From positions 1,178,001 through 1,242,000 of the forward strand of contig NZ_PDJJ01000001.1 in assembly GCF_002563715.1 (NCBI RefSeq): a stretch of DNA of 64,000 nucleotides, in the 5' to 3' direction. The stretch comes from Isoptericola jiangsuensis (lineage in GTDB: Bacteria; Actinomycetota; Actinomycetes; Actinomycetales; Cellulomonadaceae). This document shows, one piece after another, positions 1-64,000 of the stretch. Within the stretch, counting starts at the first letter, position 1. The number at the start of each line of letters is the position of its first letter. A model generated the notes under the pieces. The model was not told where the DNA came from. It ran no database searches and saw only the letters and a program-made list of their open reading frames with translations. Position numbers and translations under genes: made by a program.

Positions 1-218
<218 letters not shown>

Positions 219-231
219 GCCGGGAGCCACG

Positions 232-663
232 ATGTCCGACGACGCCACGGCAGACACGGCGGGTGCCGCGCACCCGCCGGCCCGCGTCGCCGTCACCGAC
301 GCCGCAGCCGGGCTCCTCGCCCGGCTGCGGCGCCGGCACGGCGACCTCATGTTCCACCAGTCCGGAGGCTGCTGCGACGGGTCCAGCCCCATGTGCTACC
401 CCGACGGCGACTTCCTCGTCGGCGACGCCGACGTCCACCTCGGCGACCTGCCCCTGGTCGACCCCGACGACGACGCCGCGTTCACCGTGCCCGTCTGGAT
501 GTCGCGGGCACAGTTCGAGTACTGGAGCCACACGCACCTCACCATCGACGTGGTGCCCGGCCGCGGTGCCGGGTTCAGCGTCGAGGCGCCCGAGGGGGTG
601 CGGTTCCTCATCCGCTCGCGCCTGTTCACCGACGCCGAGGCGGACGCGCTCGCCCTCCGGTAG
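232..663 (+). CDS. DUF779 family protein linked to aldehyde dehydrogenase
   Basis: A 143-residue protein that matches the DUF779 pattern along most of its length: LMFHQSGGCCDGSSPMCYP near residues 39-57, then EYWSHTHLTIDVVPGRG, then the closing EGVRFLIRSRLF. The two adjacent Cys residues plus a third Cys nearby suggest a metal or redox site, but no activity is established for the family that I can name. The ATG has GGGAG about 7 nt upstream and follows the aldehyde dehydrogenase stop by 13 nt, so translation as part of that operon is likely. It may be an accessory factor for the dehydrogenase; that is inference from conserved neighbourhood. Confidence 0.9.
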   Translation: MSDDATADTAGAAHPPARVAVTDAAAGLLARLRRRHGDLMFHQSGGCCDGSSPMCYPDGDFLVGDADVHLGDLPLVDPDDDAAFTVPVWMSRAQFEYWSHTHLTIDVVPGRGAGFSVEAPEGVRFLIRSRLFTDAEADALALR

Positions 664-767
664 GCACGACGGGCGTCGCCGGGGTGCGGGGCGGCCGACG
701 CGTCCGGCCGGTCCGTGGCCCCGACGGGCGGGACAGGGGGGTCTGGGCGCGGCGGGGACGAACAGGT

Positions 768-1793
768 ATGTTCTGGGCCGTGAGCACCGAAGCCGACGCC
801 CTCCCGTCCGTCTCGTCCCTCCCGGCCTGGCTCGTGCCGTCCGTGTACCTGAACTGGTCCACGGACTGGCTGCGCGAGTCCGTCGCCATCGCGACGCGCT
901 CCCGCGAGCACTCGCTGCCCGGCGGACCCGACGGCCCCAAGCGCGGCGACGTCGTCGTCACGGTGCTCGGCGACGCGGGCGTCGTCGCGTCCGTGGAGCT
1001 CATGGGCTCGTCCGACGGCGACTCCTGGGTCACCGACGAGCTGTTCGGCCCCGACCGCCCCATCGTGTGGGCCGACCTGTTCGACGGCGCCGACGCCTAC
1101 ATCGGCTCGTCCGGCTGGCTCCCCGCCGAGCACGCCCGCGCCGTGCTCGACGGCGTCGCCAACCAGTTCCACGACGGCCCCGTGCACACCATCGACCCCG
1201 GCGACTGCGGGTCCGGGCGCACCGCCCCCGACGTCCACGTGCTCCGCATCATCGGCCACCGCGCCGTCACCGGCTGGGCCATGCGCCGCGAGGAGCGCTG
1301 CGCCACCTGCGAGCGGTTCGTCGACGTGCACGAGCTCCACGCGCACGACGACGGCGCCGTCCGCCTCGGCACCACCACCGCCGGCGGCCGCACCCTCGAC
1401 CAGGTCATCCGCGACGTGCACCTCCTGTGCGGGCAGTGCCACGACCTCATGCACGCCCACACCGTGTCCGCGCAGCGCAACCGCCTGCGCCCCCAGTGCC
1501 CCGGCTGCGGCGTGCGCGGCAAGACCAAGCGCATCGTGTGGGGCATGACGTTCTCCGACGACGTCGTCTCCGCCGAGCCCGACGTCGTCTACGGCGGCTT
1601 CGAGGTCCCCGTGCCCGCCCCCGAGTGGTACTGCACGGAGTGCCACGCCAACTTCGGCAGCACCGTCGTCGCGTCCCGCGTGCTCGACGCCCACGGCCCC
1701 GCCGTGCCGCAGCCCGTCACCGGTGCCATCACGCGCGTGAGTGCCGACGAGGCCGCCGACGCCGACCGCTGGGAGCCCGCCGAGGGTCGCTGA
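768..1793 (+). CDS. Zinc-ribbon protein with degenerate HNH-like centre
   Basis: I do not recognise a named family. The protein is about 341 residues. The N-terminal half is acidic and mixed alpha/beta. The C-terminal half has CATC, then HELHAH, then LLCGQCHDLMHAH, which has the spacing of an HNH zinc-finger fold. Two further Cys pairs, CPGC and CTEC, follow and could form a second zinc ribbon. It could therefore bind nucleic acid or be a divergent HNH nuclease; neither is proven. The start is uncertain: ATG at 768 or GTG at 780 are both in frame, and the sequence before them (GGGGAC) slightly favours 768. It stands alone, and its transcript ends at a strong hairpin just past the stop. Confidence 0.75.
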   Translation: MFWAVSTEADALPSVSSLPAWLVPSVYLNWSTDWLRESVAIATRSREHSLPGGPDGPKRGDVVVTVLGDAGVVASVELMGSSDGDSWVTDELFGPDRPIVWADLFDGADAYIGSSGWLPAEHARAVLDGVANQFHDGPVHTIDPGDCGSGRTAPDVHVLRIIGHRAVTGWAMRREERCATCERFVDVHELHAHDDGAVRLGTTTAGGRTLDQVIRDVHLLCGQCHDLMHAHTVSAQRNRLRPQCPGCGVRGKTKRIVWGMTFSDDVVSAEPDVVYGGFEVPVPAPEWYCTECHANFGSTVVASRVLDAHGPAVPQPVTGAITRVSADEAADADRWEPAEGR

Positions 1794-1800
1794 ACTCCCG

Positions 1801-1850
1801 ACGCCGCAGGGCCTCACGCACCCGTCCGGGTGCGTGAGGCCCTGCGGCGT
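1801..1850. terminator. 23-bp perfect hairpin between convergent genes
   Basis: Positions 1801-1823 pair without mismatch to 1828-1850 around a 4-nt GTCC loop. It begins 7 nt after the stop at 1793 and lies before the stop of the leftward HNH gene at 1921, so it can end transcription from both sides. There is no U-tract, which is common for actinobacterial terminators. Confidence 0.85.
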
Positions 1851-1920
1851 TCACGAGGGCTGTGGTCGGGCGTGCGACCGGGACGCGGCGCGCATCGCGC
1901 GACGCTCCGAGGGGGCGCGG

Positions 1921-2400
1921 TCAGGCGGCCGCGAGGGCCCGTGGACGTCTGCGACGCCGGACGACGGCGTGGTCGGCGTCCGGCACGTACGGCGTCACCC
2001 GCAACGGCATCCCTGCCTCCAGGGGCGTCCGGTCCGCCTTGCGGTGGTTGCAGGGCTCGCACGCCGCCACCAGGTTCAGCCACGAGCTGTCCCCGCCGCG
2101 GGACCGCGGCACCACGTGGTCCACCGTCTGCGCCGGACCGCCGCAGTACGCGCACGCGCCGTCCCGCCGCTTCACGCCGTCCTTCGTCACCGAAGGGCGA
2201 CCGCCACCCCGGTACACCCACCGCATCGTCACGTACCGCACCAGCCGCAGGACCCGCGGCATCGGGTAGGGGCCGAACGACGCACCCTCCACGAACTCCT
2301 CCACCACCGCCACCTCCCGCACCAGCATCGTGATGGCGTGCTTCACCGACACCCGGTGCAGCGGCTCGTAGCCGGCGTTGAGGACCAGCACGTCGGCCAC
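1921..2400 (-). CDS. HNH endonuclease, actinobacterial chromosomal type
   Basis: A 159-residue HNH protein. The N-terminus VADVLVLNAGYEPLHRVSVKHAI is the hallmark of a widespread actinobacterial HNH family. The nuclease centre follows as CAYCGG, then VDHVVPRSRGG, then CEPCNHRKAD, giving the paired Cys ligands and the catalytic DH...N...H pattern. The GTG start at 2400 is preceded by GGAAGGAG about 8 nt upstream; longer in-frame extensions beyond it are basic, low-complexity and not credible. Members of this family occur as single chromosomal genes, so a housekeeping DNA-processing role seems more likely than defence, but the actual substrate is unknown. Confidence 0.88.
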   Translation of the reverse strand: MADVLVLNAGYEPLHRVSVKHAITMLVREVAVVEEFVEGASFGPYPMPRVLRLVRYVTMRWVYRGGGRPSVTKDGVKRRDGACAYCGGPAQTVDHVVPRSRGGDSSWLNLVAACEPCNHRKADRTPLEAGMPLRVTPYVPDADHAVVRRRRRPRALAAA

Positions 2401-2660
2401 GGTCCTGCTCCTTCCGGTGGTGCGCCCGACCTGGATGGTCGGTGCGCAGATGGGCGGCTCCTCGTCGGATCGATGAGTAGGGCGGCGGCGATCGCGCAGC
2501 AACCGCCGGACGGGCGCCCATGTGACGTCCGTCACGACGAAACTAGAGGTGAGATGCGGGGAAGTCCAGCATTTTCGTCCCGACGGACGTCGCGCCCGCG
2601 TCACCCGGGGTCGAAATCGCCTGTTTCGCACCTTTCCGCGTGCGTCGGCGGGCCGGTCCG
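2401..2660. other. Upstream region of the HNH gene, no further gene seen
   Basis: About 260 bp between the HNH start and the first repeat array. It is locally less GC-rich around 2520-2580 and should hold the leftward HNH promoter. A short inverted repeat GTGAC-GTCC-GTCAC lies near 2520-2540. I see no convincing coding sequence; the frames open here lack start signals and recognisable protein. Confidence 0.5.
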
Positions 2661-2760
2661 CGACTCAGCGCACATCCCGCCGAGTCAGCGCGGCGGTGCG
2701 CGAGTCAGCGCAGATCCCGGTGAGTCAGCGCGGACCCTGTCGAGTCAGCGCAGGCCGAGC
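2661..2760 (-). repeat. Array 1: five 20-bp repeats with GCGCTGACTCG core
   Basis: Units start at 2661, 2681, 2701, 2721 and 2741, exactly 20 bp apart. On the plus strand each contains CGAGTCAGCGC or a one-base variant, followed by about 9 variable bases. Read on the minus strand the core is GCGCTGACTCG, the same as arrays 2 and 3. No sixth unit exists on either side. The last unit contains the zorD stop codon at 2745-2747, so the array invades the 3' end of the gene. Confidence 0.9.
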
Positions 2761-5700
2761 GCTCGTGCGACCTCGTCCTCGGAGACGGTCTCGGGGACGA
2801 CGACGGCACCGGAGAGTGCCGTTTTGCTCCGCAGGAGACGGTCCAGGTTGACGTCGAACGACTCGACGTCGGGGTGCAGCGCCATCGGGTAGTAGACGTG
2901 CACGGGGCGCGTCTGGCCGATGCGGTAGACGCGGTCGGTGGCCTGAGCCTCCTTCGCGGGATTCCAGTGCCGCTCGAGGTGGATGGCGTGGTTGGCCCCG
3001 ACGACGGTGAGTCCGACGCCGACGGCCAGTGGCGACATGATGATGACGCCGAACCCGGACCGGGCTTCGAACCGGCGGATCCGCTTCACCCGTGAATCGC
3101 TCGATCCTGTCGCCGGTGTGTCTCCGTTGACGACGTCGACGGGGACGCCGTAGCGCTCCCGGAGCCAAGTGGCCAGGGCGCGCTGCATCGCCTTGGTGCG
3201 CACGAACACGATCGCCTTCTCGTCGGCCGCACGGATCCTGTCCAGGATCGGTGTGACGGCCATGGCGGTGCGGGCGGACTGCGCGAGCGCGTCCGACGAT
3301 GCCAGGAGGTCGTCGTGCACGAGGCCGGGGTGCAGACAGACCTGACCCAGGTCGTGCAGAGCGCCGAGCATGGCGCCCTTCTTGCCGGCTCCGGCCCGAT
3401 AGCGGGCGACGGCATCGTCGTACGCCTGCCGCTGGGCCTGCGGCATCAGGGCGGCGTGCTCTCCGCCGTCGTGCACGTGCTTGGCGGGCAGGTCGGTGAG
3501 GTGATCCTCCTTGACGCGGCGCAGCATGAAGGGGCCGACCGTCTCCCGCAGGGCCCGGCCGAGCTCGCCCTTTCGCTCACCCGCGGCCTCGTTCATCGGG
3601 GCCTCCCACCGCTCGCGGAACTGCGGCCAGGTGCCGAGGAGGCCCGGCTGCGCGAGGTCGAGCATGCTCCAGAAGTCGCGCAGGGAGTTCTCGACGGGTG
3701 TCCCTGTGGCCGCGAGCTTGAACCGCGCGCGCAGGGCCTTGGCTGCACGGGTGCGCAGGATGTCGGGGTTCTTGACGTTCTGAGCCTCGTCGAAGACGAC
3801 GACGCCCCAGTCCGCCTGGGACAGCGACACCTGGTAGCGCGCGACCGTGTCGTACGTGGTCAGCACGAGCCTGCCGGGTCGGTCCAGCCGGGATTCGCCG
3901 TACTGCGCCCCGACCCGCAGCAGCATGAGCCCAGGCAGCAGGTCGTCCCGGACCATGCCGCGGTCGTCGAGCTGGTCCTCTGCGACGGCGGACTCCTTGC
4001 CCTTGCCCGTCCGGAAGTCGGTCACGCCCTCGCCCTGGAGGACCACGACGTCGTCGAACGGGCCGGCGGGGGAGCCGAAGACGGCCTCGATCTCCCGCAG
4101 CCAGTTCTCCAGCAGGGCGACAGGCATGACAGCCAGGTGCGGGCGGGGGTCGAGCCCGCGCTCACGCTCCGACCGAACGGTCTCGCCGAGGGCGGCAAGG
4201 GTCATGAACGTCTTGCCGAGGCCCATGTCGTCGGCGAGCAGTGCGCCTCGGATGCGGGCGGGGTCGTGGTCCGCGCCGTCGAGCGACGCCTGCATGAGGC
4301 GCGTCATCCACTCGATGCCCTCGACCTGGTGCGGGAACGGCGAGAACTTCAGACCCGCGTGGTCGATCGGGCGGTCGGGTGCGGCGGCGTCGGCTGCTGC
4401 GCGGAGGCGGTCGGCCAGCTCGTGGGCGTCGTCGAGCTCCCACCCGACCTGGACCTGGGGGCCGGTGGGCGACGCCTCGGTCACCGTGTCGTCATGCTCG
4501 TCGCCGGGCGTCACCCCGAGTTCCTCCAGGCGGCGTCGGGCCTGTTCCTGACACTCGCGGACGCGGTCCCGGTCGGAGATGTCGACGAGGTGGTCGCCGA
4601 TCGGGACGACGTCGGCGTCGTGCTCCCAGGCGTTCTGGATCTGTGCGTCGATCTCGTCGTGCTCGGCCAAGGACTGCGGACGTTCGACGAGCACCTCGGG
4701 GGCGGTGGCGCCGTGCTCGTCCGAGATCCACCGCGGCCCCTGCTGCGTGGCCTGGGCGAAGCTCACGGGCGCGATCCGGCCGAGCCCTGCCACCAACCAG
4801 GCGAACGTCATCTCGACGTCCACCTTCGCAGGGTCGAGGAACGAGCCGGGCGCCTCGAGGAACTGACGAACCTGCTCCTTCGGGATGCTGCGCCGGCGCT
4901 GGACCTCACGGACACCCTCGAGCTGCTCGCGCTCGAGCAGCACCAGGTCCTTCGCGACCCGCAGCACACCGCCATCGGCATCAGGATCCGACGGGAGCTG
5001 GTGCCAGCGCTGGTCGAGGGCATCCGGGTGGAGCCCGTCCCCGAGGTTCGGTGTCAGTCGCAGCGACCCGTCCGGCTGCGGGGAGACGGTCACACCGACC
5101 TTTCCCGGTTCGACCGTGGTGAAGCGGTCGAAGTGGTGCAACGTCAGCGAGAAGGTCGGGTCTGCGACGGCGGACCCGCCGTGCTCGGCCATCCGCTGGG
5201 CCCCCTGGAGCTCGGCGACCAGACGCATGTTGTGCGCCTCGGACCGATGCCCGACGGGGACGGACGAATGACGTTCGACGGCGCGCAGCGCACGCAGCGC
5301 CGGCGGGCTGAGCCGGAACGTCCGCTCGTAGGGCGCCATCCCCACGGTCAGGAGCGCACCGCTCCGGCGGTACGCCTCGTCGTACTTGTCGAGGCGGACC
5401 GCGAGGTCGACCGCGAAGTCCGGACGCACCGTCGTCCCCGCGATCGCGGTCCCCAGGCGGCCCGCGAACCGGGCGGGGAGTCCCAGGATCCGGGCCTCGT
5501 CGTCGTCGAGCCGGGCGAGGTCGTCCGCCGTCACCTCGAAGCCGAGGTCGGTCGCCCGCGCCCTGCCCTCGTCGGCCAGCGCGTCCAGGACGAGGAACTG
5601 TCGGGTGATACCGACGTGCGCCTCGCCGTCGAAGAGCGCGCGCAGGCGGTCCGGCGTCGTGGTGAAGGTCGTGACGTCGCCGTGAACGACATCGAAAGCG

Positions 5701-5768
5701 GGTGCAGCGCCCGAGGCAGGGTCCGGTCGCGTCGCGGGAGCGCGGCGGAGAAGGTCGCGGAGCCTCAT
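2745..5768 (-). CDS. zorD: ZorD, SNF2-type helicase of type I Zorya
   Basis: A 1007-residue Swi2/Snf2 ATPase, the effector of the Zorya anti-phage system. The N-terminal half, about 480 residues, has no recognisable motif. The helicase core follows: LADDMGLGKT (Walker A, near residue 515), FDEAQ (motif II, near 660), ATGTP (motif III) and ATDRVYRIGQTRP (motif VI, near 946). The DEAQ rather than DEAH box suits this family. The ATG overlaps the zorC stop by 4 nt, so translation is coupled. In studied Zorya systems ZorD is recruited after the membrane motor senses phage infection and attacks invading DNA. The stop codon lies inside a 20-bp repeat unit. Confidence 0.93.
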   Translation of the reverse strand: MRLRDLLRRAPATRPDPASGAAPAFDVVHGDVTTFTTTPDRLRALFDGEAHVGITRQFLVLDALADEGRARATDLGFEVTADDLARLDDDEARILGLPARFAGRLGTAIAGTTVRPDFAVDLAVRLDKYDEAYRRSGALLTVGMAPYERTFRLSPPALRALRAVERHSSVPVGHRSEAHNMRLVAELQGAQRMAEHGGSAVADPTFSLTLHHFDRFTTVEPGKVGVTVSPQPDGSLRLTPNLGDGLHPDALDQRWHQLPSDPDADGGVLRVAKDLVLLEREQLEGVREVQRRRSIPKEQVRQFLEAPGSFLDPAKVDVEMTFAWLVAGLGRIAPVSFAQATQQGPRWISDEHGATAPEVLVERPQSLAEHDEIDAQIQNAWEHDADVVPIGDHLVDISDRDRVRECQEQARRRLEELGVTPGDEHDDTVTEASPTGPQVQVGWELDDAHELADRLRAAADAAAPDRPIDHAGLKFSPFPHQVEGIEWMTRLMQASLDGADHDPARIRGALLADDMGLGKTFMTLAALGETVRSERERGLDPRPHLAVMPVALLENWLREIEAVFGSPAGPFDDVVVLQGEGVTDFRTGKGKESAVAEDQLDDRGMVRDDLLPGLMLLRVGAQYGESRLDRPGRLVLTTYDTVARYQVSLSQADWGVVVFDEAQNVKNPDILRTRAAKALRARFKLAATGTPVENSLRDFWSMLDLAQPGLLGTWPQFRERWEAPMNEAAGERKGELGRALRETVGPFMLRRVKEDHLTDLPAKHVHDGGEHAALMPQAQRQAYDDAVARYRAGAGKKGAMLGALHDLGQVCLHPGLVHDDLLASSDALAQSARTAMAVTPILDRIRAADEKAIVFVRTKAMQRALATWLRERYGVPVDVVNGDTPATGSSDSRVKRIRRFEARSGFGVIIMSPLAVGVGLTVVGANHAIHLERHWNPAKEAQATDRVYRIGQTRPVHVYYPMALHPDVESFDVNLDRLLRSKTALSGAVVVPETVSEDEVARALGLR

Positions 5769-7282
5769 CGGCGCCTCCAAAGGGGCGCGGCCGGTGCGCG
5801 GCCGGCGCGGCGGCGGACGAGCGAGGTCAGGTCGTCGTCCGTGAGCAGCTTCGACTCCTCCAGCGTGATCCCACGTTCCCGGAGGAAGTCGAGAGCGCCG
5901 CGAACCCAGCCGCCGCTCGCGTCGTGGGTCCAGGCCGCGTAGGAGTCGGCACCGTCCGGGTGTCTGTTCCGGTGGATCGAGGGGATCACGTTGATGAGCT
6001 GGTGCCGGGTGTAGCCACGATTTCGAGGTTCGGCGAGCTCTGGTCCCGGCGGTCCCATGTAGACGTGCAGGCGGAAGCTGTGGGATCCCTCCACCAGGTG
6101 GAAGTCGCCGCAGTCGACCATGACGACGGCGGTGTCCTTCGCCTGGTCGACGAATCGCGGTGCGTCGAGGAGGCTGACGTTCGTCACGCGGCGGACCGTG
6201 GCGCGGATGTCGTCGCCGAGGATCAGCCGGGCGTTGCGGACCAGACCGGACTCGTACAGCCCGAGCAGGAAGCGCTGCCGGCGCGGGAACATGCGCTGGA
6301 GGCTGTCGTTGCCGCTCTCCTCCCCGTAGAGCTGGACGGCGTCGAGGAACGCCCGCAGATCGGCTCCGGACATCCACCGCACGGCTCGTGCGCGCAGGTC
6401 GGGGTCGACATGACCCCACCATTCGTGCCAGGTCGTGCTCTGCTCGTGTCGCGGGTCCCCGCCGATCGCGAGGGCAGCATCGACCCACTGGCCGCTGGGG
6501 ACGACGTCCGGCTTGTCGCACAGTGCCGACAGCACGGCGATGCCGAACCGACGGTCCTCGGAGTCGCGCCGGAGCCGGGTCGCCCGACCTGTGGCGTCGG
6601 TGAGGAACGGGTGACCCTCGACCGAGGCGTCGGCGCTCGCGATGAGGGCGAGGTAGTACTCGTCGCGCAGCACCTGGGCGTATCGACCCTGGTCGTCGCC
6701 GCACAGCGCGCGCGCCGTCGGGTCGTCCTCGAGTCGCCGCCCCTGCGCGATCAGCTCGCGTGCCAGGAGCCGAGGTCCGTCGGCCGCGGCGACGAGGTGG
6801 GGCGAGGTCCTGAGGACCTCGACGACGTCGGCCTGGTCCCGGGTGCGGCACCCGCTCACTGCGCGCGCTACCGCCTGCCGAGCGGCCTCGAAGCGTCCGC
6901 CCTCCCAGTCGTCGAGCTCGTCGTAGTAGGTCAGGAGGGCTGAGACGAGCGAGTGTGCCGTGCCGCGGGACACGGCGCCCGACGCGGCGACCGCGCCGAG
7001 CACGGCTGGTGTCATGGAGCGTTGGGCCGTGCGGCGGTCGGTCGCCCAGATCTCGGCCACCGCGCGGGCGAAGAGTCGTCCGTGGAGCCGCTCCCGGACC
7101 GTGGCGGTGTCGCGGGCCTCCAGGAGGCGCCGAGCCTCGACCAGGACCGGCGGAAAGCGGTGACCGGTTCCGGCGGTCCGCCGGATCGTCTCGGCCCGGT
7201 CGGCGAGCGCGTCCCAGACGTCGAGCTCGCGGTCCGGCCACGCGTCGCCGGCCACGACGGGGGGCGGGAGGACCAGTGTCAC
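5765..7282 (-). CDS. zorC: ZorC, EH-signature protein of type I Zorya
   Basis: About 505 residues, no membrane segment. The central part (around residues 250-400) carries the pattern of the EH_Signature domain that defines ZorC: a helical stretch rich in E, H and W, then ESGNDSLQRMFPRRQRFLLGLYE... and RNARLILGDDI. The GTG at 7282 overlaps the zorB stop as GTGA, and the gene's stop overlaps the zorD start as ATGA, so all four genes are coupled. Longer upstream readings in this frame are the antisense of zorB and not real. ZorC is proposed to bind DNA and link the ZorAB membrane complex to ZorD. Assignment rests on domain pattern plus position between zorB and zorD. Confidence 0.88.
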   Translation of the reverse strand: MTLVLPPPVVAGDAWPDRELDVWDALADRAETIRRTAGTGHRFPPVLVEARRLLEARDTATVRERLHGRLFARAVAEIWATDRRTAQRSMTPAVLGAVAASGAVSRGTAHSLVSALLTYYDELDDWEGGRFEAARQAVARAVSGCRTRDQADVVEVLRTSPHLVAAADGPRLLARELIAQGRRLEDDPTARALCGDDQGRYAQVLRDEYYLALIASADASVEGHPFLTDATGRATRLRRDSEDRRFGIAVLSALCDKPDVVPSGQWVDAALAIGGDPRHEQSTTWHEWWGHVDPDLRARAVRWMSGADLRAFLDAVQLYGEESGNDSLQRMFPRRQRFLLGLYESGLVRNARLILGDDIRATVRRVTNVSLLDAPRFVDQAKDTAVVMVDCGDFHLVEGSHSFRLHVYMGPPGPELAEPRNRGYTRHQLINVIPSIHRNRHPDGADSYAAWTHDASGGWVRGALDFLRERGITLEESKLLTDDDLTSLVRRRAGRAPAAPLWRRR

Positions 7283-8100
7283 GAGTCGGACCCGGCGGCC
7301 GATGCACCGATCGAACCGTCGACGATGTCGGCGAGCTCGTCGGCCGTCGGCCCCTTGACCGTGAAGCGGATGTCGATGCGCCGGTTGGCGGCCATCTGCT
7401 GCTCGGACGCCTGGGAGATCTCGACGGGACGGGAGTCGGCGTAGCCAGACACGGAGAAGACGGGTTGACCGTCTTCCCGCAGCAGGGCGGTGAGTGCGGT
7501 GCGTGGCGGGAGCTCCTCCTCCCAGAGTCGCCACAGCGAGATGGCCCGGAAGGTGGACAGGCCCCAGTTGCCGGTGCCCTCGAGTCCGCTGAACGCCTCG
7601 CTGTCGGTGTGACCCTCGACGAAGACGGTGTCGAGCGCCTCGAACCGTCGGTCCTGGCGGACGGTCTCGGAGATGACGGTGCCGATGGTCAGGGCGACGC
7701 CCCGATGCGCGTCGTGGATCTCGTACGACCCGGAGTCGAAGCCGAGGGCGGAGGTCGGGATGTGCAGGACGGCAGCGTCCTCACTGATCTCGACGGCGAT
7801 TCCCCGGCCCTTCAGCTCGGTGGAGATCTCGCGGACCAGGGCGGAACGGATCTCTTCGCGTTCGCTGAGGGTCGCGACCTGGGTCTCCAGCCGGTCGCGC
7901 TGCGTGGCGAAGAGCGACTCCGCTTCCTGGGCCTCGGCCTGCTGCGCGACGAGCTCCTGCTGCTTGTAGGTCAGGGACAGCACGAGCAGCACGACGGCAA
8001 GGAGGAAGACGAGCAGGAGCGCCGACATCAGGTCGGAGAAGGAGATCCAGTGCGACGAGTCCTCGTGGGACGGTTCGCGGTTCCGCGTGGGCCGGCTCAT
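7279..8100 (-). CDS. zorB: ZorB, MotB/OmpA-like stator subunit of Zorya
   Basis: 273 residues. A short cytoplasmic N-terminus is followed by one membrane helix (residues 24-43) led by ISFSDLMSALLLVFLL; Asp23 sits where MotB-type stators carry their proton-binding aspartate. A coiled stretch follows, then a C-terminal OmpA/MotB peptidoglycan-binding domain with VEGHTDSEAFSG, NWGLSTFRA and NRRIDIRF. This is the standard Zorya ZorB layout. It would anchor the ion-driven ZorAB motor to the wall. The ATG overlaps the zorA stop (ATGA) and the stop overlaps zorC (GTGA). Confidence 0.94.
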   Translation of the reverse strand: MSRPTRNREPSHEDSSHWISFSDLMSALLLVFLLAVVLLVLSLTYKQQELVAQQAEAQEAESLFATQRDRLETQVATLSEREEIRSALVREISTELKGRGIAVEISEDAAVLHIPTSALGFDSGSYEIHDAHRGVALTIGTVISETVRQDRRFEALDTVFVEGHTDSEAFSGLEGTGNWGLSTFRAISLWRLWEEELPPRTALTALLREDGQPVFSVSGYADSRPVEISQASEQQMAANRRIDIRFTVKGPTADELADIVDGSIGASAAGSDS

Positions 8101-9716
8101 GCGGCGGCCTCGACCTCATCGCGACGACGGGCCTCCAGCGCGGTGTCGATCTCCTCCACGGTGGCGGACAACGCCTTGGCGGCGTCGAGCATCGTCGAGG
8201 TGAAGGCGCTGGTGCTCTCGTTCCACGTGCTCATCCGGCTCGTGGTGTGTCGCTCCACCGCCTCGGAGTACTCGGTGAACCAGGACGACAGCGAGGTCCG
8301 GAACCCGTCGATCTCGCGGGTGAGGGCTGTCAACGACTCCTCCTGGTGCTCACGCAGCCCTGTGAGATAGGAGTCTTGCTGCTCGCGCATCGCGGCGAGC
8401 AGGGAGCGCTGCTGCTGGTCGAGCCCGTCCAGCCCGTCCTCGAGCAGTCCGGCCGCGCCGTCGATCTTCGCGGCGGCGGACACGGTGGAGACGGTGAGGA
8501 CGCCGAGTCGCTCGGTGAGCCCTTCCAGGGAGGTGGTGGCCTGGGCCTGCTGCGCCGTGACGGAGTCGAGGGTCTCGGTGCTGCGGTCCAGCAGGTCGCC
8601 GAAGGTGGTGCTCGTCGAGGCGAAGGACTCGGAGGTCGCGCGGAGGTGCTCGGCGGCGGGCACGAGCTGCTGCCCGACCTCGTCGAGCCGTCCCGTCGCG
8701 GTCTCGAGGCGATCGACCACGGCAGGCAGGTGCTGGGAGAGCAGCTGGACCTGCTGGCTCGTCAGCTCGCGGATCTGGACCATCCGCTCGTGGTGCTCGT
8801 CCGCCTGCTGGGCCAGCTTCTCGCCGAGGTAGTCGATCGTCTGGGTCAGCGCCCTCGTCGAGGAGTCGAGGCGGTCGGCGAGCGTCGTCCCCAGGGCCTC
8901 GAAGTGTGCCGCGAACTTGCCGACCAGCTGCTCGAACACCTGCTCCGACTGGCGGGCGGCATGCTCCGTGAGTCGTTCCATGGCCGGCGCGACGGCCGCC
9001 TGGAGTGACGCGCCGATCTGCTCGCCGAGACTCGAGAGGTGCTCCTGGCTCGCCGAGGAGCTGTGCATGATGCTGACGAGGGACGCCTCGGCGGTCTGCT
9101 TCTCGAAGCGTTCGTCGATCGTCGCCTGGAGGCGGCGGATGTCGCGCGAGATGCCGCGGCTGCGGCCCTTCTCGAGGGCCTGGACCACCACGCTCCCGAC
9201 GACACCGACCACCGACGTGATGAAGGCGAACCGCGCACCGTTGATGAGGGTGCCCACACCTTCGGTGAGGTGGTCCGTGTCCCCGTTGAGGTCGATCGCG
9301 GAGAGCCCGACGGCGAGCCCGGTGAAGGTTCCGAGCACGCCGAGGACGGTGAGCACGGCCGGACGCGTCAGAAGGATCCTGCTGTGCAGCAGCTCGGGCG
9401 CCAGGGCTTCCGACCGGAAGTGGTAGTCCGCGTCCTGGGTGTTGAGGAGCCGGCCGTCGGGGGATGTGACGAGGGTCTCGTCGAACTCGCCCCACAGGTG
9501 GGCGACTTCCCGTTCGTGCTCCTTCGCCGTGCGTGCCAGGTGGGCGCGGTGCTCCGCCCGGTACGGACCCGGCGTGTCGACCACGGCCTGTACACCGTTG
9601 ATCCTGCGCTTCGCCGTGGCGCGGGCGACCTCGATCTGGATGGCGGTGGTGAGCGCCAGGGCGACGATGACGGCGCAGAACGCGTAGGTGATGACGGTCA
9701 TAGTGTCGGTGGTCAC
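8097..9716 (-). CDS. zorA: ZorA, MotA-like motor with long coiled-coil tail
   Basis: About 539 residues. One membrane helix near residues 8-27 is followed by a cytoplasmic loop, then two MotA/ExbB-like helices at 120-138 (AVLTVLGVLGTFTGLAVGL) and 161-180. From residue 185 to the end runs an almost unbroken Q/E/L-rich coiled coil of about 350 residues, the long cytoplasmic tail that distinguishes ZorA from flagellar MotA. With ZorB it should form the proton-driven membrane sensor that detects phage entry. I chose GTG 9716 because GAGAG lies 6 nt upstream; ATG 9701 is possible but has no ribosome site. It is the first gene of a four-gene operon. Confidence 0.93.
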   Translation of the reverse strand: MTTDTMTVITYAFCAVIVALALTTAIQIEVARATAKRRINGVQAVVDTPGPYRAEHRAHLARTAKEHEREVAHLWGEFDETLVTSPDGRLLNTQDADYHFRSEALAPELLHSRILLTRPAVLTVLGVLGTFTGLAVGLSAIDLNGDTDHLTEGVGTLINGARFAFITSVVGVVGSVVVQALEKGRSRGISRDIRRLQATIDERFEKQTAEASLVSIMHSSSASQEHLSSLGEQIGASLQAAVAPAMERLTEHAARQSEQVFEQLVGKFAAHFEALGTTLADRLDSSTRALTQTIDYLGEKLAQQADEHHERMVQIRELTSQQVQLLSQHLPAVVDRLETATGRLDEVGQQLVPAAEHLRATSESFASTSTTFGDLLDRSTETLDSVTAQQAQATTSLEGLTERLGVLTVSTVSAAAKIDGAAGLLEDGLDGLDQQQRSLLAAMREQQDSYLTGLREHQEESLTALTREIDGFRTSLSSWFTEYSEAVERHTTSRMSTWNESTSAFTSTMLDAAKALSATVEEIDTALEARRRDEVEAAA

Positions 9717-9844
9717 GAGGAGCTCTCTGATCTGTGGTGCACGGGGAGCGACCGGTGGTCGCGGCGATCGTGCCACGGGTGCCTCAGGCGACATGCCGCC
9801 CGATTGGGTGAAATCGTTCTCAAACCATCACGATTCGGTGACGG

Positions 9845-9894
9845 CGGGCGATGACGCGCCGGGTCTCCGTGAGAGCCCGGCGCGTCATCGCCCG
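9845..9894. terminator. 19-bp perfect hairpin after the DUF4190-type gene
   Basis: Positions 9845-9863 pair perfectly with 9876-9894 around a 12-nt loop that can itself pair partly (TCTC with GAGA). It starts 6 nt beyond the leftward stop at 9900, so it should end that transcript before the zorA promoter region. Confidence 0.85.
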
Positions 9895-9899
9895 GCCGT

Positions 9900-10754
9900 T
9901 CACCCCTTCGCGCGGAAGAACACGGGGTCGCTGAACCACCCGGCGGTCAGCGTCCAGGAGCCCTCGGCCCCTGCCGGGACGGCGAGGCAGACGTTGCCCG
10001 TCCCGGTGCCGCCCTCGTAGAGCTCGCCCACGTCCATGAGGTCGTCCGGGATGACACCGCAGCGGTCGCTGTAGGTCACGCTGTCGTCGCCGACGAACTC
10101 GACCGTGAGCTCCACCCACGGCGTGGCGCTCTCGGTGCCGGTGTACGTCGCCTCGACCGGCACGATCCAGTACTCCATGCCGTCGGCCGGCGCGTCGTTG
10201 AACTGGTTCTCTGCGCGGACGTCGTCCCACGCCTCGCGCGGCTTGCCGAGGTCGATGGTCCAGTCGTCGTTGCCGACGGTGTCCGAGAAGCGGTAGGGGT
10301 TCGCCCGGGTACCGGCCTCGGCCTCCTCCGTCGGCTCCTCCGTCGGCTCCGCGGCAGCGTCCTCGGCCGCGTCGTCGGCCGGCTCGGCGCTCTCGGCGTC
10401 GTCGTCGGCGGTGGCCGCCGCGGCGGGTGTGTCGTCGAGCGACTCGGAGACGTCGTCGATCACGGAGCTGTAGTACGCCTGGGAGGCGAGGACGCCGACG
10501 CCGGCGAGGACCGACAGGATGATGCCGGCGACGGCGAGGCCTCGACGAGGGGCGCCGCGACGAGCCTTGACCAGGCCGAGGATCGCGAGGACGAGCCCGA
10601 CCAGCGCCAGGAGGAACGCCACGTTGTTGACGATCGGGACGAGGCACAGGGCGACCGCGACGAGGGCGACGACGAAGCCGGCGACGGCGATCCCGTTCGA
10701 GTGGGCCGGGGCGGGGGTGGCAGGCACGGGCGCCTGCGGGAGCGAGTGGCTCAT
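9900..10754 (-). CDS. Membrane protein with DUF4190-like and DUF4352-like regions
   Basis: 284 residues. After a Pro/Ala-rich lead, a hydrophobic pair of helices (about 22-60) and a third (about 72-92) resemble DUF4190 small membrane domains. A low-complexity acidic linker of D, E, A and T repeats follows (about 105-150). The extracellular C-terminal part carries an immunoglobulin-like pattern with two Cys (DRCGV and NVCLAV), close to DUF4352/telokin-like proteins. The ATG has GAAGGAG about 7 nt upstream. It is not a known Zorya component, and a strong hairpin separates it from zorA. A cell-surface or stress role is possible; function is unknown. Confidence 0.75.
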   Translation of the reverse strand: MSHSLPQAPVPATPAPAHSNGIAVAGFVVALVAVALCLVPIVNNVAFLLALVGLVLAILGLVKARRGAPRRGLAVAGIILSVLAGVGVLASQAYYSSVIDDVSESLDDTPAAAATADDDAESAEPADDAAEDAAAEPTEEPTEEAEAGTRANPYRFSDTVGNDDWTIDLGKPREAWDDVRAENQFNDAPADGMEYWIVPVEATYTGTESATPWVELTVEFVGDDSVTYSDRCGVIPDDLMDVGELYEGGTGTGNVCLAVPAGAEGSWTLTAGWFSDPVFFRAKG

Positions 10755-10849
10755 GAGCACTCCTTCTGTGTGGTGAGCCGGGCCGGCCGGCTCTCGGGGC
10801 GGGAGCTGGGCGCTGCCGCCGTCGGGCGGTGCACACCCGTGGGTGTCGG

Positions 10850-10951
10850 TCAGAGCGGGGTCGTCTTGGGGCGGGTGGCCGTCAGGATCCAGAGCAGGAC
10901 GGGGGCGGTCGTGCCGGCGATCTCTGCGACGAGCTGGAAGGTCGTGGACAT
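10850..10951 (-). CDS. Putative 33-residue hydrophobic micropeptide
   Basis: A short reading frame beginning MSTTFQLVAEIAGTTAPVLL and ending TATRPKTTPL. It has a well-placed ribosome site (AAGGAG, 6 nt before the ATG), one hydrophobic segment in the middle (APVLLWILTA) and a basic tail, so a single-pass small membrane peptide is plausible. It lies 95 bp upstream of the DUF4190-type gene on the same strand and may be co-transcribed. The site and sensible composition support it, but nothing else does. Confidence 0.4.
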   Translation of the reverse strand: MSTTFQLVAEIAGTTAPVLLWILTATRPKTTPL

Positions 10952-11018
10952 CGGTGCTCCTTCGGTGGGACTGCCGAAACCCTCGCAAGCGCTGACTGTT
11001 GAGCCGAAGCAGAAGACC

Positions 11019-11034
11019 GATAAGAGGGCTTATC
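11019..11034. promoter_or_regulatory. GATAAG-AGGG-CTTATC palindrome before the hsd operon
   Basis: A perfect 6-bp inverted repeat with a 4-bp centre, 45 bp before the first gene of the restriction operon. A related element, CGATA...TATCG, lies 73 bp before hsdR. It may be an operator. A possible -10 (TAGGCT) lies near 11069, close to the start codon. Confidence 0.4.
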
Positions 11035-11078
11035 AAGCCGCATAGCGTGCTCGATGGTCCTTCTCCTAGGCTTGCCGC

Positions 11079-13160
11079 ATGCACCCTCAGACCTCTGCTG
11101 CCGGAGTCCCGGAACTGCTGGGCGAGCTCGTCGTCTCGATGCCGGACATCGCGGAGATCGCACACGTCGAGCGCCCGGTGGTGTCGACGTGGCGACGCCG
11201 GTACGCCGGTGCGGACCGGCCGTTCCCGGAGCCTGTGGCGGAAGGTGCGGATGGCTCACTCCGCTTCCGCGCCCTCGACGTCGCCGACTGGATCGACGCG
11301 ACCGGGCGGGGCAACAACCCCCACTTCCGCGCCGACGTCGCGCTGCGGGCCTCGTTCGCCGTGACGGACCCGGACCGCGCGCATCGGCTGCGGAACGGGC
11401 TGGCCGCGATGCTCTGCCTCAAGGACCTGGCCGAGCGGCCCCTCACCGAGCTCGACGACGGCGACCTCCTCGATCTCGCGGACGAGCTGGACCCCGAGGA
11501 CGCCTTCCTCTACTCAGAGGTGGCGGACCTGGGGCAGGACCTGCCCACCGCCGCCGCGCTCGCCGACCTTGCGGCCGAGGCCGCGTACACGCCGGGCAAT
11601 GCTGCGGAGGCTCTGGCCCACGGTGGCCACCGCGCTCGACGACGGATGCCGGCGTCGGCCCTCGTCCCGACGGCGCTGCACGTCGCGGCACGGGTGGCGG
11701 CGCAGATTCACGAGGACGGCCCGATCGCCGACCCGTACCCCGGTGCCGGCGACCTGCTGCGTGCCGTGCTCGCGGGTCACGACAGCGTCGTGCCGCCGGC
11801 GCTGCTCCCTGCGGGTCATCGCGCCGCGAGGCGTCGTCTGGTGGCGCACGGCTGGGAGGTCGGGACGCTCACGGTCGACGGAGTCACACCGGTCCCGCCG
11901 GGCGACGCCCTCGTGGTCGCACAGCTCCCGCCCACGGGGTCGCCGGAGCAGCCGGTGCTCGAGGTGCTCGGCCGGCTCGAAGAGCTGGTGCTCGGGCTGC
12001 ACGAGCACCAGCGGGCCGTCGTCGTCGGCCCGGCGAACGCCCTCGTCGACGCCCTGGAAGGCGACGCCGAGTCGGTCCGCTCCGGGTTGCTGCGCACCGA
12101 GAAGCTGCGTGCCGTCGTCCTGCTGCCTCCGGGCATGATCGTGGACCGCTCGCGGCAGCGACTCGCGCTGTGGATCCTCGGTGCGCCGCCGTCCGACGTC
12201 GCCATCGCCGAGCGCTGGACGATGGTCGCCGACCTGTCGGACCGCGCCGTGCCCGAGCTGCTCGACCCCGCGGTGGTCGAGGACCTGCTCATTGACGTCG
12301 CTGCCTCCATGGGCGGGCCGCGCGACGTGGCGTCGCACGCCTTTCGCTTCGCGCGGTTCGTCCGGATGGCGCCGCTGCTCGCCAGTGGCGGCAGCGTCGT
12401 CGCGGCAGGGCGCCCGACGATCGCCGGGGTCAGGGAGGACGACGGCGCGACCGCGCTGCGCCTCCGCGATCTCGCCGCGTCGCTCGACGGTGGTTCCCGC
12501 GCGCCGCTCGACCTCGCGGTCCGGCGGAGCCCGGCCACCGGGGTGCGGTCGGTACCCCTGTGGGCGCTCGCCGAGCAGCGCCTTCTCAAGAAGTTCGCCG
12601 GCAACCGGGTCGACCCCGACCTGATCGTCGACGCGCCCCCGCGGGACGCCACCCTGCTGCGCGTGGTGGGAGTCCCTGAGCTGACCGGGCAGCGGGAGTG
12701 GGGCACGCGCGGCGTCGACCGGCTCCGGCTGGTCGAGTCCCACCCGTCGGGACGGCTCACGGAGCCGGGCGACGTCGTGTTCACGTCCGCGCCGCACCCG
12801 GCCGCCGTCGTCGACCACGAGGGGTTCTCCGTGGTCGAGTCACCCGCGCAGATCCTGCGGGTCCTGCCGCCCGCACCAACGGCCGACGGCGGGAGCCCGG
12901 CCGCCGTCGTCGTGCCGGAGGTCCTCGCCCGCGACGTCGCCGCTCAGCCGCCCGGCGCCAAGTGGTGGCGGGCATGGGAGACGCGGCTGGTGCCTGCCGA
13001 CCAGGCCGGGGAGGCCGCACGCGTGCTGCGCGCGGTGCGGGAGCGCGCGGCGGCTGCGCGCCGGGAGCTGCGCGCGCTGGACGAGCTCGCCGGGACGCTG
13101 GCCGACGGCGTGACCGCGGGTGTCGTACGGATGCGCTTGGATGGGGGCGAACCCCTGTGA
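11079..13160 (+). CDS. HTH protein with degenerate N6-methylase and S-like domain
   Basis: 693 residues encoded directly before hsdM. Residues 17-45 (MPDIAEIAHVERPVVSTWRRRY) form a helix-turn-helix. Residues 200-400 follow the layout of an HsdM-type methylase, but the key motifs are broken: the SAM-binding DPxxGxG region reads DPYPGAGDLL near residue 218, and the catalytic NPP(F/Y) is AQLPPTG near 281. A fold-like continuation (VVVGPANALV...LLRTEKLRAVVLLPPG) supports homology. The C-terminal part (SGRLTEPGDVVFTSAP...) resembles an HsdS recognition domain, and the end is helical. It is therefore probably a catalytically dead regulator or specificity partner of the restriction system. Its stop is 14 nt before the chosen hsdM start. 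Confidence 0.75.
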   Translation: MHPQTSAAGVPELLGELVVSMPDIAEIAHVERPVVSTWRRRYAGADRPFPEPVAEGADGSLRFRALDVADWIDATGRGNNPHFRADVALRASFAVTDPDRAHRLRNGLAAMLCLKDLAERPLTELDDGDLLDLADELDPEDAFLYSEVADLGQDLPTAAALADLAAEAAYTPGNAAEALAHGGHRARRRMPASALVPTALHVAARVAAQIHEDGPIADPYPGAGDLLRAVLAGHDSVVPPALLPAGHRAARRRLVAHGWEVGTLTVDGVTPVPPGDALVVAQLPPTGSPEQPVLEVLGRLEELVLGLHEHQRAVVVGPANALVDALEGDAESVRSGLLRTEKLRAVVLLPPGMIVDRSRQRLALWILGAPPSDVAIAERWTMVADLSDRAVPELLDPAVVEDLLIDVAASMGGPRDVASHAFRFARFVRMAPLLASGGSVVAAGRPTIAGVREDDGATALRLRDLAASLDGGSRAPLDLAVRRSPATGVRSVPLWALAEQRLLKKFAGNRVDPDLIVDAPPRDATLLRVVGVPELTGQREWGTRGVDRLRLVESHPSGRLTEPGDVVFTSAPHPAAVVDHEGFSVVESPAQILRVLPPAPTADGGSPAAVVVPEVLARDVAAQPPGAKWWRAWETRLVPADQAGEAARVLRAVRERAAAARRELRALDELAGTLADGVTAGVVRMRLDGGEPL

Positions 13161-13174
13161 GGAAGGAACTACGA

Positions 13175-14794
13175 GTGCCACCGAGGACGAAGGCCCCCAC
13201 GCCGTCGGTCGCCACGGCGACCACCATGAAGGAGCTGAAGGACACGCTCTGGAAGGCGGCCGACAAGCTGCGCGGGTCGATGGACGCCAGCCAGTACAAG
13301 GACGTGATCCTGGGGCTCGTGTTCCTCAAGTACGTCTCGGACGCGTTCGCCGAGCGGCGCGAGGCGATCCTCGCCGAGTGTCTCGCCGACGGGCTGAGCG
13401 CCGAGGACGCCGAGCCGCTGCTCGAGGACGTCGACGAGTACCGCAGCGCCGGCGTGTTCTGGGTGCCGGAGCGGGCGCGGTGGGGGTACCTGGCCCAGCA
13501 CGCCAAGGGCCGGGTGGCGACGCTCGACGAGCATGAGGCGTCGATCGGCCAGCTCGTCGACGACGCGATGAGCCACATCATGGGGTCGAACCCGGCGCTC
13601 GCGGGCACGCTGCCCACGACGTTCAACCGGGACAACGTGGACCAGCGGCGGCTCGGCGAGCTCGTCGACCTGTTCTCCTCGGCGCGGTTCACGGGCGTCG
13701 GCGTGGACGGCGAGAAGGTCTCCCGGGCGCGCGACGTGCTCGGCGAGGTCTACGAGTACTTCCTCGGGAAGTTCGCCGCGGCCGAGGGCAAGCGTGGTGG
13801 CGAGTTCTACACGCCGCCGGGTGTGGTGCGCGTGCTCGTGGAGATGCTCGAGCCGTACGCCGGGCGCGTGTACGACCCGGCGTGCGGGTCGGGCGGCATG
13901 TTCGTGCAGGCCGAGAAGTTCCTCGAGCGGCACGGCGCGAACCCGCAGGCGATCAGCGTCGTCGGGCAGGAGCTCAACGAGCGCACGTGGCGCATGGCCA
14001 AGATGAACCTGGCCGTGCACGGGCTCACCGGGGACCTCGGGCCGCGCTGGGGCGACACGTTCGCCCGCGACCTGCACCCGGACCTGCAGGCCGACTACGT
14101 CATGGCGAACCCGCCGTTCAACATCAAGGACTGGGCGCGGGCCACCGACGACGCGCGCTGGACCTACGGCGTGCCGCCCGCGGGCAACGCGAACTACGCG
14201 TGGATCCAGCACATCCTGTCCAAGCTGGCGCCGGGCGGGTCGGCCGGCGTGGTGATGGCCAACGGCTCGATGTCCTCGAACTCCGGGGGAGAGGGCGAGA
14301 TCCGGGCCCAGCTCGTCGAGGCCGACCTCGTCTCGTGCATGGTGGCCCTGCCCACGCAGCTCTTCCGGTCCACGGGGATCCCCGTGTGCGTGTGGTTCTT
14401 CGCCAAGGCCAAGGGGGCCCGGGCCGGCGAGGTGCTCTTCATCGACGCCCGGAACCTCGGGCACATGGTCGACCGCGCCGAGCGGGCGCTGTCCGAGGAG
14501 GACATCGCCCGGATCGCCGGGACATACCACGCCTGGCTCGGGACTCCCTCGGCCGAGGGCGTCGAGTACGCCGACGAGGCCGGGTTCTGCTACTCGGCGA
14601 CGCTCGGCGAGATCAAGGACGCCGGGTATGCGTTGACCCCGGGTCGGTACGTCGGCGTGCCCGAGGTCGAGGACGACGGCGAGCCGATCGAGGAGAAGAT
14701 CGCGCGGCTGACGGGCGAGCTGTTCGCGCAGTTCGACGAGTCGGCGCGGCTGGAGAAGGTCGTCCGCGAGCAGCTCGGGAGGGTCCGTGGCTAA
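13175..14794 (+). CDS. hsdM: Type I restriction system methylase subunit HsdM
   Basis: 539 residues. The N-terminal helical domain begins KELKDTLWKAADKLRGSMDASQYKDVILGL..., typical of HsdM_N. The catalytic domain has YDPACGSGGMF (SAM binding, near residue 235) and ANPPFN (catalytic, near 312). It methylates adenine at the site chosen by HsdS and is needed for both protection and restriction. GTG 13175 is preferred because AAGGA lies 7 nt upstream; an in-frame GTG at 13157 overlapping the previous stop is an alternative. The end overlaps hsdS by 8 nt. Confidence 0.95.
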   Translation: MPPRTKAPTPSVATATTMKELKDTLWKAADKLRGSMDASQYKDVILGLVFLKYVSDAFAERREAILAECLADGLSAEDAEPLLEDVDEYRSAGVFWVPERARWGYLAQHAKGRVATLDEHEASIGQLVDDAMSHIMGSNPALAGTLPTTFNRDNVDQRRLGELVDLFSSARFTGVGVDGEKVSRARDVLGEVYEYFLGKFAAAEGKRGGEFYTPPGVVRVLVEMLEPYAGRVYDPACGSGGMFVQAEKFLERHGANPQAISVVGQELNERTWRMAKMNLAVHGLTGDLGPRWGDTFARDLHPDLQADYVMANPPFNIKDWARATDDARWTYGVPPAGNANYAWIQHILSKLAPGGSAGVVMANGSMSSNSGGEGEIRAQLVEADLVSCMVALPTQLFRSTGIPVCVWFFAKAKGARAGEVLFIDARNLGHMVDRAERALSEEDIARIAGTYHAWLGTPSAEGVEYADEAGFCYSATLGEIKDAGYALTPGRYVGVPEVEDDGEPIEEKIARLTGELFAQFDESARLEKVVREQLGRVRG

Positions 14795-15947
14795 TATCCA
14801 AGCTGGAGTGCTGGGCGATTTTTGCAGGTTCAGGGCCGGCGGACCTTTTCCTCAGAGTGAGCAAGGCAACAAATCTGGGGAAGTTCCGTTCATCAAGGTA
14901 AGCGATCTCTCGAAAAATGGGAACTCGCCCGCCATTGTCAATGCCAACAATTGGCTTCATGGGGACCAGTTGGAGCGGCTTCGCCCAGTACTAGCGCCAG
15001 CAGGGAGCGTTGTTTTCGCAAAGATCGGTGAGGGTCTTAAGGCAGAGCGACTGAGGCGATTGTCGCGCGATACGGCGATCGACAACAACTTAATGGTGGC
15101 AGTTCCGAACGAAGAGCGAGTTGTCCCAGGCTTCCTGTTTTACTACTTGCAGACAGTCGGAATCTCAAACTTGGCTGTTGGCAGCGCACTCCCGTATCTC
15201 AAGCAGTCCGACCTGAGTGACCTCCCTTGCCAGCTCCCAAGCCTCGGCGTCCAGGCGGCGATCGCCGACGTCCTGGGCGCCCTCGACGACAAGATCGCGG
15301 CCAACACCCAGCTCGCCACCACCGCCGACGAGCTCGCTGGAGCCCTACTACGGAGCCACGTCGATCCCACCGCTCGGACAACGCTCACCGACATTGCCGA
15401 GGTCATCATGGGCTCGTCCCCGACCGGCGAGACCTTGAACGAGGAAGGCGAAGGCGTCCCCTTCTTCCAGGGCGTGAGGGACTTCGGGTTTCGCTTCCCG
15501 GCGCGGCGGGTCTGGACCACAAGCCCGACTCGGTTCGCCGAAGAGGCGGATGTGCTCGTCAGTGTTCGAGCGCCGGTCGGATCGATCAATGTTGCCTCCG
15601 AGCGGTTGTGCGTCGGCCGAGGCCTCGCAGCGGTCCGGGCGCGAGATGGCCGCCAGGCGACTCTTCTCCATCTGTTGCGGCATGTGCCCGACGTCTGGCT
15701 GCCCTTCGAAGCCGAGGGGACTGTCTTCGGATCCATCAACCGTGCTCAGTTGCACGCTCTGGACCTCCCAGTTGTGCCAAGAGACGTGGCTGGGAGTCTG
15801 GAGTCCGAAATCTCCGCCTTGGAGAGCCGGATCCGCTTCGCTGTGGTTGAGAACCAGAAGCTTGCTGCCACGCGCGACGCCCTCCTGCCCGCCCTCATGT
15901 CCGGCAAGCTCCGCGTCGAGGGGGCCGCAGAGGTGGCCGGGCTGTGA
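14787..15947 (+). CDS. hsdS: Type I restriction specificity subunit HsdS
   Basis: 386 residues with the usual two half-subunits: a first target-recognition domain (about 1-140), a conserved spacer helix (LGALDDKIAANTQLATTADELA, read across 168-190), a second recognition domain (about 195-340) and a final spacer ending LAATRDALLPALMSGKLRV. It determines the DNA sequence methylated and cut. The first recognition domain has strikingly low GC for this genome (roughly 50 percent from 14795 to 15230), while the spacer and second domain return to normal, which suggests the domain was swapped in recently. Eight-nt overlap with hsdM. Confidence 0.93.
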   Translation: MANIQAGVLGDFCRFRAGGPFPQSEQGNKSGEVPFIKVSDLSKNGNSPAIVNANNWLHGDQLERLRPVLAPAGSVVFAKIGEGLKAERLRRLSRDTAIDNNLMVAVPNEERVVPGFLFYYLQTVGISNLAVGSALPYLKQSDLSDLPCQLPSLGVQAAIADVLGALDDKIAANTQLATTADELAGALLRSHVDPTARTTLTDIAEVIMGSSPTGETLNEEGEGVPFFQGVRDFGFRFPARRVWTTSPTRFAEEADVLVSVRAPVGSINVASERLCVGRGLAAVRARDGRQATLLHLLRHVPDVWLPFEAEGTVFGSINRAQLHALDLPVVPRDVAGSLESEISALESRIRFAVVENQKLAATRDALLPALMSGKLRVEGAAEVAGL

Positions 15948-16058
15948 CTGATCGCGCGGAGCTCGTCGGGTCGCTGGGTTCAGAGGCCGAGTTCACCCGA
16001 CGGGCCCGCGCGCTCTCTTGCCACCAGGTCGCACCCACGCGTAGATTCGAACCACTAG

Positions 16059-16104
16059 ATCCCCCACGCCTCTCAGCGATGCGCAAATCGGGGGATTTTC
16101 TTTG
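16059..16104 (+). terminator. Possible U-tailed terminator after hsdS
   Basis: ATCCCCC (16059-16065) pairs with GGGGGAT (16090-16096), followed by TTTCTTTG. The loop is about 24 nt with a small internal CGC/GCG pairing. It lies about 110 nt past the hsdS stop and just before the broken Abi gene. Confidence 0.4.
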
Positions 16105-16118
16105 CCCGGGAGCGATCG

Positions 16119-16966
16119 ATGACGACGGCTCCGCCGGTGCGTTCGCGGGGCACCCGGCGCTACACGAAGCCGGCGCTCGACCACGAGGACCTCGTCGACC
16201 GGATGATCGACCGCGGTCTGGTCGTCCCCGATCGCGACCGCACGCTGCGCTACCTGAGGCACATCGGCTACTACCGGTTCTCCCCGTACCTCATCCCCTT
16301 CCGCGTCACGCCGTCGAGCGAGAAGTTGCGCGACGGCACGTCGTTCGACCAGGTCCTCGACCTCTACGTCTTCGACCGAGAGCTCCGACTGCTGGTCATG
16401 GACGCGATCGAGCGCATCGAGGTCGCAGTCCGGGCTGCGTTGACAGACTCCATGTCGCTGCAGCACGGCGGCCCCTTCTGGTACACGGATCCGCAGCACT
16501 TCCGCGACCGGGAGAAGCACAGGAAGTCGCTCGCCATCGTCCGCAAGGTGTGTCGGGGCCAGGTCCGGGGCCGCGAGGACTCCCTGGTCGATGACCTCTC
16601 CCACCGGTCACTTCCTGGCTGTGGACCTACGTGCGGGTGCGCAACATCTGTGCCCACCACGGCCGGCTCTGGAACGTCGGGCTCGGCGTCTACCCGGCGA
16701 TCCCCAAGCCGTCGACCATCGAATGGCTCAGCGACGCGGAGGTCCTCACCGCTGTCCCGGACCGCCGGAAGCGGCTGTACCCGGTCCTCGCGTCCCTGCA
16801 GAGCGTGCTCGGCGCCGTCTCCCCGCGGTCGTCGTGGGCTCAGCGGCTCAGCGACCTCCTCGACAAGCACCCTGACGTGCCGCTGCGGGGCATGGGCATT
16901 CCCGCCGACTGGCGGGACGACACCTTCTGGGCGTCCCGCCTGACACCGACGACGAACGGACGGTGA
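16119..16966 (+). pseudogene. Broken Abi_2 (AbiD/AbiF-type) abortive infection gene
   Basis: The first 165 residues are a clear Abi_2 start: YTKPALDHEDLVDRMIDRGL, then LRYLRHIGYYRFSPYLIPFR, FDRELRLLVMDAIERIEVAVRAAL. After about 16610 this frame becomes nonsense. The expected C-terminal signature SWLWTYVRVRNICAHHGRLWN appears at about 16613-16675 in another frame and continues to a stop at 16966. The roughly 50 residues that normally join the two parts are missing, so an internal deletion with a frame change has inactivated the gene. The ATG has GGGAG 7 nt upstream. Intact homologues kill or arrest infected cells. Confidence 0.85.
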
Positions 16967-17700
16967 CGACCGTGCAGATCGATACCTCGTTCGACGTCCG
17001 GACGGACTCGGGCGGTCGCGACCCCGACACGCACAGTCCGACCCTGCGGAGCTACCACCAGTACCTCTGGAGCAAGCCCCTCCCGGACGGGCGTCCGTTC
17101 GACCTCGTCGCGACGACGCCCGGCGCCTACCTCCACCACCGGTCGACGGTCGGCGAGTTCTGGCTGGCCAGCGACTCGGTCATGCAGACCTTCACTCACT
17201 GGGAGGTCACGAAGAGGCTTGTCGCGGAGCTTCCCGACGACTACGTCGACTGGGTCCGCACGATCACCTACACGATCGGCGGCATGCTGATCTTCCCGGG
17301 GAATCGTGTCGACGGGAAGATGACGATCAACGGTGCCCGAGGATTCACCCGACGCATCGCGGACCGCGTCGATCTCACGCTGGAGTGCATCCGGTTCCAC
17401 TACAGAGGGGAGCCGAGCCCGCTGAGTGCGGTGCTCGCGCGCTACGGCGACTTCTTCGACCTCTTCACCGACTTCGAGGGGTACGTCGAGTTCTTCCTGC
17501 TCGAAGACCTGATGACCAGTGACGGCGGCGTGCGTTTCTTCATGCCGTTCGACGGATTCGCCTCGCCGTCGGTCCCTCGCGACCTCGAGACGTACGCCGA
17601 GCTCCTCCGTCGTTCGACCGACTTCGTCGAGGCGCGGAACCGGCGGATCGCCGGGTGGGTGGCGTCACCCGCGCGCGGCCCGGGGCGCCACATCCGGTAG
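16963..17700 (+). CDS. DUF6994-like protein
   Basis: 245 residues, soluble. Features such as LRSYHQYLWSKPLPDGRPF, YTIGGMLIFPGNRVDGKMTINGARGF and SPLSAVLARYGDFFDLFTDFEGYVEFF match the DUF6994 group, often found near restriction or abortive-infection genes. No catalytic motif is known to me. The GTG at 16963 overlaps the stop of the damaged Abi frame, so it was probably the second gene of an Abi_2-DUF6994 pair and may now be orphaned or read through from hsdS. Whether the two proteins worked together is inference from overlap. Confidence 0.75.
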   Translation: MTTVQIDTSFDVRTDSGGRDPDTHSPTLRSYHQYLWSKPLPDGRPFDLVATTPGAYLHHRSTVGEFWLASDSVMQTFTHWEVTKRLVAELPDDYVDWVRTITYTIGGMLIFPGNRVDGKMTINGARGFTRRIADRVDLTLECIRFHYRGEPSPLSAVLARYGDFFDLFTDFEGYVEFFLLEDLMTSDGGVRFFMPFDGFASPSVPRDLETYAELLRRSTDFVEARNRRIAGWVASPARGPGRHIR

Positions 17701-17710
17701 TCCGACGGTC

Positions 17711-17746
17711 CGTTAACATCGTTTCTTGGCGTATCCGATGTTAACG
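17711..17746. promoter_or_regulatory. 11-bp inverted repeat at the fic promoter
   Basis: CGTTAACATCG (17711-17721) is mirrored exactly by CGATGTTAACG (17736-17746), with a 14-bp centre that includes TATCC. It ends 7 nt before the fic GTG, so a bound protein would block both transcription and the start site. The Fic protein has its own C-terminal winged-helix region, making autoregulation plausible. Confidence 0.65.
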
Positions 17747-17753
17747 TGAGGTC

Positions 17754-18944
17754 GTGTCGTCGGATGCGAGCTGGCCGTCGTTCGGGACCGAGCTCCTCGA
17801 CTGGGAGTCCTCGGACAGCGAGTACGGTCCCCGCGCGGGCAGGAGCCTCCGTCGTGGGCCGTACGAAGCGGCCGTCCCACCGCGTATCGCCCGCGCCGCG
17901 CTCGCGCTCGACGGTCCGACGGCCGCGCTGGTCGCCGAGGCGAGCGCCGAGGTCGCCCGACTGGACGGCGAGTCCCTCGGATCGCTGATGTCGTTCGCTT
18001 CCTTGCTGCTCAGGACGGAAGCTGCCAGCTCGTCGCAGATCGAGAACCTGACCTCGTCGCCGACGGCCATCGCGCTGGCGGAGCTGGGTCGGCGCGGACG
18101 AGCCAACGCCGACGAGATCGTCGCCAACGTCAGCGCCATGACACAGGCGCTCGACGTCGCCGACCGGCTGGACGCCGACGCGATCCTGACGATGCACCAG
18201 GTCCTGATGCGTGACCACATGCCCGGCGCCGCCGGAGCGTGGCGGGACGCCGCCGTGTGGATCGGCGGCTCGGCTCGCAGCCCTCACGGGGCGGACTACG
18301 TGGCGCCGCGAAGCGACCAGGTTCCGGACGCGATGGAGGATCTTGCCGCCTTCATCGCACGCGACGACCTGCCGGCGCTCGTCCAGGCGGCCGTCACGCA
18401 CGCGCAGTTCGAGAACATCCATCCCTTCCCGGACGGCAACGGCCGGACCGGACGAGCGCTCATGCACGCCCAGCTCCGCCACGCCGGCCTGACGCGGCAT
18501 GTCGTCGTGCCGATCTCGGCCGGGCTCCTCACCGAGACCGAGCGGTACTTCGCCGCGCTGACCGCCTTTCGCTCCGGGAATCCTGTCCCGATCGTCACCG
18601 AGGTGTGCGAGGCGGTCTTCCCTGCGCTGCAGAACGCGCGCCAGCTGATGAGCGACGTCTCCGACGCGCGCGGACGGTGGTCGGACGCCATCCGGGCACG
18701 CCGTGGCGCGGCCGCCCGGCGTCTTGCAGACTTCCTCGTGGAGCGGCCGGTCGTCGACTCGCGCCTCGCGGCGGAGCTGCTGGGTGTCACGACGGCGAAC
18801 GCCCAGGTGGCGATCGACCGCCTTGTTGAGGACGGCGTGCTCGAGCAGATCGGCCGAGGTGCCCGCGACCGCGTCTGGCAGGCGGTCGAGGTGATCGAGG
18901 CGATGGAGCGCTTCGCCGACCGAGCGCACCACCGAGGCCTCTGA
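17754..18944 (+). CDS. Fic family AMP-transferase with C-terminal HTH
   Basis: 396 residues. An N-terminal Fic_N region contains SSQIEN near residues 93-98, fitting the (S/T)xxxE(G/N) inhibitory helix of class II Fic proteins. The active loop is HPFPDGNGRTGR near residue 222, complete with the catalytic His. The C-terminal part (about 320-385) is a winged helix (LAAELLGVTTANAQVAIDRLVEDGVL). Expected activity is AMP transfer to a protein target, held in check by the inhibitory Glu. The GTG at 17754 is almost leaderless, with an operator-like repeat directly before it. It sits among defence genes and converges with the exonuclease gene (4 bp apart). Confidence 0.92.
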   Translation: MSSDASWPSFGTELLDWESSDSEYGPRAGRSLRRGPYEAAVPPRIARAALALDGPTAALVAEASAEVARLDGESLGSLMSFASLLLRTEAASSSQIENLTSSPTAIALAELGRRGRANADEIVANVSAMTQALDVADRLDADAILTMHQVLMRDHMPGAAGAWRDAAVWIGGSARSPHGADYVAPRSDQVPDAMEDLAAFIARDDLPALVQAAVTHAQFENIHPFPDGNGRTGRALMHAQLRHAGLTRHVVVPISAGLLTETERYFAALTAFRSGNPVPIVTEVCEAVFPALQNARQLMSDVSDARGRWSDAIRARRGAAARRLADFLVERPVVDSRLAAELLGVTTANAQVAIDRLVEDGVLEQIGRGARDRVWQAVEVIEAMERFADRAHHRGL

Positions 18945-18948
18945 GGAG

Positions 18949-20601
18949 TCACCCCTCGCCGTGCAGAGCCCTCTCATAGGCCTCGGCCACGGCCCGGGGG
19001 AGTCGGCCGCGGTCGCCCACCTCATGCCCGTTCTCTCGGGCCCAACGGCGGACGGCCGCGGGGTTCGGAACGGTGGATCCGGCCGACGCGGGCTGCGGCG
19101 TGGCCCGAACCTGGGCTCCCGCTGCCTCTGGCCGCACCGGCGATGCCTCGACCGCGGTGGCGGCCGGCTGGAGGTGGGCGAGCAGCACCTCGAAATGGTC
19201 GGGGTGGACCGTCCGGAGATCGAGGTCGGCAGCCTTCGCCGCCTTGCCGCCGGCGAAGGAGCCATCGGTGACCAGCATCGCGGTCGTGCGCGAGACGCTG
19301 CTCATGACACGGACCCCGAGCTCCTCGGCACGCTGCTCCAGCCGAGCGCGCTGGGCGTCGCCGCACCCGGTGAAGACGACCTTGTCGCCGACCCGCAGGG
19401 GTTCGCCGTGCGACCAGCCGACGGGCAGAGGACCGAGGCCGGCGCTCAGCCGTGCCGCGCGGGCCTCGTCGGCATGGCCGATGAGACGGCGAACGGTCGC
19501 CGGCTGCACCTGGAGGAGCTCCGCGATCGTCGAGAGCTCCGACCGCTCGTCACGGGAGACGTGGCCGTCGTCGAGCGCCCGGTGTGCCAGTGCCGTGACG
19601 AACGCCAGGTGGGCCGCCGCGACCTCGTCGGGCGCGAGCCCGTACGCCTCGATCAGGTCGGCGAGTGCTCCGGCCTCCGACGCGGACACGACGCCGTCCT
19701 CCAGGACCTCCAGCAGCAGCTCGAGGTAGGGGGTCGTGCCCACAGGAGCGCCGTCGTCGAGCAGCTCCGTCAGACCCAACGCGGTGAGCTGTTGGACCAG
19801 CGGAGCCTGCTTGGGTCGGGGCGGGGTCACCCTCCGCGGCCGGTTCCTCGGGGCCCCTGCCGCTCCGGGCAGCATGGTGAGCGGCGCTCGCGACGGCCCC
19901 TCGGGCCAGGTGAACGCTCGGGTGTCGACTCGGGCGCGGTCGAGCTCGGCATGCACGGGGACGCGCGGCATCGTCAGGTATCGGTTCATCAGCCGCCCCG
20001 TCGCGCGGGCGTCGCCGAGGGCGGAATGCGCGTCCGTCAGCCGGACGTCCGCCGCAGCACAGCAGTCCGCGAGCCGCCGCCGCTCGAGGTGCGGCAGGTA
20101 GTGGTGGCTTCCCTGGAGCGTGCAGTAAGCGGGCAGGAACGGCAGATCCCATCCGCTGCGCTGGTACTCGGCGCGCAGGAACGCGAGGTCGAACCGGGCG
20201 TTGTGCGCGACGACGGTGCTCCCACCGAGCAGGAGCGCCACGTCGCGCGACTGCTCCCGGAAGAGCGGGGCCGGGGCCACGTCACCATCGGTGATGCCGT
20301 GGACGTGGGTCGCGCCGACCGGGCCCTCCGGGTTGAAGCGCGTCGACCATTCGTCGATGACCGAGCCCTCGTGGTCGAGCCGCACGACGGCCAGCTCGAG
20401 GATGCGGTCCTGTCGAGGGCTCAGGCCTGTGGTCTCGACGTCGATGACGGCGTAGGCGGCTTCGGCCGGCTTCCTGTCAGCCGGATTCCTGTCGACCGGT
20501 TGCGGAACCGGCGCGTCCGGCTGCGCCGACTTCCTCGTCCCGAAGAGTCGTCCGAGGATCCCCACTGCTGCACCAGCGCCTTCCGCCTCTCGGGGCCGCA
20601 T
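18949..20601 (-). CDS. DEDDh exonuclease with BRCT and Lsr2 C-terminal domains
   Basis: 550 residues with an unusual domain chain. Residues 50-210 are a DnaQ-like 3'-5' exonuclease: VIDVETTGL (Asp54, Glu56), HNARFDLAFL, HSALGDARATG (the final His and Asp). Residues about 285-375 form two helical repeats resembling TerB. Residues about 395-470 are BRCT-like (GDKVVFTGCGDAQRARLEQ). The last 40 residues (NPAAVRRWARENGHEVGDRGRLP) match the AT-hook-like DNA-binding end of Lsr2. Lsr2 targets AT-rich foreign DNA, so the tail may steer the nuclease to invading DNA; that is inference. ATG 20601 has weak upstream GGGG; GTG 20565 is an alternative. Probably third gene after the EVE-HNH and glycosylase-like genes. 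Confidence 0.85.
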   Translation of the reverse strand: MRPREAEGAGAAVGILGRLFGTRKSAQPDAPVPQPVDRNPADRKPAEAAYAVIDVETTGLSPRQDRILELAVVRLDHEGSVIDEWSTRFNPEGPVGATHVHGITDGDVAPAPLFREQSRDVALLLGGSTVVAHNARFDLAFLRAEYQRSGWDLPFLPAYCTLQGSHHYLPHLERRRLADCCAAADVRLTDAHSALGDARATGRLMNRYLTMPRVPVHAELDRARVDTRAFTWPEGPSRAPLTMLPGAAGAPRNRPRRVTPPRPKQAPLVQQLTALGLTELLDDGAPVGTTPYLELLLEVLEDGVVSASEAGALADLIEAYGLAPDEVAAAHLAFVTALAHRALDDGHVSRDERSELSTIAELLQVQPATVRRLIGHADEARAARLSAGLGPLPVGWSHGEPLRVGDKVVFTGCGDAQRARLEQRAEELGVRVMSSVSRTTAMLVTDGSFAGGKAAKAADLDLRTVHPDHFEVLLAHLQPAATAVEASPVRPEAAGAQVRATPQPASAGSTVPNPAAVRRWARENGHEVGDRGRLPRAVAEAYERALHGEG

Positions 20602-20662
20602 TGATCAACCCCGCGAGGATGTCACGGACATCCGCCCGGTGTGCCAGGCGTCCGGGGTGAAA

Positions 20663-21430
20663 TCAGGCGCAGGCGTCGCACGATCCGGTCGCAGGCAACG
20701 TCATGAAGCAGCTCGGGCAGACGGCTGGTACGGGTGGGGCAGCCGACGTCGCCGGACGCACACGACGACGTGGGGCGGGCGGCGTGGCGGGTCGCACCTC
20801 GCCGCGCAGCGCTGCGTGGACCAGCCCGCGGTAGACGGAGATCTGCCCACGGTGGACGCTCGCGTTCGCCCTCGACCAGTGCGGCACCTGCAGGATCGTC
20901 AGCGGCCCGGAGGCGGCGATCCCCCGGGAGATCGTTCCGGCCCACGCGGTGATGCGTCGGTAGGACTTCACCCCGAAGCAGATGATGCGCGGTGCCGCCT
21001 CGCCGGTCGCGCCGAGCAGGTGCATCTGGCTGATGAGCGAGGAGATCTCGGCATCGATGTTGTGCTCGTGGACCTTGCGGATGTCGCTCTCGCGCTGCTC
21101 GTGCAGGTCGGTCATGTAGGCGCCCCACACCTCGGTGCCGCGGAAGGCCTCGGCCAGGAAGTGGTCGTTGTGGAACGCGCTCGTGTGGAAGTTGGCCCAG
21201 GGGACGGAGGCTCCTGCGGGGGAGACCGGACGACCCGCGGAATCTCGCGCCACCGAGGACTGGTTGAGGCCGACCAGAACGTCGCGCGCGTGGAGGACGT
21301 CATCCAGCGCAGGGCCGACGGGCAGACAGAGGTCGCTGCGGTCGTCGAAGGGCTCGGTCTGCGTGGCGGCGCCCCACACGGCCCACGACGCGTCGAAGCG
21401 AAACGCGGACATCGTGTCCAGGAGGCTCAA
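20663..21430 (-). CDS. Uracil-DNA glycosylase superfamily-like protein
   Basis: About 255 residues. The pattern fits the UDG fold: VGLNQSS in the position of motif A, WANFH, RGTEVWGAYMTDL, IICFGVKSYRRI as the core strand, and ILQVPHWSRAN where motif B (HPS-type) is expected. The canonical catalytic Asp of motif A is absent, so the chemistry may differ. The C-terminus carries CPSC...CDAC, a likely small zinc ribbon. TTG 21430 (GGTGGA upstream) keeps the family-like N-terminus; ATG 21412 is an alternative. The gene lies between the EVE-HNH nuclease and the exonuclease on the same strand, suggesting action on damaged or modified DNA. Family assignment is moderate. Confidence 0.55.
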   Translation of the reverse strand: MSLLDTMSAFRFDASWAVWGAATQTEPFDDRSDLCLPVGPALDDVLHARDVLVGLNQSSVARDSAGRPVSPAGASVPWANFHTSAFHNDHFLAEAFRGTEVWGAYMTDLHEQRESDIRKVHEHNIDAEISSLISQMHLLGATGEAAPRIICFGVKSYRRITAWAGTISRGIAASGPLTILQVPHWSRANASVHRGQISVYRGLVHAALRGEVRPATPPAPRRRVRPATSAAPPVPAVCPSCFMTLPATGSCDACA

Positions 21431-21494
21431 CGTGGTTCCACCGTCACCGCCCCCAGCGGACGTGTACCTCGGGTCGAGGTCACCCGGGGCAGAC

Positions 21495-22313
21495 TCAACT
21501 GATCTGACCGGCGGCCTCGACGCGATGGCGCGCAAGGCGCCGGGGGCTCGGACGTTCGGCGGGGTCGTCCGGAAGCCGGAGCCTCTGGCCGTGGAGCTTG
21601 CGGTACTCGCTCTTGCGGATGTCGGGGTGGAGGACGACCCGGGAGTCCTCGTCGATCCACAGCAGCCCGCTGTCGAACAGGTTGTGGATGTCGGCGCGGA
21701 GCAGCAGGCCGTTCTCGAGGATGTTCGTGGACGCGCCGTCGTACCGGTCGATGTGCGCGGCCTGGAGGGTGGCGGGGACGTCCGAGCCGGTGACGGCGCA
21801 GCGGCCGGCGTAGGCCGTGAGGAGTGTGGCGCGGAACAGCGCCTGCCCCTGCCGTGCGGTGACCAGCTGCTCCCGGCGGATCCTGCCCCGGCCGGCCGCG
21901 TCGTCGACCGCGTCGACGTCGACGCGGGCGTGCAGCTGGGCGATCTCGTCGGGTGTCGCCTTGCGCATCGACTGGACCCGGGTGGTGGTCTCGACGACGA
22001 GCGGTTCGGCGGCGAGCCGACGCGACTCCTCGCTGTCGAAGTCGACGCCGAACCACAGGGCGCCCTCGTCGTCCGGCGCGACGGACGACGTCACCACCCC
22101 GACACCGACGACGGCTGCGACGGGCAGGGACTCCCGGACCCAGACGTGGTCCCCGACCGTGAAGTCCGTGTATCGGCGCGGAAGGTGCCAGTGCAGTTCG
22201 CGCTCGACCTCGGCGCTCCGGAACAGGTCGCGCGGGGCGATCGTCCGGCCGTCGTCGGTCTCGTAGCCCCACGTCTCCGTGCGCGGGTTCACCGGGTAGA
22301 GCCAGTCGGTCAT
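21495..22313 (-). CDS. EVE/PUA-like domain fused to HNH endonuclease
   Basis: 272 residues. The N-terminal 100 or so (YTDFTVGDHVWVRESLP, then VVGVGVVTS) resemble an EVE/PUA-like pocket, a fold that reads modified bases in several restriction enzymes. The C-terminal part is an HNH_2-type nuclease: CAVTG, AAHIDRYDGASTNILENGLLL, ADIHNLFDSGLLWI. This order matches modification-dependent (type IV-like) restriction proteins. The ATG at 22313 has AAGGAG 5 nt upstream, and a 194-bp divergent region separates it from the next gene. It is the first gene of the leftward trio. The EVE call is by pattern only; the HNH is secure. Confidence 0.8.
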   Translation of the reverse strand: MTDWLYPVNPRTETWGYETDDGRTIAPRDLFRSAEVERELHWHLPRRYTDFTVGDHVWVRESLPVAAVVGVGVVTSSVAPDDEGALWFGVDFDSEESRRLAAEPLVVETTTRVQSMRKATPDEIAQLHARVDVDAVDDAAGRGRIRREQLVTARQGQALFRATLLTAYAGRCAVTGSDVPATLQAAHIDRYDGASTNILENGLLLRADIHNLFDSGLLWIDEDSRVVLHPDIRKSEYRKLHGQRLRLPDDPAERPSPRRLARHRVEAAGQIS

Positions 22314-22507
22314 GTCACTCCTTCGCGATCCACGGGCGAGGCAAGTCTGTCGTACCCCCGTCGGACCGGTCGGAGCGTGCGGGGTGAAATCGCACGAACC
22401 TGCGGTGACCATCAAAGAGGCCGGCACCGGAACGCTAGGGTGCACGACGACCGAGATCGCGGGCCGCGGCTCCGACTCGGCAGTGACGAGCGATCCGGGA
22501 GTCGACG

Positions 22508-23752
22508 ATGGATGACCTGCAGCTGATCAGTGACGGCAACGGGCTGGCCGTCATCGGGAACCCGGGGGCGGTCGACCGATTCCTTACTTCGCAGGGTCTC
22601 CCGTCCCAGGATCTCGGACTGCCGCGGCTCGGGACGGTGCTGGCCGGCGGTGCGGGGACCGCTCAGGTGGCGTCGGACGTCGTCGCGACGTCCGGGCGGT
22701 GGGTGCAGCTGACCAAGGAGTCGGCGGAGATGGCGAACAAGCTCGGCCTGATGAAGGGCTCGAGCAGCGAGGTCGCGCGCGCCGTCGTGACGGACAAGGG
22801 CAAGATCAAGCACATCGTCGAGTTCGCCAGGACGCCCGGGTCCTTCATCGCGAATCCTGCCCGACTCGCCGGAGCCGCGGGACTCATGGCCCAGCTGGCG
22901 ATGCAGCAGGCCATGGACGAGATCACGGACTATCTCGCCGTGATCGACGAGAAGGTCGACGACGTGCTCCGCGCCCAGAAGGACGCCGTCCTCGCCGACA
23001 TGATCGGTTCCGGGCTCGTGATCGACGAGGCGCTGACCGTCCGCGAGCACACCGGGCGCGTCTCGGAGACGACCTGGTCGACGGTGCAGGCCGAGAAGAA
23101 GGCGATCGCCACGACGCAGGCGCACGCGCTGCGGCGACTCGACGCGCTCGCCGAGAAGCTGGAGCGCAAGTCCAAGGTCGTCGACCTCGCGAAGGTCGCG
23201 TCGGAGGCGGTGACCGAGGTCCAGGAGTGGCTCGCCGTCCTCGCGCGATGCTTCCAGCTCCAGGACGCGCTGGGCGTCCTCGAGCTCGATCGTGTCCTCG
23301 ACGCGGCCGACCCCGACGAGCTCGACCGGCATCGTCGAGGCCTTGCGAAGGCCAGGCAGGATCGCCTCGAGCTCATCGAGCGAAGCACCGTCCGCCTGCT
23401 GGAACGCATGGACGCCGCCGCCGGCAGGGCCAACACCAAGGTGCTGCTCAACCCGACGGCCTCACCCCGCGTCGTGCGGTCGAGCGAGCGGGCCGCCACC
23501 GCCGTCGGTGAGCTCCACGACCGGTTGGGCATCGAGTCGGCGCGGACGTCGACGACGGAGCGACGGTGGGTCGAGGCCGTGGGGGACGTCCGGGACAAGG
23601 TGGTCGAGACAGGGTCCGAGGGGATCGGAGCCGCGCGTCGCGGAGGCAGTCACGCGCTGGGCCGGGCGAAGGCGGTGACCGGCAAGCTCTCCGACGACCT
23701 CGCCGAGCGGGTTGCGAGGCGCAGGGCGAACGACGACGCCGGGGATGCCTGA
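22508..23752 (+). CDS. Unknown helical protein in the defence island
   Basis: 414 residues with no family I can name. The first 60 are mixed, with a Gly/Ala stretch (LAGGAGTAQVASDVV). From about residue 115 it is almost all helix: an apolar helix (ARLAGAAGLMAQLAMQQAM), then DEITDYLAVIDEKVDDVLRAQKD and long coiled-coil-prone segments to the end, with a basic C-terminus. There is no signal peptide. The ATG has GGGAG 8 nt upstream, and a short hairpin follows the stop. It is divergent from the EVE-HNH gene and upstream of hsdR. A membrane-associated or toxin-like role is possible but only speculation. Confidence 0.65.
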   Translation: MDDLQLISDGNGLAVIGNPGAVDRFLTSQGLPSQDLGLPRLGTVLAGGAGTAQVASDVVATSGRWVQLTKESAEMANKLGLMKGSSSEVARAVVTDKGKIKHIVEFARTPGSFIANPARLAGAAGLMAQLAMQQAMDEITDYLAVIDEKVDDVLRAQKDAVLADMIGSGLVIDEALTVREHTGRVSETTWSTVQAEKKAIATTQAHALRRLDALAEKLERKSKVVDLAKVASEAVTEVQEWLAVLARCFQLQDALGVLELDRVLDAADPDELDRHRRGLAKARQDRLELIERSTVRLLERMDAAAGRANTKVLLNPTASPRVVRSSERAATAVGELHDRLGIESARTSTTERRWVEAVGDVRDKVVETGSEGIGAARRGGSHALGRAKAVTGKLSDDLAERVARRRANDDAGDA

Positions 23753-23773
23753 CCCGGAACGGGCCGTTCCGGG
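23753..23773 (+). terminator. Short GC hairpin after the unknown gene
   Basis: CCCGGAACGG pairs with CCGTTCCGGG; the tight centre leaves about 9 usable base pairs with a 3-nt loop. It begins immediately after the stop codon and separates this gene from hsdR. Confidence 0.6.
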
Positions 23774-23784
23774 CGCTGGCGCCT

Positions 23785-23801
23785 CGATAGGCCCCTTATC
23801 G
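23785..23801. promoter_or_regulatory. CGATA...TATCG element before hsdR
   Basis: A 5-bp inverted repeat (23785-23789 and 23797-23801) within CGATAGGCCCCTTATCG. It resembles the GATAAG-CTTATC palindrome before the hsdM-hsdS operon, sharing CGATA and CTTATC. A common regulator for the split restriction genes is possible. Confidence 0.35.
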
Positions 23802-23873
23802 CGTGGCTACCGGCATCGCCCGCAGAAGTCCGCGACGATGTAGTCGTTCGTGACGACCACCAGGGGAGACACC

Positions 23874-26800
23874 GTGCACCACCCGAGCGAGGCCGACTGG
23901 GAGCAGCTCGCCCGCGAGCACCTTGCCGAGTTCGGCTGGGCGCCGCTGGAAGGCAAGCAGATCGCACCCGGCGCCACCTCCGCCGTCGGACACCCGGGGT
24001 ACACGGCGCTGGGCGAGCAGCCGCAGCGCGAGTCGTGGACCGAGCTCGCGATCCCGTCCCGCATGAGGGCCACGCTGCGACGGCTGAACCCGGAGGTGCC
24101 GCGCGAGCACCTCGACCAGGCCCTCGCCGAGATCCTGCGACCGCGCTCGCAGGATGCGATCACCGAGAACCACCGCATCCACTCCTACCTCACCGGCGGC
24201 TACCGGCTCAGCTACACCGCGGACGGTGCCGAGCATCACCCGACGGTACGGCTCGTCTCCACCCACGAGCACGAGAACGAGTGGCTCGTCGTCAACCAGG
24301 TGACCGTGATCGACGGCGACATCGAGCGTCGGTTCGACCTCGTCCTCTACCTCAACGGCATGCCCGTGGTGATCGTCGAGCTGAAGAACGCCGGAAGCAG
24401 GCAGTCCGACGTCGCCGCCGCGCACGCCCAGCTCGCCACCTACGTCCGTGAGCTGCCGACGGCCTTCCGCTTCTGCGTGCTCACGCTCGTCAGCGACGGC
24501 GTGGTGGCCAAGTACGGCACACCGTTCACCCCGCTCCACCACTACGCGCCCTGGAACGTGGACGACGACGGCCGCGTCATCGGGCCCGACGGCGGCACGC
24601 AGGCGGACCTCCACCTCGTGGACGACGACGGTCTGCCCGGTCGGGTTGAGCCCGCCACGCCGCTCGAGATCACCCTCTCCGGCCTGTTCAACCCGGAACG
24701 GTTCCTGCAGCTGCTCCGTGGCTTCGTCGCCTTCGACGCCGGCGACGACGGCCTGGCCAAGAGGGTCGCCAAGCCGCACCAGTACTTCGCGGTGACCAAG
24801 GCGATCGGCGAGACCGTCCGGGCCGTGGACGGCGACGGCAAGGCCGGCGTCGTCTGGCACACGCAAGGCTCGGGCAAGTCGATGGAGATGGAGCTGTACG
24901 CCGCGGCCGTCGCACGTCACCCGGCACTGCTCAACCCGACGATCGTCGTCATCACCGACCGCACCGACCTCGACGACCAGCTCTACGAGACGTTCCAGCG
25001 CTCCGAGCTGCTGCCCGAGGCGCCGCGCCAGGTGATGCGCCGCGCGGAGCTGCGCGACGAGCTGGCGAACCGGCGCACGGGCGGCATCTACTTCACCACG
25101 CTGCAGAAGTTCGGACTCACCCGAGCCGAAAAGGAAGCCGGGGCCAAGCACCCCGTGCTGTCAGACCGGCGCAACATCGTGCTCATCGTGGACGAGGCGC
25201 ACCGCAGCCACTACGGAGACCTCGACGGCTACGCCTGGCACCTGAAGAACGCCCTGCCGCACGCGACCCTCATCGCCTTCACCGGCACGCCGATCTCCGA
25301 GCACGACCGGGACACCGAGGCCGTGTTCGGCGACGTCATCGACGTGTACGACCTCACCCGGGCCGTGGCCGACGGCGCCACCGTGCCGGTGTTCTTCGAA
25401 TCCCGCCTCGTCAAGGTCGGCTTCCCCGACGGCGTCGGCTCCGAGGAGATCGACGCCGCCGCGGACGAGGCCACAGTCGGGCTCGACGACGCCGAACGGG
25501 ACCGCATCGAACGGTCCGTCGCGGTGGTCAACGCCGTCTACGGCGCCCCCGCGCGCCTCGACGCACTCACGCAGGACCTGCTCGACCACTGGGACGCCCG
25601 GCGGGACGCGGTGGCAGAGAGCGTCCGGCCTGCGTCGGACCTGGAGCGAGACGACGCGCACTCCCCGGGCGCGCCCGGCAAGGCGCTCGTCGTGTGCTCC
25701 ACCCGGGAGATCTGCGCCCGGCTCTACGAGCACCTCGTCGCACGGCGGCCCGAGTGGCACACCGACGAGCTGACGACCGGCAAGATCAAGGTTCTGTACT
25801 CGGGGACACCACAGGACCCCGAGCACATCGCAAGACACGTGCGCCGCCCCAGCGAGAACGCGGCACTCAAGAAGCGGCTCAAGGACCCGGACGACGAGCT
25901 CGAGATCGTCATCGTCAACGACATGCTCCTCACGGGCTACGACTCGCCCTCGCTGCACACCCTCTACCTCGACCGACCACTGCGCGGTGCGCTGCTCATG
26001 CAGACGCTTGCCCGCGTGAACCGTACGTTCCGGGGCAAGGACTCCGGGCTGCTCGTCGCCTACGCGCCGGTCGCCGAGAACCTCGCGGCGGCGCTCGCCG
26101 AGTACACCGTGCGCGACCAGGCCGAGAAGCCCGTGGGGCAGGACCTCGACGCCGCCGCGAAGGTGGCGCGCGAGCACGTGCGCCAGGTCGCCGCACTGGT
26201 GGATTCCAGCGGCTGGCGCGAGGAGCTGGCCGCACGGCGCGGCCAGCCACGTCGGCTGATCCATGCGGCGATGCGCGCCGTCAACCATCTGCGCAGCCCG
26301 CGGACACCCGGGAACCAGGTCGGGCCGGACCAGGAGTCGCTCGGCGACGCCTTCCGCCGGCTCGCACCCGCGCTGCGGCGGTCCTGGGCGCTCGCGGGTC
26401 GGCACGACTCGCTGGCCGGGCTCGCTGACGACGTGCGCTTCTACGAAGAGGTGCGCACATGGATGGGCAAGATGGACGCCGAGGAGCGTCAGGCGGCCGG
26501 CGAGCCCATCCCCGACGAGGTGCAGCGGCTCCTCAACCAGCTCACGGCCACCGCCGTGCACGCCGGAGACGTGGTGGACATCTACGAGGCCGCCGGGCTC
26601 GAACGACCACGGCTCGACCAGATCGACGAGGCCTTCCTGGCCCGCGCGCAGGCGGCACCGAACCCGCAGGTGGCGATCGAGGCGCTCCGCTCGCTCATCC
26701 TGGCCGAGTCCCGCAGGTCCACCGAGGGCAACCTCGTGCGGCGTCGGATGTTCTCCCAGCGTCTCGCCGAGCTCATGAACCGCTACACCAACGCGAACCT

Positions 26801-27173
26801 GACCTCGGCCGAGATCATCACCGCACTGGTGGAGATGGCCCAGGACGTCGCGGCGGAGGCGTCCCGCGGCGAACAGTTCGACCCGCCGCTCGGGCACGAC
26901 GAGCTCGCGTTCTACGACGCCGTCGCCACGAACGAGTCCGCCGTCGAGCTCCAGGGCGACGCGAAGCTCGCCGAGATCGCCAGAGAACTCGTCCGGGTCA
27001 TGCGGACCAACGAGACGGTCGACTGGACCGTGCGCGACGACGTCCGAGCCAAGATGCGCGCCTCCATCAAGCGGCTGCTCATCAAGCACAAGTACCCGCC
27101 GGACAAGCGGCAGGACGCGATCATCCTGGTCATGGACCAGATGGAGGCCCTGGCGACGCGCCGAGCGGCCTGA
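23874..27173 (+). CDS. hsdR: Type I restriction endonuclease subunit HsdR
   Basis: 1099 residues. The N-terminal nuclease region has RFDLVLYLNGMPVVIVELKN, giving the D...ExK active site near residue 169. The translocase follows: HTQGSGKSMEM (Walker A, near 330), VDEAHRSHYGD (near 438), FTGTPI, and later NDMLLTGYDSPSLHTLYLDRPLRG. The C-terminus is helical, as expected for HsdM contact. It pumps DNA and cuts far from the site when the target is unmethylated. GTG 23874 has AGGGGAG 6 nt upstream; the upstream GTG at 23850 lacks a site. It lies 7.9 kb from hsdS, with unrelated defence genes between. Confidence 0.95.
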   Translation: MHHPSEADWEQLAREHLAEFGWAPLEGKQIAPGATSAVGHPGYTALGEQPQRESWTELAIPSRMRATLRRLNPEVPREHLDQALAEILRPRSQDAITENHRIHSYLTGGYRLSYTADGAEHHPTVRLVSTHEHENEWLVVNQVTVIDGDIERRFDLVLYLNGMPVVIVELKNAGSRQSDVAAAHAQLATYVRELPTAFRFCVLTLVSDGVVAKYGTPFTPLHHYAPWNVDDDGRVIGPDGGTQADLHLVDDDGLPGRVEPATPLEITLSGLFNPERFLQLLRGFVAFDAGDDGLAKRVAKPHQYFAVTKAIGETVRAVDGDGKAGVVWHTQGSGKSMEMELYAAAVARHPALLNPTIVVITDRTDLDDQLYETFQRSELLPEAPRQVMRRAELRDELANRRTGGIYFTTLQKFGLTRAEKEAGAKHPVLSDRRNIVLIVDEAHRSHYGDLDGYAWHLKNALPHATLIAFTGTPISEHDRDTEAVFGDVIDVYDLTRAVADGATVPVFFESRLVKVGFPDGVGSEEIDAAADEATVGLDDAERDRIERSVAVVNAVYGAPARLDALTQDLLDHWDARRDAVAESVRPASDLERDDAHSPGAPGKALVVCSTREICARLYEHLVARRPEWHTDELTTGKIKVLYSGTPQDPEHIARHVRRPSENAALKKRLKDPDDELEIVIVNDMLLTGYDSPSLHTLYLDRPLRGALLMQTLARVNRTFRGKDSGLLVAYAPVAENLAAALAEYTVRDQAEKPVGQDLDAAAKVAREHVRQVAALVDSSGWREELAARRGQPRRLIHAAMRAVNHLRSPRTPGNQVGPDQESLGDAFRRLAPALRRSWALAGRHDSLAGLADDVRFYEEVRTWMGKMDAEERQAAGEPIPDEVQRLLNQLTATAVHAGDVVDIYEAAGLERPRLDQIDEAFLARAQAAPNPQVAIEALRSLILAESRRSTEGNLVRRRMFSQRLAELMNRYTNANLTSAEIITALVEMAQDVAAEASRGEQFDPPLGHDELAFYDAVATNESAVELQGDAKLAEIARELVRVMRTNETVDWTVRDDVRAKMRASIKRLLIKHKYPPDKRQDAIILVMDQMEALATRRAA

Positions 27174-27379
27174 GGTTCGAGGGTCACGACAGTTCACCCC
27201 ACGACCGATGCGGGCGGACGCGACGACCGGCCCTAGATTGGCCACCGACCGACGACAAGGGTGCGACCGTACGAAGGCGCGGAGTGGGGATCGAGAACTC
27301 GTGCAGGAAGTGTTGCCCAGAGCTGATGTCGAGGTCGCAGGAGCGCATCGTTCCCGGACGATGCCGGGGGGTGCGAGCA

Positions 27380-28093
27380 GTGCCTGGTCCTGAGGACAGC
27401 GCCGCTGCCGGTCCGCACCGCTCGCGCTCCGGCTTCGGGCGGCTCCTTCTGGGCGCCGTGCTAGCCCTTCTGCTGACGCCCCCGCTGCTCCTGGCCGCGG
27501 CGTGGGGAGCGGACAAGACGGGTCTGATCGACCTGGGTGCCCTGGCAAACCCCTTCGCCACCGAGGAGGTCGACCGCTCCGAGACTCCCGTGCTCCTGAG
27601 CGTCCAGAACCTCGCCCGCTTCGTCGCGGCGCAGGGCAGCTACCAGGTGGTACTGGATCTCGAGCAGGACACGAAGTACGTTCCGGACTGGCTCATGGGT
27701 GAGCGCACGATCTTCGTCGCGGAAGGCTCGGTCGATGTCTACGTGGACTTCCGCGACCTGCCGCAGGACGCAGTCCTCGTGGCGGAGGACGGAGCCGCGG
27801 TGACCATCTCCCTGCCGGCACCCGTGCTCGGGGAACCGACGATCGACCTCACGAACAGCAGGGCGCTCTCCGAGACGCGGGGCCTGATCAACCGGGCCGG
27901 CGACTTCTTCGCGGACGACCTCGACAGTCGCCAGGAGACGCTGCTGAAGGCGGAGGAGAAGCTCGCGGACGTGGCCCGGGAGAGTGGTCTGGAGGGCACG
28001 GCCGAGGAGAACACACGCAAAACGCTCGAAGGCCTGCTCCGAGGCCTGGGGTACGAGACGGTGGAGGTCCGCTTCGAAGCTGACGGTCGGTGA
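27380..28093 (+). CDS. DUF4230 family membrane-anchored protein
   Basis: About 237 residues. A basic N-terminus is followed by one membrane helix (about 22-42, LLLGAVLALLLTPPLLLAAA). The outside domain contains SVQNLARFVAAQGSYQVVLDLEQDTKYVPDWLMGERTIFVAEGSVDVYVDF, read over residues 72-125, which matches DUF4230. Members are small extracytoplasmic proteins of unknown function. The start is unclear: GTG 27380 has a G-rich site 7 nt upstream; ATG 27326 and GTG 27371 are also in frame. A possible -10 (TAGATT) lies near 27233. It is the last gene before array 2. Confidence 0.8.
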   Translation: MPGPEDSAAAGPHRSRSGFGRLLLGAVLALLLTPPLLLAAAWGADKTGLIDLGALANPFATEEVDRSETPVLLSVQNLARFVAAQGSYQVVLDLEQDTKYVPDWLMGERTIFVAEGSVDVYVDFRDLPQDAVLVAEDGAAVTISLPAPVLGEPTIDLTNSRALSETRGLINRAGDFFADDLDSRQETLLKAEEKLADVARESGLEGTAEENTRKTLEGLLRGLGYETVEVRFEADGR

Positions 28094-28190
28094 GGGCGTG
28101 CCAGAGGCGCCTGTGTGACCTGCGTCGACCAGGCGAACGTCAGCGGCCGGGAAGGCGCGGCTCCTTGCTGATGCCGCAGGACCGGTCCCG

Positions 28191-28290
28191 CGCTGACTCG
28201 CGTGCAGCCGCGCTGACTCGCGTGCAGCCGCGCTGACTCGCGTGCAGCCGCGCTGACTGGCGGGGAGCTGCGCTGACTCGCGGTCAGGAG
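28191..28290 (+). repeat. Array 2: five 20-bp repeats with GCGCTGACTCG core
   Basis: Units start at 28191, 28211, 28231, 28251 and 28271, exactly 20 bp apart. The first three are identical (CGCTGACTCGCGTGCAGCCG); the fourth has CTGACTGG and the fifth diverges after the core. Orientation is opposite to array 1. The array lies between the convergent DUF4230 and CHAD genes, and the fifth unit contains the CHAD stop codon (28284-28286). Confidence 0.92.
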
Positions 28291-29216
28291 ACCGCCTCGA
28301 GGAGCTGGTCGACGGCGCTCGCGGCCTCGGCCGCAGCGGTCTCGGCCCGGCGCTGCGCGGCCCGGGCGAGGCGGTCGTAGGGCGAGCGGTCGCCGCCCTC
28401 CGCCTCGACGACCGCGGCGACCTCGCCGACCCAGCGGGCGAGGAGCACGGCGTCGCGGTGGTCGCCGAGCGTGGACTGGACCTGCTTGCCGGCGGCCCCG
28501 AGGTGGTCGGCCGACGAGCCGAGGACGCGCGTGGGGGTGTCGGTGACGGCCGCCACCGCATGGGCGAGGCGGCGCCCGGCCTTGCGCAGGCGGTGTGCGG
28601 CTGCGAGCAGTTCGGCGCCGTCGGTGCTGGTCGGGTCGACCAGGTCGCCCGTCGCGGCGGCGAGCTGCGCCAGGTCGACGTCGGTGGCAGCCCGGGCTGC
28701 CCGTCGGCCCGCTTTGCGGAGCCGTCGCCGGGCGACCTTGCGGGCCCTGCTGTCGGCGGCGTCGGTCAGGGGTGGGTCGGCGACCCCACGCACGAGGTCG
28801 GCGGTGAGGCGGCGCATCTCGTCGCCGGCGCACCACTCGACGAGGGCGCGGTGCGCGACGGCGTGCTGCGCATCGAGGTCGGCCACCAGCCGTTCGCGGG
28901 CCTCCAGCGGGACGCGTGAACGGCGCCCGACCTGCTCGACGTCCTCGCGTCGCACCTCCAGGTCGCGCACCTCGCCGAGCACCTCGCCGAGCGTGGCCAG
29001 CCGCCCGCGCAGCTCGACGGCGGCAGCGTGGTCGAACACCGGCTTGTACACCGCCAGCACCGTGCGGAGCTTGCGCACCGACGTGCGGAGCCGGTGCACG
29101 CCGTCCGGCTCGTCGGTGACGGCTCCCGGCACCTGCTGCTGGATGCGCCGGACGTGCTCGGCGAGCACGTCCGGGAACACGTCGCCGACGAGGTCGTCCT
29201 GTCGTGAAGCCGCCAT
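28284..29216 (-). CDS. CHAD domain protein
   Basis: 310 residues, all helical. The CHAD pattern is clear in two halves: VHRLRTSVRKLRTVLAVYKPVF near residues 40-62, then AAHRLRKAGRRLAHAVAAV near 205-223, each with the conserved His and rows of Arg/Lys that bind polyphosphate. Such proteins attach to polyphosphate granules. There is no neighbouring CYTH domain or polyphosphate kinase. The gene is enclosed by two repeat arrays in the same orientation, with its stop inside array 2 and array 3 about 100 bp upstream of its start. Confidence 0.9.
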   Translation of the reverse strand: MAASRQDDLVGDVFPDVLAEHVRRIQQQVPGAVTDEPDGVHRLRTSVRKLRTVLAVYKPVFDHAAAVELRGRLATLGEVLGEVRDLEVRREDVEQVGRRSRVPLEARERLVADLDAQHAVAHRALVEWCAGDEMRRLTADLVRGVADPPLTDAADSRARKVARRRLRKAGRRAARAATDVDLAQLAAATGDLVDPTSTDGAELLAAAHRLRKAGRRLAHAVAAVTDTPTRVLGSSADHLGAAGKQVQSTLGDHRDAVLLARWVGEVAAVVEAEGGDRSPYDRLARAAQRRAETAAAEAASAVDQLLEAVS

Positions 29217-29320
29217 CGCCCCACGTTAGAAGCCGTCGGGCAATCCGCCAGTCCGGACCTGACCACCGCTCTTCCACGCCGCCATCGGGCATGCCGGACG
29301 AACGTCGGCTCGCGCCTCTG

Positions 29321-29420
29321 AGTGCTGACTCGCGTCGCAGAGCGCTGACTCACCGGGCTCTGCGCTGAGCCGCCGAACCGTGCGCTGACTCGCGTCGATG
29401 AGCGCTGACTCGCGGGAGGG
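29321..29420 (+). repeat. Array 3: five 20-bp repeats with GCGCTGACTCG core
   Basis: Units start at 29321, 29341, 29361, 29381 and 29401, exactly 20 bp apart. The core GCGCTGACTCGCG is kept in four; the third reads GCGCTGAGCCG. Spacers all differ. Same orientation as array 2, opposite to array 1. No sixth unit flanks it. It lies upstream of the CHAD start and 35 bp beyond the stop of the next leftward gene. Confidence 0.9.
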
Positions 29421-29454
29421 CGCGCGGGGTCGATGGCGGCCGCGGCGGCGGGAG

Positions 29455-29886
29455 TCAGACGGCGTCGTCGAGGGTGAGGGGGCGGACGGCGCCGCCGCCG
29501 GAGACGAACAGGCCGTGGAGGCGGAAGTCGTGGGTGGCGGCCTGCTCGCGCAGGGCGAGGTTCCAGGCGCGGTCGGAGTCCGTCATGGCGTCGCCGTCGG
29601 GGCGGACGTAGACGGCGACGACGCTGCCGTACGGGACGGACTGCTCGGTGACGGACGCGATGACCATGCCGAAGCGGGCGGCGTCGTCGGTGCCGGGCCG
29701 GTCGGGCACGTCGCGGACGGGGACGGCGACGCCGGAGAAGCGTCGTTCGGCGTCGATCCAGGCGAGGCAGAGGGTGCGGCTGCGGGGGAGCGCGGCGGCG
29801 GCGAGCATGCGCGCGAGGCGGAGGCGGTCGGCGTCGTCGAGGACGGGGTCGCCGGTGCGCACGGCGGGGACGGTCTCGGTGTTCAT
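29455..29886 (-). CDS. Hypothetical 143-residue soluble protein
   Basis: Not recognised. The protein begins MNTETVPAVRTGDPVLDDAD and contains RTLCLAWIDAERRFSGVAVPVRDVP and SVVAVYVRPDGDAMTDSDRAWNLALREQA, a compact alpha/beta composition with no membrane segment or Cys motifs. The alternating strand-turn-strand pattern around residues 40-105 suggests a small single-domain fold. The ATG at 29886 has only a weak G-rich site upstream. It stands between the malate synthase terminator and array 3, with its own promoter region of about 110 bp. Confidence 0.7.
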   Translation of the reverse strand: MNTETVPAVRTGDPVLDDADRLRLARMLAAAALPRSRTLCLAWIDAERRFSGVAVPVRDVPDRPGTDDAARFGMVIASVTEQSVPYGSVVAVYVRPDGDAMTDSDRAWNLALREQAATHDFRLHGLFVSGGGAVRPLTLDDAV

Positions 29887-30000
29887 GGGGTCACCCTGCC
29901 GGAGCGGGGGCGGCCTCGCGGAGGTTATCCACAGGTCCTTCGGTCGGGGTCGGACGGCGCGCCCGTGAGGCCGTCCACCGACCGTGGCGTCCCGACGGAC

Positions 30001-30054
30001 GAGCATGCCCTGGCGGACCGTCGGCTGGTGGTGACGGTCCGCCAGGGCATGCTC
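30001..30054. terminator. 22-bp perfect hairpin after malate synthase
   Basis: Positions 30001-30022 pair with 30033-30054 around a 10-nt loop. It lies 33 bp beyond the leftward aceB stop and should end the glyoxylate transcript. Confidence 0.88.
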
Positions 30055-30086
30055 GGCGGGAGGCGGTGGCGGGGTGGGCCGGCCGC

Positions 30087-31817
30087 CTACAGGTAGCGCG
30101 CGTACGCGCCGGTGGTGAGGAACGGCGGGAAGGCGTCGCCGAGGGCGATCTCGCGGAAGATCGCGGCGGCGTCCTCCAGCCGGTCCCCGGCCTGACGGGG
30201 CTCGGTGGTGAGGAGCTCGCGCACCATCGCCTCGCACAGGTCGCGGGTGATGGTGACGCCGTCGTCCGTGGTGGTGGCGGAGCGGATCCACTGCCACACC
30301 TGCGACCGGGAGATCTCCGCGGTGGCGGCGTCCTCCATGAGGTGGTCGATCGCGGCGGCCCCGGTGCCGCGCAGCCAGGAGGCGACGTACCGGATGCCGA
30401 CGGAGATGTTGGTGCGCAGCCCGGCCTCGGTGACGGTGGCCCCCGCACGGCGGGCGGACGCGACGTCGAGGAGCTGGGCCTGCCCGACGGTGACGTCGTC
30501 GCGCCGGCGCGCCACCTGGTGGGGGGCGTCGCCGAGGACGGCGTCGAACGCCTCGCGGGCGATCGGGATGAGGTCGGGGTGGGCGACCCAGGAGCCGTCG
30601 AACCCGTCGCCGGCCTCGCGCTGCTTGTCGGCGCGGACCTTGGCGAACGCCTGCTCGGTGACCTCCGGGTCGCGGCGGTCGGGGATGAACGCGCTCATGC
30701 CGCCGATGGCGTGCGCGCCCCGCCGGTGGCAGGTGGCGACGAGCAGCTCGGTGTAGGCGCGCATGAACGGGGCGGTCATGGTGACCTGCGCGCGGTCGGG
30801 CAGGACGTAGGAGTCGCCGCGGTCGCGGAAGCACTTGATGACGCTGAACAGGTAGTCCCAGCGGCCGGCGTTGAGGCCGGCGCAGTGCTCGCGCAGCTCG
30901 TGGAGGATCTCCTCCATCTCGAACGCGGCGGGCAGCGTCTCGATGAGCACGGTCGCGCGGATCGTCCCGCGAGGGATGCCGAGGGCGTCCTGGGCGGTCT
31001 CGAAGACCTCGTTCCAGAGCCGGGCCTCGCGGTGCCCCTCGAGCTTCGGCAGGTAGAAGTACGGTCCGCGGCCCCGGGCGATCAGCTCGGCGGCGTTGTG
31101 GAAGAAGTACAGGCCGAAGTCGACCAGGGAGCCGGACGCGGGCTGGGTGGAGCCGTCGGTCCCGGTGTAGGCGAGGTGCTTCTCGAACAGGTGCCAGCCG
31201 CGGGGCCGGAACACGATGGTCGGCAGGTCGGTGAGCTCGGTGGAGCGCAGGGCGTAGTGCTTGCCCGGGGTGCGGCCGCCGTCGGGCGACGGCCCGTCGA
31301 ACGACAGCGTGCCCCGGATCGCGGCGTGCAACGCCTGCTGGCCACCGACGACGTTCTCCCAGGTGGGGGAGGACGCGTCCTCGGCGTCCGCGAGCCAGAC
31401 CTTCGCCCCGGAGTTGAGGGCGTTGATCGTCATCTTGGGGTCGGTGGGCCCCGTGATCTCGACGCGGCGGTCCTCCAGGCCGGGGGCGCCGGTGGACCCG
31501 GCGACCTGCCACGACGGGTCGTCGCGCACGGGCCGGGTGGTGGGCAGGAAGTCGGGGTCGTCGCCGTCGGCGATCTGCCGGGTGCGGCGCTGGCGGGCGA
31601 GCAGCAGCTCGCAGCGGGCGTCGGCGAACCGGTCGTGCAGGAGCGCGAGGAACTCCAGGGCGGCGGGGGTGAGGATCTCCTCGGACCCGGGCACCGGCTG
31701 CCCGACGACGTCGATCGTGCCCTCGGCGACGGTGGCGGAGTCGGCGAGCGCGATGCCGCGGGGCGGCGTCGGGGGGTGCTCGGTGCGGGTGCGGGGCGGG
31801 TCGGCGATGGTGGTCAT
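30087..31817 (-). CDS. aceB: Malate synthase A
   Basis: 576 residues, the usual length for malate synthase A. Family features include DPKMTINALNSGAKVWLADAEDAS near residues 125-148, RPRGWHL, VLIETLPAAFEMEEILHELREH, and GRWDYLFSVIKCF. The Arg and Glu of the active site are present in these segments. It condenses glyoxylate with acetyl-CoA to give malate in the second glyoxylate-shunt step. AGGAGG lies 6 nt before the ATG. Isocitrate lyase is 61 bp upstream on the same strand, so the two are probably one transcript, ended by the hairpin at 30001-30054. Confidence 0.97.
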   Translation of the reverse strand: MTTIADPPRTRTEHPPTPPRGIALADSATVAEGTIDVVGQPVPGSEEILTPAALEFLALLHDRFADARCELLLARQRRTRQIADGDDPDFLPTTRPVRDDPSWQVAGSTGAPGLEDRRVEITGPTDPKMTINALNSGAKVWLADAEDASSPTWENVVGGQQALHAAIRGTLSFDGPSPDGGRTPGKHYALRSTELTDLPTIVFRPRGWHLFEKHLAYTGTDGSTQPASGSLVDFGLYFFHNAAELIARGRGPYFYLPKLEGHREARLWNEVFETAQDALGIPRGTIRATVLIETLPAAFEMEEILHELREHCAGLNAGRWDYLFSVIKCFRDRGDSYVLPDRAQVTMTAPFMRAYTELLVATCHRRGAHAIGGMSAFIPDRRDPEVTEQAFAKVRADKQREAGDGFDGSWVAHPDLIPIAREAFDAVLGDAPHQVARRRDDVTVGQAQLLDVASARRAGATVTEAGLRTNISVGIRYVASWLRGTGAAAIDHLMEDAATAEISRSQVWQWIRSATTTDDGVTITRDLCEAMVRELLTTEPRQAGDRLEDAAAIFREIALGDAFPPFLTTGAYARYL

Positions 31818-31878
31818 GGTGTCCTCCTGGGGGTGCCGGCCGCGGGACCGGCGGACCGGTCCCGCGGCGGCGGGCGAG

Positions 31879-33219
31879 TCAGAACTGGGCGGCCTCGGTG
31901 GAGCCGGCGAGGGCGAGGGTGGCGGCGTCGGGGTTGAGCGCCGTGGACACGCGGTCGAAGTAGCCGGTGCCCACCTCCCGCTGGTGCTTGGTCGCGGTGT
32001 AGCCGCGGGTCTCGGAGGCGAACTCGGCCTCCTGCAGCCGGACGTAGGCCGTCATCTGCTCACGGGCGTACCCGTGCGCCAGGTCGAACATGGAGTGGTT
32101 GAGGGCGTGGAACCCGGCCAGGGTGATGAACTGGAAGCTGAAGCCCATGGCGCCGAGCTCGCGCTGGAACTTCGCGATGGTGTCGTCGTCGAGGTGCTTC
32201 TTCCAGTTGAACGACGGCGAGCAGTTGTAGGCGAGCATCTGGTCGGGGAACTCGGCCTTGACCGCCTCGGCGAACCGGCGCGCGAGGTCGAGGTCGGGCG
32301 TGCCGGTCTCCATCCAGATGAGGTCGGCGTAGGGCGCGTAGGCGTGGGCGCGGGCGATGCACGGCTCGATGCCGTTGCGGACCTCGTAGAAACCCTCGCC
32401 GGTGCGGCCGCCGGTGAGGAACGGCCGGTCGCGCTCGTCGACGTCGGAGGTCAGCAGGGTGGCGGCCTCGGCGTCGGTGCGGGCGATGACGACGCTCGGC
32501 ACGTCCGCGACGTCCGCGGCCAGGCGGGCGGCGTTGAGGGTGCGCACGTGCTGCTTGGTGGGGATGAGCACCTTGCCGCCGAGGTGGCCGCACTTCTTCT
32601 CGCTGGCGAGCTGGTCCTCCCAGTGCACGCCCGCGGCGCCGGACGCGATCATCGACTTCATGAGCTCGTAGGCGTTGAGCGGGCCGCCGAACCCGGCCTC
32701 GGCGTCCGCGACGATCGGCGCGAGCCAGCTGCGGGTGGGGGCGCCGTTCTCGGACACGTCGATCTGGTCGGCGCGCAGCAGCGCGTTGTTGATGCGGCGC
32801 ACGACGGCGGGCACGGAGTTCGACGGGTAGAGCGACTGGTCGGGGTAGGTCTGCCCGGACAGGTTGGCGTCGCCGGCGACCTGCCAGCCGGACAGGTAGA
32901 TGGCCTTCAGGCCGGCCTTGACCTGCTGCACGGCCTGGTTGCCGGTGAGCGCGCCGAGGGCGTTGACGTAGTCCTCCGTGTGGAGCAGGTCCCACAGGGT
33001 CTCCGCGCCGCGGCGGGCGAGCGTGTGCTCCTCGGTGACCGAACCGCGCAGCGCGACGACGTCCTGGGCCGTGTAGTCGCGGGTGACGCCGGCCCAGCGG
33101 GGGTCGGTCGCCCACTGCTCGGCCAGGGCCTCCGCGGTGGTGACCTGGTCGCCCGTGCGGACGGCCGTGCCGGCCGGGGTCGCGTCGGTCCGGGTCTCGG
33201 TGTCGAGGGTCGCGGTCAT
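31879..33219 (-). CDS. aceA: Isocitrate lyase
   Basis: 446 residues. The catalytic loop is [11 protein letters not shown] near residues 212-222. Upstream is [27 protein letters not shown], which binds Mg and substrate, and [22 protein letters not shown] closes the site. It splits isocitrate into glyoxylate and succinate, the entry to the shunt used on acetate, fatty acids or hydroxybutyrate. GGAAGG lies 9 nt before the ATG. A RamB-like regulator is divergent, and the 188-bp gap contains two inverted repeats that may regulate both directions. Confidence 0.97.
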
Positions 33220-33364
33220 GGTGGTCGCCTTCCGGTGGTGGGTGCCTGCGGCGAGGGGGAGACGGCGGCCCGGGCGGGGCGGGGAGGGCTCCTCCCGGGC
33301 CGCCGTCGTCGTCCCTCGATGACGACTCTGGGCCCCGCGCCACCCCCGTGACCACCTCCACGGC

Positions 33365-33399
33365 GAAGAACTTTCCCGGTTCTTCTCCTTCTCAGAAGG
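33365..33399. promoter_or_regulatory. Two inverted repeats between aceA and ramB-like gene
   Basis: GAAGAAC (33365-33371) mirrors GTTCTTC (33379-33385) around TTTCCCG, and CCTTCT (33387-33392) mirrors AGAAGG (33394-33399) around one base. The second overlaps the ribosome site of the regulator gene (start 33408). Both are candidates for binding by the regulator itself; the first contains GAACTTT, partly like published RamB sites. Confidence 0.45.
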
Positions 33400-33407
33400 T
33401 GTGCCGC

Positions 33408-34919
33408 ATGTCACCCTGGGGCATGGCCACGACCACCACGCAGCGACCGGTCCCGCCCGCCCCGGCGGCGCCCGTCGACGCCGCCGAGCCGGACGCGCTG
33501 ACCATCGGACGACGGATCCGGCACCTGCGCGCGCGGCGCGGCATGACGCTGGGCGACCTCGCCGACGCCATCGGACGTGCACCGTCGCAGGTCTCGATGC
33601 TGGAGAACGGCAAGCGCGAACCGACCATCGCCCGATTGCAGGCCGTGGCCCGCGCGCTGGGCACCACGGTCGACGAGCTGCTGTCGCCGGAGGCACCGTC
33701 GCGGCGGGACGCGCTCGAGATCGAGCTGGAGCGCGTGCAAAGAGGGCCGCTCTTCTCGGCGCTCGGGGTGAAGTCGGTGCGGGTCGGCAAGTCGCTGCCG
33801 ACGGACGCCCTGGAGGCGATCGTGGCGCTCCAGGCGGAGCTGGAGCGGCTGCACTCCGAGCGGGCGCTCACCCCGGAGGAGGCCCGCCGCGCGAACACCG
33901 AGCTGCGTGCCGACATGCGCGCGCAGGACAACTACTTCCCCGACCTGGAGCTCGTGGCGCGGTCCCTGCTCGACGACGTCGGGCACACGCACGGCCCGGT
34001 GCCGCAGCGGGCCGCCGTGGAGATCGCCTCCCACCTGGGCTTCACCATCCACTACGAGTCGGACGTCCCGCACTCGACGCGCGCCGTCATCGACCAGCGG
34101 CACCGGCGCGTCTACCTGCCGAGCAACGGCATCCGCGGCCGCTCGGACGCGCGGTCGGCGCTGCTGCAGGCGTTGTCGTCGCACGTGCTCGAGCACACCG
34201 AGCCGCAGAGCTACGGCGAGTTCCTGCGGCAGCGGGTCGAGGCGAACTACCTGTGCGCGGCGCTGCTGCTGCCGGAGCGGGAGGCGGTGCGGCACCTGCG
34301 GGACGCGAAGGACGCCCGGGCGATCTCCATCGAGGACCTGCGGGACGCGTTCGCGGTCTCCTACGAGACGGCGGCGCACCGGTTCACGAACCTCGCGACG
34401 CGGCACCTGGGGATCGACGTGCACTTCATGAAGGTCCACGAGTCGGGAGCGATCCACAAGGCGTACGAGAACGACGGCGTGCGGTTCCCGGCGGACGCCC
34501 TGGGCACGGTGGAGGGGCAACACGTCTGCCGGCAGTGGACGGCGCGGGTGGTGTTCGGCATCGCCGACCGCCTCAGCCCGTACTACCAGTACACGGACAC
34601 CCCGACGGGCACGTACTGGTGCACCTCCCGGGTGACGGACACCCCGGACGGCCGGTTCTCGGTGAGCGTGGGCGTGCCGTACGCGCAGGTGAAGTGGTTC
34701 CTCGGCCGGGAGACGACGGCCCGGTCGACGTCGCGGTGCCCCGACGAGTCGTGCTGCCGTCGCCCGCGGGCGCCGCTCGCGCAGCGGTGGGACGGCCAGG
34801 CGTTCCCGAGCGCCCGCCCGCACGCGTCGATGCTCGCGGCGATGCCGTCGGGCGCGTTCCCGGGGGTGGACACCACGGAGGTGTACGAGTTCCTGGAGCG
34901 GCACGCGCCCCGGTCCTGA
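33408..34919 (+). CDS. ramB: RamB-like XRE/ScfR-type transcription regulator
   Basis: About 503 residues. An XRE helix-turn-helix lies at about 32-85 ([40 protein letters not shown]). A long middle region has the degenerate ImmA/IrrE-peptidase-like part ([28 protein letters not shown]), and the end carries the ScfR-type domain with paired Cys (RCPDESCC). RamB in Corynebacterium controls acetate and glyoxylate genes, and the position divergent from aceA supports the same role. ATG 33408 has AGAAGG 8 nt upstream; ATG 33423 is possible. A hairpin at the stop codon separates it from the convergent operon. Confidence 0.88.
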
Positions 34920-34932
34920 GCGGGGCGCGTGC
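34901..34932. terminator. 12-bp hairpin at the end of ramB
   Basis: GCACGCGCCCCG (34901-34912) pairs with CGGGGCGCGTGC (34921-34932) around the last codons and stop of the regulator. It lies just beyond the stop of the convergent thiolase gene and can act in both directions. Confidence 0.7.
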
Positions 34933-34938
34933 CGGCGG

Positions 34939-36165
34939 TCAGGCCTCCAGGAGGAGGGCGTCGCCCTGCCCGCCGCCGCCGCACAGCGCGACGACGGCGC
35001 GCACGCGCTCCTCGCCCGCCGCGCGGCGTCGCGCCAGCTCGTGCGCCGCGTGCACGGCGAGCCGCGCGCCGGACGCCCCGATGGGGTGGCCGAGCGAGAT
35101 GCCGCCGCCGTGCGGGTTGACGATGGCGGGGTCCAGCCCGAGCACGCGCGTGGACACGGCGGCCACGACCGCGAACGCCTCGTTGATCTCGACGTGGTCG
35201 AGGTCGGCGGCGCTCCAGCCCTGCCGGGCCAGGGCCGCGGTGATCGCGTTCGCCGGCTGCGAGTGCAGGGACGTGTCGGGCCCGGCGACCTGCCCGGCGG
35301 CCCGCACGGTCGCCAGCACCGGAACCCCCGCGGCCTGCGCCCGCGCGCGTGTGGTGAGCACGAGCGCGGCGGCGCCGTCGGAGATCTGCGACGCGTTCCC
35401 GGCGGTCACCGTGCCGTCGGGGGAGAACGCGGGGCGCAGGCGGGCGAGGGTCTCGACGGTGGTGTCGGGGCGGACGCCCTCGTCGGTGGTGACGACCACG
35501 GGCTCCCCGCGCCGCTGCGGGACGGCGACGGGCGCGAGCTCGGCGTCGAGCAGGCCGTCCTTCGCGGCGGCGGCCGCCCGCTGGTGCGAGGCCGCGGCGA
35601 GCGCGTCCTGGTCCTCGCGGGACACGAACACGTCCCCGGTGTTGTGCTGCTCGGTGCTCAGGCCCATGGCCTGGCCGTCGAACGCGTCGGAGAGACCGTC
35701 GCGGGCGATCGCGTCGAGCAGGGTCGCCTCCCCGTACCCGAACCCGGCCCGCGCACCGGGCAGCAGGTGGGGGGCGTTCGTCATGGACTCCTGCCCGCCG
35801 ACGAGCACGACCCCCGCCTCCCCGGTGCGGAGCAGACGGGCGCCGTCGATGACGGCGGTGAGGCCGGACAGGCACACCTTGTTGAGGGTGACGGCGGGGA
35901 CGCCGGGGGCGACACCCGCCGCGAGGGCGGTCTGCCTGGCCGGGTTCTGGCCGGCGCCGGCCTGCAGCACCTGGCCCACGAGGACGGCGTCGACGTCGGT
36001 GGCGAGGTCGCCCGCGGCGGCCAGCGCGGCCCGGGCGGCGACGGCGCCCAGGTCGACCGCGGTCAGGGGTGCCAGCGCCCCGCGCAGCCGTCCCTGGGGG
36101 GTGCGGGCGGCGGCCACGACGACGACGTCGTCGGGGGTGGGTGCGGTGGTGGGGTCGGCGGTCAT
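34939..36165 (-). CDS. Acetyl-CoA C-acyltransferase (thiolase)
   Basis: 408 residues. The acylated Cys is in LNKVCLSGLTAVIDGARLL near residue 92; the catalytic His is in GHPIGASGARL near 360 and the second Cys in CGGGGQGDALLL near the end. In this operon it most likely splits acetoacetyl-CoA into two acetyl-CoA (or beta-ketoadipyl-CoA, if the CoA transferase is of that type). The ATG overlaps the stop of the upstream hydrolase (ATGA). It is the last of 13 leftward genes. Confidence 0.93.
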   Translation of the reverse strand: MTADPTTAPTPDDVVVVAAARTPQGRLRGALAPLTAVDLGAVAARAALAAAGDLATDVDAVLVGQVLQAGAGQNPARQTALAAGVAPGVPAVTLNKVCLSGLTAVIDGARLLRTGEAGVVLVGGQESMTNAPHLLPGARAGFGYGEATLLDAIARDGLSDAFDGQAMGLSTEQHNTGDVFVSREDQDALAAASHQRAAAAAKDGLLDAELAPVAVPQRRGEPVVVTTDEGVRPDTTVETLARLRPAFSPDGTVTAGNASQISDGAAALVLTTRARAQAAGVPVLATVRAAGQVAGPDTSLHSQPANAITAALARQGWSAADLDHVEINEAFAVVAAVSTRVLGLDPAIVNPHGGGISLGHPIGASGARLAVHAAHELARRRAAGEERVRAVVALCGGGGQGDALLLEA

Positions 36166-37298
36166 CGGGCCATCTCCTCGTCGAGGGCGGGGCCGGGGTC
36201 GCCGGCCGCCGCGCCGGTGGGGGCCGCGGGGAGGGTGGCGCGCACGGCGTCGACGACGAGCGCGAGGACCTCCTGCGGGCGCTCGAGGTGCGGCGAGTGG
36301 CCGACGCCGTCGAGCACGACTTCACGGTACGCCCCGCCGCGGGTGGCGTAGGCGTCCAGCACGGCCCGGGTCTGCCCGACCATGGGCTGCGGCGGGCAGA
36401 CGTCCCGGCCGGGCCAGCCGGGGACGGCGCCGAGCTCGCCGAGTCGGGCGAGGTCGAGGGCGGACGTGTCGGACACGATCGCGTCCAACGCTCCCCGGAC
36501 CCACAGCACCGGCGGCTGCGGGGTGACCGCGGCGAAGCCGGACAGGTCGAGGTACCGGGGCGAGATCGCGTTGTTCATGCCGCGGGTGCCCGGGGCGACG
36601 CCCGGCCAGTGCTCCGACGTCGTGGTGTCGCCGGGGTAGTGGTCGTCGCCGGTGCGGGTGCTGAGCACCGAGTCGAGCAGCGCCTCCTCGCCGGCGGCGA
36701 TCGTCGTGGGGTCGGCGACGTAGAAGGCCCGCAGCACGCCGCGCGGCGACCCGGGGTCGTCGGAGCGGTCGCCCGCGGCGATCGCGGCGACGAACGCGGG
36801 GTTGGCGGTGCCGCCGCCGGACCCGGCGTGGTCGGGCGCCGTGGGGGTGCCCGCGAGGTCGCGGGTGCCACCGAACCCGTACGGCGACATGGGCGCCTCG
36901 AGCACGAGGCCCGCGAACCGGGTGGCGTCGTCGATCGCGAGCCGGAGCACGACGCCGGCGCCGGCCGAGTGGCCGAGCGCCGTGAGCGGCGGCGCGCCCG
37001 CCGCGGCCAGACCGAGCGCGTCGACGACCGCGGTGACGTCGTCGGCGAGGTCGCGCAGGCCGCGGGTCGCGTCGATCGGCAGGGGGTCGCTGTCCCCGAA
37101 CCCCCGCAGGTCGACGGCGACGCCGCGCACGTCGGCGGGCAGCGCGGCGAGCAGGTCGGTGAAGAACGCGGACGACGAGCAGTTGCCGTGCACGCACAGC
37201 AGGGTGGCCGTCGCGCCCTCGTCGGGGCCCGTGTCGCGCACGTGGAAGCTGCCGCGCGCCGTGGCGACGTCCGCGCGGTGCAGCGGGCGGCCGCTCAC
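36162..37298 (-). CDS. Alpha/beta hydrolase 1
   Basis: 378 residues. The nucleophile elbow is GHSAGAG, preceded by the oxyanion strand [14 protein letters not shown]; the acid is in [12 protein letters not shown] and the His in [12 protein letters not shown] complete catalytic triad is therefore visible. An insert of about 90 residues (from [12 protein letters not shown] onward) forms a cap. In context it could release a hydroxyacid from an ester or short oligomer. The GTG overlaps the CoA-transferase stop as GTGA. Exact substrate unknown. Confidence 0.88.
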
Positions 37299-37996
37299 GC
37301 GTCCTCCCCGACCGCGGCGGGCGGGCGCAGGGCGTGCGGGGCGGCGGCGAGCGGCGCGTCGTCGAGCTCGACGGTCAGCGGCGGCTCGGTCGCGGCGCGC
37401 ACCTCGTCGACGGTGACGCCCGGTGCGGTCTGGCGCAGCACCAGCCCGGCGTCGGTCACGTCGATCACCGCCAGGTCGGTGATGACGCGGTGCACCACTG
37501 CGCGTCCGGTGAGCGGCAGGGTGCACTCGTCGACGATCTTCGGCGAGCCGTCGCGGGCGGTGTGCTCCATGAGGACGATGAGCCGCGCCGCGCCGTGCAC
37601 GAGGTCCATGGCGCCGCCGGGACCCTTGACCATCTTGCCGGGGATCATCCAGTTGGCGAGGTCGCCGGCCGCGGACACCTGCATGGCGCCGAGCACGGCC
37701 GCGTCGATCTTGCCGCCGCGGATCATGCCGAAGCTCAGCGCCGAGTCGAAGAACGCGGCACCGGGCAGGGTGGTGACCGTCTGCTTGCCGGCGTTGATGA
37801 GGTCGGGGTCGACCTCGTCCTCGGTGGGGAACGGCCCGACGCCGAGGATCCCGTTCTCCGACTGGAGCACCAGGTGCTTGTCGGCGGGCACGTGGTTGGG
37901 GATCAGGGTCGGCAGGCCGATCCCGAGGTTGACGTACCAGCCGTCCAGCAGCTCGGCCGCCGCCCGGGCGGCCATCTCGTCGCGGGTGAGCGCCAT
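37295..37996 (-). CDS. 3-oxoacid CoA-transferase subunit B
   Basis: 233 residues. The N-terminus [18 protein letters not shown] and the catalytic Glu in [11 protein letters not shown] (near residue 47) identify the beta subunit of the acetoacetate/oxoadipate CoA-transferase family. It works with the alpha subunit encoded directly upstream, 3 bp away. It moves CoA from succinyl-CoA to acetoacetate, or to oxoadipate in related enzymes; the 3-hydroxybutyrate dehydrogenase in the same operon favours acetoacetate. The end overlaps the hydrolase gene. Confidence 0.93.
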
Positions 37997-37999
37997 CGC

Positions 38000-38842
38000 T
38001 CAGTCCTCCTTCCGGGTGGTGGCGGTCTCGGGCTCGCGCACGGTGCGTCGCTCGATGCGCTTGGGCGCGTCGGGGCCGACCACGACCACCCGGTGCACGA
38101 ACACGCCGGGCAGGTGGACGGCGTCCGGGTCGATGTCGCCCGGCTCGACGAGCTCCTCGACCTGGGCGATGCAGACGCGACCCGCCATCGCGGCCAGCGG
38201 GGAGAAGTTCCGGGCCGAGCGGTGGAACACGAGGTTGCCGAACCGGTCGCCCTTCGCCGCGTGCACCAGCGCGAAGTCGGTGGTGATCGCCTCCTCGAGG
38301 ACGAACTCCTGCTCCCGCACGCCGTCGGCGCCCGCGACGGGGAACGTCCGCACCTCCTTCGGCGCGCTGGCCTGCGCGACGCCGCCCGCGCCGTCGTAGC
38401 GCTGCGGCAGGCCGCCCTCGGCGACCTGCGTGCCCACGCCGGTCCGGGTGAAGAACGCGGCGACGCCGGAGCCGCCCGCGCGCAGCTTCTCCGCGAGGGT
38501 GCCCTGCGGCGTCAGCTCGACCTCGAGCTCGCCGGACAGGAACTGCCGCTCGAACTCCTTGTTCTCGCCCACGTACGACGACGTCATCTTGCGGATGCGC
38601 CCGGCGCCCAGCAGCACGCCGAGGCCCCAGTCGTCGACCCCGCAGTTGTTGCTCACGACCGACAGGTCGCGGGTGCCCTGGGCGAGCAGCGCCTCGATGA
38701 GCGCGATCGGGTTGCCGCAGAGCCCGAACCCGCCGACGGCGAGCGACGCGCCGTCCGAGACGTCGGCGACGGCCTCGGCGGCGCTGCCGACGACCTTGTC
38801 GAGCCCGGTCGGCTCGGCGGTCGGGGGAGTGGGTGTGCTCAT
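38000..38842 (-). CDS. 3-oxoacid CoA-transferase subunit A
   Basis: 280 residues. The N-terminal glycine motif AVGGFGLCGNPIALIEAL, then VVSNNCGVDDWGLGVLL, KMTSSYVGENKEFERQFLSGELEVELTPQGTLAEKLRAGG (read across 95-135) and FALVHAAKGDRFGNLVFHRSARNF identify the alpha subunit. It pairs with subunit B to activate acetoacetate as its CoA ester. The ATG overlaps the stop of hydrolase 2 (ATGA), so expression is coupled. Confidence 0.93.
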   Translation of the reverse strand: MSTPTPPTAEPTGLDKVVGSAAEAVADVSDGASLAVGGFGLCGNPIALIEALLAQGTRDLSVVSNNCGVDDWGLGVLLGAGRIRKMTSSYVGENKEFERQFLSGELEVELTPQGTLAEKLRAGGSGVAAFFTRTGVGTQVAEGGLPQRYDGAGGVAQASAPKEVRTFPVAGADGVREQEFVLEEAITTDFALVHAAKGDRFGNLVFHRSARNFSPLAAMAGRVCIAQVEELVEPGDIDPDAVHLPGVFVHRVVVVGPDAPKRIERRTVREPETATTRKED

Positions 38843-39816
38843 CGGACCTCCTTCGTGGGGGCGCCCAGCAGGGCGCGCGTCTCGGCCGCGACGGCGGCGC
38901 TGCCGTCGGTGCCCATGACGATCGTGTAGTGGTTGACGTCGGGGACGTCGCGGGGCCGCAGCGCCGGGACCCGTGAGGTCCAGGTTGCCAGGTGCTCGGG
39001 CGGGTAGAGGGGCGCGGGGTCGTCGAGCAGGCCGCGGGGCGCCCGCAGCACGACCGTCGGCCGGTCGAGCCGGTCGAGCGCGGCGGCGACCGGGCCGTCG
39101 CCGTGCAGGTCGAGGGAGTCGGCGGCCACGGCCCCGGCGTCGCTCGCCGGGCGCAGGCCGCCGGGGGCGGGCACGAGGTCGTAGTCGACGTAGTCGAGCA
39201 CGGCGGGTCCCAGGAGGTCGGCGAACGCGGGGTGCTGCGCCCAGAACTCCCGGTAGGCGCCGACGTCGGGGAACGTGCGCTGCAGGCGTTCGGCGGCCGG
39301 CCCCAGGACCGCGGCGAGGCGTGCGGCCGGCGGCGCGTCCGGGTCGACGCCAGGGGGGTCGGGCAGCGGCACGCCGCCGTCCACGAGCAGCAGCCCCGCG
39401 ACGAGGCCGGGGTGCCGGTCGGCGAGCACCACCGAGACGAACGCCCCCATCGAGTGCCCCACGACCACGACCGGCGCCCCGGCGACGGCGCGGACGACCG
39501 CGGCGACGTCGTCGGCGTGCCGCACCATGCCGAACGGGCCGGGCAGGGTGTTGCTGCGCCCCCGTCCCCGCAGGTCGGGGGCGACGACCCGGACCCCAGC
39601 CAGCTCGCCGACGAGCGTGGTCCACGCCCGGTGCGAGGCGGTGATGCCGTGCACGGCGAGCACCGTCGGGGCGTCGTCCACCGGCTCGCCGGCGGCGTCG
39701 ACGGCGTCCCACACGCCGACCCGCAGCGGGCCGCCGTCGACGGCCACGTCGAGGGCGCGGTAGCGGTGGCCGGGCACCGTCTCGTGCGCGGCCGCGGCGC
39801 GCACCGGCGCTGTCAC
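38839..39816 (-). CDS. Alpha/beta hydrolase 2
   Basis: 325 residues. The nucleophile elbow is VVGHSMGAF, the oxyanion strand LAVHGITASHRAW, and the likely catalytic His is in VPDVNHYTIVM near the end. The fold resembles 3-oxoadipate enol-lactonase and small esterases. Since no other aromatic-ring genes are near, an esterase or hydroxybutyrate-oligomer role is more likely. GTG 39816 overlaps the dehydrogenase stop as GTGA. The presence of two distinct hydrolases in one operon suggests an esterified or oligomeric imported substrate. Confidence 0.87.
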   Translation of the reverse strand: MTAPVRAAAAHETVPGHRYRALDVAVDGGPLRVGVWDAVDAAGEPVDDAPTVLAVHGITASHRAWTTLVGELAGVRVVAPDLRGRGRSNTLPGPFGMVRHADDVAAVVRAVAGAPVVVVGHSMGAFVSVVLADRHPGLVAGLLLVDGGVPLPDPPGVDPDAPPAARLAAVLGPAAERLQRTFPDVGAYREFWAQHPAFADLLGPAVLDYVDYDLVPAPGGLRPASDAGAVAADSLDLHGDGPVAAALDRLDRPTVVLRAPRGLLDDPAPLYPPEHLATWTSRVPALRPRDVPDVNHYTIVMGTDGSAAVAAETRALLGAPTKEVR

Positions 39817-40568
39817 CGGGCGCTCCAGCCGCCGTCGACCGTCCACGACCCGCCGGTCACCAGGGACGCGCTCGGCCCGGTCAGCCAGGTGACGAGGTCC
39901 GCGATCTCGGCGGGCTCGGCGAGCCGCTTGATCGCGGACTCGGTGAGCAGGACCTTCTCCAGCACCTCGTCCTCGGGGATCTGGTGGACGCGCGCCTGGT
40001 CGGCGATCTGCTTCTCCACCAGCGGGGTGCGGACGTACCCGGGGTTGACGCACGTGCTGGTCACGCCGTGCGGGCCGCCCTCCAGGGCCGTCACCTTCGA
40101 CAGGCCCTCCAGGCCGTGCTTCGCCGCGACGTACGCCGACTTGAAGGGTGACGCCACCAGACCGTGCACGGACGACACGTTGACGATCCGGCCCCACCCG
40201 CGCTCGTACATCCTCGGCAGCGCGGCCCGCACCAGGAGGAACGGCGCCTCCAGCATGACGCGCTGGATGAGCCGGAACGCCTCCGGGTCGAACTTCTCGA
40301 TGGGGCTGACCCGCTGGATCCCGGCGTTGTTGACCAGCACGTCCACGTCGAGGACGAGGTCGTCGAGGGCCGTGGTGTCCGACAGGTCGACCACCCACGC
40401 CTCGCCGCCGACCTGGTCCGCGACGCGCGCCGCGGCGTCCGCGTCGACGTCCGCGACGACCACGTGCGCGCCGCGCGCCGCCAGCGCCGCGGCGCACGCG
40501 GCCCCGATGCCGCTGCCCGCGCCCGTGACGAGGGCGCGACGCCCGGTGAGGTGCTTCTCGTCGCTCAT
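39813..40568 (-). CDS. bdhA: 3-hydroxybutyrate dehydrogenase (SDR family)
   Basis: 251 residues, the length of D-3-hydroxybutyrate dehydrogenase. Cofactor motif TGAGSGIG, NNAG, and the catalytic Ser-Tyr-Lys in SSVHGLVASPFKSAYVAAKHG (Ser near 136, Tyr near 149). The stretch NPGYVRTPLVEKQIADQA is characteristic of this dehydrogenase subgroup rather than general SDRs. It oxidises 3-hydroxybutyrate to acetoacetate, which the CoA-transferase and thiolase then process. The ATG overlaps the TetR stop (ATGA). Confidence 0.92.
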   Translation of the reverse strand: MSDEKHLTGRRALVTGAGSGIGAACAAALAARGAHVVVADVDADAAARVADQVGGEAWVVDLSDTTALDDLVLDVDVLVNNAGIQRVSPIEKFDPEAFRLIQRVMLEAPFLLVRAALPRMYERGWGRIVNVSSVHGLVASPFKSAYVAAKHGLEGLSKVTALEGGPHGVTSTCVNPGYVRTPLVEKQIADQARVHQIPEDEVLEKVLLTESAIKRLAEPAEIADLVTWLTGPSASLVTGGSWTVDGGWSAR

Positions 40569-41257
40569 GGGGTGGGTCCTTCCTGGGTGGGGTCGTCGGC
40601 GGCCGGCCCGGGGGACGGTGCCCGGTGGGGCGCCAGCGCCCGCTCGATGAACAGCATGGTCTGGTCGAACACGTCGTCGGGGATCTCCGGCAGGCGGCCG
40701 TCGGCGCCGGGCCCGCCGGCGTCGGCCGGGCCGTCGGCCCCGCCCCACAGCACCCAGCGCATCCCCACGATCTCGCCGATGCCCATGAGGGCCCAGGCGG
40801 CGACCGTCGGGTCGACGTCCCCCACCTCGTCGTCGGCGCGGGCCTTCTCCAGCCCGGTCACGTAGCCGGACACGATCTTCTGGTAGTGGCGGCGCAGGGC
40901 GTCCGGCGCCACGAACTCGGCCTGCCGGATCACCCGGTACAGCGCCGGGTGCTCCGCGGTGAAGCGGAAGAACGCCCGGAAGCCGGCCCGCTCCGCCTCC
41001 AGGCGGGTCGTGGCCTGCGAGCTCGCCTCGTTCATGGCGTGCCGCACCCGCTGGTTGAGGTCGTCCACCAGCTCGGTGAACACCGCGTGCTTGCCGTCGA
41101 AGTACAGGTAGAACGTGCCCATCGCGACACCGGCGGCCTCGGTGATCTTCACGATCGACGCCTCGTGGTAGCCGAGGTCGGCGAACACCTGCTCGGCGGC
41201 GGCGAGGATCTTCGCGCGGGTCCGGTTCCCGCGGGCGGTGCGGGGCGGGGTGCTCAT
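40565..41257 (-). CDS. TetR family regulator inside the operon
   Basis: 230 residues. The N-terminal helix-turn-helix (residues 10-58) reads RAKILAAAEQVFADLGYHEASIVKITEAAGVAMGTFYLYFDGK, a clear TetR_N. The ligand domain is helical (FFRFTAEHPALYRVIRQAEFV). It is encoded between the acyl-CoA synthetase and the dehydrogenase with 4-nt overlaps on both sides, so it is made from the operon it probably controls. A short GTCA-AACA-TGAC repeat before livK (47565-47576) is a possible but weak operator. Confidence 0.92.
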   Translation of the reverse strand: MSTPPRTARGNRTRAKILAAAEQVFADLGYHEASIVKITEAAGVAMGTFYLYFDGKHAVFTELVDDLNQRVRHAMNEASSQATTRLEAERAGFRAFFRFTAEHPALYRVIRQAEFVAPDALRRHYQKIVSGYVTGLEKARADDEVGDVDPTVAAWALMGIGEIVGMRWVLWGGADGPADAGGPGADGRLPEIPDDVFDQTMLFIERALAPHRAPSPGPAADDPTQEGPTP

Positions 41258-42786
41258 CGGGCCTCCTGCGGGCGTCGGGCACGCAGCGCGTGCCGGGGGA
41301 TCTTGTCGAGGGAGGTGCGGGGCAGCCGGTCGACCAGCTCCACGTGGTGCGGCACCTTGAACGCGGCCAGCTCGGCCCGGCAGAACGCCAGGAGGTCCTC
41401 GGTGTCGGTGGGACGGTCGGTCCGCGCCACGACGAACGCCCGGCCCACCTCGCCCCACCGCTCGTCCGGGACACCGACGACGGCGGCCTCCACGACACCC
41501 GGGTGCCGGCGCAGCACCCCCTCGACCTCGGCGGGGCTGACGTTCTCCCCGCCCACGATGTACAGGTCCTTGAGGCGGTCCACCACCCGGTGGTAGCCGT
41601 CGGCGTCGCGCTCCACGAGGTCCCCGGTGCGCAGCCAGCCGCCCGCGAAGGCGGCCGCGGTGGCCTCCGGGTCGCGGAAGTACCCGGCGAACACGCCCGG
41701 TCCCCGCACCAGCAGCTCGCCCGTCGCCGCGCCGTCCAGGTGCTCGCCCGTCACCGGGTCGGCCAGCGCCACGTCGACGTGCGGGTACGGCTTGCCCGCC
41801 GAGCCGGGGCGCTCGCGGGCCTCGTCGTCGGGCAGGCAGAGCACGTTCGGCCCGGCCTCGGTGAGCCCGTACCCCTGGGTGAGGGCGACGCCGCGGCGGT
41901 GCCAGGTGCGCAGCAGGGGTTCCGGCATGGGGGCGCCGCCGACGACGGCGGTGCGCAACGACGTGAGGTCGGCGGCGGCGAACCCGGGGTGCGCGGCCAG
42001 CATGAGGTACTGGGTGGGCACGCCCATCATCGTGGTGACCCGCCGCTCGGCGAGGAGCTGGAGCACCCGCTCGGGCTCGAACGTGCGCTCCAGGACGACG
42101 CGGGCCCCGCTCCACCAGGCGAGCAGCGGCTGGATGTTCCAGCCGCCGGCGTGGAACTGCGGCAGGACGGACAGCACGACGTCGTCGTGGGACATCTCGA
42201 CGGTGCGGGAGAACGCGAGGTTGGTCCAGAAGCAGCTCGCGTGGGTGAGCAGCGCACCCTTGGGGCGCCCGGACGTCCCGGACGTGAACAGCAGGAGCAG
42301 GGGGTCGTCGTCGCGCACCTCGCGGCGGGCCGGGGCGGGGTCGCGGCGCCGGGTGGGTGGCGGGACGGCGGCCTCGACGCCGGAGCGGCCGAGGCCGGTC
42401 GTGGCGGGCGGCAGCGCGAGCCGTTCGAGCGCGGTGGCGGCGAGCGTGGCGAACTCCTGCTCGACCAGGACGAGGGCCGGGTCGGACCGGTCGAGCTGCT
42501 CGGCGAGCTCGCGCGGGGACAGCCGCCACGACAGGGGTGCCAGCACGAGGCCCGCCTGCGCGCAGGCGAAGAACAGCACGACCTGGTCGGCGCTGTTGCC
42601 GGTGACGGTCGCGACGCGGTCCCCGACGCCGTACCCGGCGTCGGCGAACGCGGCGGCCAGCCGGGTCGCGCGGTCGTCGAGGTCCCGGTAGGTCAGGGTG
42701 ACGCCGCGGTCGTCGACGGCGACGCGGTGCGGCGTGGCGGTGGCCCGGTCGCGGGTCCAGCGACCCAGGGTGTGCAGACCGGTCAT
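41254..42786 (-). CDS. Acyl-CoA synthetase (AMP-forming)
   Basis: 510 residues. ATP-binding P-loop LLLFTSGTSGRPKGALLTH, the core YGLTEAGPNVL, GELLVRGPGVFAGYF, GGWLRTGDLVERDADGYHRVVDRLKDL and the final Lys region LPRTSLDKIPR are all present in order. It activates a carboxylic acid to its CoA ester. In this operon the acid could be a hydroxyalkanoate or another short- to medium-chain acid taken up by the Liv-type transporter. The ATG overlaps the livM stop, and the stop overlaps the TetR start. Confidence 0.93.
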   Translation of the reverse strand: MTGLHTLGRWTRDRATATPHRVAVDDRGVTLTYRDLDDRATRLAAAFADAGYGVGDRVATVTGNSADQVVLFFACAQAGLVLAPLSWRLSPRELAEQLDRSDPALVLVEQEFATLAATALERLALPPATTGLGRSGVEAAVPPPTRRRDPAPARREVRDDDPLLLLFTSGTSGRPKGALLTHASCFWTNLAFSRTVEMSHDDVVLSVLPQFHAGGWNIQPLLAWWSGARVVLERTFEPERVLQLLAERRVTTMMGVPTQYLMLAAHPGFAAADLTSLRTAVVGGAPMPEPLLRTWHRRGVALTQGYGLTEAGPNVLCLPDDEARERPGSAGKPYPHVDVALADPVTGEHLDGAATGELLVRGPGVFAGYFRDPEATAAAFAGGWLRTGDLVERDADGYHRVVDRLKDLYIVGGENVSPAEVEGVLRRHPGVVEAAVVGVPDERWGEVGRAFVVARTDRPTDTEDLLAFCRAELAAFKVPHHVELVDRLPRTSLDKIPRHALRARRPQEAR

Positions 42787-43943
42787 GCGGACTCCTCGAC
42801 GACGTCCCGTGCCTCGCGGCGGGCGGCCCCGCGGTCGGTGCGCCCGGAGCGGCGGGCCAGGCGGTCCGTGGCCCCGGCGATGCCGCCGGGCACGAACAGC
42901 ACCACGAGGATGAACAAGGTTCCCAGGATGAACAGCGGTTCGCTGAGCGGCACGCGGAGCACGGGCGGGAGCCCGGCGATCGCGTCGGACGCGGCGAGCG
43001 CGCCGAGGCGCTGGTCGAGCAGCGTGTACAGCACCCCGCCGACGACCGCGCCCCACCGGGACCCGACACCGCCGAGCACCACCATGACGAGCAGGGTGAG
43101 CGTGAAGTCCGACGACGTCACGCGCGGCACGGCCCCGGACTGGAGCAGCAGGTGCGCCATCCCGACGGCCGTCGCGAGGACGGCGGCGACGACGAACACG
43201 AGCAGCTTGACGGCGTAGGGGCGCCCGCCGATGACGCGGACGCGCATCTCGTTCTCGCGGGTCGCGGCGGCCACGTGGCCCGCCCGGGAGCGCTCGACCC
43301 AGAGCACGACGGCGTAGACCCCGACGAGCACCGCGAGGGAGAGCCAGTACAGGTTCCGGGTGTTCACCACCCCGACCAGCGCGTCCGGGACGCCGGTGGT
43401 GTCCAGGGCGAGGCCCTCCTCGCCGCCGGTGGTGCCGCCGGGGTTGCGGCGCACGAGCACGTTGCCGGCCTGGGCGAACGCGAGGGTCACCATGGCGAAG
43501 GAGATCCCGGTGACGCGCAGCGAGATCGCGCCGACGACGTGGGCGACGACGACGCCGCCGACGAGGACGACGCACGCGGCCGGCAGCAGCGGCAGGTCGG
43601 TGCGGTCGAGCACGATCGCCAGCCCGTAGACGCCGACGGCGAAGTACAGCGCGTGGCCGAAGCTCAGCAGCCCCGCGACGCCGAACAGCAGGTGGTAGCT
43701 GAGCGCCAGGGCGCCGACGAGCAGGGCCAGGGAGAGCACGTGCAGGGTGCCGGGGGTGTAGGTGGGCCCGGGCAGGACGCCCGGCAGGGAGATCGCCAGC
43801 AGCGGCAGGCACGCGAGCAGCGCCACGAGGGCGACGCCGCCGAGCAGGAGGTTCCAGCGCCGCAGGCCCGGGGTACGGCGCGCGGGGGTGGGGGAGGCCG
43901 CGGCGGGTGCCGCCGGGGGTGCGTCGGTCTGCTGCGTGGTCAT
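42783..43943 (-). CDS. livM: Branched-chain-type ABC permease LivM
   Basis: 386 residues. After a disordered Pro/Ala lead, about ten membrane helices follow. The family marks GLLSFGHALYFAVGVYG, RVTGISFAMVTLAFAQ, and ATRENEMRVRVIGGRPYAVKLLVFVVAAVLA (loop that contacts the ATPase) identify LivM. With LivH it forms the channel of an importer for branched amino acids or other small carboxylates. The C-terminal tail is basic and long. Four-nt overlaps couple it to livH and the synthetase gene. Confidence 0.93.
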   Translation of the reverse strand: MTTQQTDAPPAAPAAASPTPARRTPGLRRWNLLLGGVALVALLACLPLLAISLPGVLPGPTYTPGTLHVLSLALLVGALALSYHLLFGVAGLLSFGHALYFAVGVYGLAIVLDRTDLPLLPAACVVLVGGVVVAHVVGAISLRVTGISFAMVTLAFAQAGNVLVRRNPGGTTGGEEGLALDTTGVPDALVGVVNTRNLYWLSLAVLVGVYAVVLWVERSRAGHVAAATRENEMRVRVIGGRPYAVKLLVFVVAAVLATAVGMAHLLLQSGAVPRVTSSDFTLTLLVMVVLGGVGSRWGAVVGGVLYTLLDQRLGALAASDAIAGLPPVLRVPLSEPLFILGTLFILVVLFVPGGIAGATDRLARRSGRTDRGAARREARDVVEESA

Positions 43944-44812
43944 GCCTTGCTCCCCAGGAGGCCGGTGGGACGGACGAGCAGCACGAGCGCGAGCAGGAGC
44001 ACGACGACGAGGTCGCCGAAGCCCCAGTAGTAGTTCGCGAACTGCTGCAGGACGGCGACGAGCACGGAGGCGATCGCGGCGCCGGTGAGCGACCCGAGGC
44101 CGCCGATGACGGTGACGATGAACGCGAAGATGAGCAGCGACGCGCCGAGGTGGGGCGAGACGTACCCGAAGTACTGGGACGCGAGGACCCCGCCGAGGCC
44201 GGCGGCGGCGCCGCCGATGGAGAACACCAGGGTGAACGCCTTGCGGACGTCGATGCCGAGCGCGGTCACCATGGCGCGGTTCTCGACGCCGGCGCGGATG
44301 ATGAGCCCGTAGCGGGTGTACCGCAGGAACAGCACGATGGCGCCGAGGACGACGAGGGCGGCCGCGATGGCGAGGAACCGGTCGTTGGGGATCGGCGCGC
44401 CGGCCACGACGGTGGTGCCGCGCAGCCAGGCGGGGCCCTGGATGAAGACGGGGTCGGAGCCCCAGGTGCCCTCGAAGAGCGCGACGGTGGCCAGCGCCAG
44501 GCCGACGGTGACGAGGACCTGCTCGATGTGCCGCTGGTAGAGCGGACGCACCAGCAGCAGCTCGGTGAGGGCGGCGAACGCGGCGCCGACGGCGGCCCCG
44601 ACGACGAGCGACAACGCGAAGGTGCCCCAGTCGTCGGCGCCCAGGCGCCGGGCGACCTCCCACCCGGCGAACGCGCCGAGGGTGAGGAAGGAGCCGTGCG
44701 CGAAGTTGAGCACGCCCATCAGCCCGTAGATGAGGGACAGCCCGGACGCGACGAGGAAGTACAGGGCACCGAGGCCGAGCCCGGTGATCAGGAGCAGGAC
44801 GATCGTGCTCAT
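43940..44812 (-). CDS. livH: Branched-chain-type ABC permease LivH
   Basis: 290 residues, about eight membrane helices. The N-terminal GLGLGALYFLVASGLSLIYGLMGVLNFAHG and the loop RAGVENRAMVTALGIDVRKAFTLVFSIGGAAAGLGGVLA are standard LivH features. It is the second channel subunit with LivM. The gene overlaps livF at its start and livM at its end by 4 nt each, the usual order F-H-M here being within a fully coupled operon. Confidence 0.94.
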   Translation of the reverse strand: MSTIVLLLITGLGLGALYFLVASGLSLIYGLMGVLNFAHGSFLTLGAFAGWEVARRLGADDWGTFALSLVVGAAVGAAFAALTELLLVRPLYQRHIEQVLVTVGLALATVALFEGTWGSDPVFIQGPAWLRGTTVVAGAPIPNDRFLAIAAALVVLGAIVLFLRYTRYGLIIRAGVENRAMVTALGIDVRKAFTLVFSIGGAAAGLGGVLASQYFGYVSPHLGASLLIFAFIVTVIGGLGSLTGAAIASVLVAVLQQFANYYWGFGDLVVVLLLALVLLVRPTGLLGSKA

Positions 44813-45522
44813 GCGGCGTTCTCCGAGGTGTGCACGCCGAGCAGGCGCTGGATGCGGTCGGGGTCGTCGAGCAGCTCGGCGGCGTCGCCGGTGTGCACGA
44901 CGCGGCCGGCGTCGATGACGACGACCGAGGTGGCGAGGCGTTCGATGACCTCGAGGTTCTGCTCCACGAGGAGCACGGGCACGGTGCGGGCGGCCTCCGC
45001 CAGCGCGGTGGCGACCTCGCCGACGATCTTGGGGGCGAGGCCCTTGGTGGGTTCGTCGACGAGCAGCAGCCGGTTGTCGTTGAGGAGCGCCCGGGCGAGG
45101 GACACCATCTGCTGCTGGCCGCCGGACAGCGTGCCGGCGCGCTGCGCGGACCGACGCACGAGGTCGGGGAAGAGCTCGGCGACGAGCTCGCGGCGCGGCG
45201 CGGCGTCCCGCTCGGCGAGGCGGAGGTTCTCCGCGACGGTCAGCCCGGCGAACACCTCGCGGTCCTCCGGGACGTAGCCGACGCCGCGCCGCACGATCCG
45301 GTCGGTGGGCAGCCGGTCGACGCGCTCCCCGGCGAGCTCGACGACGCCGGTGCGGTCGTACAGGCCGAGGACGGCCTTGAGCGTGGACGTCTTGCCGACG
45401 CCGTTGCGGCCGAGGACGGCGGTGACGCCGGTCGCGGGGACGTCGAAGGTGACGTCCTCGACGACCTGCTGGCCGGCCACGGTGGCGCGCAGGCCGCGGA
45501 CGCTGAGGATGGGCTCGGTCAC
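44809..45522 (-). CDS. livF: Branched-chain-type ABC ATPase LivF
   Basis: 237 residues. Walker A is GRNGVGKTSTLKA, the signature LSGGQQQMVSLARALL, Walker B LLLVDEPTKGLAPKIV. The phrase GLAPKIV after Walker B is typical of LivF. It powers import together with LivG. The start overlaps the livG stop (ATGA). Confidence 0.95.
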   Translation of the reverse strand: MTEPILSVRGLRATVAGQQVVEDVTFDVPATGVTAVLGRNGVGKTSTLKAVLGLYDRTGVVELAGERVDRLPTDRIVRRGVGYVPEDREVFAGLTVAENLRLAERDAAPRRELVAELFPDLVRRSAQRAGTLSGGQQQMVSLARALLNDNRLLLVDEPTKGLAPKIVGEVATALAEAARTVPVLLVEQNLEVIERLATSVVVIDAGRVVHTGDAAELLDDPDRIQRLLGVHTSENAA

Positions 45523-46331
45523 GCGACGTCTCCCAGGTAGGCGCTCTGGACGGTGGGGTCGGACATGACCTTCTCGGGGGTGTCGCAGGCCAGCAGCTCG
45601 CCGTGGTGCATGACGGCGACGCGGTCGACCAGCCCGAGGACGACGTCCATGTGGTGCTCGACCATGAGCACGGTGCGGCCGCTGCGGTGCAGCCGCCGGA
45701 TGACCTCGCTGAGGCCGGGCACGTCCGCCGAGGACACGCCCGCCATCGGCTCGTCGAGCAGGATGACGGCGGGGTCGGTGGCGAGCAGCACCGCGATCTC
45801 GAGCTTGCGCTTGTCGCCGTGGGACAGGTCGCCCGCGGCGACGTGGAGCCGGTGCTCCAGGCCGACCTCGGTGAGGTGCTCGACGGCGCGCCGGGTGGCG
45901 GCGTCGCCCCGGGAGGGGAACCGCAGGACCGACAGGCCGTGGCCGAGGTGGGTCTGCGCCGCGAGGCGGACGTTCTCCAGCACGTCGAGCCGCGGGAAGA
46001 CGCTGGATGTCTGGAAGGTGCGGCCCAGCCCGGCGCGGGCCCGCCGGGCGACCGGGTCGCCGGTGACGTCGCGCCCGGCGAGGTGCACCGACCCGGAGGT
46101 CGGACGCAGGACGCCGGAGACGAGGTTGAACAGCGTCGTCTTGCCGGCCCCGTTGGGGCCGATGACGCCGACCATCTCGCCGGGCGCCACCTCGAGCGTG
46201 ACGTCGTGCAGGATCTGCGCGCCGCCGATGCGCAGGCCGAGGCCGTGCACGGCGAGGGCCGGCCCGGTCGCGGCCGCGGGTGCGGCGTCGGGAGGCACGG
46301 CGGGTCCCGTGCCGGGCTGGTGCTGCGTCAT
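45519..46331 (-). CDS. livG: Branched-chain-type ABC ATPase LivG
   Basis: 270 residues. An Ala/Pro-rich lead of about 25 residues precedes the ATPase. Walker A is [16 protein letters not shown], followed by GLGRTFQTSSVFPRLDVLENV; the signature is LSHGDKRKLEIAVLLATDP and Walker B ILLDEPMAGVSSADV. LSHGDKR replaces the usual LSGGQ, normal for LivG. It ends with the family loop SAYLGD. The start lies 2 bp after the binding-protein stop. Confidence 0.95.
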   Translation of the reverse strand: MTQHQPGTGPAVPPDAAPAAATGPALAVHGLGLRIGGAQILHDVTLEVAPGEMVGVIGPNGAGKTTLFNLVSGVLRPTSGSVHLAGRDVTGDPVARRARAGLGRTFQTSSVFPRLDVLENVRLAAQTHLGHGLSVLRFPSRGDAATRRAVEHLTEVGLEHRLHVAAGDLSHGDKRKLEIAVLLATDPAVILLDEPMAGVSSADVPGLSEVIRRLHRSGRTVLMVEHHMDVVLGLVDRVAVMHHGELLACDTPEKVMSDPTVQSAYLGDVA

Positions 46332-46333
46332 GG

Positions 46334-47536
46334 TCAGCCGGCCTCCGGCGGGGCGACCTGGTCGCCCGGGACCTCGGCGACGAGCTCGGGGACCCAGTGG
46401 TCGCCGTCCTGCACGAGCCGCACCTGGTACATCGGCTGGATCACGGCGTGGTCGGACGCGCGGACCGTCGTGGAGCCCTTGGGGCCGTCGAACGTCCAGC
46501 CCTCGAGCGCGCCGACCATCGCGTCGACGTCGTCGCCGCCCTCGGCGACGGCGTGCACGATCATCTGCGCCGCGACGAACCCGTCCGGGGTGAACAGGTC
46601 GGGGGTGCCGCCGGCCTCCTCGACGGCGGCGACCATCGCGTCGTTGACGTCGTTGTCGGGCGCGGCGGGGAAGTAGTGGTTGAGGAAGTCGACCTTGGCG
46701 GCGGCGTCGCCGTACGCGTCGAACGTGGCGGCGTCGCCGAGGCCGGTGACGACGGTGGTGGCGTCGAGCACGCCCTGCTGGTCGAGGCCCTGCCACATGG
46801 CGCCGGAGGTGGCGCCGGCCCACGCGACGAACACGAGGTCGGGGTCGGCGTCGACGACCTGGCGGGCGAACGGCGTGAACTCGGTGGCGTCCTCCGGCAC
46901 GAGGACGCTCGTCACCTCGGCGCCCTGCGCGCCGAGGACGGCGTCGACGGCGGCGAGGTTGCCCTGGCCGAACGCGTTGTCCTGGGCGAAGACGAGGACC
47001 TGGGCGCCGTCGGGGTCGACGAACGTGCCGGCGGTGGCGACGTCCTGGAGCGACTGGCGGCCGGAGCGGAACGTGTAGTCGTTGATCCCGGTGACGGCGT
47101 CGGCGGCCGCGGGGCCGGAGACGTACAGCACCTGGTTCTGCTCGGCCTGCTCGGCGAGCTTGAGCGCGATGCCCGAGGAGACGGTGCCGCCCATGATCTG
47201 CACGCCCTGGCCGATGAGGTCCTTGGCCTGGGTGACGGCCTTGTCGGGGTCGCCGGCGTCGTCGAGGTAGGTGACCTCGACCGGGCGGCCGTCGATCTCG
47301 CCGGTGCCGTCGGTGGCGTGGTCGAGCCCGGCCTCGAAGCCCTGGCGGTAGGCCTCGCCGTAGGCGGCCAGCGGTCCGGTCTTCGAGTAGATGATGCCGA
47401 CCTCGACGGGCTCGGCCGTCGCCGTCGTCGCGTCGTCGTCGCTTCCGCCGACGCCGTCCTGGGGCGCGCACGCGGTGAGCGCGAGCGCGGTCGTGGCGGC
47501 GGCGGCCAGTGCGAGGTACTTCTTCGTGACCCGCAT
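46334..47536 (-). CDS. livK: Substrate-binding lipoprotein of the Liv-type importer
   Basis: 400 residues. A lipoprotein signal peptide ends at LTAC (Cys23), so the mature protein is anchored outside the membrane. The periplasmic-binding fold follows: VGIIYSKTGPLAAYGEAYRQGFEAG, IMGGTVSSGIALKLAEQAEQNQVLYVSGPA, VFAQDNAFGQGNLAAVDAVL. It is the first gene of the 13-gene operon; its ligand defines what the pathway imports. The ligand cannot be read from sequence; a short carboxylate or hydroxyacid is inferred from the downstream enzymes. GAAGGG lies upstream of the ATG. Confidence 0.92.
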   Translation of the reverse strand: MRVTKKYLALAAAATTALALTACAPQDGVGGSDDDATTATAEPVEVGIIYSKTGPLAAYGEAYRQGFEAGLDHATDGTGEIDGRPVEVTYLDDAGDPDKAVTQAKDLIGQGVQIMGGTVSSGIALKLAEQAEQNQVLYVSGPAAADAVTGINDYTFRSGRQSLQDVATAGTFVDPDGAQVLVFAQDNAFGQGNLAAVDAVLGAQGAEVTSVLVPEDATEFTPFARQVVDADPDLVFVAWAGATSGAMWQGLDQQGVLDATTVVTGLGDAATFDAYGDAAAKVDFLNHYFPAAPDNDVNDAMVAAVEEAGGTPDLFTPDGFVAAQMIVHAVAEGGDDVDAMVGALEGWTFDGPKGSTTVRASDHAVIQPMYQVRLVQDGDHWVPELVAEVPGDQVAPPEAG

Positions 47537-47667
47537 GTCTCTGCCCTTCGTTGGGTGCTCATCCGTCAAACATGACAGGTGATTCAGGTATGAGGATCTT
47601 GGGGTGGCCGACCTCCGGAAGTCAAGGCGCCGGCACCGCCGAGCGGTCACGATCCGGTCACGGGACG

Positions 47668-47705
47668 ACGCAGGCCGCCACCCCGGGCGGGGTGGCGGCC
47701 TGCGT
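47668..47705. terminator. 18-bp hairpin after nhaA
   Basis: Positions 47668-47685 pair with 47688-47705; the tight centre leaves about 17 pairs. It lies 20 bp beyond the leftward nhaA stop and upstream of livK, separating the two transcripts. Confidence 0.8.
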
Positions 47706-47725
47706 GCGGACCGGGGCGCGGGACG

Positions 47726-49021
47726 TCAGTGCGTCTCGCGGTCCTGCTCGTCGCCGATGAACGACGTGACCTCGTCGGGGACGTCGTCGCGGTTCATGTC
47801 CGGACCGCGCTCCTGGCGCGCGTCCCAGCGCAGCATGAGGGCGCCGAGGACCGCCGCGACCACCGACGCCAGCAGGATCGCCGCCTTCGCGCCCAGCGTG
47901 TGCTCCGAGCCGTGCTCGAACGACAGCTCCGCGATGAGCAGCGACACCGTGAACCCGATGCCGGCCAGCAGCGCGACCGGCAGCAGGTCGCGCACGCCGA
48001 TGCCCTGCGCCAGGCGCAGCGGCGTGACCCGGGTGACCAGCCACGTGGTCCCCAGCACGCCGACCACCTTGCCGACCACGAGGCCCGCGACGATCGCCAC
48101 GACGATCGGCTGACCCAGCAGCTCGGCCGGGCCGCCGCCGTCGACCAGGTTGACGCCCGCCGCGAAGAACGCGAAGAGCGGCAGCGCCAGGCCCTGCGAC
48201 CAGGGCTTGACCTTCTCCTCGTAGTGGTGGGTGCGGGACTCCTCCTCGCCGTGCGACGGACGCGCCGCGACCGTGAAGCCCATGAGGACACCGGCGACCG
48301 TCGCGTGCACGCCCGACGCGTGCATGAGCGCCCACGCCACGACGAACAGCGGCACCAGCAGCCACCAGCGCGGCCGTCGCGAGCGGACGTACCAGCCGAA
48401 TACCGCGATGACCGCCAGCGACCCGAGCAGCGCGCCGAAGTGGATCTCCGAGGTGTAGAAGACCGCGATGACGGTGATCGCCAGCAGGTCGTCCACCACG
48501 GCGAGGGTCAGCAGGAACGTGCGGATCGCCAGCGGCAGGCCCTTGCCGAACACGGCGAGGACGGCCAGCGCGAACGCGATGTCCGTCGCCGTGGGGATGG
48601 CCCAGCCGTGCAGGGCGCTCGAGTCGCCCAGGTTCACGACCAGGACGGCGTAGATGACCGCCGGGACGATCATGCCGCCGACCGCGGCGAGCATCGGGAC
48701 GCCGGCCTGCTTCGGGCTGCGCAGCGAGCCGGCGACGAACTCGTGCTTGAGCTCGAGGCCGACCACGAAGAAGAAGACGGCGAGCAGGCCGTCCGCCGCC
48801 CAGGCCGCGAGGGACAGGTCGAGGTGGACGTGGACGGGGCCGATGTACGCCGGCCCCACCACCGTCTCGGTGAGGGAGGTGTAGGCGTCGCGCCACGGGG
48901 AGTTCGCGAAGATCAGCGCCAGCACCGCGGCGCCGATCAGCAGCGCGCCGCCGGTGGTCTCGCGCGAGACCCAGCGGGACAGGCGGGCGCCGAAGGACGG
49001 GTGGGAGACGTCGGTGCTCAG
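47726..49021 (-). CDS. nhaA: Na+/H+ antiporter NhaA
   Basis: 431 residues from the chosen start, with about 11-12 membrane helices. The family marks include GLLAVFFFVVGLELKHEFVAGSL, the ion-binding double Asp in TLAVVDDLLAITVIAVFY, and PTATDIAFALAVLAVFGKGLP. It exchanges sodium for protons to regulate internal pH and salt. There is no in-frame ATG, GTG or TTG near the ribosome site; AAGGAG lies 6 nt before a CTG at 49021, so a rare CTG start is proposed. The only upstream ATG (49114) would add a 31-residue leader that looks non-coding. Confidence 0.9.
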   Translation of the reverse strand: MSTDVSHPSFGARLSRWVSRETTGGALLIGAAVLALIFANSPWRDAYTSLTETVVGPAYIGPVHVHLDLSLAAWAADGLLAVFFFVVGLELKHEFVAGSLRSPKQAGVPMLAAVGGMIVPAVIYAVLVVNLGDSSALHGWAIPTATDIAFALAVLAVFGKGLPLAIRTFLLTLAVVDDLLAITVIAVFYTSEIHFGALLGSLAVIAVFGWYVRSRRPRWWLLVPLFVVAWALMHASGVHATVAGVLMGFTVAARPSHGEEESRTHHYEEKVKPWSQGLALPLFAFFAAGVNLVDGGGPAELLGQPIVVAIVAGLVVGKVVGVLGTTWLVTRVTPLRLAQGIGVRDLLPVALLAGIGFTVSLLIAELSFEHGSEHTLGAKAAILLASVVAAVLGALMLRWDARQERGPDMNRDDVPDEVTSFIGDEQDRETH

Positions 49022-49239
49022 GGTGTGCTCCTTGCAGGGAGAGGTGTCGGTGCGTCGACCGGCGTTCCAGCCGGCGTCACCGACCAGACTTCCCGGCTCA
49101 CCACAGGCGAACACCCTACCGGGTCACGACCGTCCGCACGTCCCGTGCCCCGGTCGACCGGCGGCCCCGCCCGTCGTCGCCGTCGGCTGCCGCCCGCCCG
49201 ATGCCGGCCCGCCGCCGCCGGTCGCGCCGGTCGCGGCGG

Positions 49240-49809
49240 TCACGCCGAGGCCATCTCCAGCAGCCGGGTGACGGTGCGCCAGTTGCGGCCCGTCGTCCAG
49301 GTCCCGGCCGCCCGGTCGATCCGGTCGCCGGTCAGCCGGCTGCGCCCCACGCCGTCGACGTGGTGGACGTACAGCACGCCCTGCGCGGCGACGACCCGTT
49401 CGGGGCCGTCGTGGTCGGCCGCGAGCGCGGCCACGCCGTCGGCGTCCACGTCCTGCGGCCCGACGTGCAGCAGCAGCCGCGCGGGCTCGTCCCGGGCGGC
49501 GTCCGGGAACGGGACGGCCTCGACCAGACGGGCCAGGCGCGGGCCCGGGACGACGACGAACGGCACGCGGGTCCCAAGCCGGTCGGCCAGGGCCGCCTCG
49601 AGGGCGTCCGTGACCCGGTCGGTGGCCTGCGCGGACGCGGCGCCCGTCGGGTCGTCGGGGTCGTCGGTCACGACGAGGTTGCCGCTGTTCGCGTAGGTCC
49701 GGGCGTCGTGCAGCCCGGCGTCCTGCGCGCCCGCCCGCAGGTCGGCCGCCGCCACCCGCCGGTGGCCGCCCACGTTGACCCCGCGCAGCAGCACCACGTA
49801 CGTCGTCAT
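49240..49809 (-). CDS. DUF1697 family protein
   Basis: 189 residues. The opening YVVLLRGVNVGGHRRVAAADLRA and then TYANSGNLVV, closing with ATALDRIDRAAGT-like NWRTVTRLLEMA, are the DUF1697 pattern. Members are small soluble alpha/beta proteins of unknown function, common as single genes in actinobacteria. The gene is alone, divergent from phoH. The ATG at 49809 has no strong site upstream, so the message may have a short or no leader. Confidence 0.9.
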   Translation of the reverse strand: MTTYVVLLRGVNVGGHRRVAAADLRAGAQDAGLHDARTYANSGNLVVTDDPDDPTGAASAQATDRVTDALEAALADRLGTRVPFVVVPGPRLARLVEAVPFPDAARDEPARLLLHVGPQDVDADGVAALAADHDGPERVVAAQGVLYVHHVDGVGRSRLTGDRIDRAAGTWTTGRNWRTVTRLLEMASA

Positions 49810-50060
49810 CGCTCCATCGTGCCCCCGGTCACGGGGGCGTGAACTCTGCGTGACGAGTTCGCGACGCGCCGCCGGTGTGACACCCGTCACCGTGCGACGG
49901 TCGTAACGTGGCGCGCAGGACGCCCACCCAGGGTGTCCTCGGGAGGCCGTCAGATGGAGTGCACGCTCCGTGCCGGAGGGCCGGCCCCGGTCCTCGCGCA
50001 CGGCGCTCCGACCGGTCGCCCGCCCCGCACACCGTTCCGCTCTGCGCGAGGGAGCACATC
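49810..50060. other. Divergent promoter region and long phoH leader
   Basis: Contains a short inverted repeat GTGAC-ACCC-GTCAC (near 49877) and a possible -10 (TAACGT near 49903), which would give phoH a leader of about 140 nt. That leader includes an ATG at 49953 opening a frame that overlaps the phoH start in another frame. I cannot identify a riboswitch. Confidence 0.35.
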
Positions 50061-51401
50061 GTGGCCCACACCGAGAACACCAGCACCGCCCGTCGGACCT
50101 TCGTGGTCGACACGTCCGTCCTGCTGTCCGACCCGCGAGCGATCTACCGCTTCGCGGAGCACGACGTCGTGCTGCCCGTCGTCGTCGTCACCGAGCTCGA
50201 GGCCAAGCGGCACCACGCCGAGCTCGGGTACTTCGCCCGCAGCGCCCTGCGGGCGCTCGACGACCTGCGCATCGAGCACGGCCGGCTGGACGCCCCGATC
50301 CCCATCGGCGGGGACGGCGGGTCGTTGCGCGTCGAGCTGAACCACTCCGACCCGGGGGTGCTGCCCGCCGGTTTCCGGCTCGGCGACAACGACACCCGCA
50401 TCCTGTCCGTCGCGGCGAACCTCGCCGCGGAGGGCCTCGACGTGACCGTCGTGTCCAAGGACCTGCCGATGCGGGTCAAGGCGTCGGCCGTGGGGCTGCG
50501 CGCGGAGGAGTACCGCCACGAGCTGGCGGTGGACTCCGGCTGGACGGGCATGCGCGAGCTGACCGTCACCGACGATCAGATGACGGAGCTGTACGACGGC
50601 ACCGAGGTCGACCTCGCGGCGCTCGACCCGGCGGTGCTGGCGGAGGCCGGCGCGCTGCTGTGCCACACCGGACTGGTGGTGCACAGCGCGGGCGGGTCGG
50701 CGCTCGGCCGGGTCACGGCCGACAAGCGGGTGCGGCTCGTGCGCGGCGACCAGGACCTGTTCGGCGTCCACGGCCGCTCCGCGGAGCAGCGGGTCGCGGT
50801 CGACCTGCTGCTCGACGAGGAGATCGGCATCGTCTCGCTCGGGGGGCGGGCCGGGACCGGCAAGTCGGCGCTCGCCCTGTGCGCCGGGCTGGAGGCGGTG
50901 CTGGAGCGTCGTCAGCACCGCAAGATCATCGTGTTCCGCCCCTTGTACGCCGTGGGCGGGCAGGAGCTCGGCTACCTGCCGGGCAGCGAGTCGGAGAAGA
51001 TGAACCCGTGGGCGCAGGCGGTCCACGACACCCTCGGCGCGCTGGTCTCCCCGGCGGTCCTCGACGAGGTGATCGACCGCGAGATGCTCGAGGTGCTGCC
51101 GCTCACCCACATCCGCGGCCGGTCGCTGCACGACGCGTTCGTCATCGTCGACGAGGCCCAGTCGCTGGAGCGCAACGTGCTCCTCACGGTGCTGTCCCGC
51201 ATCGGGCAGTCGTCCCGCGTGGTCCTCACCCACGACGTCGCGCAGCGCGACAACCTGCGGGTGGGGCGGCACGACGGCGTGGCGGCCGTCATCGAGGCGC
51301 TCAAGGGGCACCCGCTCTTCGCGCACGTGACCCTCACGCGGTCGGAGCGCTCGCCCGTGGCGGCGCTCGTCACCGAGATGCTGGAGGGCCTGGAGGTCTG
51401 A
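50061..51401 (+). CDS. phoH: PhoH2-type protein: PIN domain plus PhoH ATPase
   Basis: 446 residues. Residues 10-150 form a PIN ribonuclease domain with acidic residues in [19 protein letters not shown] and [12 protein letters not shown]. Residues about 235-440 are the PhoH ATPase: [13 protein letters not shown] (Walker A), [32 protein letters not shown] (Walker B and following). PIN-PhoH proteins are RNA helicase/ribonucleases in mycobacteria. GTG 50061 has GGGAG 8 nt upstream. It stands alone and converges with the FUSC gene. Confidence 0.95.
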
Positions 51402-51437
51402 CCCTCCGGTCGCGTGCCGGGGCGTCGTGGCGGCGGG

Positions 51438-52598
51438 TCATCCCGTCGTCGCGGCGCCCCGCTCGCGTGCGTGGACCAGGACGACGGCCAGGACGCCGAG
51501 CGCCGCGCCGAGCACGGTGTCCAGCGCGCGCGCGGCGGCGGTGCCGGCGGGGTCCGCGGGGGCGGCGAGCGACGTCATGAGCAGCGCCATCGGCGTGATG
51601 GTGAGCATCGCGAGCCCGTAGTGGCGGCCGACGACGACCTCCGTGACGACCTGGAGCGCCACCACGACGACGCACGTCGCGGCGAACCCGAGGTGCGCGG
51701 CGAGCAGCGGCCAGGCGAGCAGGGCGCCGACGACGGTGCCCACCCCGCGCTGGAGCGCCCGCACGACGGCGTGCCCGGTGGTGGCGCCCTGGAGCGTCGC
51801 GGTGGCGCCCATCTGCGCCCAGGCGGGGTGCCCGAGCCCGGCGGCCTGCGCGACGGCGCCCGCCGCGAGGGCGGCGAGCGTCACGCGGACCCCGCCGAGC
51901 CGCCAGCCGGGCTCGTGCCAGGTCGCACGGACGGTGGCGAGGACGCCAGGGGTCGCTCCCGCGGGAGCCGGCTCGCGGGTCGCCGTCGCGCCGCGCCCGG
52001 TCGCGGGACGCCCCGTCGCGCGCCGGGTCATGCGTCGCAGGACGCCGCCGTGCCGGACGACCCACCCGCTGGTCGCGACGAGCCAGGCCACGGCGGACCC
52101 GGCCGCGACGGCGAGGCCGCGCTCCGCGACGCCGGACCAGTCGGCGGCGGCGGCCATGCCGCCGGCGGCGGCGAACACGACGATGGTCCCGCCGGGCGGT
52201 CCGGTGCGCACGAGCAGGCACAGGACGGTCGACCCGGCGGCGACGAGCGCGACGACGCCGAGCACGACCGGGGCGGGCGCGCCGGCGGTCGTGAGGGTCG
52301 CGACCGCGACGAAGGCCCCGGTGAGCACGGCGCCGAGCAGGGCGACGACCGCGGCGCGGCGGCGGTAGGGGTCGAACCGTCCGTAGAGGGAGGCGAGCGC
52401 GCCGAGCGCGGCGAACCCGGCCAGGTCCTGGTGGCCGGTCGCCGCCGCGAGGGCGAGCGCGAGGGCGACGGCGGCGCCGCAGCGCAGGGCGGCGAGGACG
52501 CCCGCGGTGGTGGTGGGGGACGGGGCGGCACGCCAGGCGGCGCGCAGGTGGCCGGGGTCGATCACGTCGCGGGCGGCGGTGAGCACGGGGGAGGTCAT
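51438..52598 (-). CDS. FUSC family membrane protein
   Basis: 386 residues with two sets of about five to six membrane helices joined by a basic loop (RRMTRRATGRPATGRGATATRE). The second half has GHPAWAQMGATATLQGATTGHAVVRALQRGVGTVVGALL, a recognisable FUSC/aromatic-acid exporter-like signature. It probably exports a small organic compound. It is divergent from a MarR regulator with mirrored promoters, a usual arrangement for a repressor and its pump. Confidence 0.87.
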   Translation of the reverse strand: MTSPVLTAARDVIDPGHLRAAWRAAPSPTTTAGVLAALRCGAAVALALALAAATGHQDLAGFAALGALASLYGRFDPYRRRAAVVALLGAVLTGAFVAVATLTTAGAPAPVVLGVVALVAAGSTVLCLLVRTGPPGGTIVVFAAAGGMAAAADWSGVAERGLAVAAGSAVAWLVATSGWVVRHGGVLRRMTRRATGRPATGRGATATREPAPAGATPGVLATVRATWHEPGWRLGGVRVTLAALAAGAVAQAAGLGHPAWAQMGATATLQGATTGHAVVRALQRGVGTVVGALLAWPLLAAHLGFAATCVVVVALQVVTEVVVGRHYGLAMLTITPMALLMTSLAAPADPAGTAAARALDTVLGAALGVLAVVLVHARERGAATTG

Positions 52599-52603
52599 CG
52601 GGA

Positions 52604-52661
52604 CCAGGATAGTTCACGAGTAAAACACTGCGAAAATAAAGCGGTCGCGCACCTATCCTGG
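52604..52661. promoter_or_regulatory. Mirrored leaderless promoters of FUSC and MarR genes
   Basis: CCAGGATAG (52604-52612) is the exact reverse of CTATCCTGG (52653-52661), so both strands have a TATCCT -10 about 6-7 nt before their start codons (52598 and 52666). Both messages would be leaderless. The AT-rich 40 bp between them is the likely MarR operator. Confidence 0.6.
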
Positions 52662-52665
52662 GAAG

Positions 52666-53154
52666 GTGGACTACATCGACCGCGTGCGCGCCCAGTGGGC
52701 CGAGCGGCTGCCCGACGTCGACACCTCGCCCGCGGAGGTGGGGGCGCGCGTCCGCCGCGTCGCGGCCCTGCTCGACCTCGCCACGGAGGCGGACGTGACC
52801 GGCCGTGACGTGACCCGCGCCGAGCTCGACCTGCTCACCGCGCTGCGCCGCGCGGGGCGACCCCTGCGAGCGGGCGAGGTCACCACGATGACGGGGGCGC
52901 CCGGCGCGTCCATCACGAAGCGCCTCGACCGCCTGGCCCGGGCGGGTCTGGTGGAGCGGACGGTCGCCGAGCGGGACCGGCGGGGCGTCGTGGTGGCCCT
53001 CACGGCGGCGGGGGAGGAGCTCGTCGACGAGCTGTTCCCGCGCCAGGTCGACCGGGAGCGCGCGGCGCTCGTGGACCTGTCCGAGGCGGAGCGGGCCGAG
53101 CTCGGGCGCCTGCTCGCCGTCGTGCTGCGCCGCCTCGATCCCGTCGACTACTGA
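52666..53154 (+). CDS. MarR family regulator
   Basis: 162 residues. The winged helix lies at about 55-110: RPLRAGEVTTMTGAPGASITKRLDRLARAGLVERTVAERDRRGVVVALTAAG (split over two lines of the fold), with the DRR wing typical of MarR. Long helices at both ends would form the dimer. It probably represses the divergent FUSC exporter gene and itself, through the shared 67-bp region. The GTG directly follows the -10 region, so the message is probably leaderless. Confidence 0.92.
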   Translation: MDYIDRVRAQWAERLPDVDTSPAEVGARVRRVAALLDLATEADVTGRDVTRAELDLLTALRRAGRPLRAGEVTTMTGAPGASITKRLDRLARAGLVERTVAERDRRGVVVALTAAGEELVDELFPRQVDRERAALVDLSEAERAELGRLLAVVLRRLDPVDY

Positions 53155-53252
53155 GTCGACCGACGGTCGCCGGCCTTCGGTCCCACCGGCGGAGAGGTCG
53201 AGAGGGCGTGCCGCCTCGTGTGGAACCCCCCAGCCCCGCGCACCGGCAGCAC
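53148..53252 (-). CDS. Very tentative 34-residue peptide after iron box
   Basis: A short frame (VLPVRGAGGFHTRRHALSTS... ending DRRSTQ) starts about 12 nt after the predicted start of transcription from the DtxR-box promoter. GGGAGG lies only 2 nt upstream of the GTG. Composition is not persuasive and the frame overlaps the marR stop on the other strand. It is recorded because the promoter needs a product; it may be non-coding RNA instead. Confidence 0.15.
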   Translation of the reverse strand: MLPVRGAGGFHTRRHALSTSPPVGPKAGDRRSTQ

Positions 53253-53258
53253 GCCCTC
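53202..53258. terminator. 10-bp stem after marR
   Basis: GAGGGCGTGC (53202-53211) pairs with GCACGCCCTC (53249-53258) around a 37-nt GC-rich loop. It lies 48 bp past the marR stop and may be its terminator, or structure in the leftward transcript from 53264. Confidence 0.45.
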
Positions 53259-53270
53259 CCGCTGCCCCGG

Positions 53271-53300
53271 ACCCTAGCAGGTGAGGTAAGCCTTACCAAA
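53271..53300 (-). promoter_or_regulatory. DtxR/IdeR-type iron box over a leftward promoter
   Basis: GTGAGGTAAGCCTTACCAAA (53281-53300) closely fits the iron-repressor consensus built on AGGTWAGCCTWACC. On the minus strand TTGGTA (53299-53294) and TAGGGT (53276-53271) are spaced exactly 17 bp, a good sigma-70-type promoter overlapped by the box. Transcription would start near 53264 and run toward marR, antisense to its end. No clear target gene is visible. Confidence 0.6.
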
Positions 53301-53383
53301 GAGGCGTCCAGCAACTGAGACCCAGGTCACGGTCGAGCGGGTCGCGACGGGCCCAGGTCACGACCGAGCCATGTCATGACCGA

Positions 53384-53483
53384 GCGAGGGGTGGGGTCCT
53401 CCGGTGCGTCGTCGTCAGACGGGAAGCGCAGGCCGCGGAGCGACCGTGAGCGCGACGACGCACCGGAGGACCCCACCCCTCGC
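53384..53483. terminator. 31-bp perfect inverted repeat after fumC
   Basis: Positions 53384-53414 are mirrored without mismatch by 53453-53483 around a 38-nt loop. It begins 13 bp beyond the leftward fumC stop. The stem is far longer than needed for termination and is one of the strongest hairpins in the window. Confidence 0.8.
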
Positions 53484-53495
53484 GGGCGGCAGCGA

Positions 53496-54929
53496 TCAGG
53501 CCTGCGGCGGACGCGTCATCGACAGGACGTCGAGCGCCTCGTCGAGCTGCGCCTCGGTGACCTCGCCCCGCTCGACGAAGCCCAGGTCGACCACGGCCTC
53601 ACGCACGGTGATGCCCTGCTTGACGGAGTGCTTGGCGACCTTGGCGGCGGCCTCGTAGCCGATGACGCGGTTGAGCGGCGTGACGATCGACGGCGACGAC
53701 TCGGCGAACGCGCGGGCCTTCTCGACGTTCGCGGTGATGCCGTCGACGGTCTTGTCCGCGAGGACGCGCGAGGCGTTGGCGAGCAGGCGGATCGACTCCA
53801 GGACGCCCTGGGCGATGACGGGGATCTGCACGTTGAGCTCGAAGGAGCCGCTGGCGCCGGCCCAGGCGACGGTGGCGTCGTTGCCGATCACGCGGGCGGC
53901 GACCATGAGGACGGCCTCGGGGACGACGGGGTTGACCTTGCCCGGCATGATCGAGGAGCCCGGCTGGAGGTCGGGGATGAAGATCTCGCCGAGGCCGGTG
54001 TTGGGGCCGGACCCCATCCAACGCAGGTCGTTGCAGATCTTGGTGAGCGACACCGCGATGGTGCGCAGCGCGCCGGAGAGCTCGACGAGGCCGTCGCGGG
54101 CGGACTGCGCCTCGAAGTGGTCGCGCGCCTCGGTCAGCGGCAGGCCGGTGTCCTCGCGCAGCAGCTCGATGACGCGCTGCGGGAACCCGGCGGGGGTGTT
54201 GATGCCGGTGCCCACGGCGGTGCCGCCGAGCGGCACCTCGGCGGCGCGGGGGACCGCGGACTGCAGGCGCTCGATGCCGTAGCGGATCGCGGCGGCGTAC
54301 CCGCCGAACTCCTGGCCGAGGGTGACGGGGGTGGCGTCCATGAGGTGGGTGCGGCCGGACTTCACGACGGTGGCGTACTCGTCGGCCTTGGCGCCCAGTG
54401 ACGCGGCGAGGTGCTCGAGGGCGGGCACGAGGTCACGGACGACACCGGCCGTGGCGGCGACGTGCACCGAGGTGGGGAAGACGTCGTTGGACGACTGGGA
54501 GGCGTTGACGTGGTCGTTGGGGTGCACGTCCTTGCCGAGCGAGCGGGTCGCGAGGGTGGCGAGCACCTCGTTGGTGTTCATGTTCGACGACGTGCCGGAG
54601 CCGGTCTGGAACACGTCGACGGGGAAGTGGGCGTCGAGCGTGCCGGAGGCGACCTCGTCGGCGGCGGCGACGATGGCGTCGGCGACGTCCTGGTCGAGCA
54701 CGCCGAGCTCGGCGTTGGCGCGCGCGGCGGCCTTCTTCACGCGGGCGAGGGCCTCGATGTGGCCGCGCTCCAGCGGGGTGCCCGAGATCGGGAAGTTCTC
54801 GACCGCGCGCTGCGTCTGGGCGCGGTACAGGGCCTGGGCCGGGACGCGGACCTCACCCATCGTGTCGTGCTCGATGCGGTACTCGGTCTCGGGCGCGTCT
54901 GCGCCGCCGGCGACGGTGTCGGAAGTCAT
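53496..54929 (-). CDS. fumC: Fumarate hydratase, class II
   Basis: 477 residues. The signature [11 protein letters not shown] near residue 330 and the substrate-site regions [32 protein letters not shown] and [18 protein letters not shown] are all present. It interconverts fumarate and malate in the TCA cycle without iron-sulfur. The gene is alone, ended by a 31-bp hairpin and followed further left by an iron-regulated promoter; iron-free FumC next to an iron box is suggestive but not proof of a link. Confidence 0.97.
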
Positions 54930-54981
54930 GCGTCCATCGTGCCGTACGCCGGGAGGCGGGACGGTGTGAGAGGTGTCACGC

Positions 54982-55022
54982 GCCGGGTCCGGCGGCCCCG
55001 CTCGGGGCGCGCGGGACCCGGC
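54982..55022. terminator. Hairpin after the carbonic anhydrase gene
   Basis: GCCGGGTCC (54982-54990) pairs with GGACCCGGC (55014-55022), and the loop adds a second GCCCCG/CGGGGC pairing. It lies 18 bp past the leftward stop at 55040. Confidence 0.7.
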
Positions 55023-55039
55023 ACGCGGAGGCCGGCGGG

Positions 55040-55690
55040 TCAGCCCAGCGGCTGCTCGCCGACGTCGCCCGCGACCTCCACGAGACGGGCGGAGCCGTCC
55101 TCGAGGTCGTACTCGACGCCGACGATCGCGACGCGCCCCTCGGTGACGGCCGCGTCGAGCGCGGCGGAGTACCCGCGCAGCAGGCCGACGGTGTGCCGCA
55201 CGTGCGCGGTGCGCAGGCGGTCGGCGAACGGGGCGCCCTCGGCGTCCGCGGTGGACCCGGCGTCGGGGGAGCCCGCGAGGTGCGCGATCGACGGGATCAC
55301 CTTGTCCACCACGGCGCGCACGAACCCCGGCGGCTGCTCGCCCGTGCGCAGCGTGTTGGCGGTCGCCGCGACCGCGCCGCACGAGTCGTGGCCCAGCACC
55401 ACGATGAGCGGCGCCCCCAGGACCTCCACCCCGTACTCGATCGACCCGAGCACCGTGGTGTCCACGACGTGCCCGGCCGTGCGCACGACGAACAGGTCGC
55501 CCAGGCCCTGGTCGAAGATGATCTCCGCCGCGACGCGCGAGTCGGAGCAGCCGAACAGGACGGTGTGCGGGTGCTGCGCCGACGCCAGCTCTCGGCGGCG
55601 GGTCGCGTCCTGGGAGGGGTGGATCGGGGCGTCGGCGACGAAGCGGTCGTTCCCGGCGCGCAGCGCGGTCCAGGCCTCGGTGGGGGTCAT
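55040..55690 (-). CDS. Beta-class carbonic anhydrase
   Basis: 216 residues. Zinc ligands are Cys and Asp in [28 protein letters not shown] (near 47-50) and His/Cys in LGHDSCGAV (near 102-105), the complete beta-class site. It hydrates CO2 to bicarbonate for carboxylases and pH balance. The ATG overlaps the sugar-kinase stop (ATGA), so it is the last gene of the xseB-kinase-anhydrase operon. Confidence 0.95.
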
Positions 55691-56607
55691 GCTTCCTCCA
55701 GCTCGGTCGCCCACGGCGGGTTGGCCCCGGCGCGGGAGACGGTGACGGCTGCCACGGCCACGCACCGTGACAGCAGGTCCTCGACGGTGGCGTGGTCGAC
55801 GGCGCGCAGCGCCGCACGGCGCCCCGCGCCCAGCAGGTCGGCGCCCCACAGCCCGTCCAGGAGGGCGCCCATGAACGAGTCGCCGGCCCCGACGGTGTCG
55901 ACCACCGTGACGGGGCGGGCGGGCACGTGCACCTCGCCGTGGTCGGTGACGGCGGTGGCGCCCTCGCCGCCCGCCGTGACCACGACCAGCGGCGCGCCGA
56001 GGTCGTGCACCCAGGCGCGGGCGACGTCGAGCGGCGCGGCGCCGCCGGACAGCCACGCGAGGTCCTCGTCGCTGACCTTGACGACGTCCGCGAGGCGGAC
56101 GACCTCCTCCACGCGCCGGCGGGCCTGCGCGGGGTCGCCCATCAGCGCCGGACGGGCGTTCGGGTCGTAGGTGATCGTGGCGGTCGGGCGGGCGGCGGCG
56201 ACCAGGGCGCGTACCTGCGTCGCGCCCGGTTCCAGCACCGCAGCGACGGACCCGGTGTGCACCGCCAGGGTGTCCGCGGCGACCGGCGAGCCGGCGGGCA
56301 CCTGCCAGTCGAGGTCGAAGTCGTAGGTCGCGGCACCCGACGCGTCCAGGGTCGCCCGCGCGACCGACGTCCGCGGGGCGTCGTCGCTGCCCGGCGTCGT
56401 CGTCACACCGGAGGCCGCGAGCCACGCGCGCACCGCGTCGCCGCGGGCGTCACGGCCCAGCCACGTCAGGAGCCGCGCCTCGCGGCCGAGGCGACCGAGC
56501 GTGAGCGCGACGTTCGCGGGGGACCCGCCGGGGTGCTCCGCGACCGCGCCGTCGGGGCGACGCACCACGTCCACGAGCGCCTCGCCGACGGACAGCACGT
56601 GCGCCAC
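55687..56607 (-). CDS. PfkB family sugar kinase (fructokinase-like)
   Basis: 306 residues. The N-terminal [15 protein letters not shown] and the C-terminal [18 protein letters not shown] (catalytic Asp) define PfkB kinases. [11 protein letters not shown] and VSDEDLAWL fit fructokinase-type members. It phosphorylates a sugar, probably fructose. GTG 56607 has GGAGG about 8 nt upstream and starts 2 bp after the xseB stop. No sugar transporter is adjacent. Confidence 0.92.
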
Positions 56608-56609
56608 GG

Positions 56610-56855
56610 TCAGTCCTCCTCGTCGGCGTCCGCCCCGGGGCCCGACGCGGCCTGCGCCGCGGCCAGGCGCTCCCGGGCGCCGTCCAGCCACTGCTGGCAC
56701 CGGGCGGCCAGCGCCTCGCCCCGTTCCCACAGCGCGAGCGAGTCCTCCAGGGGCTCGCCGCCGGCCTCCAGCCGCGCGACGACCTGGACCAGCTCGTCGC
56801 GCGCCTGCTCGTAGCTCAGGGCGGACACGTCGGTGCTCGGCTCGTCGGTGCTCAC
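56610..56855 (-). CDS. xseB: Exonuclease VII small subunit
   Basis: 81 residues. [20 protein letters not shown] and [23 protein letters not shown] are the standard XseB helices. Several XseB chains bind each XseA to form the exonuclease that degrades single-stranded DNA. The usual xseA-xseB pair is broken here: xseA is 1.8 kb upstream with an ABC-F gene in the opposite direction between them, so xseB now leads the kinase and carbonic anhydrase genes. Confidence 0.93.
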
Positions 56856-56978
56856 GGGGACAGTCAACCCCACCCGGCGGGGACGGGTCGTCCCGTCTCG
56901 CGGTGCGACCGCGTGCGGCCCGTCACAGCGGGGCGAAACACGTCGCCGCGGGGCGGGCGTCCGTGCGACCCTCGCCCC

Positions 56979-58598
56979 ATGGGTCATCTGGAGGTGGCGC
57001 ACGTCGAGCACGTGCTGCCCGACGGTCGCACGCTGCTCGACGACGTCTCGTTCCGGGTCGGTGAGGGCAGCGCCACCGCCCTGGTCGGACCCAACGGCGC
57101 CGGCAAGACGACGCTCCTGCGGATCGTCACGGGCGAGCTGCGCCCGGACGCCGGGACGGTCACGGTCAGCGGCGGGCTCGGCGTGATGCCGCAGTTCGTC
57201 GGCTCGGTCCGGGACGCCACCACCGTGCGCCAGCTCCTCGCGTCGGTGTCGCCGGCACCGGTCCGGGACGCCGCGCGCGCCCTGGAGGACGCCGAGACCG
57301 CCGTCATGGAGGTCGACGACGAGGCCGCGCAGATGGCGTACGCGCAGGCGCTCGCGGACTGGGCGGAGGTGCGCGGCTACGACGCCGAGACCCTGTGGGA
57401 CGTGTGCACGACGGCGGCGCTCGGCGTCGGCTTCGAGAAGGCGCAGTGGCGCGAGGTGCGCACCCTGTCCGGCGGCGAGCAGAAGCGGCTCGTCCTGGAG
57501 GCGCTGCTGCGCGGCCCCGACGAGGTGCTGCTGCTCGACGAGCCGGACAACTACCTGGACGTGCCGGGCAAGCGGTGGCTGGAGGAGCAGCTCCTCGCCA
57601 CCCGCAAGACGATCCTGTTCGTGTCCCACGACCGCGAGCTGCTGTCGCGCGTCGCCGACCGGATCGTGGCGCTGGAGCCGGGTCCGTCGGGTGCGGACGC
57701 CTGGGTGCACGGCGGCGGGTTCGCGACGTTCCACGACGCGCGCCGCGAACGGTTCGCCCGGTTCGAGGAGCTGCGCCGCCGCTGGGACGAGAAGCACGCC
57801 CAGCTCAGGAAGCTGGTGCTGACCCTGCGGGCCCAGGCGGCGAGCAGCCCCGACATGGCCTCGCGGTACCGGGCCGCCCAGACCCGCCTGCGCAAGTACG
57901 AGGAGGCGGGTCCGCCCCCGGAGCCGCCCCGCGAGCAGGACATCACGATGCGTCTGCGCGGGGGTCGCACGGGCACCCGGGCGATCACCTGCGAGGCCCT
58001 GGAGCTCACCGGCCTGATGAAGCCGTTCGACCTCGAGGTGTTCTACGGCGAGCGCGTCGCGGTCCTCGGGTCGAACGGGTCCGGCAAGTCGCACTTCCTG
58101 CGGCTGCTCGCCGGGCAGGACGTCGCCCACACGGGGGAGGCGCGTCTCGGGGCACGGGTCGTGGTGGGGCACTTCGCCCAGACCCACGCCCACCCCGAGC
58201 TCGTCGGGCGCACGCTGCTCGACATCCTCTGGGCCGACCACGCCAAGGACCGTGGCGCCGCCATGTCGGTGCTGCGCCGCTACGAGCTCCAGCAGGCCGC
58301 CGAGCGGCCCTTCGACCGACTGTCGGGCGGGCAGCAGGCGCGCTTCCAGGTGCTGCTCCTGGAGCTGTCCGGCTGCACCGCGCTGCTGCTCGACGAGCCG
58401 ACGGACAACCTCGACCTGGACAGCGCCGAGGCGCTCCAGGAGGGTCTGGAGGCGTTCGACGGCACCGTGCTCGCCGTGACCCACGACCGCTGGTTCGCCC
58501 GCGGCTTCGACCGGTTCCTCGTGTTCGGCGCCGACGGCACCGTCCGCGAGACGCCCGAGGCGGTCTGGGACGAGGGCCGGGTGGCCCGCGCCCGCTGA
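56979..58598 (+). CDS. ABC-F family ATPase
   Basis: 539 residues with two ATPase domains and no membrane helices. First domain: [47 protein letters not shown]. Second: [48 protein letters not shown]. Between them a charged helical linker (about 245-320) would reach into the ribosome. ABC-F proteins act on stalled ribosomes; some protect against antibiotics. The subgroup cannot be set from sequence alone. It lies between xseB and xseA on the opposite strand. Confidence 0.93.
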
Positions 58599-58625
58599 CG
58601 CGGGAGCGGACCGCGGCCACCGGGA

Positions 58626-59912
58626 CTACCGGACGACGGTCGTGACCTCCGCGTCGATCGCGCCCGCCGCGAGCCGCACGTGCACCGCGTCGCCCGCGGC
58701 GACCTCGTCGGCGTCGCGCACGACCGCGCCGTCGGCGCGCTGCACCACGGCGTAGCCGCGCTCCAGCGTGGAGGCGGGGGACAGGGCCCGCACCTGCGCC
58801 GCGAGCCGACCCACGTCGCCGGACGCGGTGAGCAGGGCCGCGCGCAGCAGGTGCCGCGCGTGCCGCACGTGCTCGACGACCTCCCGCTCCCGGGCGTCGA
58901 CCATCGACGCGGGGCGGGCCAGCACCGGCCGCGACCGGAGCGCCGCCAGGCCGTGCCGCTCCCGCTCGAGGCGCCCGGTCAGCGCGGCCAGGGCCCGCTG
59001 CCGTGCCTGGGCGACGCGCGCCCGCTCCTCGGCGACGTCCGGCACGACCCGCTTGGCGGCGTCCGTCGGGGTGGAGGCGCGGTGGTCGGCGACGAGGTCG
59101 AGCAGCGGGGTGTCGGTCTCGTGGCCGATGGCGCTGACGAGCGGGGTGCGGCAGGCCGCCGCGGCGCGCACGAGCGTCTCGTTGCTGAACGGCAGGAGGT
59201 CTTCCACGGACCCCCCGCCGCGTGCCACGACGATCACCTCGACGTCGGGGTGCGCATCGAGCTCGGCGAGGGCGCCGCTGACCGCCCGCACGGCGTCGAC
59301 GCCCTGGACGGCGACCTCGCGGATCTCGAACCGCACCTGCGGCCAGCGCGCCCGGGCGTTGACGACGACGTCGTGCTCCGCCTTCGACTCGCGCCCGCAC
59401 ACCAGGCCGACCACGGCGGGCAGGAACGGCAGCGGCTGCTTGCGGTCGAGGTCGAACAGCCCCTCGGCCGCGAGGACGCGGCGCAGCTGCTCGATGCGGG
59501 CGAGGAGCTCGCCGACACCGACCTGGCGTACCGCGGACGCCCGCATCGACAGCCGGCCCGTCTTGGTCCAGAACTCCGGCTTGGCCTGCACGACGACGTG
59601 GTCGCCCACCTGCGGCGGGGAGGTCTGGCCGTCGAACGCGCGGGTGAGCATGTGCACCGGCAGCGACGCCTCGGCGTCCGTGTCGCGCAGGGTGAGGAAC
59701 TGCATCCCGGCGCCGCGACGGTACGTGTGCTCCACGACCTGGCCCTCGACCCACACCGACGACATCCGCGCCACGTAGCCCTGGATCTTCGCGGCGAGCA
59801 GCCGGACCGGCCAGGGGCGCTGCGCCGTGGTGTCGGCCGCCATCTCGGGCAGGGGCAGCGTGGTGTCGGAGGCGTCGTCGGGGCGGTGGTCGGCGGTCAC
59901 GGCGTCCAGCAT
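58626..59912 (-). CDS. xseA: Exonuclease VII large subunit
   Basis: 428 residues. An N-terminal OB fold ([24 protein letters not shown]) binds single-stranded DNA. The catalytic domain has [36 protein letters not shown] and [28 protein letters not shown], then a coiled coil and a C-terminal LERGYAVV. Together with XseB it degrades single-stranded DNA. ATG 59912 is chosen over GTG 59900. It is divergent from ispH, with 41 bp between them, and convergent with the ABC-F gene. Confidence 0.96.
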
Positions 59913-59953
59913 GCCGCACGCCACCGACCCGGGGCGGCTCCTACACTGGCAGC

Positions 59954-60991
59954 GTGACCGAGACCCTCCCGGCCGGGACCTCCCGCGACAGGCGGGTGCT
60001 GCTGGCGGCACCCCGCGGCTACTGCGCCGGCGTCGACCGTGCCGTCGTCGCGGTCGAGAAGGCCCTGGAGACGTACGGCGCGCCGGTGTACGTGCGCAAG
60101 GAGATCGTCCACAACAAGCACGTCGTGGAGACCCTCACGGAGCGCGGCGCCGTGTTCGTCGACGAGACCGACGAGGTGCCCCGCGGCGCCCGGCTCGTGT
60201 TCTCCGCGCACGGCGTGTCGCCGGCGGTGCGGGACGCCGCCGCGGGCCGCGACCTCGACACGATCGACGCGACGTGCCCCCTCGTGACGAAGGTGCACAA
60301 GGAGGTCCAGCGGTTCGCGCGCGACGACCTCGACATCCTCCTCATCGGCCACCACGGGCACGAGGAGGTCGAGGGCACGGCGGGGGAGGCGCCCGCGCAC
60401 GTGCAGGTCGTGGGCTCGCCCGACGAGGCCGACGGGGTCGAGGTCCGCGACCCGGCGCGCGTGGTGTGGGTCTCGCAGACCACCCTGTCGGTGGACGAGA
60501 CGATGGAGACCGTGCGCCGGCTGCGTGAGCGGTTCCCGCTGCTGGCCGACCCGCCGAGCGACGACATCTGCTACGCGACGCAGAACCGGCAGGTGGCGGT
60601 GAAGAAGCTCGCGCCGGAGTGCGACGTCGTGCTCGTGGTGGGGTCGGCGAACTCGTCGAACTCGGTGCGGCTGGTCGAGGTGGCGCTCCAGGCCGGGGCG
60701 GCGGCCGCCTACCGCGTCGACCGTGCCGCCGACGTCGAGGACGCCTGGCTGGACGGCGCGACCACCGTCGGTGTGACCTCCGGCGCGTCCGTCCCGGAGA
60801 TCCTGGTGGACGGTGTGCTGCGGCTGCTCGCCGACCGCGGCTTCGGCGAGCCCGAGGAGGTCCGCACCGCGACGGAGGACCTCATGTTCTCGCTCCCGCG
60901 GGAGCTGCGCGCCGACCTGCGCGAGGCGGGCGCGGGGGACGAACGCCCGCGCCCGGCCGAGCGGCGCACGCTGCCGCTGCGGCCCGTCTGA
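59954..60991 (+). CDS. ispH: 4-hydroxy-3-methylbut-2-enyl diphosphate reductase
   Basis: 345 residues. The three cluster-binding Cys are in [24 protein letters not shown] and the later [10 protein letters not shown] region; [16 protein letters not shown] and [16 protein letters not shown] are family marks. It makes IPP and DMAPP in the last step of the non-mevalonate isoprenoid pathway, using a 4Fe-4S cluster. The GTG at 59954 directly follows TACACT, a -10-like element, so the message is probably leaderless. It converges with rmuC. Confidence 0.97.
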
Positions 60992-61001
60992 CGTTCGCCG
61001 G

Positions 61002-62561
61002 TCAGCCCGCGGCCGCGTCGGACGCGCCGTCGTCCGCGGTGCGCTCCAGGGCGGCCCGGTCGGCCTCGACCAGCGCTTCCACCGACGACCGGTCGTCGGT
61101 CACCGCGAGGTCGCCCAGGTCGACGACGGCGCCCTCCGCCCCGGCCAGGAGCTCGGGCCGGACGATCGGGCGGGTCGTCGCCTCGACGGCCTTCAGCGGC
61201 TCCAGGGGCGTCGACGCGTCGGCGACCTTGAGCTCGACCATGCGGCGCGCGGACGGCACGACCCGCGTCTCCAGGGTGGCGACGAACGCGTTGTAGTCGT
61301 TCGTGGCGGTGGTCATGGAGCGGCCCAGCTTGGTGATCTTCGCCGTCATGGTGACGAGGCGCCCGTACAGCTCCTTGCCGGTCTGGAGCACCTTCTGGGC
61401 GTCCTCCGCGACGGCGTCCTGCTGCCACGCGTAGCCGACGGTGCGCAGCAGCGCGACGAGCGTCATCGGGGTGGCGACGACGACCCGCTTGCGCATCGCG
61501 TACTCCATGAGGTCGGGCCGCTGCTCGACCGCGGCCGCGAGGATCGGCTCCGCGGGGACGAACAGCACGACGAACTCCGGGGCGGCGTCGAACTGCGACC
61601 AGTACGCCTTGCCCGCCAGGACGTCGACGTGCTTGACGAGGTCCTTGGCGTGGGCGTCGAGCTGCTTGACGGCCTCGTCGGACGCGGTCGCGGACTGCGC
61701 CTTGAGGTAGGCGGACAACGGCACCTTGGAGTCCACGACGACGTTCTTGCCGCCGGCGAGGTTGACGACGAGGTCCGGGATGAGCGCGGTGCCCTCGGCG
61801 TCGGTGCGGTGCACCTGCACGTCGAAGTCGACGTGGTCGAGCATGCCCGCCGCCTCGACGACGCGGCGGAGCTGGAGCTCGCCCCACACGCCACGGGTCT
61901 GGTTGGAGCGCAGCGCGGCGACGAGGTCGTTCGTCCCGGTGCGCAGCTCGGTGTTGACCGTCTCCAGGTGGCGCAGGTGCTCGGTGAGGGTGCTGTGCCC
62001 CTCGCGACGGGCCTTCTCGGCGTCGTCGACGTGGCGGTTGACCTGGTCGAGCGTCTTGCTCATGGGGTCGAGCAGCGACCGGATCGCCTGCTCGCGCCGG
62101 GCGAGCGTCTCGTCGTTCTTCACGGTGCTGGCCTGGAGGCGCTGCTCGGCCAGCTCGAGGAACTGCTGGTTGCTGGAGGTGAGGACCTCGCCCGCCAGCG
62201 CCCGGAACTGCTGCGCGGCGCGCTCCTGGTCGCCCTTGACCTCGGCGAGCTGTCGCTCGGCCTCGGCCCGGAACTCTGCGAGGCGGCGCTCCGCCTCCTC
62301 GCGGGCGGCGTCGAGGCGCCGCTCGGCGTCGTCGGCCGCGCGCTCCAGGCGCAGCTCGCCGTCCTCGCGGGTCGCGGCGACCTGCTCGCGCAGCGCGGCG
62401 GCCTCCCGCCGGGCCGCGTCCAGCTCCGTGCGGGCGCGCACCGCCTCCATCTCCTGGGAGCGGTGCTGCCCGGAGGTGCGCAGCGCGTGCCACAGCCAGC
62501 CGATCACCGTCCCGGCCACCAGCGTGCCGAGCGAGATGAGCAGCGCGGTCGTCGTCTCCAT
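61002..62561 (-). CDS. rmuC: RmuC family DNA recombination protein
   Basis: 519 residues. One N-terminal membrane helix (TALLISLGTLVAGTVIGWLW) is followed by a charged coiled coil to about residue 170. The nuclease-like RmuC core follows: GVWGELQLRRVVEAAGML, LIPDLVVNLAGGKNVVVDSKVPLSAYL with D...D.K acidic residues, and EFVVLFVPAEPILAAAVEQRPDL. RmuC limits inversions and rearrangements at repeats. It converges with ispH, and the promoter lies in the 81-bp divergent gap to the ABC gene. Confidence 0.95.
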   Translation of the reverse strand: METTTALLISLGTLVAGTVIGWLWHALRTSGQHRSQEMEAVRARTELDAARREAAALREQVAATREDGELRLERAADDAERRLDAAREEAERRLAEFRAEAERQLAEVKGDQERAAQQFRALAGEVLTSSNQQFLELAEQRLQASTVKNDETLARREQAIRSLLDPMSKTLDQVNRHVDDAEKARREGHSTLTEHLRHLETVNTELRTGTNDLVAALRSNQTRGVWGELQLRRVVEAAGMLDHVDFDVQVHRTDAEGTALIPDLVVNLAGGKNVVVDSKVPLSAYLKAQSATASDEAVKQLDAHAKDLVKHVDVLAGKAYWSQFDAAPEFVVLFVPAEPILAAAVEQRPDLMEYAMRKRVVVATPMTLVALLRTVGYAWQQDAVAEDAQKVLQTGKELYGRLVTMTAKITKLGRSMTTATNDYNAFVATLETRVVPSARRMVELKVADASTPLEPLKAVEATTRPIVRPELLAGAEGAVVDLGDLAVTDDRSSVEALVEADRAALERTADDGASDAAAG

Positions 62562-62642
62562 GGCGCACAGGCTGTCACGCGGGTCCGACACGGCCGGTGA
62601 GGCGCCCCGACGCACGCGCGGACCGGCCGCTACGGTGACCGG

Positions 62643-63470
62643 GTGAACCCACCCGCCGCACCCGAGCCGGGCCCCGCCGGGCCCCCGTCCGCCGCCCCGG
62701 ACCCCGACCCGACGGCGGCCCTCAGCCTGCGCGGCCTGTGGCGCCGGTTCGGGGAGAAGATCGCCGTCGCGGGCGTGGACCTCGACGTGCCCGCGGGCTC
62801 GTTCTTCGGCCTGGTCGGTCCCAACGGCGCCGGCAAGACGACGACCCTGTCCATGGCGACCGGCCTGCTGCGGCCCGACTTCGGCACCGTGCACGTGCTC
62901 GGCACCGACCTGTGGGCGCACCCGGAGGTCGCCAAGCCGCGGCTCGGGGTCCTGCCCGACGGGCTGCGGCTGTTCGACCGGCTCACCGGCGCCCAGCTCC
63001 TGCACTACGCCGGCCTGCTGCACGGGCTCGACCGCCCCACGGTCGCCGCCCGCGCCGAGGACCTCCTGGTGGCGATGGACCTTGCGGCCGACCGGGACAC
63101 CGTGGTCGTCGACTACTCGGCGGGCATGACCAAGAAGATCTCGCTGGCCTGCGCGATGATCCACGCGCCCCGGGTGCTCGTCCTCGACGAGCCGTTCGAG
63201 GCCGTCGACCCCGTCAGCGCCGCCAACATCCGCGACATCCTGGGCCGCTACGTGGACGACGGCGGCACCGTCGTCGTGTCCAGCCACGTCATGGACCTCG
63301 TGCAGCGCATGTGCACCCACGTCGCGGTCATCGCGGGCGGGCACGTGCTCGACGCGGGCACCGTGGACGACGTGCGGGGCGGGCAGACCCTGGAGGACCG
63401 GTTCGTCGGGCTCGTCGGCGGACGCAGGCAGGCAGGAGGCCTGGCGTGGTTGCGCACCTCGTCCGACTGA
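62643..63470 (+). CDS. ABC transporter ATPase
   Basis: 275 residues. A Pro/Ala lead of about 28 residues precedes the ATPase. Walker A is [14 protein letters not shown], the signature YSAGMTKKISLACAMIH and Walker B VLVLDEPFEAVDPVSAANI. The degenerate signature is usual for DrrA/CcmA-like export ATPases. GTG 62643 follows a TACGGT -10-like element closely, so the message may be nearly leaderless. It overlaps the permease gene by 25 nt, and the two form an exporter of unknown substrate. Confidence 0.92.
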   Translation: MNPPAAPEPGPAGPPSAAPDPDPTAALSLRGLWRRFGEKIAVAGVDLDVPAGSFFGLVGPNGAGKTTTLSMATGLLRPDFGTVHVLGTDLWAHPEVAKPRLGVLPDGLRLFDRLTGAQLLHYAGLLHGLDRPTVAARAEDLLVAMDLAADRDTVVVDYSAGMTKKISLACAMIHAPRVLVLDEPFEAVDPVSAANIRDILGRYVDDGGTVVVSSHVMDLVQRMCTHVAVIAGGHVLDAGTVDDVRGGQTLEDRFVGLVGGRRQAGGLAWLRTSSD

Positions 63471-64000
63471 GGCTCACGCTGCTGGCCGGCACGCTGCGCC
63501 GCAGCGTCTGGCAGACGATCGGGCTCGCCGTCGGGCTCCTGTACGGCCTGTCGGTGGTCACGCTGCTGGTCGGTGCCGCGATCCTCGGCGGCCGGACCGA
63601 CCCGGTGCTGACCGGCCAGGTCCTCACCGTCGGCGGCGCGCTGGTCGTGCTGGCCTGGTGGGTGGTGCCGCTCTTCGCGTTCGGCCTCGACGCCACGCTG
63701 GACCCGCTGCGCTTCACGACGTTCGCGATCCCGCGCCGGACCCTGCTGGCGGGTCTGGCCGTCGCCGGCCTGGTCTCGGTGCCCGCCGCCGTCACGGCGC
63801 TGGCCGCCGCCGGGTCGGCGTTCGCGTGGGCGTCCGACCCGCTCGCGCTGCTCGCGGCGCTGCTCGGCGCGGTGGCCGTCGTCGCACTGTGCGTGGTCGG
63901 CTCCCGGGCCGTCACCACGCTGTGCGCGCCGCTGCTCGACTCGCGCCGCTACCGCGAGGTGCTCATGCTCGCCGCCATCGTGCCGGTGCTCGCCGTCGGC
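63446..64000 (+). CDS. ABC transporter permease, N-terminal part
   Basis: The window ends after 185 codons of this gene. The N-terminus VVAHLVRLRLTLLAGTLRRSVWQ is followed by hydrophobic helices (LAVGLLYGLSVVTLLVGAAIL, VLTVGGALVVLAWWVVPLFAFG and others), a membrane permease of the ABC-2 type. GGAGG lies 7 nt before the GTG at 63446, within the end of the ATPase gene, so translation is coupled. It is the partner of that ATPase. Function of the pair cannot be assigned from the part seen. Confidence 0.85.
   Translation, partial: MVAHLVRLRLTLLAGTLRRSVWQTIGLAVGLLYGLSVVTLLVGAAILGGRTDPVLTGQVLTVGGALVVLAWWVVPLFAFGLDATLDPLRFTTFAIPRRTLLAGLAVAGLVSVPAAVTALAAAGSAFAWASDPLALLAALLGAVAVVALCVVGSRAVTTLCAPLLDSRRYREVLMLAAIVPVLAVG

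Follow-up and report, generated by a model that had tools for sequence, protein, structure and literature searches.

Among defence mechanisms, base-excising immunity (Brig1, Brig2 and Brig3) was recognised only recently and has been sampled sparsely. Brig1 is an alpha-glucosyl-5hmC DNA glycosylase in which Y121 and E147 are spaced 26 residues apart, and E147 sits where the uracil-DNA glycosylase (UDG) of S. tokodaii has N82, which is spaced 27 residues from F55 in that enzyme (PMC11078745). Brig3 is a 5hmC DNA glycosylase with F101 and D127, again at a spacing of 26, and D127 is essential (PMC13160076); this residue may be the equivalent of the base-reading site of UDGs. The Asn-to-Asp variant N123D of E. 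coli UDG excises cytosine (PMC3989344).

The window described here (64,000 nucleotides, the whole stretch of DNA that was analysed) contains three adjacent genes for an HNH nuclease, a UDG-like protein and an exonuclease, for which the original prediction proposed a three-part module acting on modified DNA. The reading preferred here, at a probability of roughly 0.6, is that the middle gene encodes a Brig-like glycosylase directed against modified-cytosine phage DNA, and that it stands beside two separately acquired nucleases, which would be its neighbours and not parts of one machine.

The locus and its two nucleases

The three genes are confirmed as co-directional on the minus strand, at 21495-22313, 20663-21430 and 18949-20601, and are flanked by fic and hsdR within a type I restriction locus. 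The defence island in which they were said to lie is recovered by PADLOC and Pfam, with hsdM, hsdS, an Abi_2 gene, Fic and hsdR in the surroundings. The features are as follows.

12698..14794, plus strand: hsdM, belonging to the type I system around the trio, given as its longest frame (HsdM_N 2.8e-28, N6_Mtase 2.4e-108)
14787..15947, plus strand: hsdS (Methylase_S 8.1e-16; PADLOC Specificity_I)
17754..18944, plus strand: Fic protein, SoFic-like (Fic 9.7e-23, SoFic 4.5e-68), convergent with the exonuclease gene
18949..20601, minus strand: DEDDh exonuclease that also carries a BRCT part, an Lsr2 DNA-binding part and a TerB-like stretch (Pfam; PADLOC candidate PDC-S48)
20663..21430, minus strand: middle gene, UDG-superfamily protein (supported by profiles and models), 255 aa, with its core at approximately residues 1-205 and a terminal Cys tail
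20663..20806, minus strand: tail of the middle gene, encoding a linker and, as a Cys4 motif, the mini zinc ribbon at the C-terminus, CPSCFMTLPATGSCDAC
21107..21109, minus strand: invariant Asp codon, D102 (numbered from the ATG at 21412), motif GAYMTD, 20/20
21188..21190, minus strand: invariant Phe codon, F75, motif NFH, probable base-stacking aromatic, 20/20
21495..22313, minus strand: HNH nuclease, 272 aa (HNH_2 4.2e-11)
22508..23752, plus strand: uncharacterised gene (414 aa) separating the HNH gene from hsdR
23850..27173, plus strand: hsdR (PADLOC REase_I 1.9e-228; HSDR_N, SWI2_SNF2)

The true start of hsdM is placed further inside its frame because HsdM_N begins only at residue 180. The TTG start of the middle gene at 21430 is supported, since translation from it with Met gives MSLLDTMSAFRFDASWAVW, resembling MDLLQSLDAYRHEASWAVW of two Agrococcus relatives, and an alternative GTG start at 20565 is possible for the exonuclease gene. 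The 414-aa gene has no Pfam match above cut-off and has relatives in 31 of 198 genomes of the order, its own included. Gaps of 64 nt (HNH gene to middle gene) and 61 nt (middle gene to exonuclease gene) separate the trio; such short co-directional gaps are compatible with one shared transcript. A scan of 18700-22700 gave a single terminator-like hairpin (shuffle mean 0.6), located at 21420-21406 within the start of the middle gene, and none in either intergenic gap.

The exonuclease has the DEDDh, BRCT and Lsr2 parts that were predicted for it (RNase_T 3.4e-24, BRCT 2.9e-5, Lsr2 DNA-binding 5.5e-14), together with a TerB-like stretch that scores 1.2e-4, under its cut-off. It matches the PADLOC candidate PDC-S48 at E 2.2e-131 over residues 48-477, with no sequence difference setting it apart from that candidate family, and is probably a 3'-5' DNA-trimming enzyme. 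The term PDC-S48 did not occur in the papers listed by one literature search, and searches for work on the three genes together or on an exonuclease of this architecture produced no lead.

The HNH nuclease domain is likewise confirmed. The closest solved structure is that of the EVE-HNH nuclease VcaM4I (6YEX, PMC7897488), matched at E 4.1e-7 with the single sequence and 1.7e-9 with a two-sequence profile, in both cases over the HNH part only. VcaM4I has an EVE N-terminus, whereas the N-terminal domain of the window protein is of unproven type, and the EVE/PUA domain proposed for it was not confirmed. Pfam EVE does not match the window protein, and hhalign against six putative-EVE N-termini, which were assigned mostly by eye and of which one matches Pfam EVE, below cut-off, gave a weak match (probability 10.6%, E 0.0029, 37 columns). 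A phosphorothioate-sensing HNH protein was considered and rejected (NCBIfam PT-DNA_restrict, 46.3 bits against a cut-off of 180). The protein probably acts as a modification-dependent nuclease akin to type IV enzymes. Six of its relatives (loci L083 and L085-L089) sit after a helicase gene, which the window lacks, and one full-length relative was found among 396 genomes.

Fold and active site of the middle protein

The UDG-like fold, formerly the weakest link of the proposal, now has support from profile matches and from the comparison of a relative's model with the PDB; it is a UDG fold and not another that these point to, on evidence drawn mainly from relatives rather than from the window protein. 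With hhalign, 15 family members match a two-sequence UDG profile, which we take to be of family-4 type, at a probability of 50.7% (E 1.6e-4), and one presumed to be of family-5 type at E 6.6e-4; reversed controls reach 0.1-0.2% and E 0.5, and UNG gives no match (0.2%). For the AF2 model of relative L099 (pLDDT 81.7, pTM 0.83), the best 16 PDB matches in Foldseek, chains of 11 entries, all belong to the UDG superfamily, with SMUG1 first and with UNG and vaccinia D4 among them; ranks 1-5 have probabilities of 0.93-0.98, every E-value is above 1e-3, and the query-normalised TM-scores of the 16 are 0.34-0.47. The model of the window protein itself is of lower quality (pLDDT 68, pTM 0.71): its first PDB matches are KaiC, UDGs appear at ranks 3, 4, 5 and 9, and its first matches in a viral library are not UDGs. 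Relative L049 matches Pfam UDG (PF03167) at E 0.0014 and 19.2 bits, below the cut-off of 24.3, and the window protein does not match it. NCBIfam has no match for the window protein or seven relatives, and a PDB sequence search gave none of weight. The family is absent from the family libraries searched; assignment of its window member to the UDG superfamily is supported by the profiles and models.

The zinc ribbon noted in this protein is real, but the idea that it belongs specifically to the glycosylase is rejected. Such tails are common across the bacterial family, where matches occur in 130 of 221 genomes, most ending in a zinc-ribbon tail, as also shown for 31 loci, and the ribbon is not present in the aligned relatives of the middle protein.

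The active site was compared in 20 aligned sequences, the window protein and 19 of its 21 relatives, with some positions having a letter in 19. The family signature is SWAxW, GLNxS, NFH and GAYMTD. F75, H76, G97, T101 and D102 are kept in 20/20 sequences and Y99 in 19/20, while N50 and H178 are kept in 18/19 and 17/19 of those with a letter there. Both the motif-1 polar residue (N50) and the C-terminal His motif (H178), which we take to be signatures of the UDG superfamily, are thus present. Conservation here is in part a product of how members were selected, because the residues sit in the motifs used to find members.

Hhalign pairs GAYMTD with YxTNAVKHF, so that D102 stands opposite the Asn of the family-4-type UDG. 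F75 and D102 are invariant and 27 residues apart, and their equivalence to the Brig pocket comes by way of this UDG profile alignment, not by alignment to Brig. Like Brig1 and Brig3, the middle protein is a predicted UDG-like single-domain glycosylase of defence islands with restriction genes nearby. An acidic base-pocket residue, E147 in Brig1 and D127 in Brig3, has its putative counterpart in D102 here; the aromatic before it stands at 27 residues in the middle family and 26 in Brig1 and Brig3, as compared by published residue numbers, and the motif-1 Asn is common to Brig3 (N50) and the middle family (N50). The invariant Phe and Asp, however, differ from Tyr121 and Glu147 of Brig1, and the motif-1 Asn lies 25 residues from the stacking aromatic (about 13 in some relatives), compared with about 50 in Brig3. 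Because of these differences, the middle family is probably another branch.

Family-4 UDGs and SMUG1 share with the middle family the fold, the motif GLNxS/G, the aromatic-to-reader spacing and the C-terminal His motif, but the middle family has Asp for the base-reading Asn and falls below the Pfam UDG cut-off. Unlike family 4, it also lacks the invariant Cys for the Fe-S cluster: none of the columns among the 20 aligned sequences is an invariant Cys, and as judged from this alignment the family is outside family-4 UDG with respect to the 4Fe-4S ligands, taking the presumed Cys pattern of that cluster as the guide. Since the base-reading Asn of UDGs is an invariant Asp here, the altered base targeted is predicted to be a cytosine derivative, and probably is some form of cytosine. 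The family-4 cluster of 4ZBY is mentioned in PMC11078745.

Distribution of the middle family

The middle family is rare and mobile. Of 396 genomes sampled from the order, 8 carry it, its own included, and of 296 in the phylum sample 1 does, its own genome alone. Its loci include seven plasmids, a prophage-like tail-gene region (L096/L100) and contigs from viral collections (L099, L116); the phages collection searched gave no match, and viral contigs searched with single proteins or with the HNH pair gave no relative. The family extends over Actinomycetota, Bacillota, Alphaproteobacteria, a Phycisphaerae, a deltaproteobacterial assembly and viral contigs; weaker matches place it on haloarchaeal plasmids as well.

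Placement in defence loci, as in Brig, is seen in the window (type I restriction-modification, Fic, Abi_2) and at relatives' loci, of which at least 5 of 21 adjoin restriction genes: type ISP by L093, type III by L046, Mrr by L049, Mrr and an MmeI-like gene near L051, and Mrr/ResIII near L116. L049 and L051 are 95% identical and so amount to one case. AbiEi/AbiEii genes come after L036, and no restriction gene was seen at at least 10 of the 21 loci (L033-L035, L037, L047, L094, L097, L098, L128, L129). Two candidate nucleases were rejected, namely a BglII-like domain fused to a Halococcus relative (a guess by eye; Pfam E 0.11, without PDB support) and the neighbour of L116 (PDDEXK_4 E 0.0047, under cut-off).

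UDG-superfamily enzymes are mostly repair enzymes, and three relatives (L047, L094, L097) are placed among apparent housekeeping genes, as would suit a host enzyme that clears the cell's own DNA of a damaged base, such as a pyrimidine that has been deaminated or oxidised. The sparse occurrence in the order and phylum, the plasmids and viral contigs, the two other UDG-family genes in the same genome and the Asp in place of Asn at the base-reading position make such a role unlikely. It may also be that the fold has decayed or been given a second use, sensing or inhibiting by attachment to modified DNA and leaving the glycosidic bond uncut; the motif-1 Pro is lost (the window protein has Q) and the motif-1 Asn is missing from L047. 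Yet few positions are better conserved than the presumed active-site residues (Asn in 18/19; Phe, His and Asp in 20/20), and such a non-cutting role is quite improbable.

Relationship of the three genes and proposed function

Nowhere else were the three genes found as neighbours, contrary to what a module would predict. By tblastn (E<=1e-3), none of the 21 loci with a middle-gene relative matches the exonuclease or the HNH protein, none of the 11 strong exonuclease loci matches either other gene, and the sole full-length HNH relative in the 396 genomes has neither partner adjoining. Among those genomes of the order, all three genes occur in their own genome only, and G146, of the same genus, has the exonuclease (68% identity) with no match to the other two. 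A conserved three-gene module is rejected on these data; as far as the compared sequences tell, the trio is a putative glycosylase beside two unrelated neighbours.

Three loci hold a weaker DEDDh-BRCT exonuclease (34-36% identity) near a gene with a matching HNH domain, at a distance of 2,503 nt in L083, 3,248 nt in L084, where the HNH protein has a different N-terminus by eye, and 2,171 nt in L085. L083 and L084 were selected since both genes appeared on one contig and L085 by its HNH gene alone; among the loci not selected by proximity (L085-L090), one of six has such an exonuclease. Given these distances of 2.2 to 3.2 kb in three genomes, a link between HNH protein and exonuclease, independent of the glycosylase, may exist. 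That all three form one newly assembled operon, with an odd base detected by the HNH protein and excised by the glycosylase before the exonuclease degrades the DNA from the end so produced, is very improbable: the co-directional genes, the short gaps free of terminator-like sites, the plausibly DNA-acting parts and the HNH/exonuclease proximity in L083, L084 and L085 would fit, and a one-off operon is compatible with the comparative data, but second members are missing from every middle-family, strong exonuclease and full-length HNH locus, G146 keeps the exonuclease alone, and the proximity holds at only one of six unselected HNH loci.

Under the preferred reading of a Brig-like glycosylase and two neighbours, three separately acquired genes would share a hotspot for defence genes that lies within a type I restriction-modification locus. 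The middle protein would flip a modified base, by prediction a derivative of cytosine, out of phage DNA and cut its N-glycosidic bond, and the resulting abasic sites would stall phage replication or break. The glycosylase could thereby cover phages whose base modification gives immunity to the surrounding restriction enzyme, with the HNH protein and the exonuclease each acting alone.

More tentatively, the middle protein could be the founder of a family, so far unlisted, of mobile defence glycosylases with a UDG fold, independent of Brig1 and Brig3, in which a natural Asn-to-Asp change directs the enzyme to modified cytosine; it would serve as a second layer behind several types of restriction system, and some phages and plasmids would turn it on their competitors. 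The negative outcome is also of value, in that neighbourhood data do not bear out a tempting three-part module. A further family of base-excising immunity with a readable specificity residue would give a direct handle on the phage bases that are attacked, and the middle family, which occurs in bacteria, on plasmids and viral contigs and probably also in archaea, may be a source of candidate modified-base-specific enzymes.

Layout and neighbours of the three genes

The genome around the window is 4.04 Mb on one contig. As originally predicted, three leftward genes sit together; they lie inside a type I restriction locus, arranged head-to-tail with intergenic gaps of 64 and 61 nt:

21495-22313, leftward: HNH gene
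20663-21430, leftward: middle gene, encoding a UDG-like protein
18949-20601, leftward: exonuclease gene (DEDDh-BRCT-Lsr2)

On the 5' side of the trio are a divergent 414-aa gene (22508) and then hsdR; on the 3' side is a convergent fic, with hsdM and hsdS farther left. The 414-aa gene (22508-23752, adjoining hsdR) is uncharacterised and has matches in 31 of 198 genomes from the order, its own included, mostly near full length and at 30-63% identity. One relative, in Agrococcus KRD186 (L046), is near a type III system and a middle-gene relative, and an hsdR relative within approximately 1.5 kb is absent in nine of nine other loci. An Abi_2 gene (16119-16966) is apparently split: the ORF covers profile positions 1-90 of 184, and the final 13 positions are found in a different frame at 16631. 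The 693-aa ORF upstream of hsdM (11079-13160) has no match in Pfam, NCBIfam or PADLOC.

The proposal that these genes form a three-part module, neighbouring one another in other genomes, was not borne out. Searched by tblastn against all 21 middle-family loci (341,521 bases), the exonuclease and HNH proteins gave no matches at E<=1e-3; the same search recovers the middle gene in 16 of the 21 (a seventeenth match, in L128, lies elsewhere), so distant relatives may be missed. By tblastn, the middle and HNH proteins had no match in any of the 11 exonuclease loci; the middle-family HMM likewise matched none of these loci, nor the HNH locus L073. In three HNH loci (L083-L085, the first two picked for having both genes on one contig), a DEDDh-BRCT exonuclease lies 2.2 to 3.2 kb from the HNH gene, which could be coincidental, a consequence of shared islands, or a genuine pairing.

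The exonuclease itself has the predicted architecture: RNase_T, BRCT and Lsr2 DNA-binding domains score above Pfam cut-offs, a TerB-like stretch falls slightly under its own, and the DEDDh residues, judged by eye, seem intact. Its family is the candidate PDC-S48 in PADLOC. With five first-look candidates scored per genome, its C-terminal 336 residues have matches at E<=1e-8 in at least 47 of 396 order genomes, and matches of at least 150 bits occur in at least 10, its own included. The 11 loci read come from nine other genomes, seven of these loci from five genomes of one genus (g63). In these loci and the window (the exonuclease frame is uncalled in L076), recurrent neighbours comprise synteny within g63, one dehydrogenase-type family that is common, and island genes that the window has in common with G146, a genome of its genus: fic (at 89% identity), hsdR (in G146 an 80-aa remnant), DUF4230 and CHAD. 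In L075 too, a Fic protein lies 4.2 kb away from the exonuclease, but it is a distant one (29%). G146 has no match to the middle gene or HNH, and its exonuclease is at a contig edge, so the upstream side is unreadable. Its 80-aa hsdR frame (L074 3053-3295), near fic and the exonuclease, matches window hsdR residues 686-744 and 1050-1107.

Fold and active site of the middle protein

The middle protein has no match in NCBIfam, PADLOC, Pfam or PHROGs (limits 0.1, 0.1, 1 and 0.1), and seven relatives have none in NCBIfam. For the relative at L049, Pfam UDG gives a match with E 0.0014, under the cut-off. For profile comparison, 13 of 14 gathered UDG loci were used, with family-4-type and family-5-type labels that we assigned ourselves. 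By hhalign, a 15-sequence middle-family profile aligns to the two-sequence family-4-type profile with 50.7% probability (E 1.6e-4) and to the eight-sequence family-5-type profile with 27.3% (E 6.6e-4); against UNG it fails (0.2%), and reversed and three unrelated control profiles give 0.1-0.2%. The model of the window protein is mediocre (pLDDT 68, pTM 0.71). KaiC tops its PDB matches (E 3.7e-3, TM 0.28); UDG or SMUG1 entries occupy ranks 3, 4, 5 and 9 and have the highest TM in the best 50 rows (0.38-0.43), and UDG-named proteins are at ranks 9, 10 and 20 in a viral library. The model of the L099 relative is better (pLDDT 81.7, pTM 0.83), and its best 16 PDB matches are all UDG-superfamily chains (11 entries), SMUG1 first, with E-values all >=1e-3. 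Taken together, the Pfam match, profile comparisons and models uphold the predicted uracil-glycosylase-like fold, with a probability of about 0.9.

The window protein was aligned with 19 of its 21 relatives (L128 and L129 left out). F75, H76, G97, T101 and D102 (numbered from the ATG at 21412) occur in 20 of 20, Y99 in 19 of 20, N50 in 18 and H178 in 17 of the 19 with a letter there; these motifs partly served to find the members, some of which resemble one another closely (L049 and L051, 95%). Profile alignment places GAYMTD onto the YxTNAVKHF of family-4-type proteins, so that D102 sits where these have Asn. F75 and D102 are 27 apart, the same spacing that separates F55 from N82 in S. tokodaii UDG; Y121 and E147 in Brig1, a defence glycosylase removing modified cytosines from phage DNA, are 26 apart (PMC11078745). 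Brig1 Y121A, E147A and E147Q altered immunity, and the double mutant no longer excises (PMC11078745). In Brig3, F101 and D127 are 26 apart, D127A and D127N blocked immunity, and motif 1 carries N50 (PMC13160076). Because D102 replaces Asn and E. coli UDG N123D removes cytosine (PMC3989344), the predicted substrate is a base of the cytosine type, and a modified one, as removal of plain cytosine should harm the host.

Distribution of the middle family

The C-terminal end of the middle protein (20663-20806) is a Cys4 tail, CPTCFMTLPATGVCDxCG, following a Pro/Ala-rich linker. Among 221 genomes from the bacterial family, 130 (own included) have matches to the last 47 residues, all ending in the tail except the window's own gene and G008 (a weak match, residues 56-103). 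Carriers at 31 loci (L002-L032, L003 being the middle gene) are mostly one family of approximately 145 aa, with differing proteins as well (e.g. L014, L028, L032), and the tail looks like a shared C-terminal tag.

With the tail removed, tblastn on plasmids yields relatives, including two haloarchaeal ones at E 4-6 that were retained for their motifs. The family profile matches eight of 396 order genomes, own included, and one of 296 in a phylum sample, own only. A GTDB scan gave six loci (one previously known) and IMG/VR scans three contigs (one encoding the same protein as L096), for a total of 21 distinct loci outside the window. Carriers include seven plasmids, one locus between apparent phage tail genes (L096/L100) and two other viral-collection contigs; with the neighbour data, this placement fits a cargo gene travelling alone.

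Restriction genes are near at least five of the 21 loci (chosen neighbours were scanned, with no background rate). A type ISP gene is next upstream in L093, a type III gene is 4.2 kb off in L046, Mrr adjoins in L049 and L051 (the latter also with an MmeI-like gene), and an Mrr-cat/ResIII helicase is 1.6 kb off in L116. In L036, AbiEi/AbiEii genes come next and a BrxA-family gene is 6.3 kb off. The haloarchaeal relative in L036 (7983-9026) is extended at its C-terminus by approximately 130 aa, in which a BglII-like match is very weak (E 0.11), and is possibly a glycosylase-nuclease fusion. In L116 (4980-6809, a viral-collection contig), a gap of 3 nt separates the glycosylase-like gene from the next gene, which matches PD-(D/E)XK weakly (E 0.0047, under the cut-off).

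The HNH protein and a model for the locus

The predicted HNH nuclease is confirmed by a C-terminal Pfam HNH_2 match; among solved structures, this part matches VcaM4I (6yex; PMC7897488) at E 4.1e-7 alone and 1.7e-9 with a two-sequence profile. The N-terminal 120 residues matched no Pfam family. Compared with six HNH-protein N-termini judged EVE-like by eye (L083, L085-L089), they gave an hhalign probability of 10.6% over 37 columns, and of those six only L085 matched Pfam EVE (E 0.0062, under the cut-off); an N-terminal EVE domain is thus possible. HNH matches at E<=1e-5 occur in at least 94 of 396 order genomes (at most six candidates scored per genome). Among those listed, own gene aside, only G165 matches over the full length (48-49%), and the others start at residue 99 or later. 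In all six EVE-like loci (e.g. L087 6870-9711), the HNH gene is directly 3' of a gene of approximately 620 aa, a Schlafen-group-3 helicase in five of five scanned (PF09848, E 1.8e-81 or better); this pair is a recurrent two-gene unit.

Base-excision immunity is already known, and the middle family is unrecognised by the four libraries scanned. Judged by titles, none of the open literature listed on the trio, the exonuclease architecture or Brig homologues describes it. It may turn out to belong to the set of 42 Brig1 homologues in PMC11078745. From Brig1 it is set apart by residues rather than sequence comparison: both named Brig1 positions differ from its invariant residues.

The exonuclease, which has no demonstrated tie to the other two proteins, may trim ends, and the HNH protein, if modification-dependent, would be a parallel barrier. 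Most likely, phage cytosines would be modified to evade the type I enzyme, and the glycosylase would attack this modified DNA, leaving abasic sites. A like layering behind restriction is proposed for Brig1 by its authors (PMC11078745).
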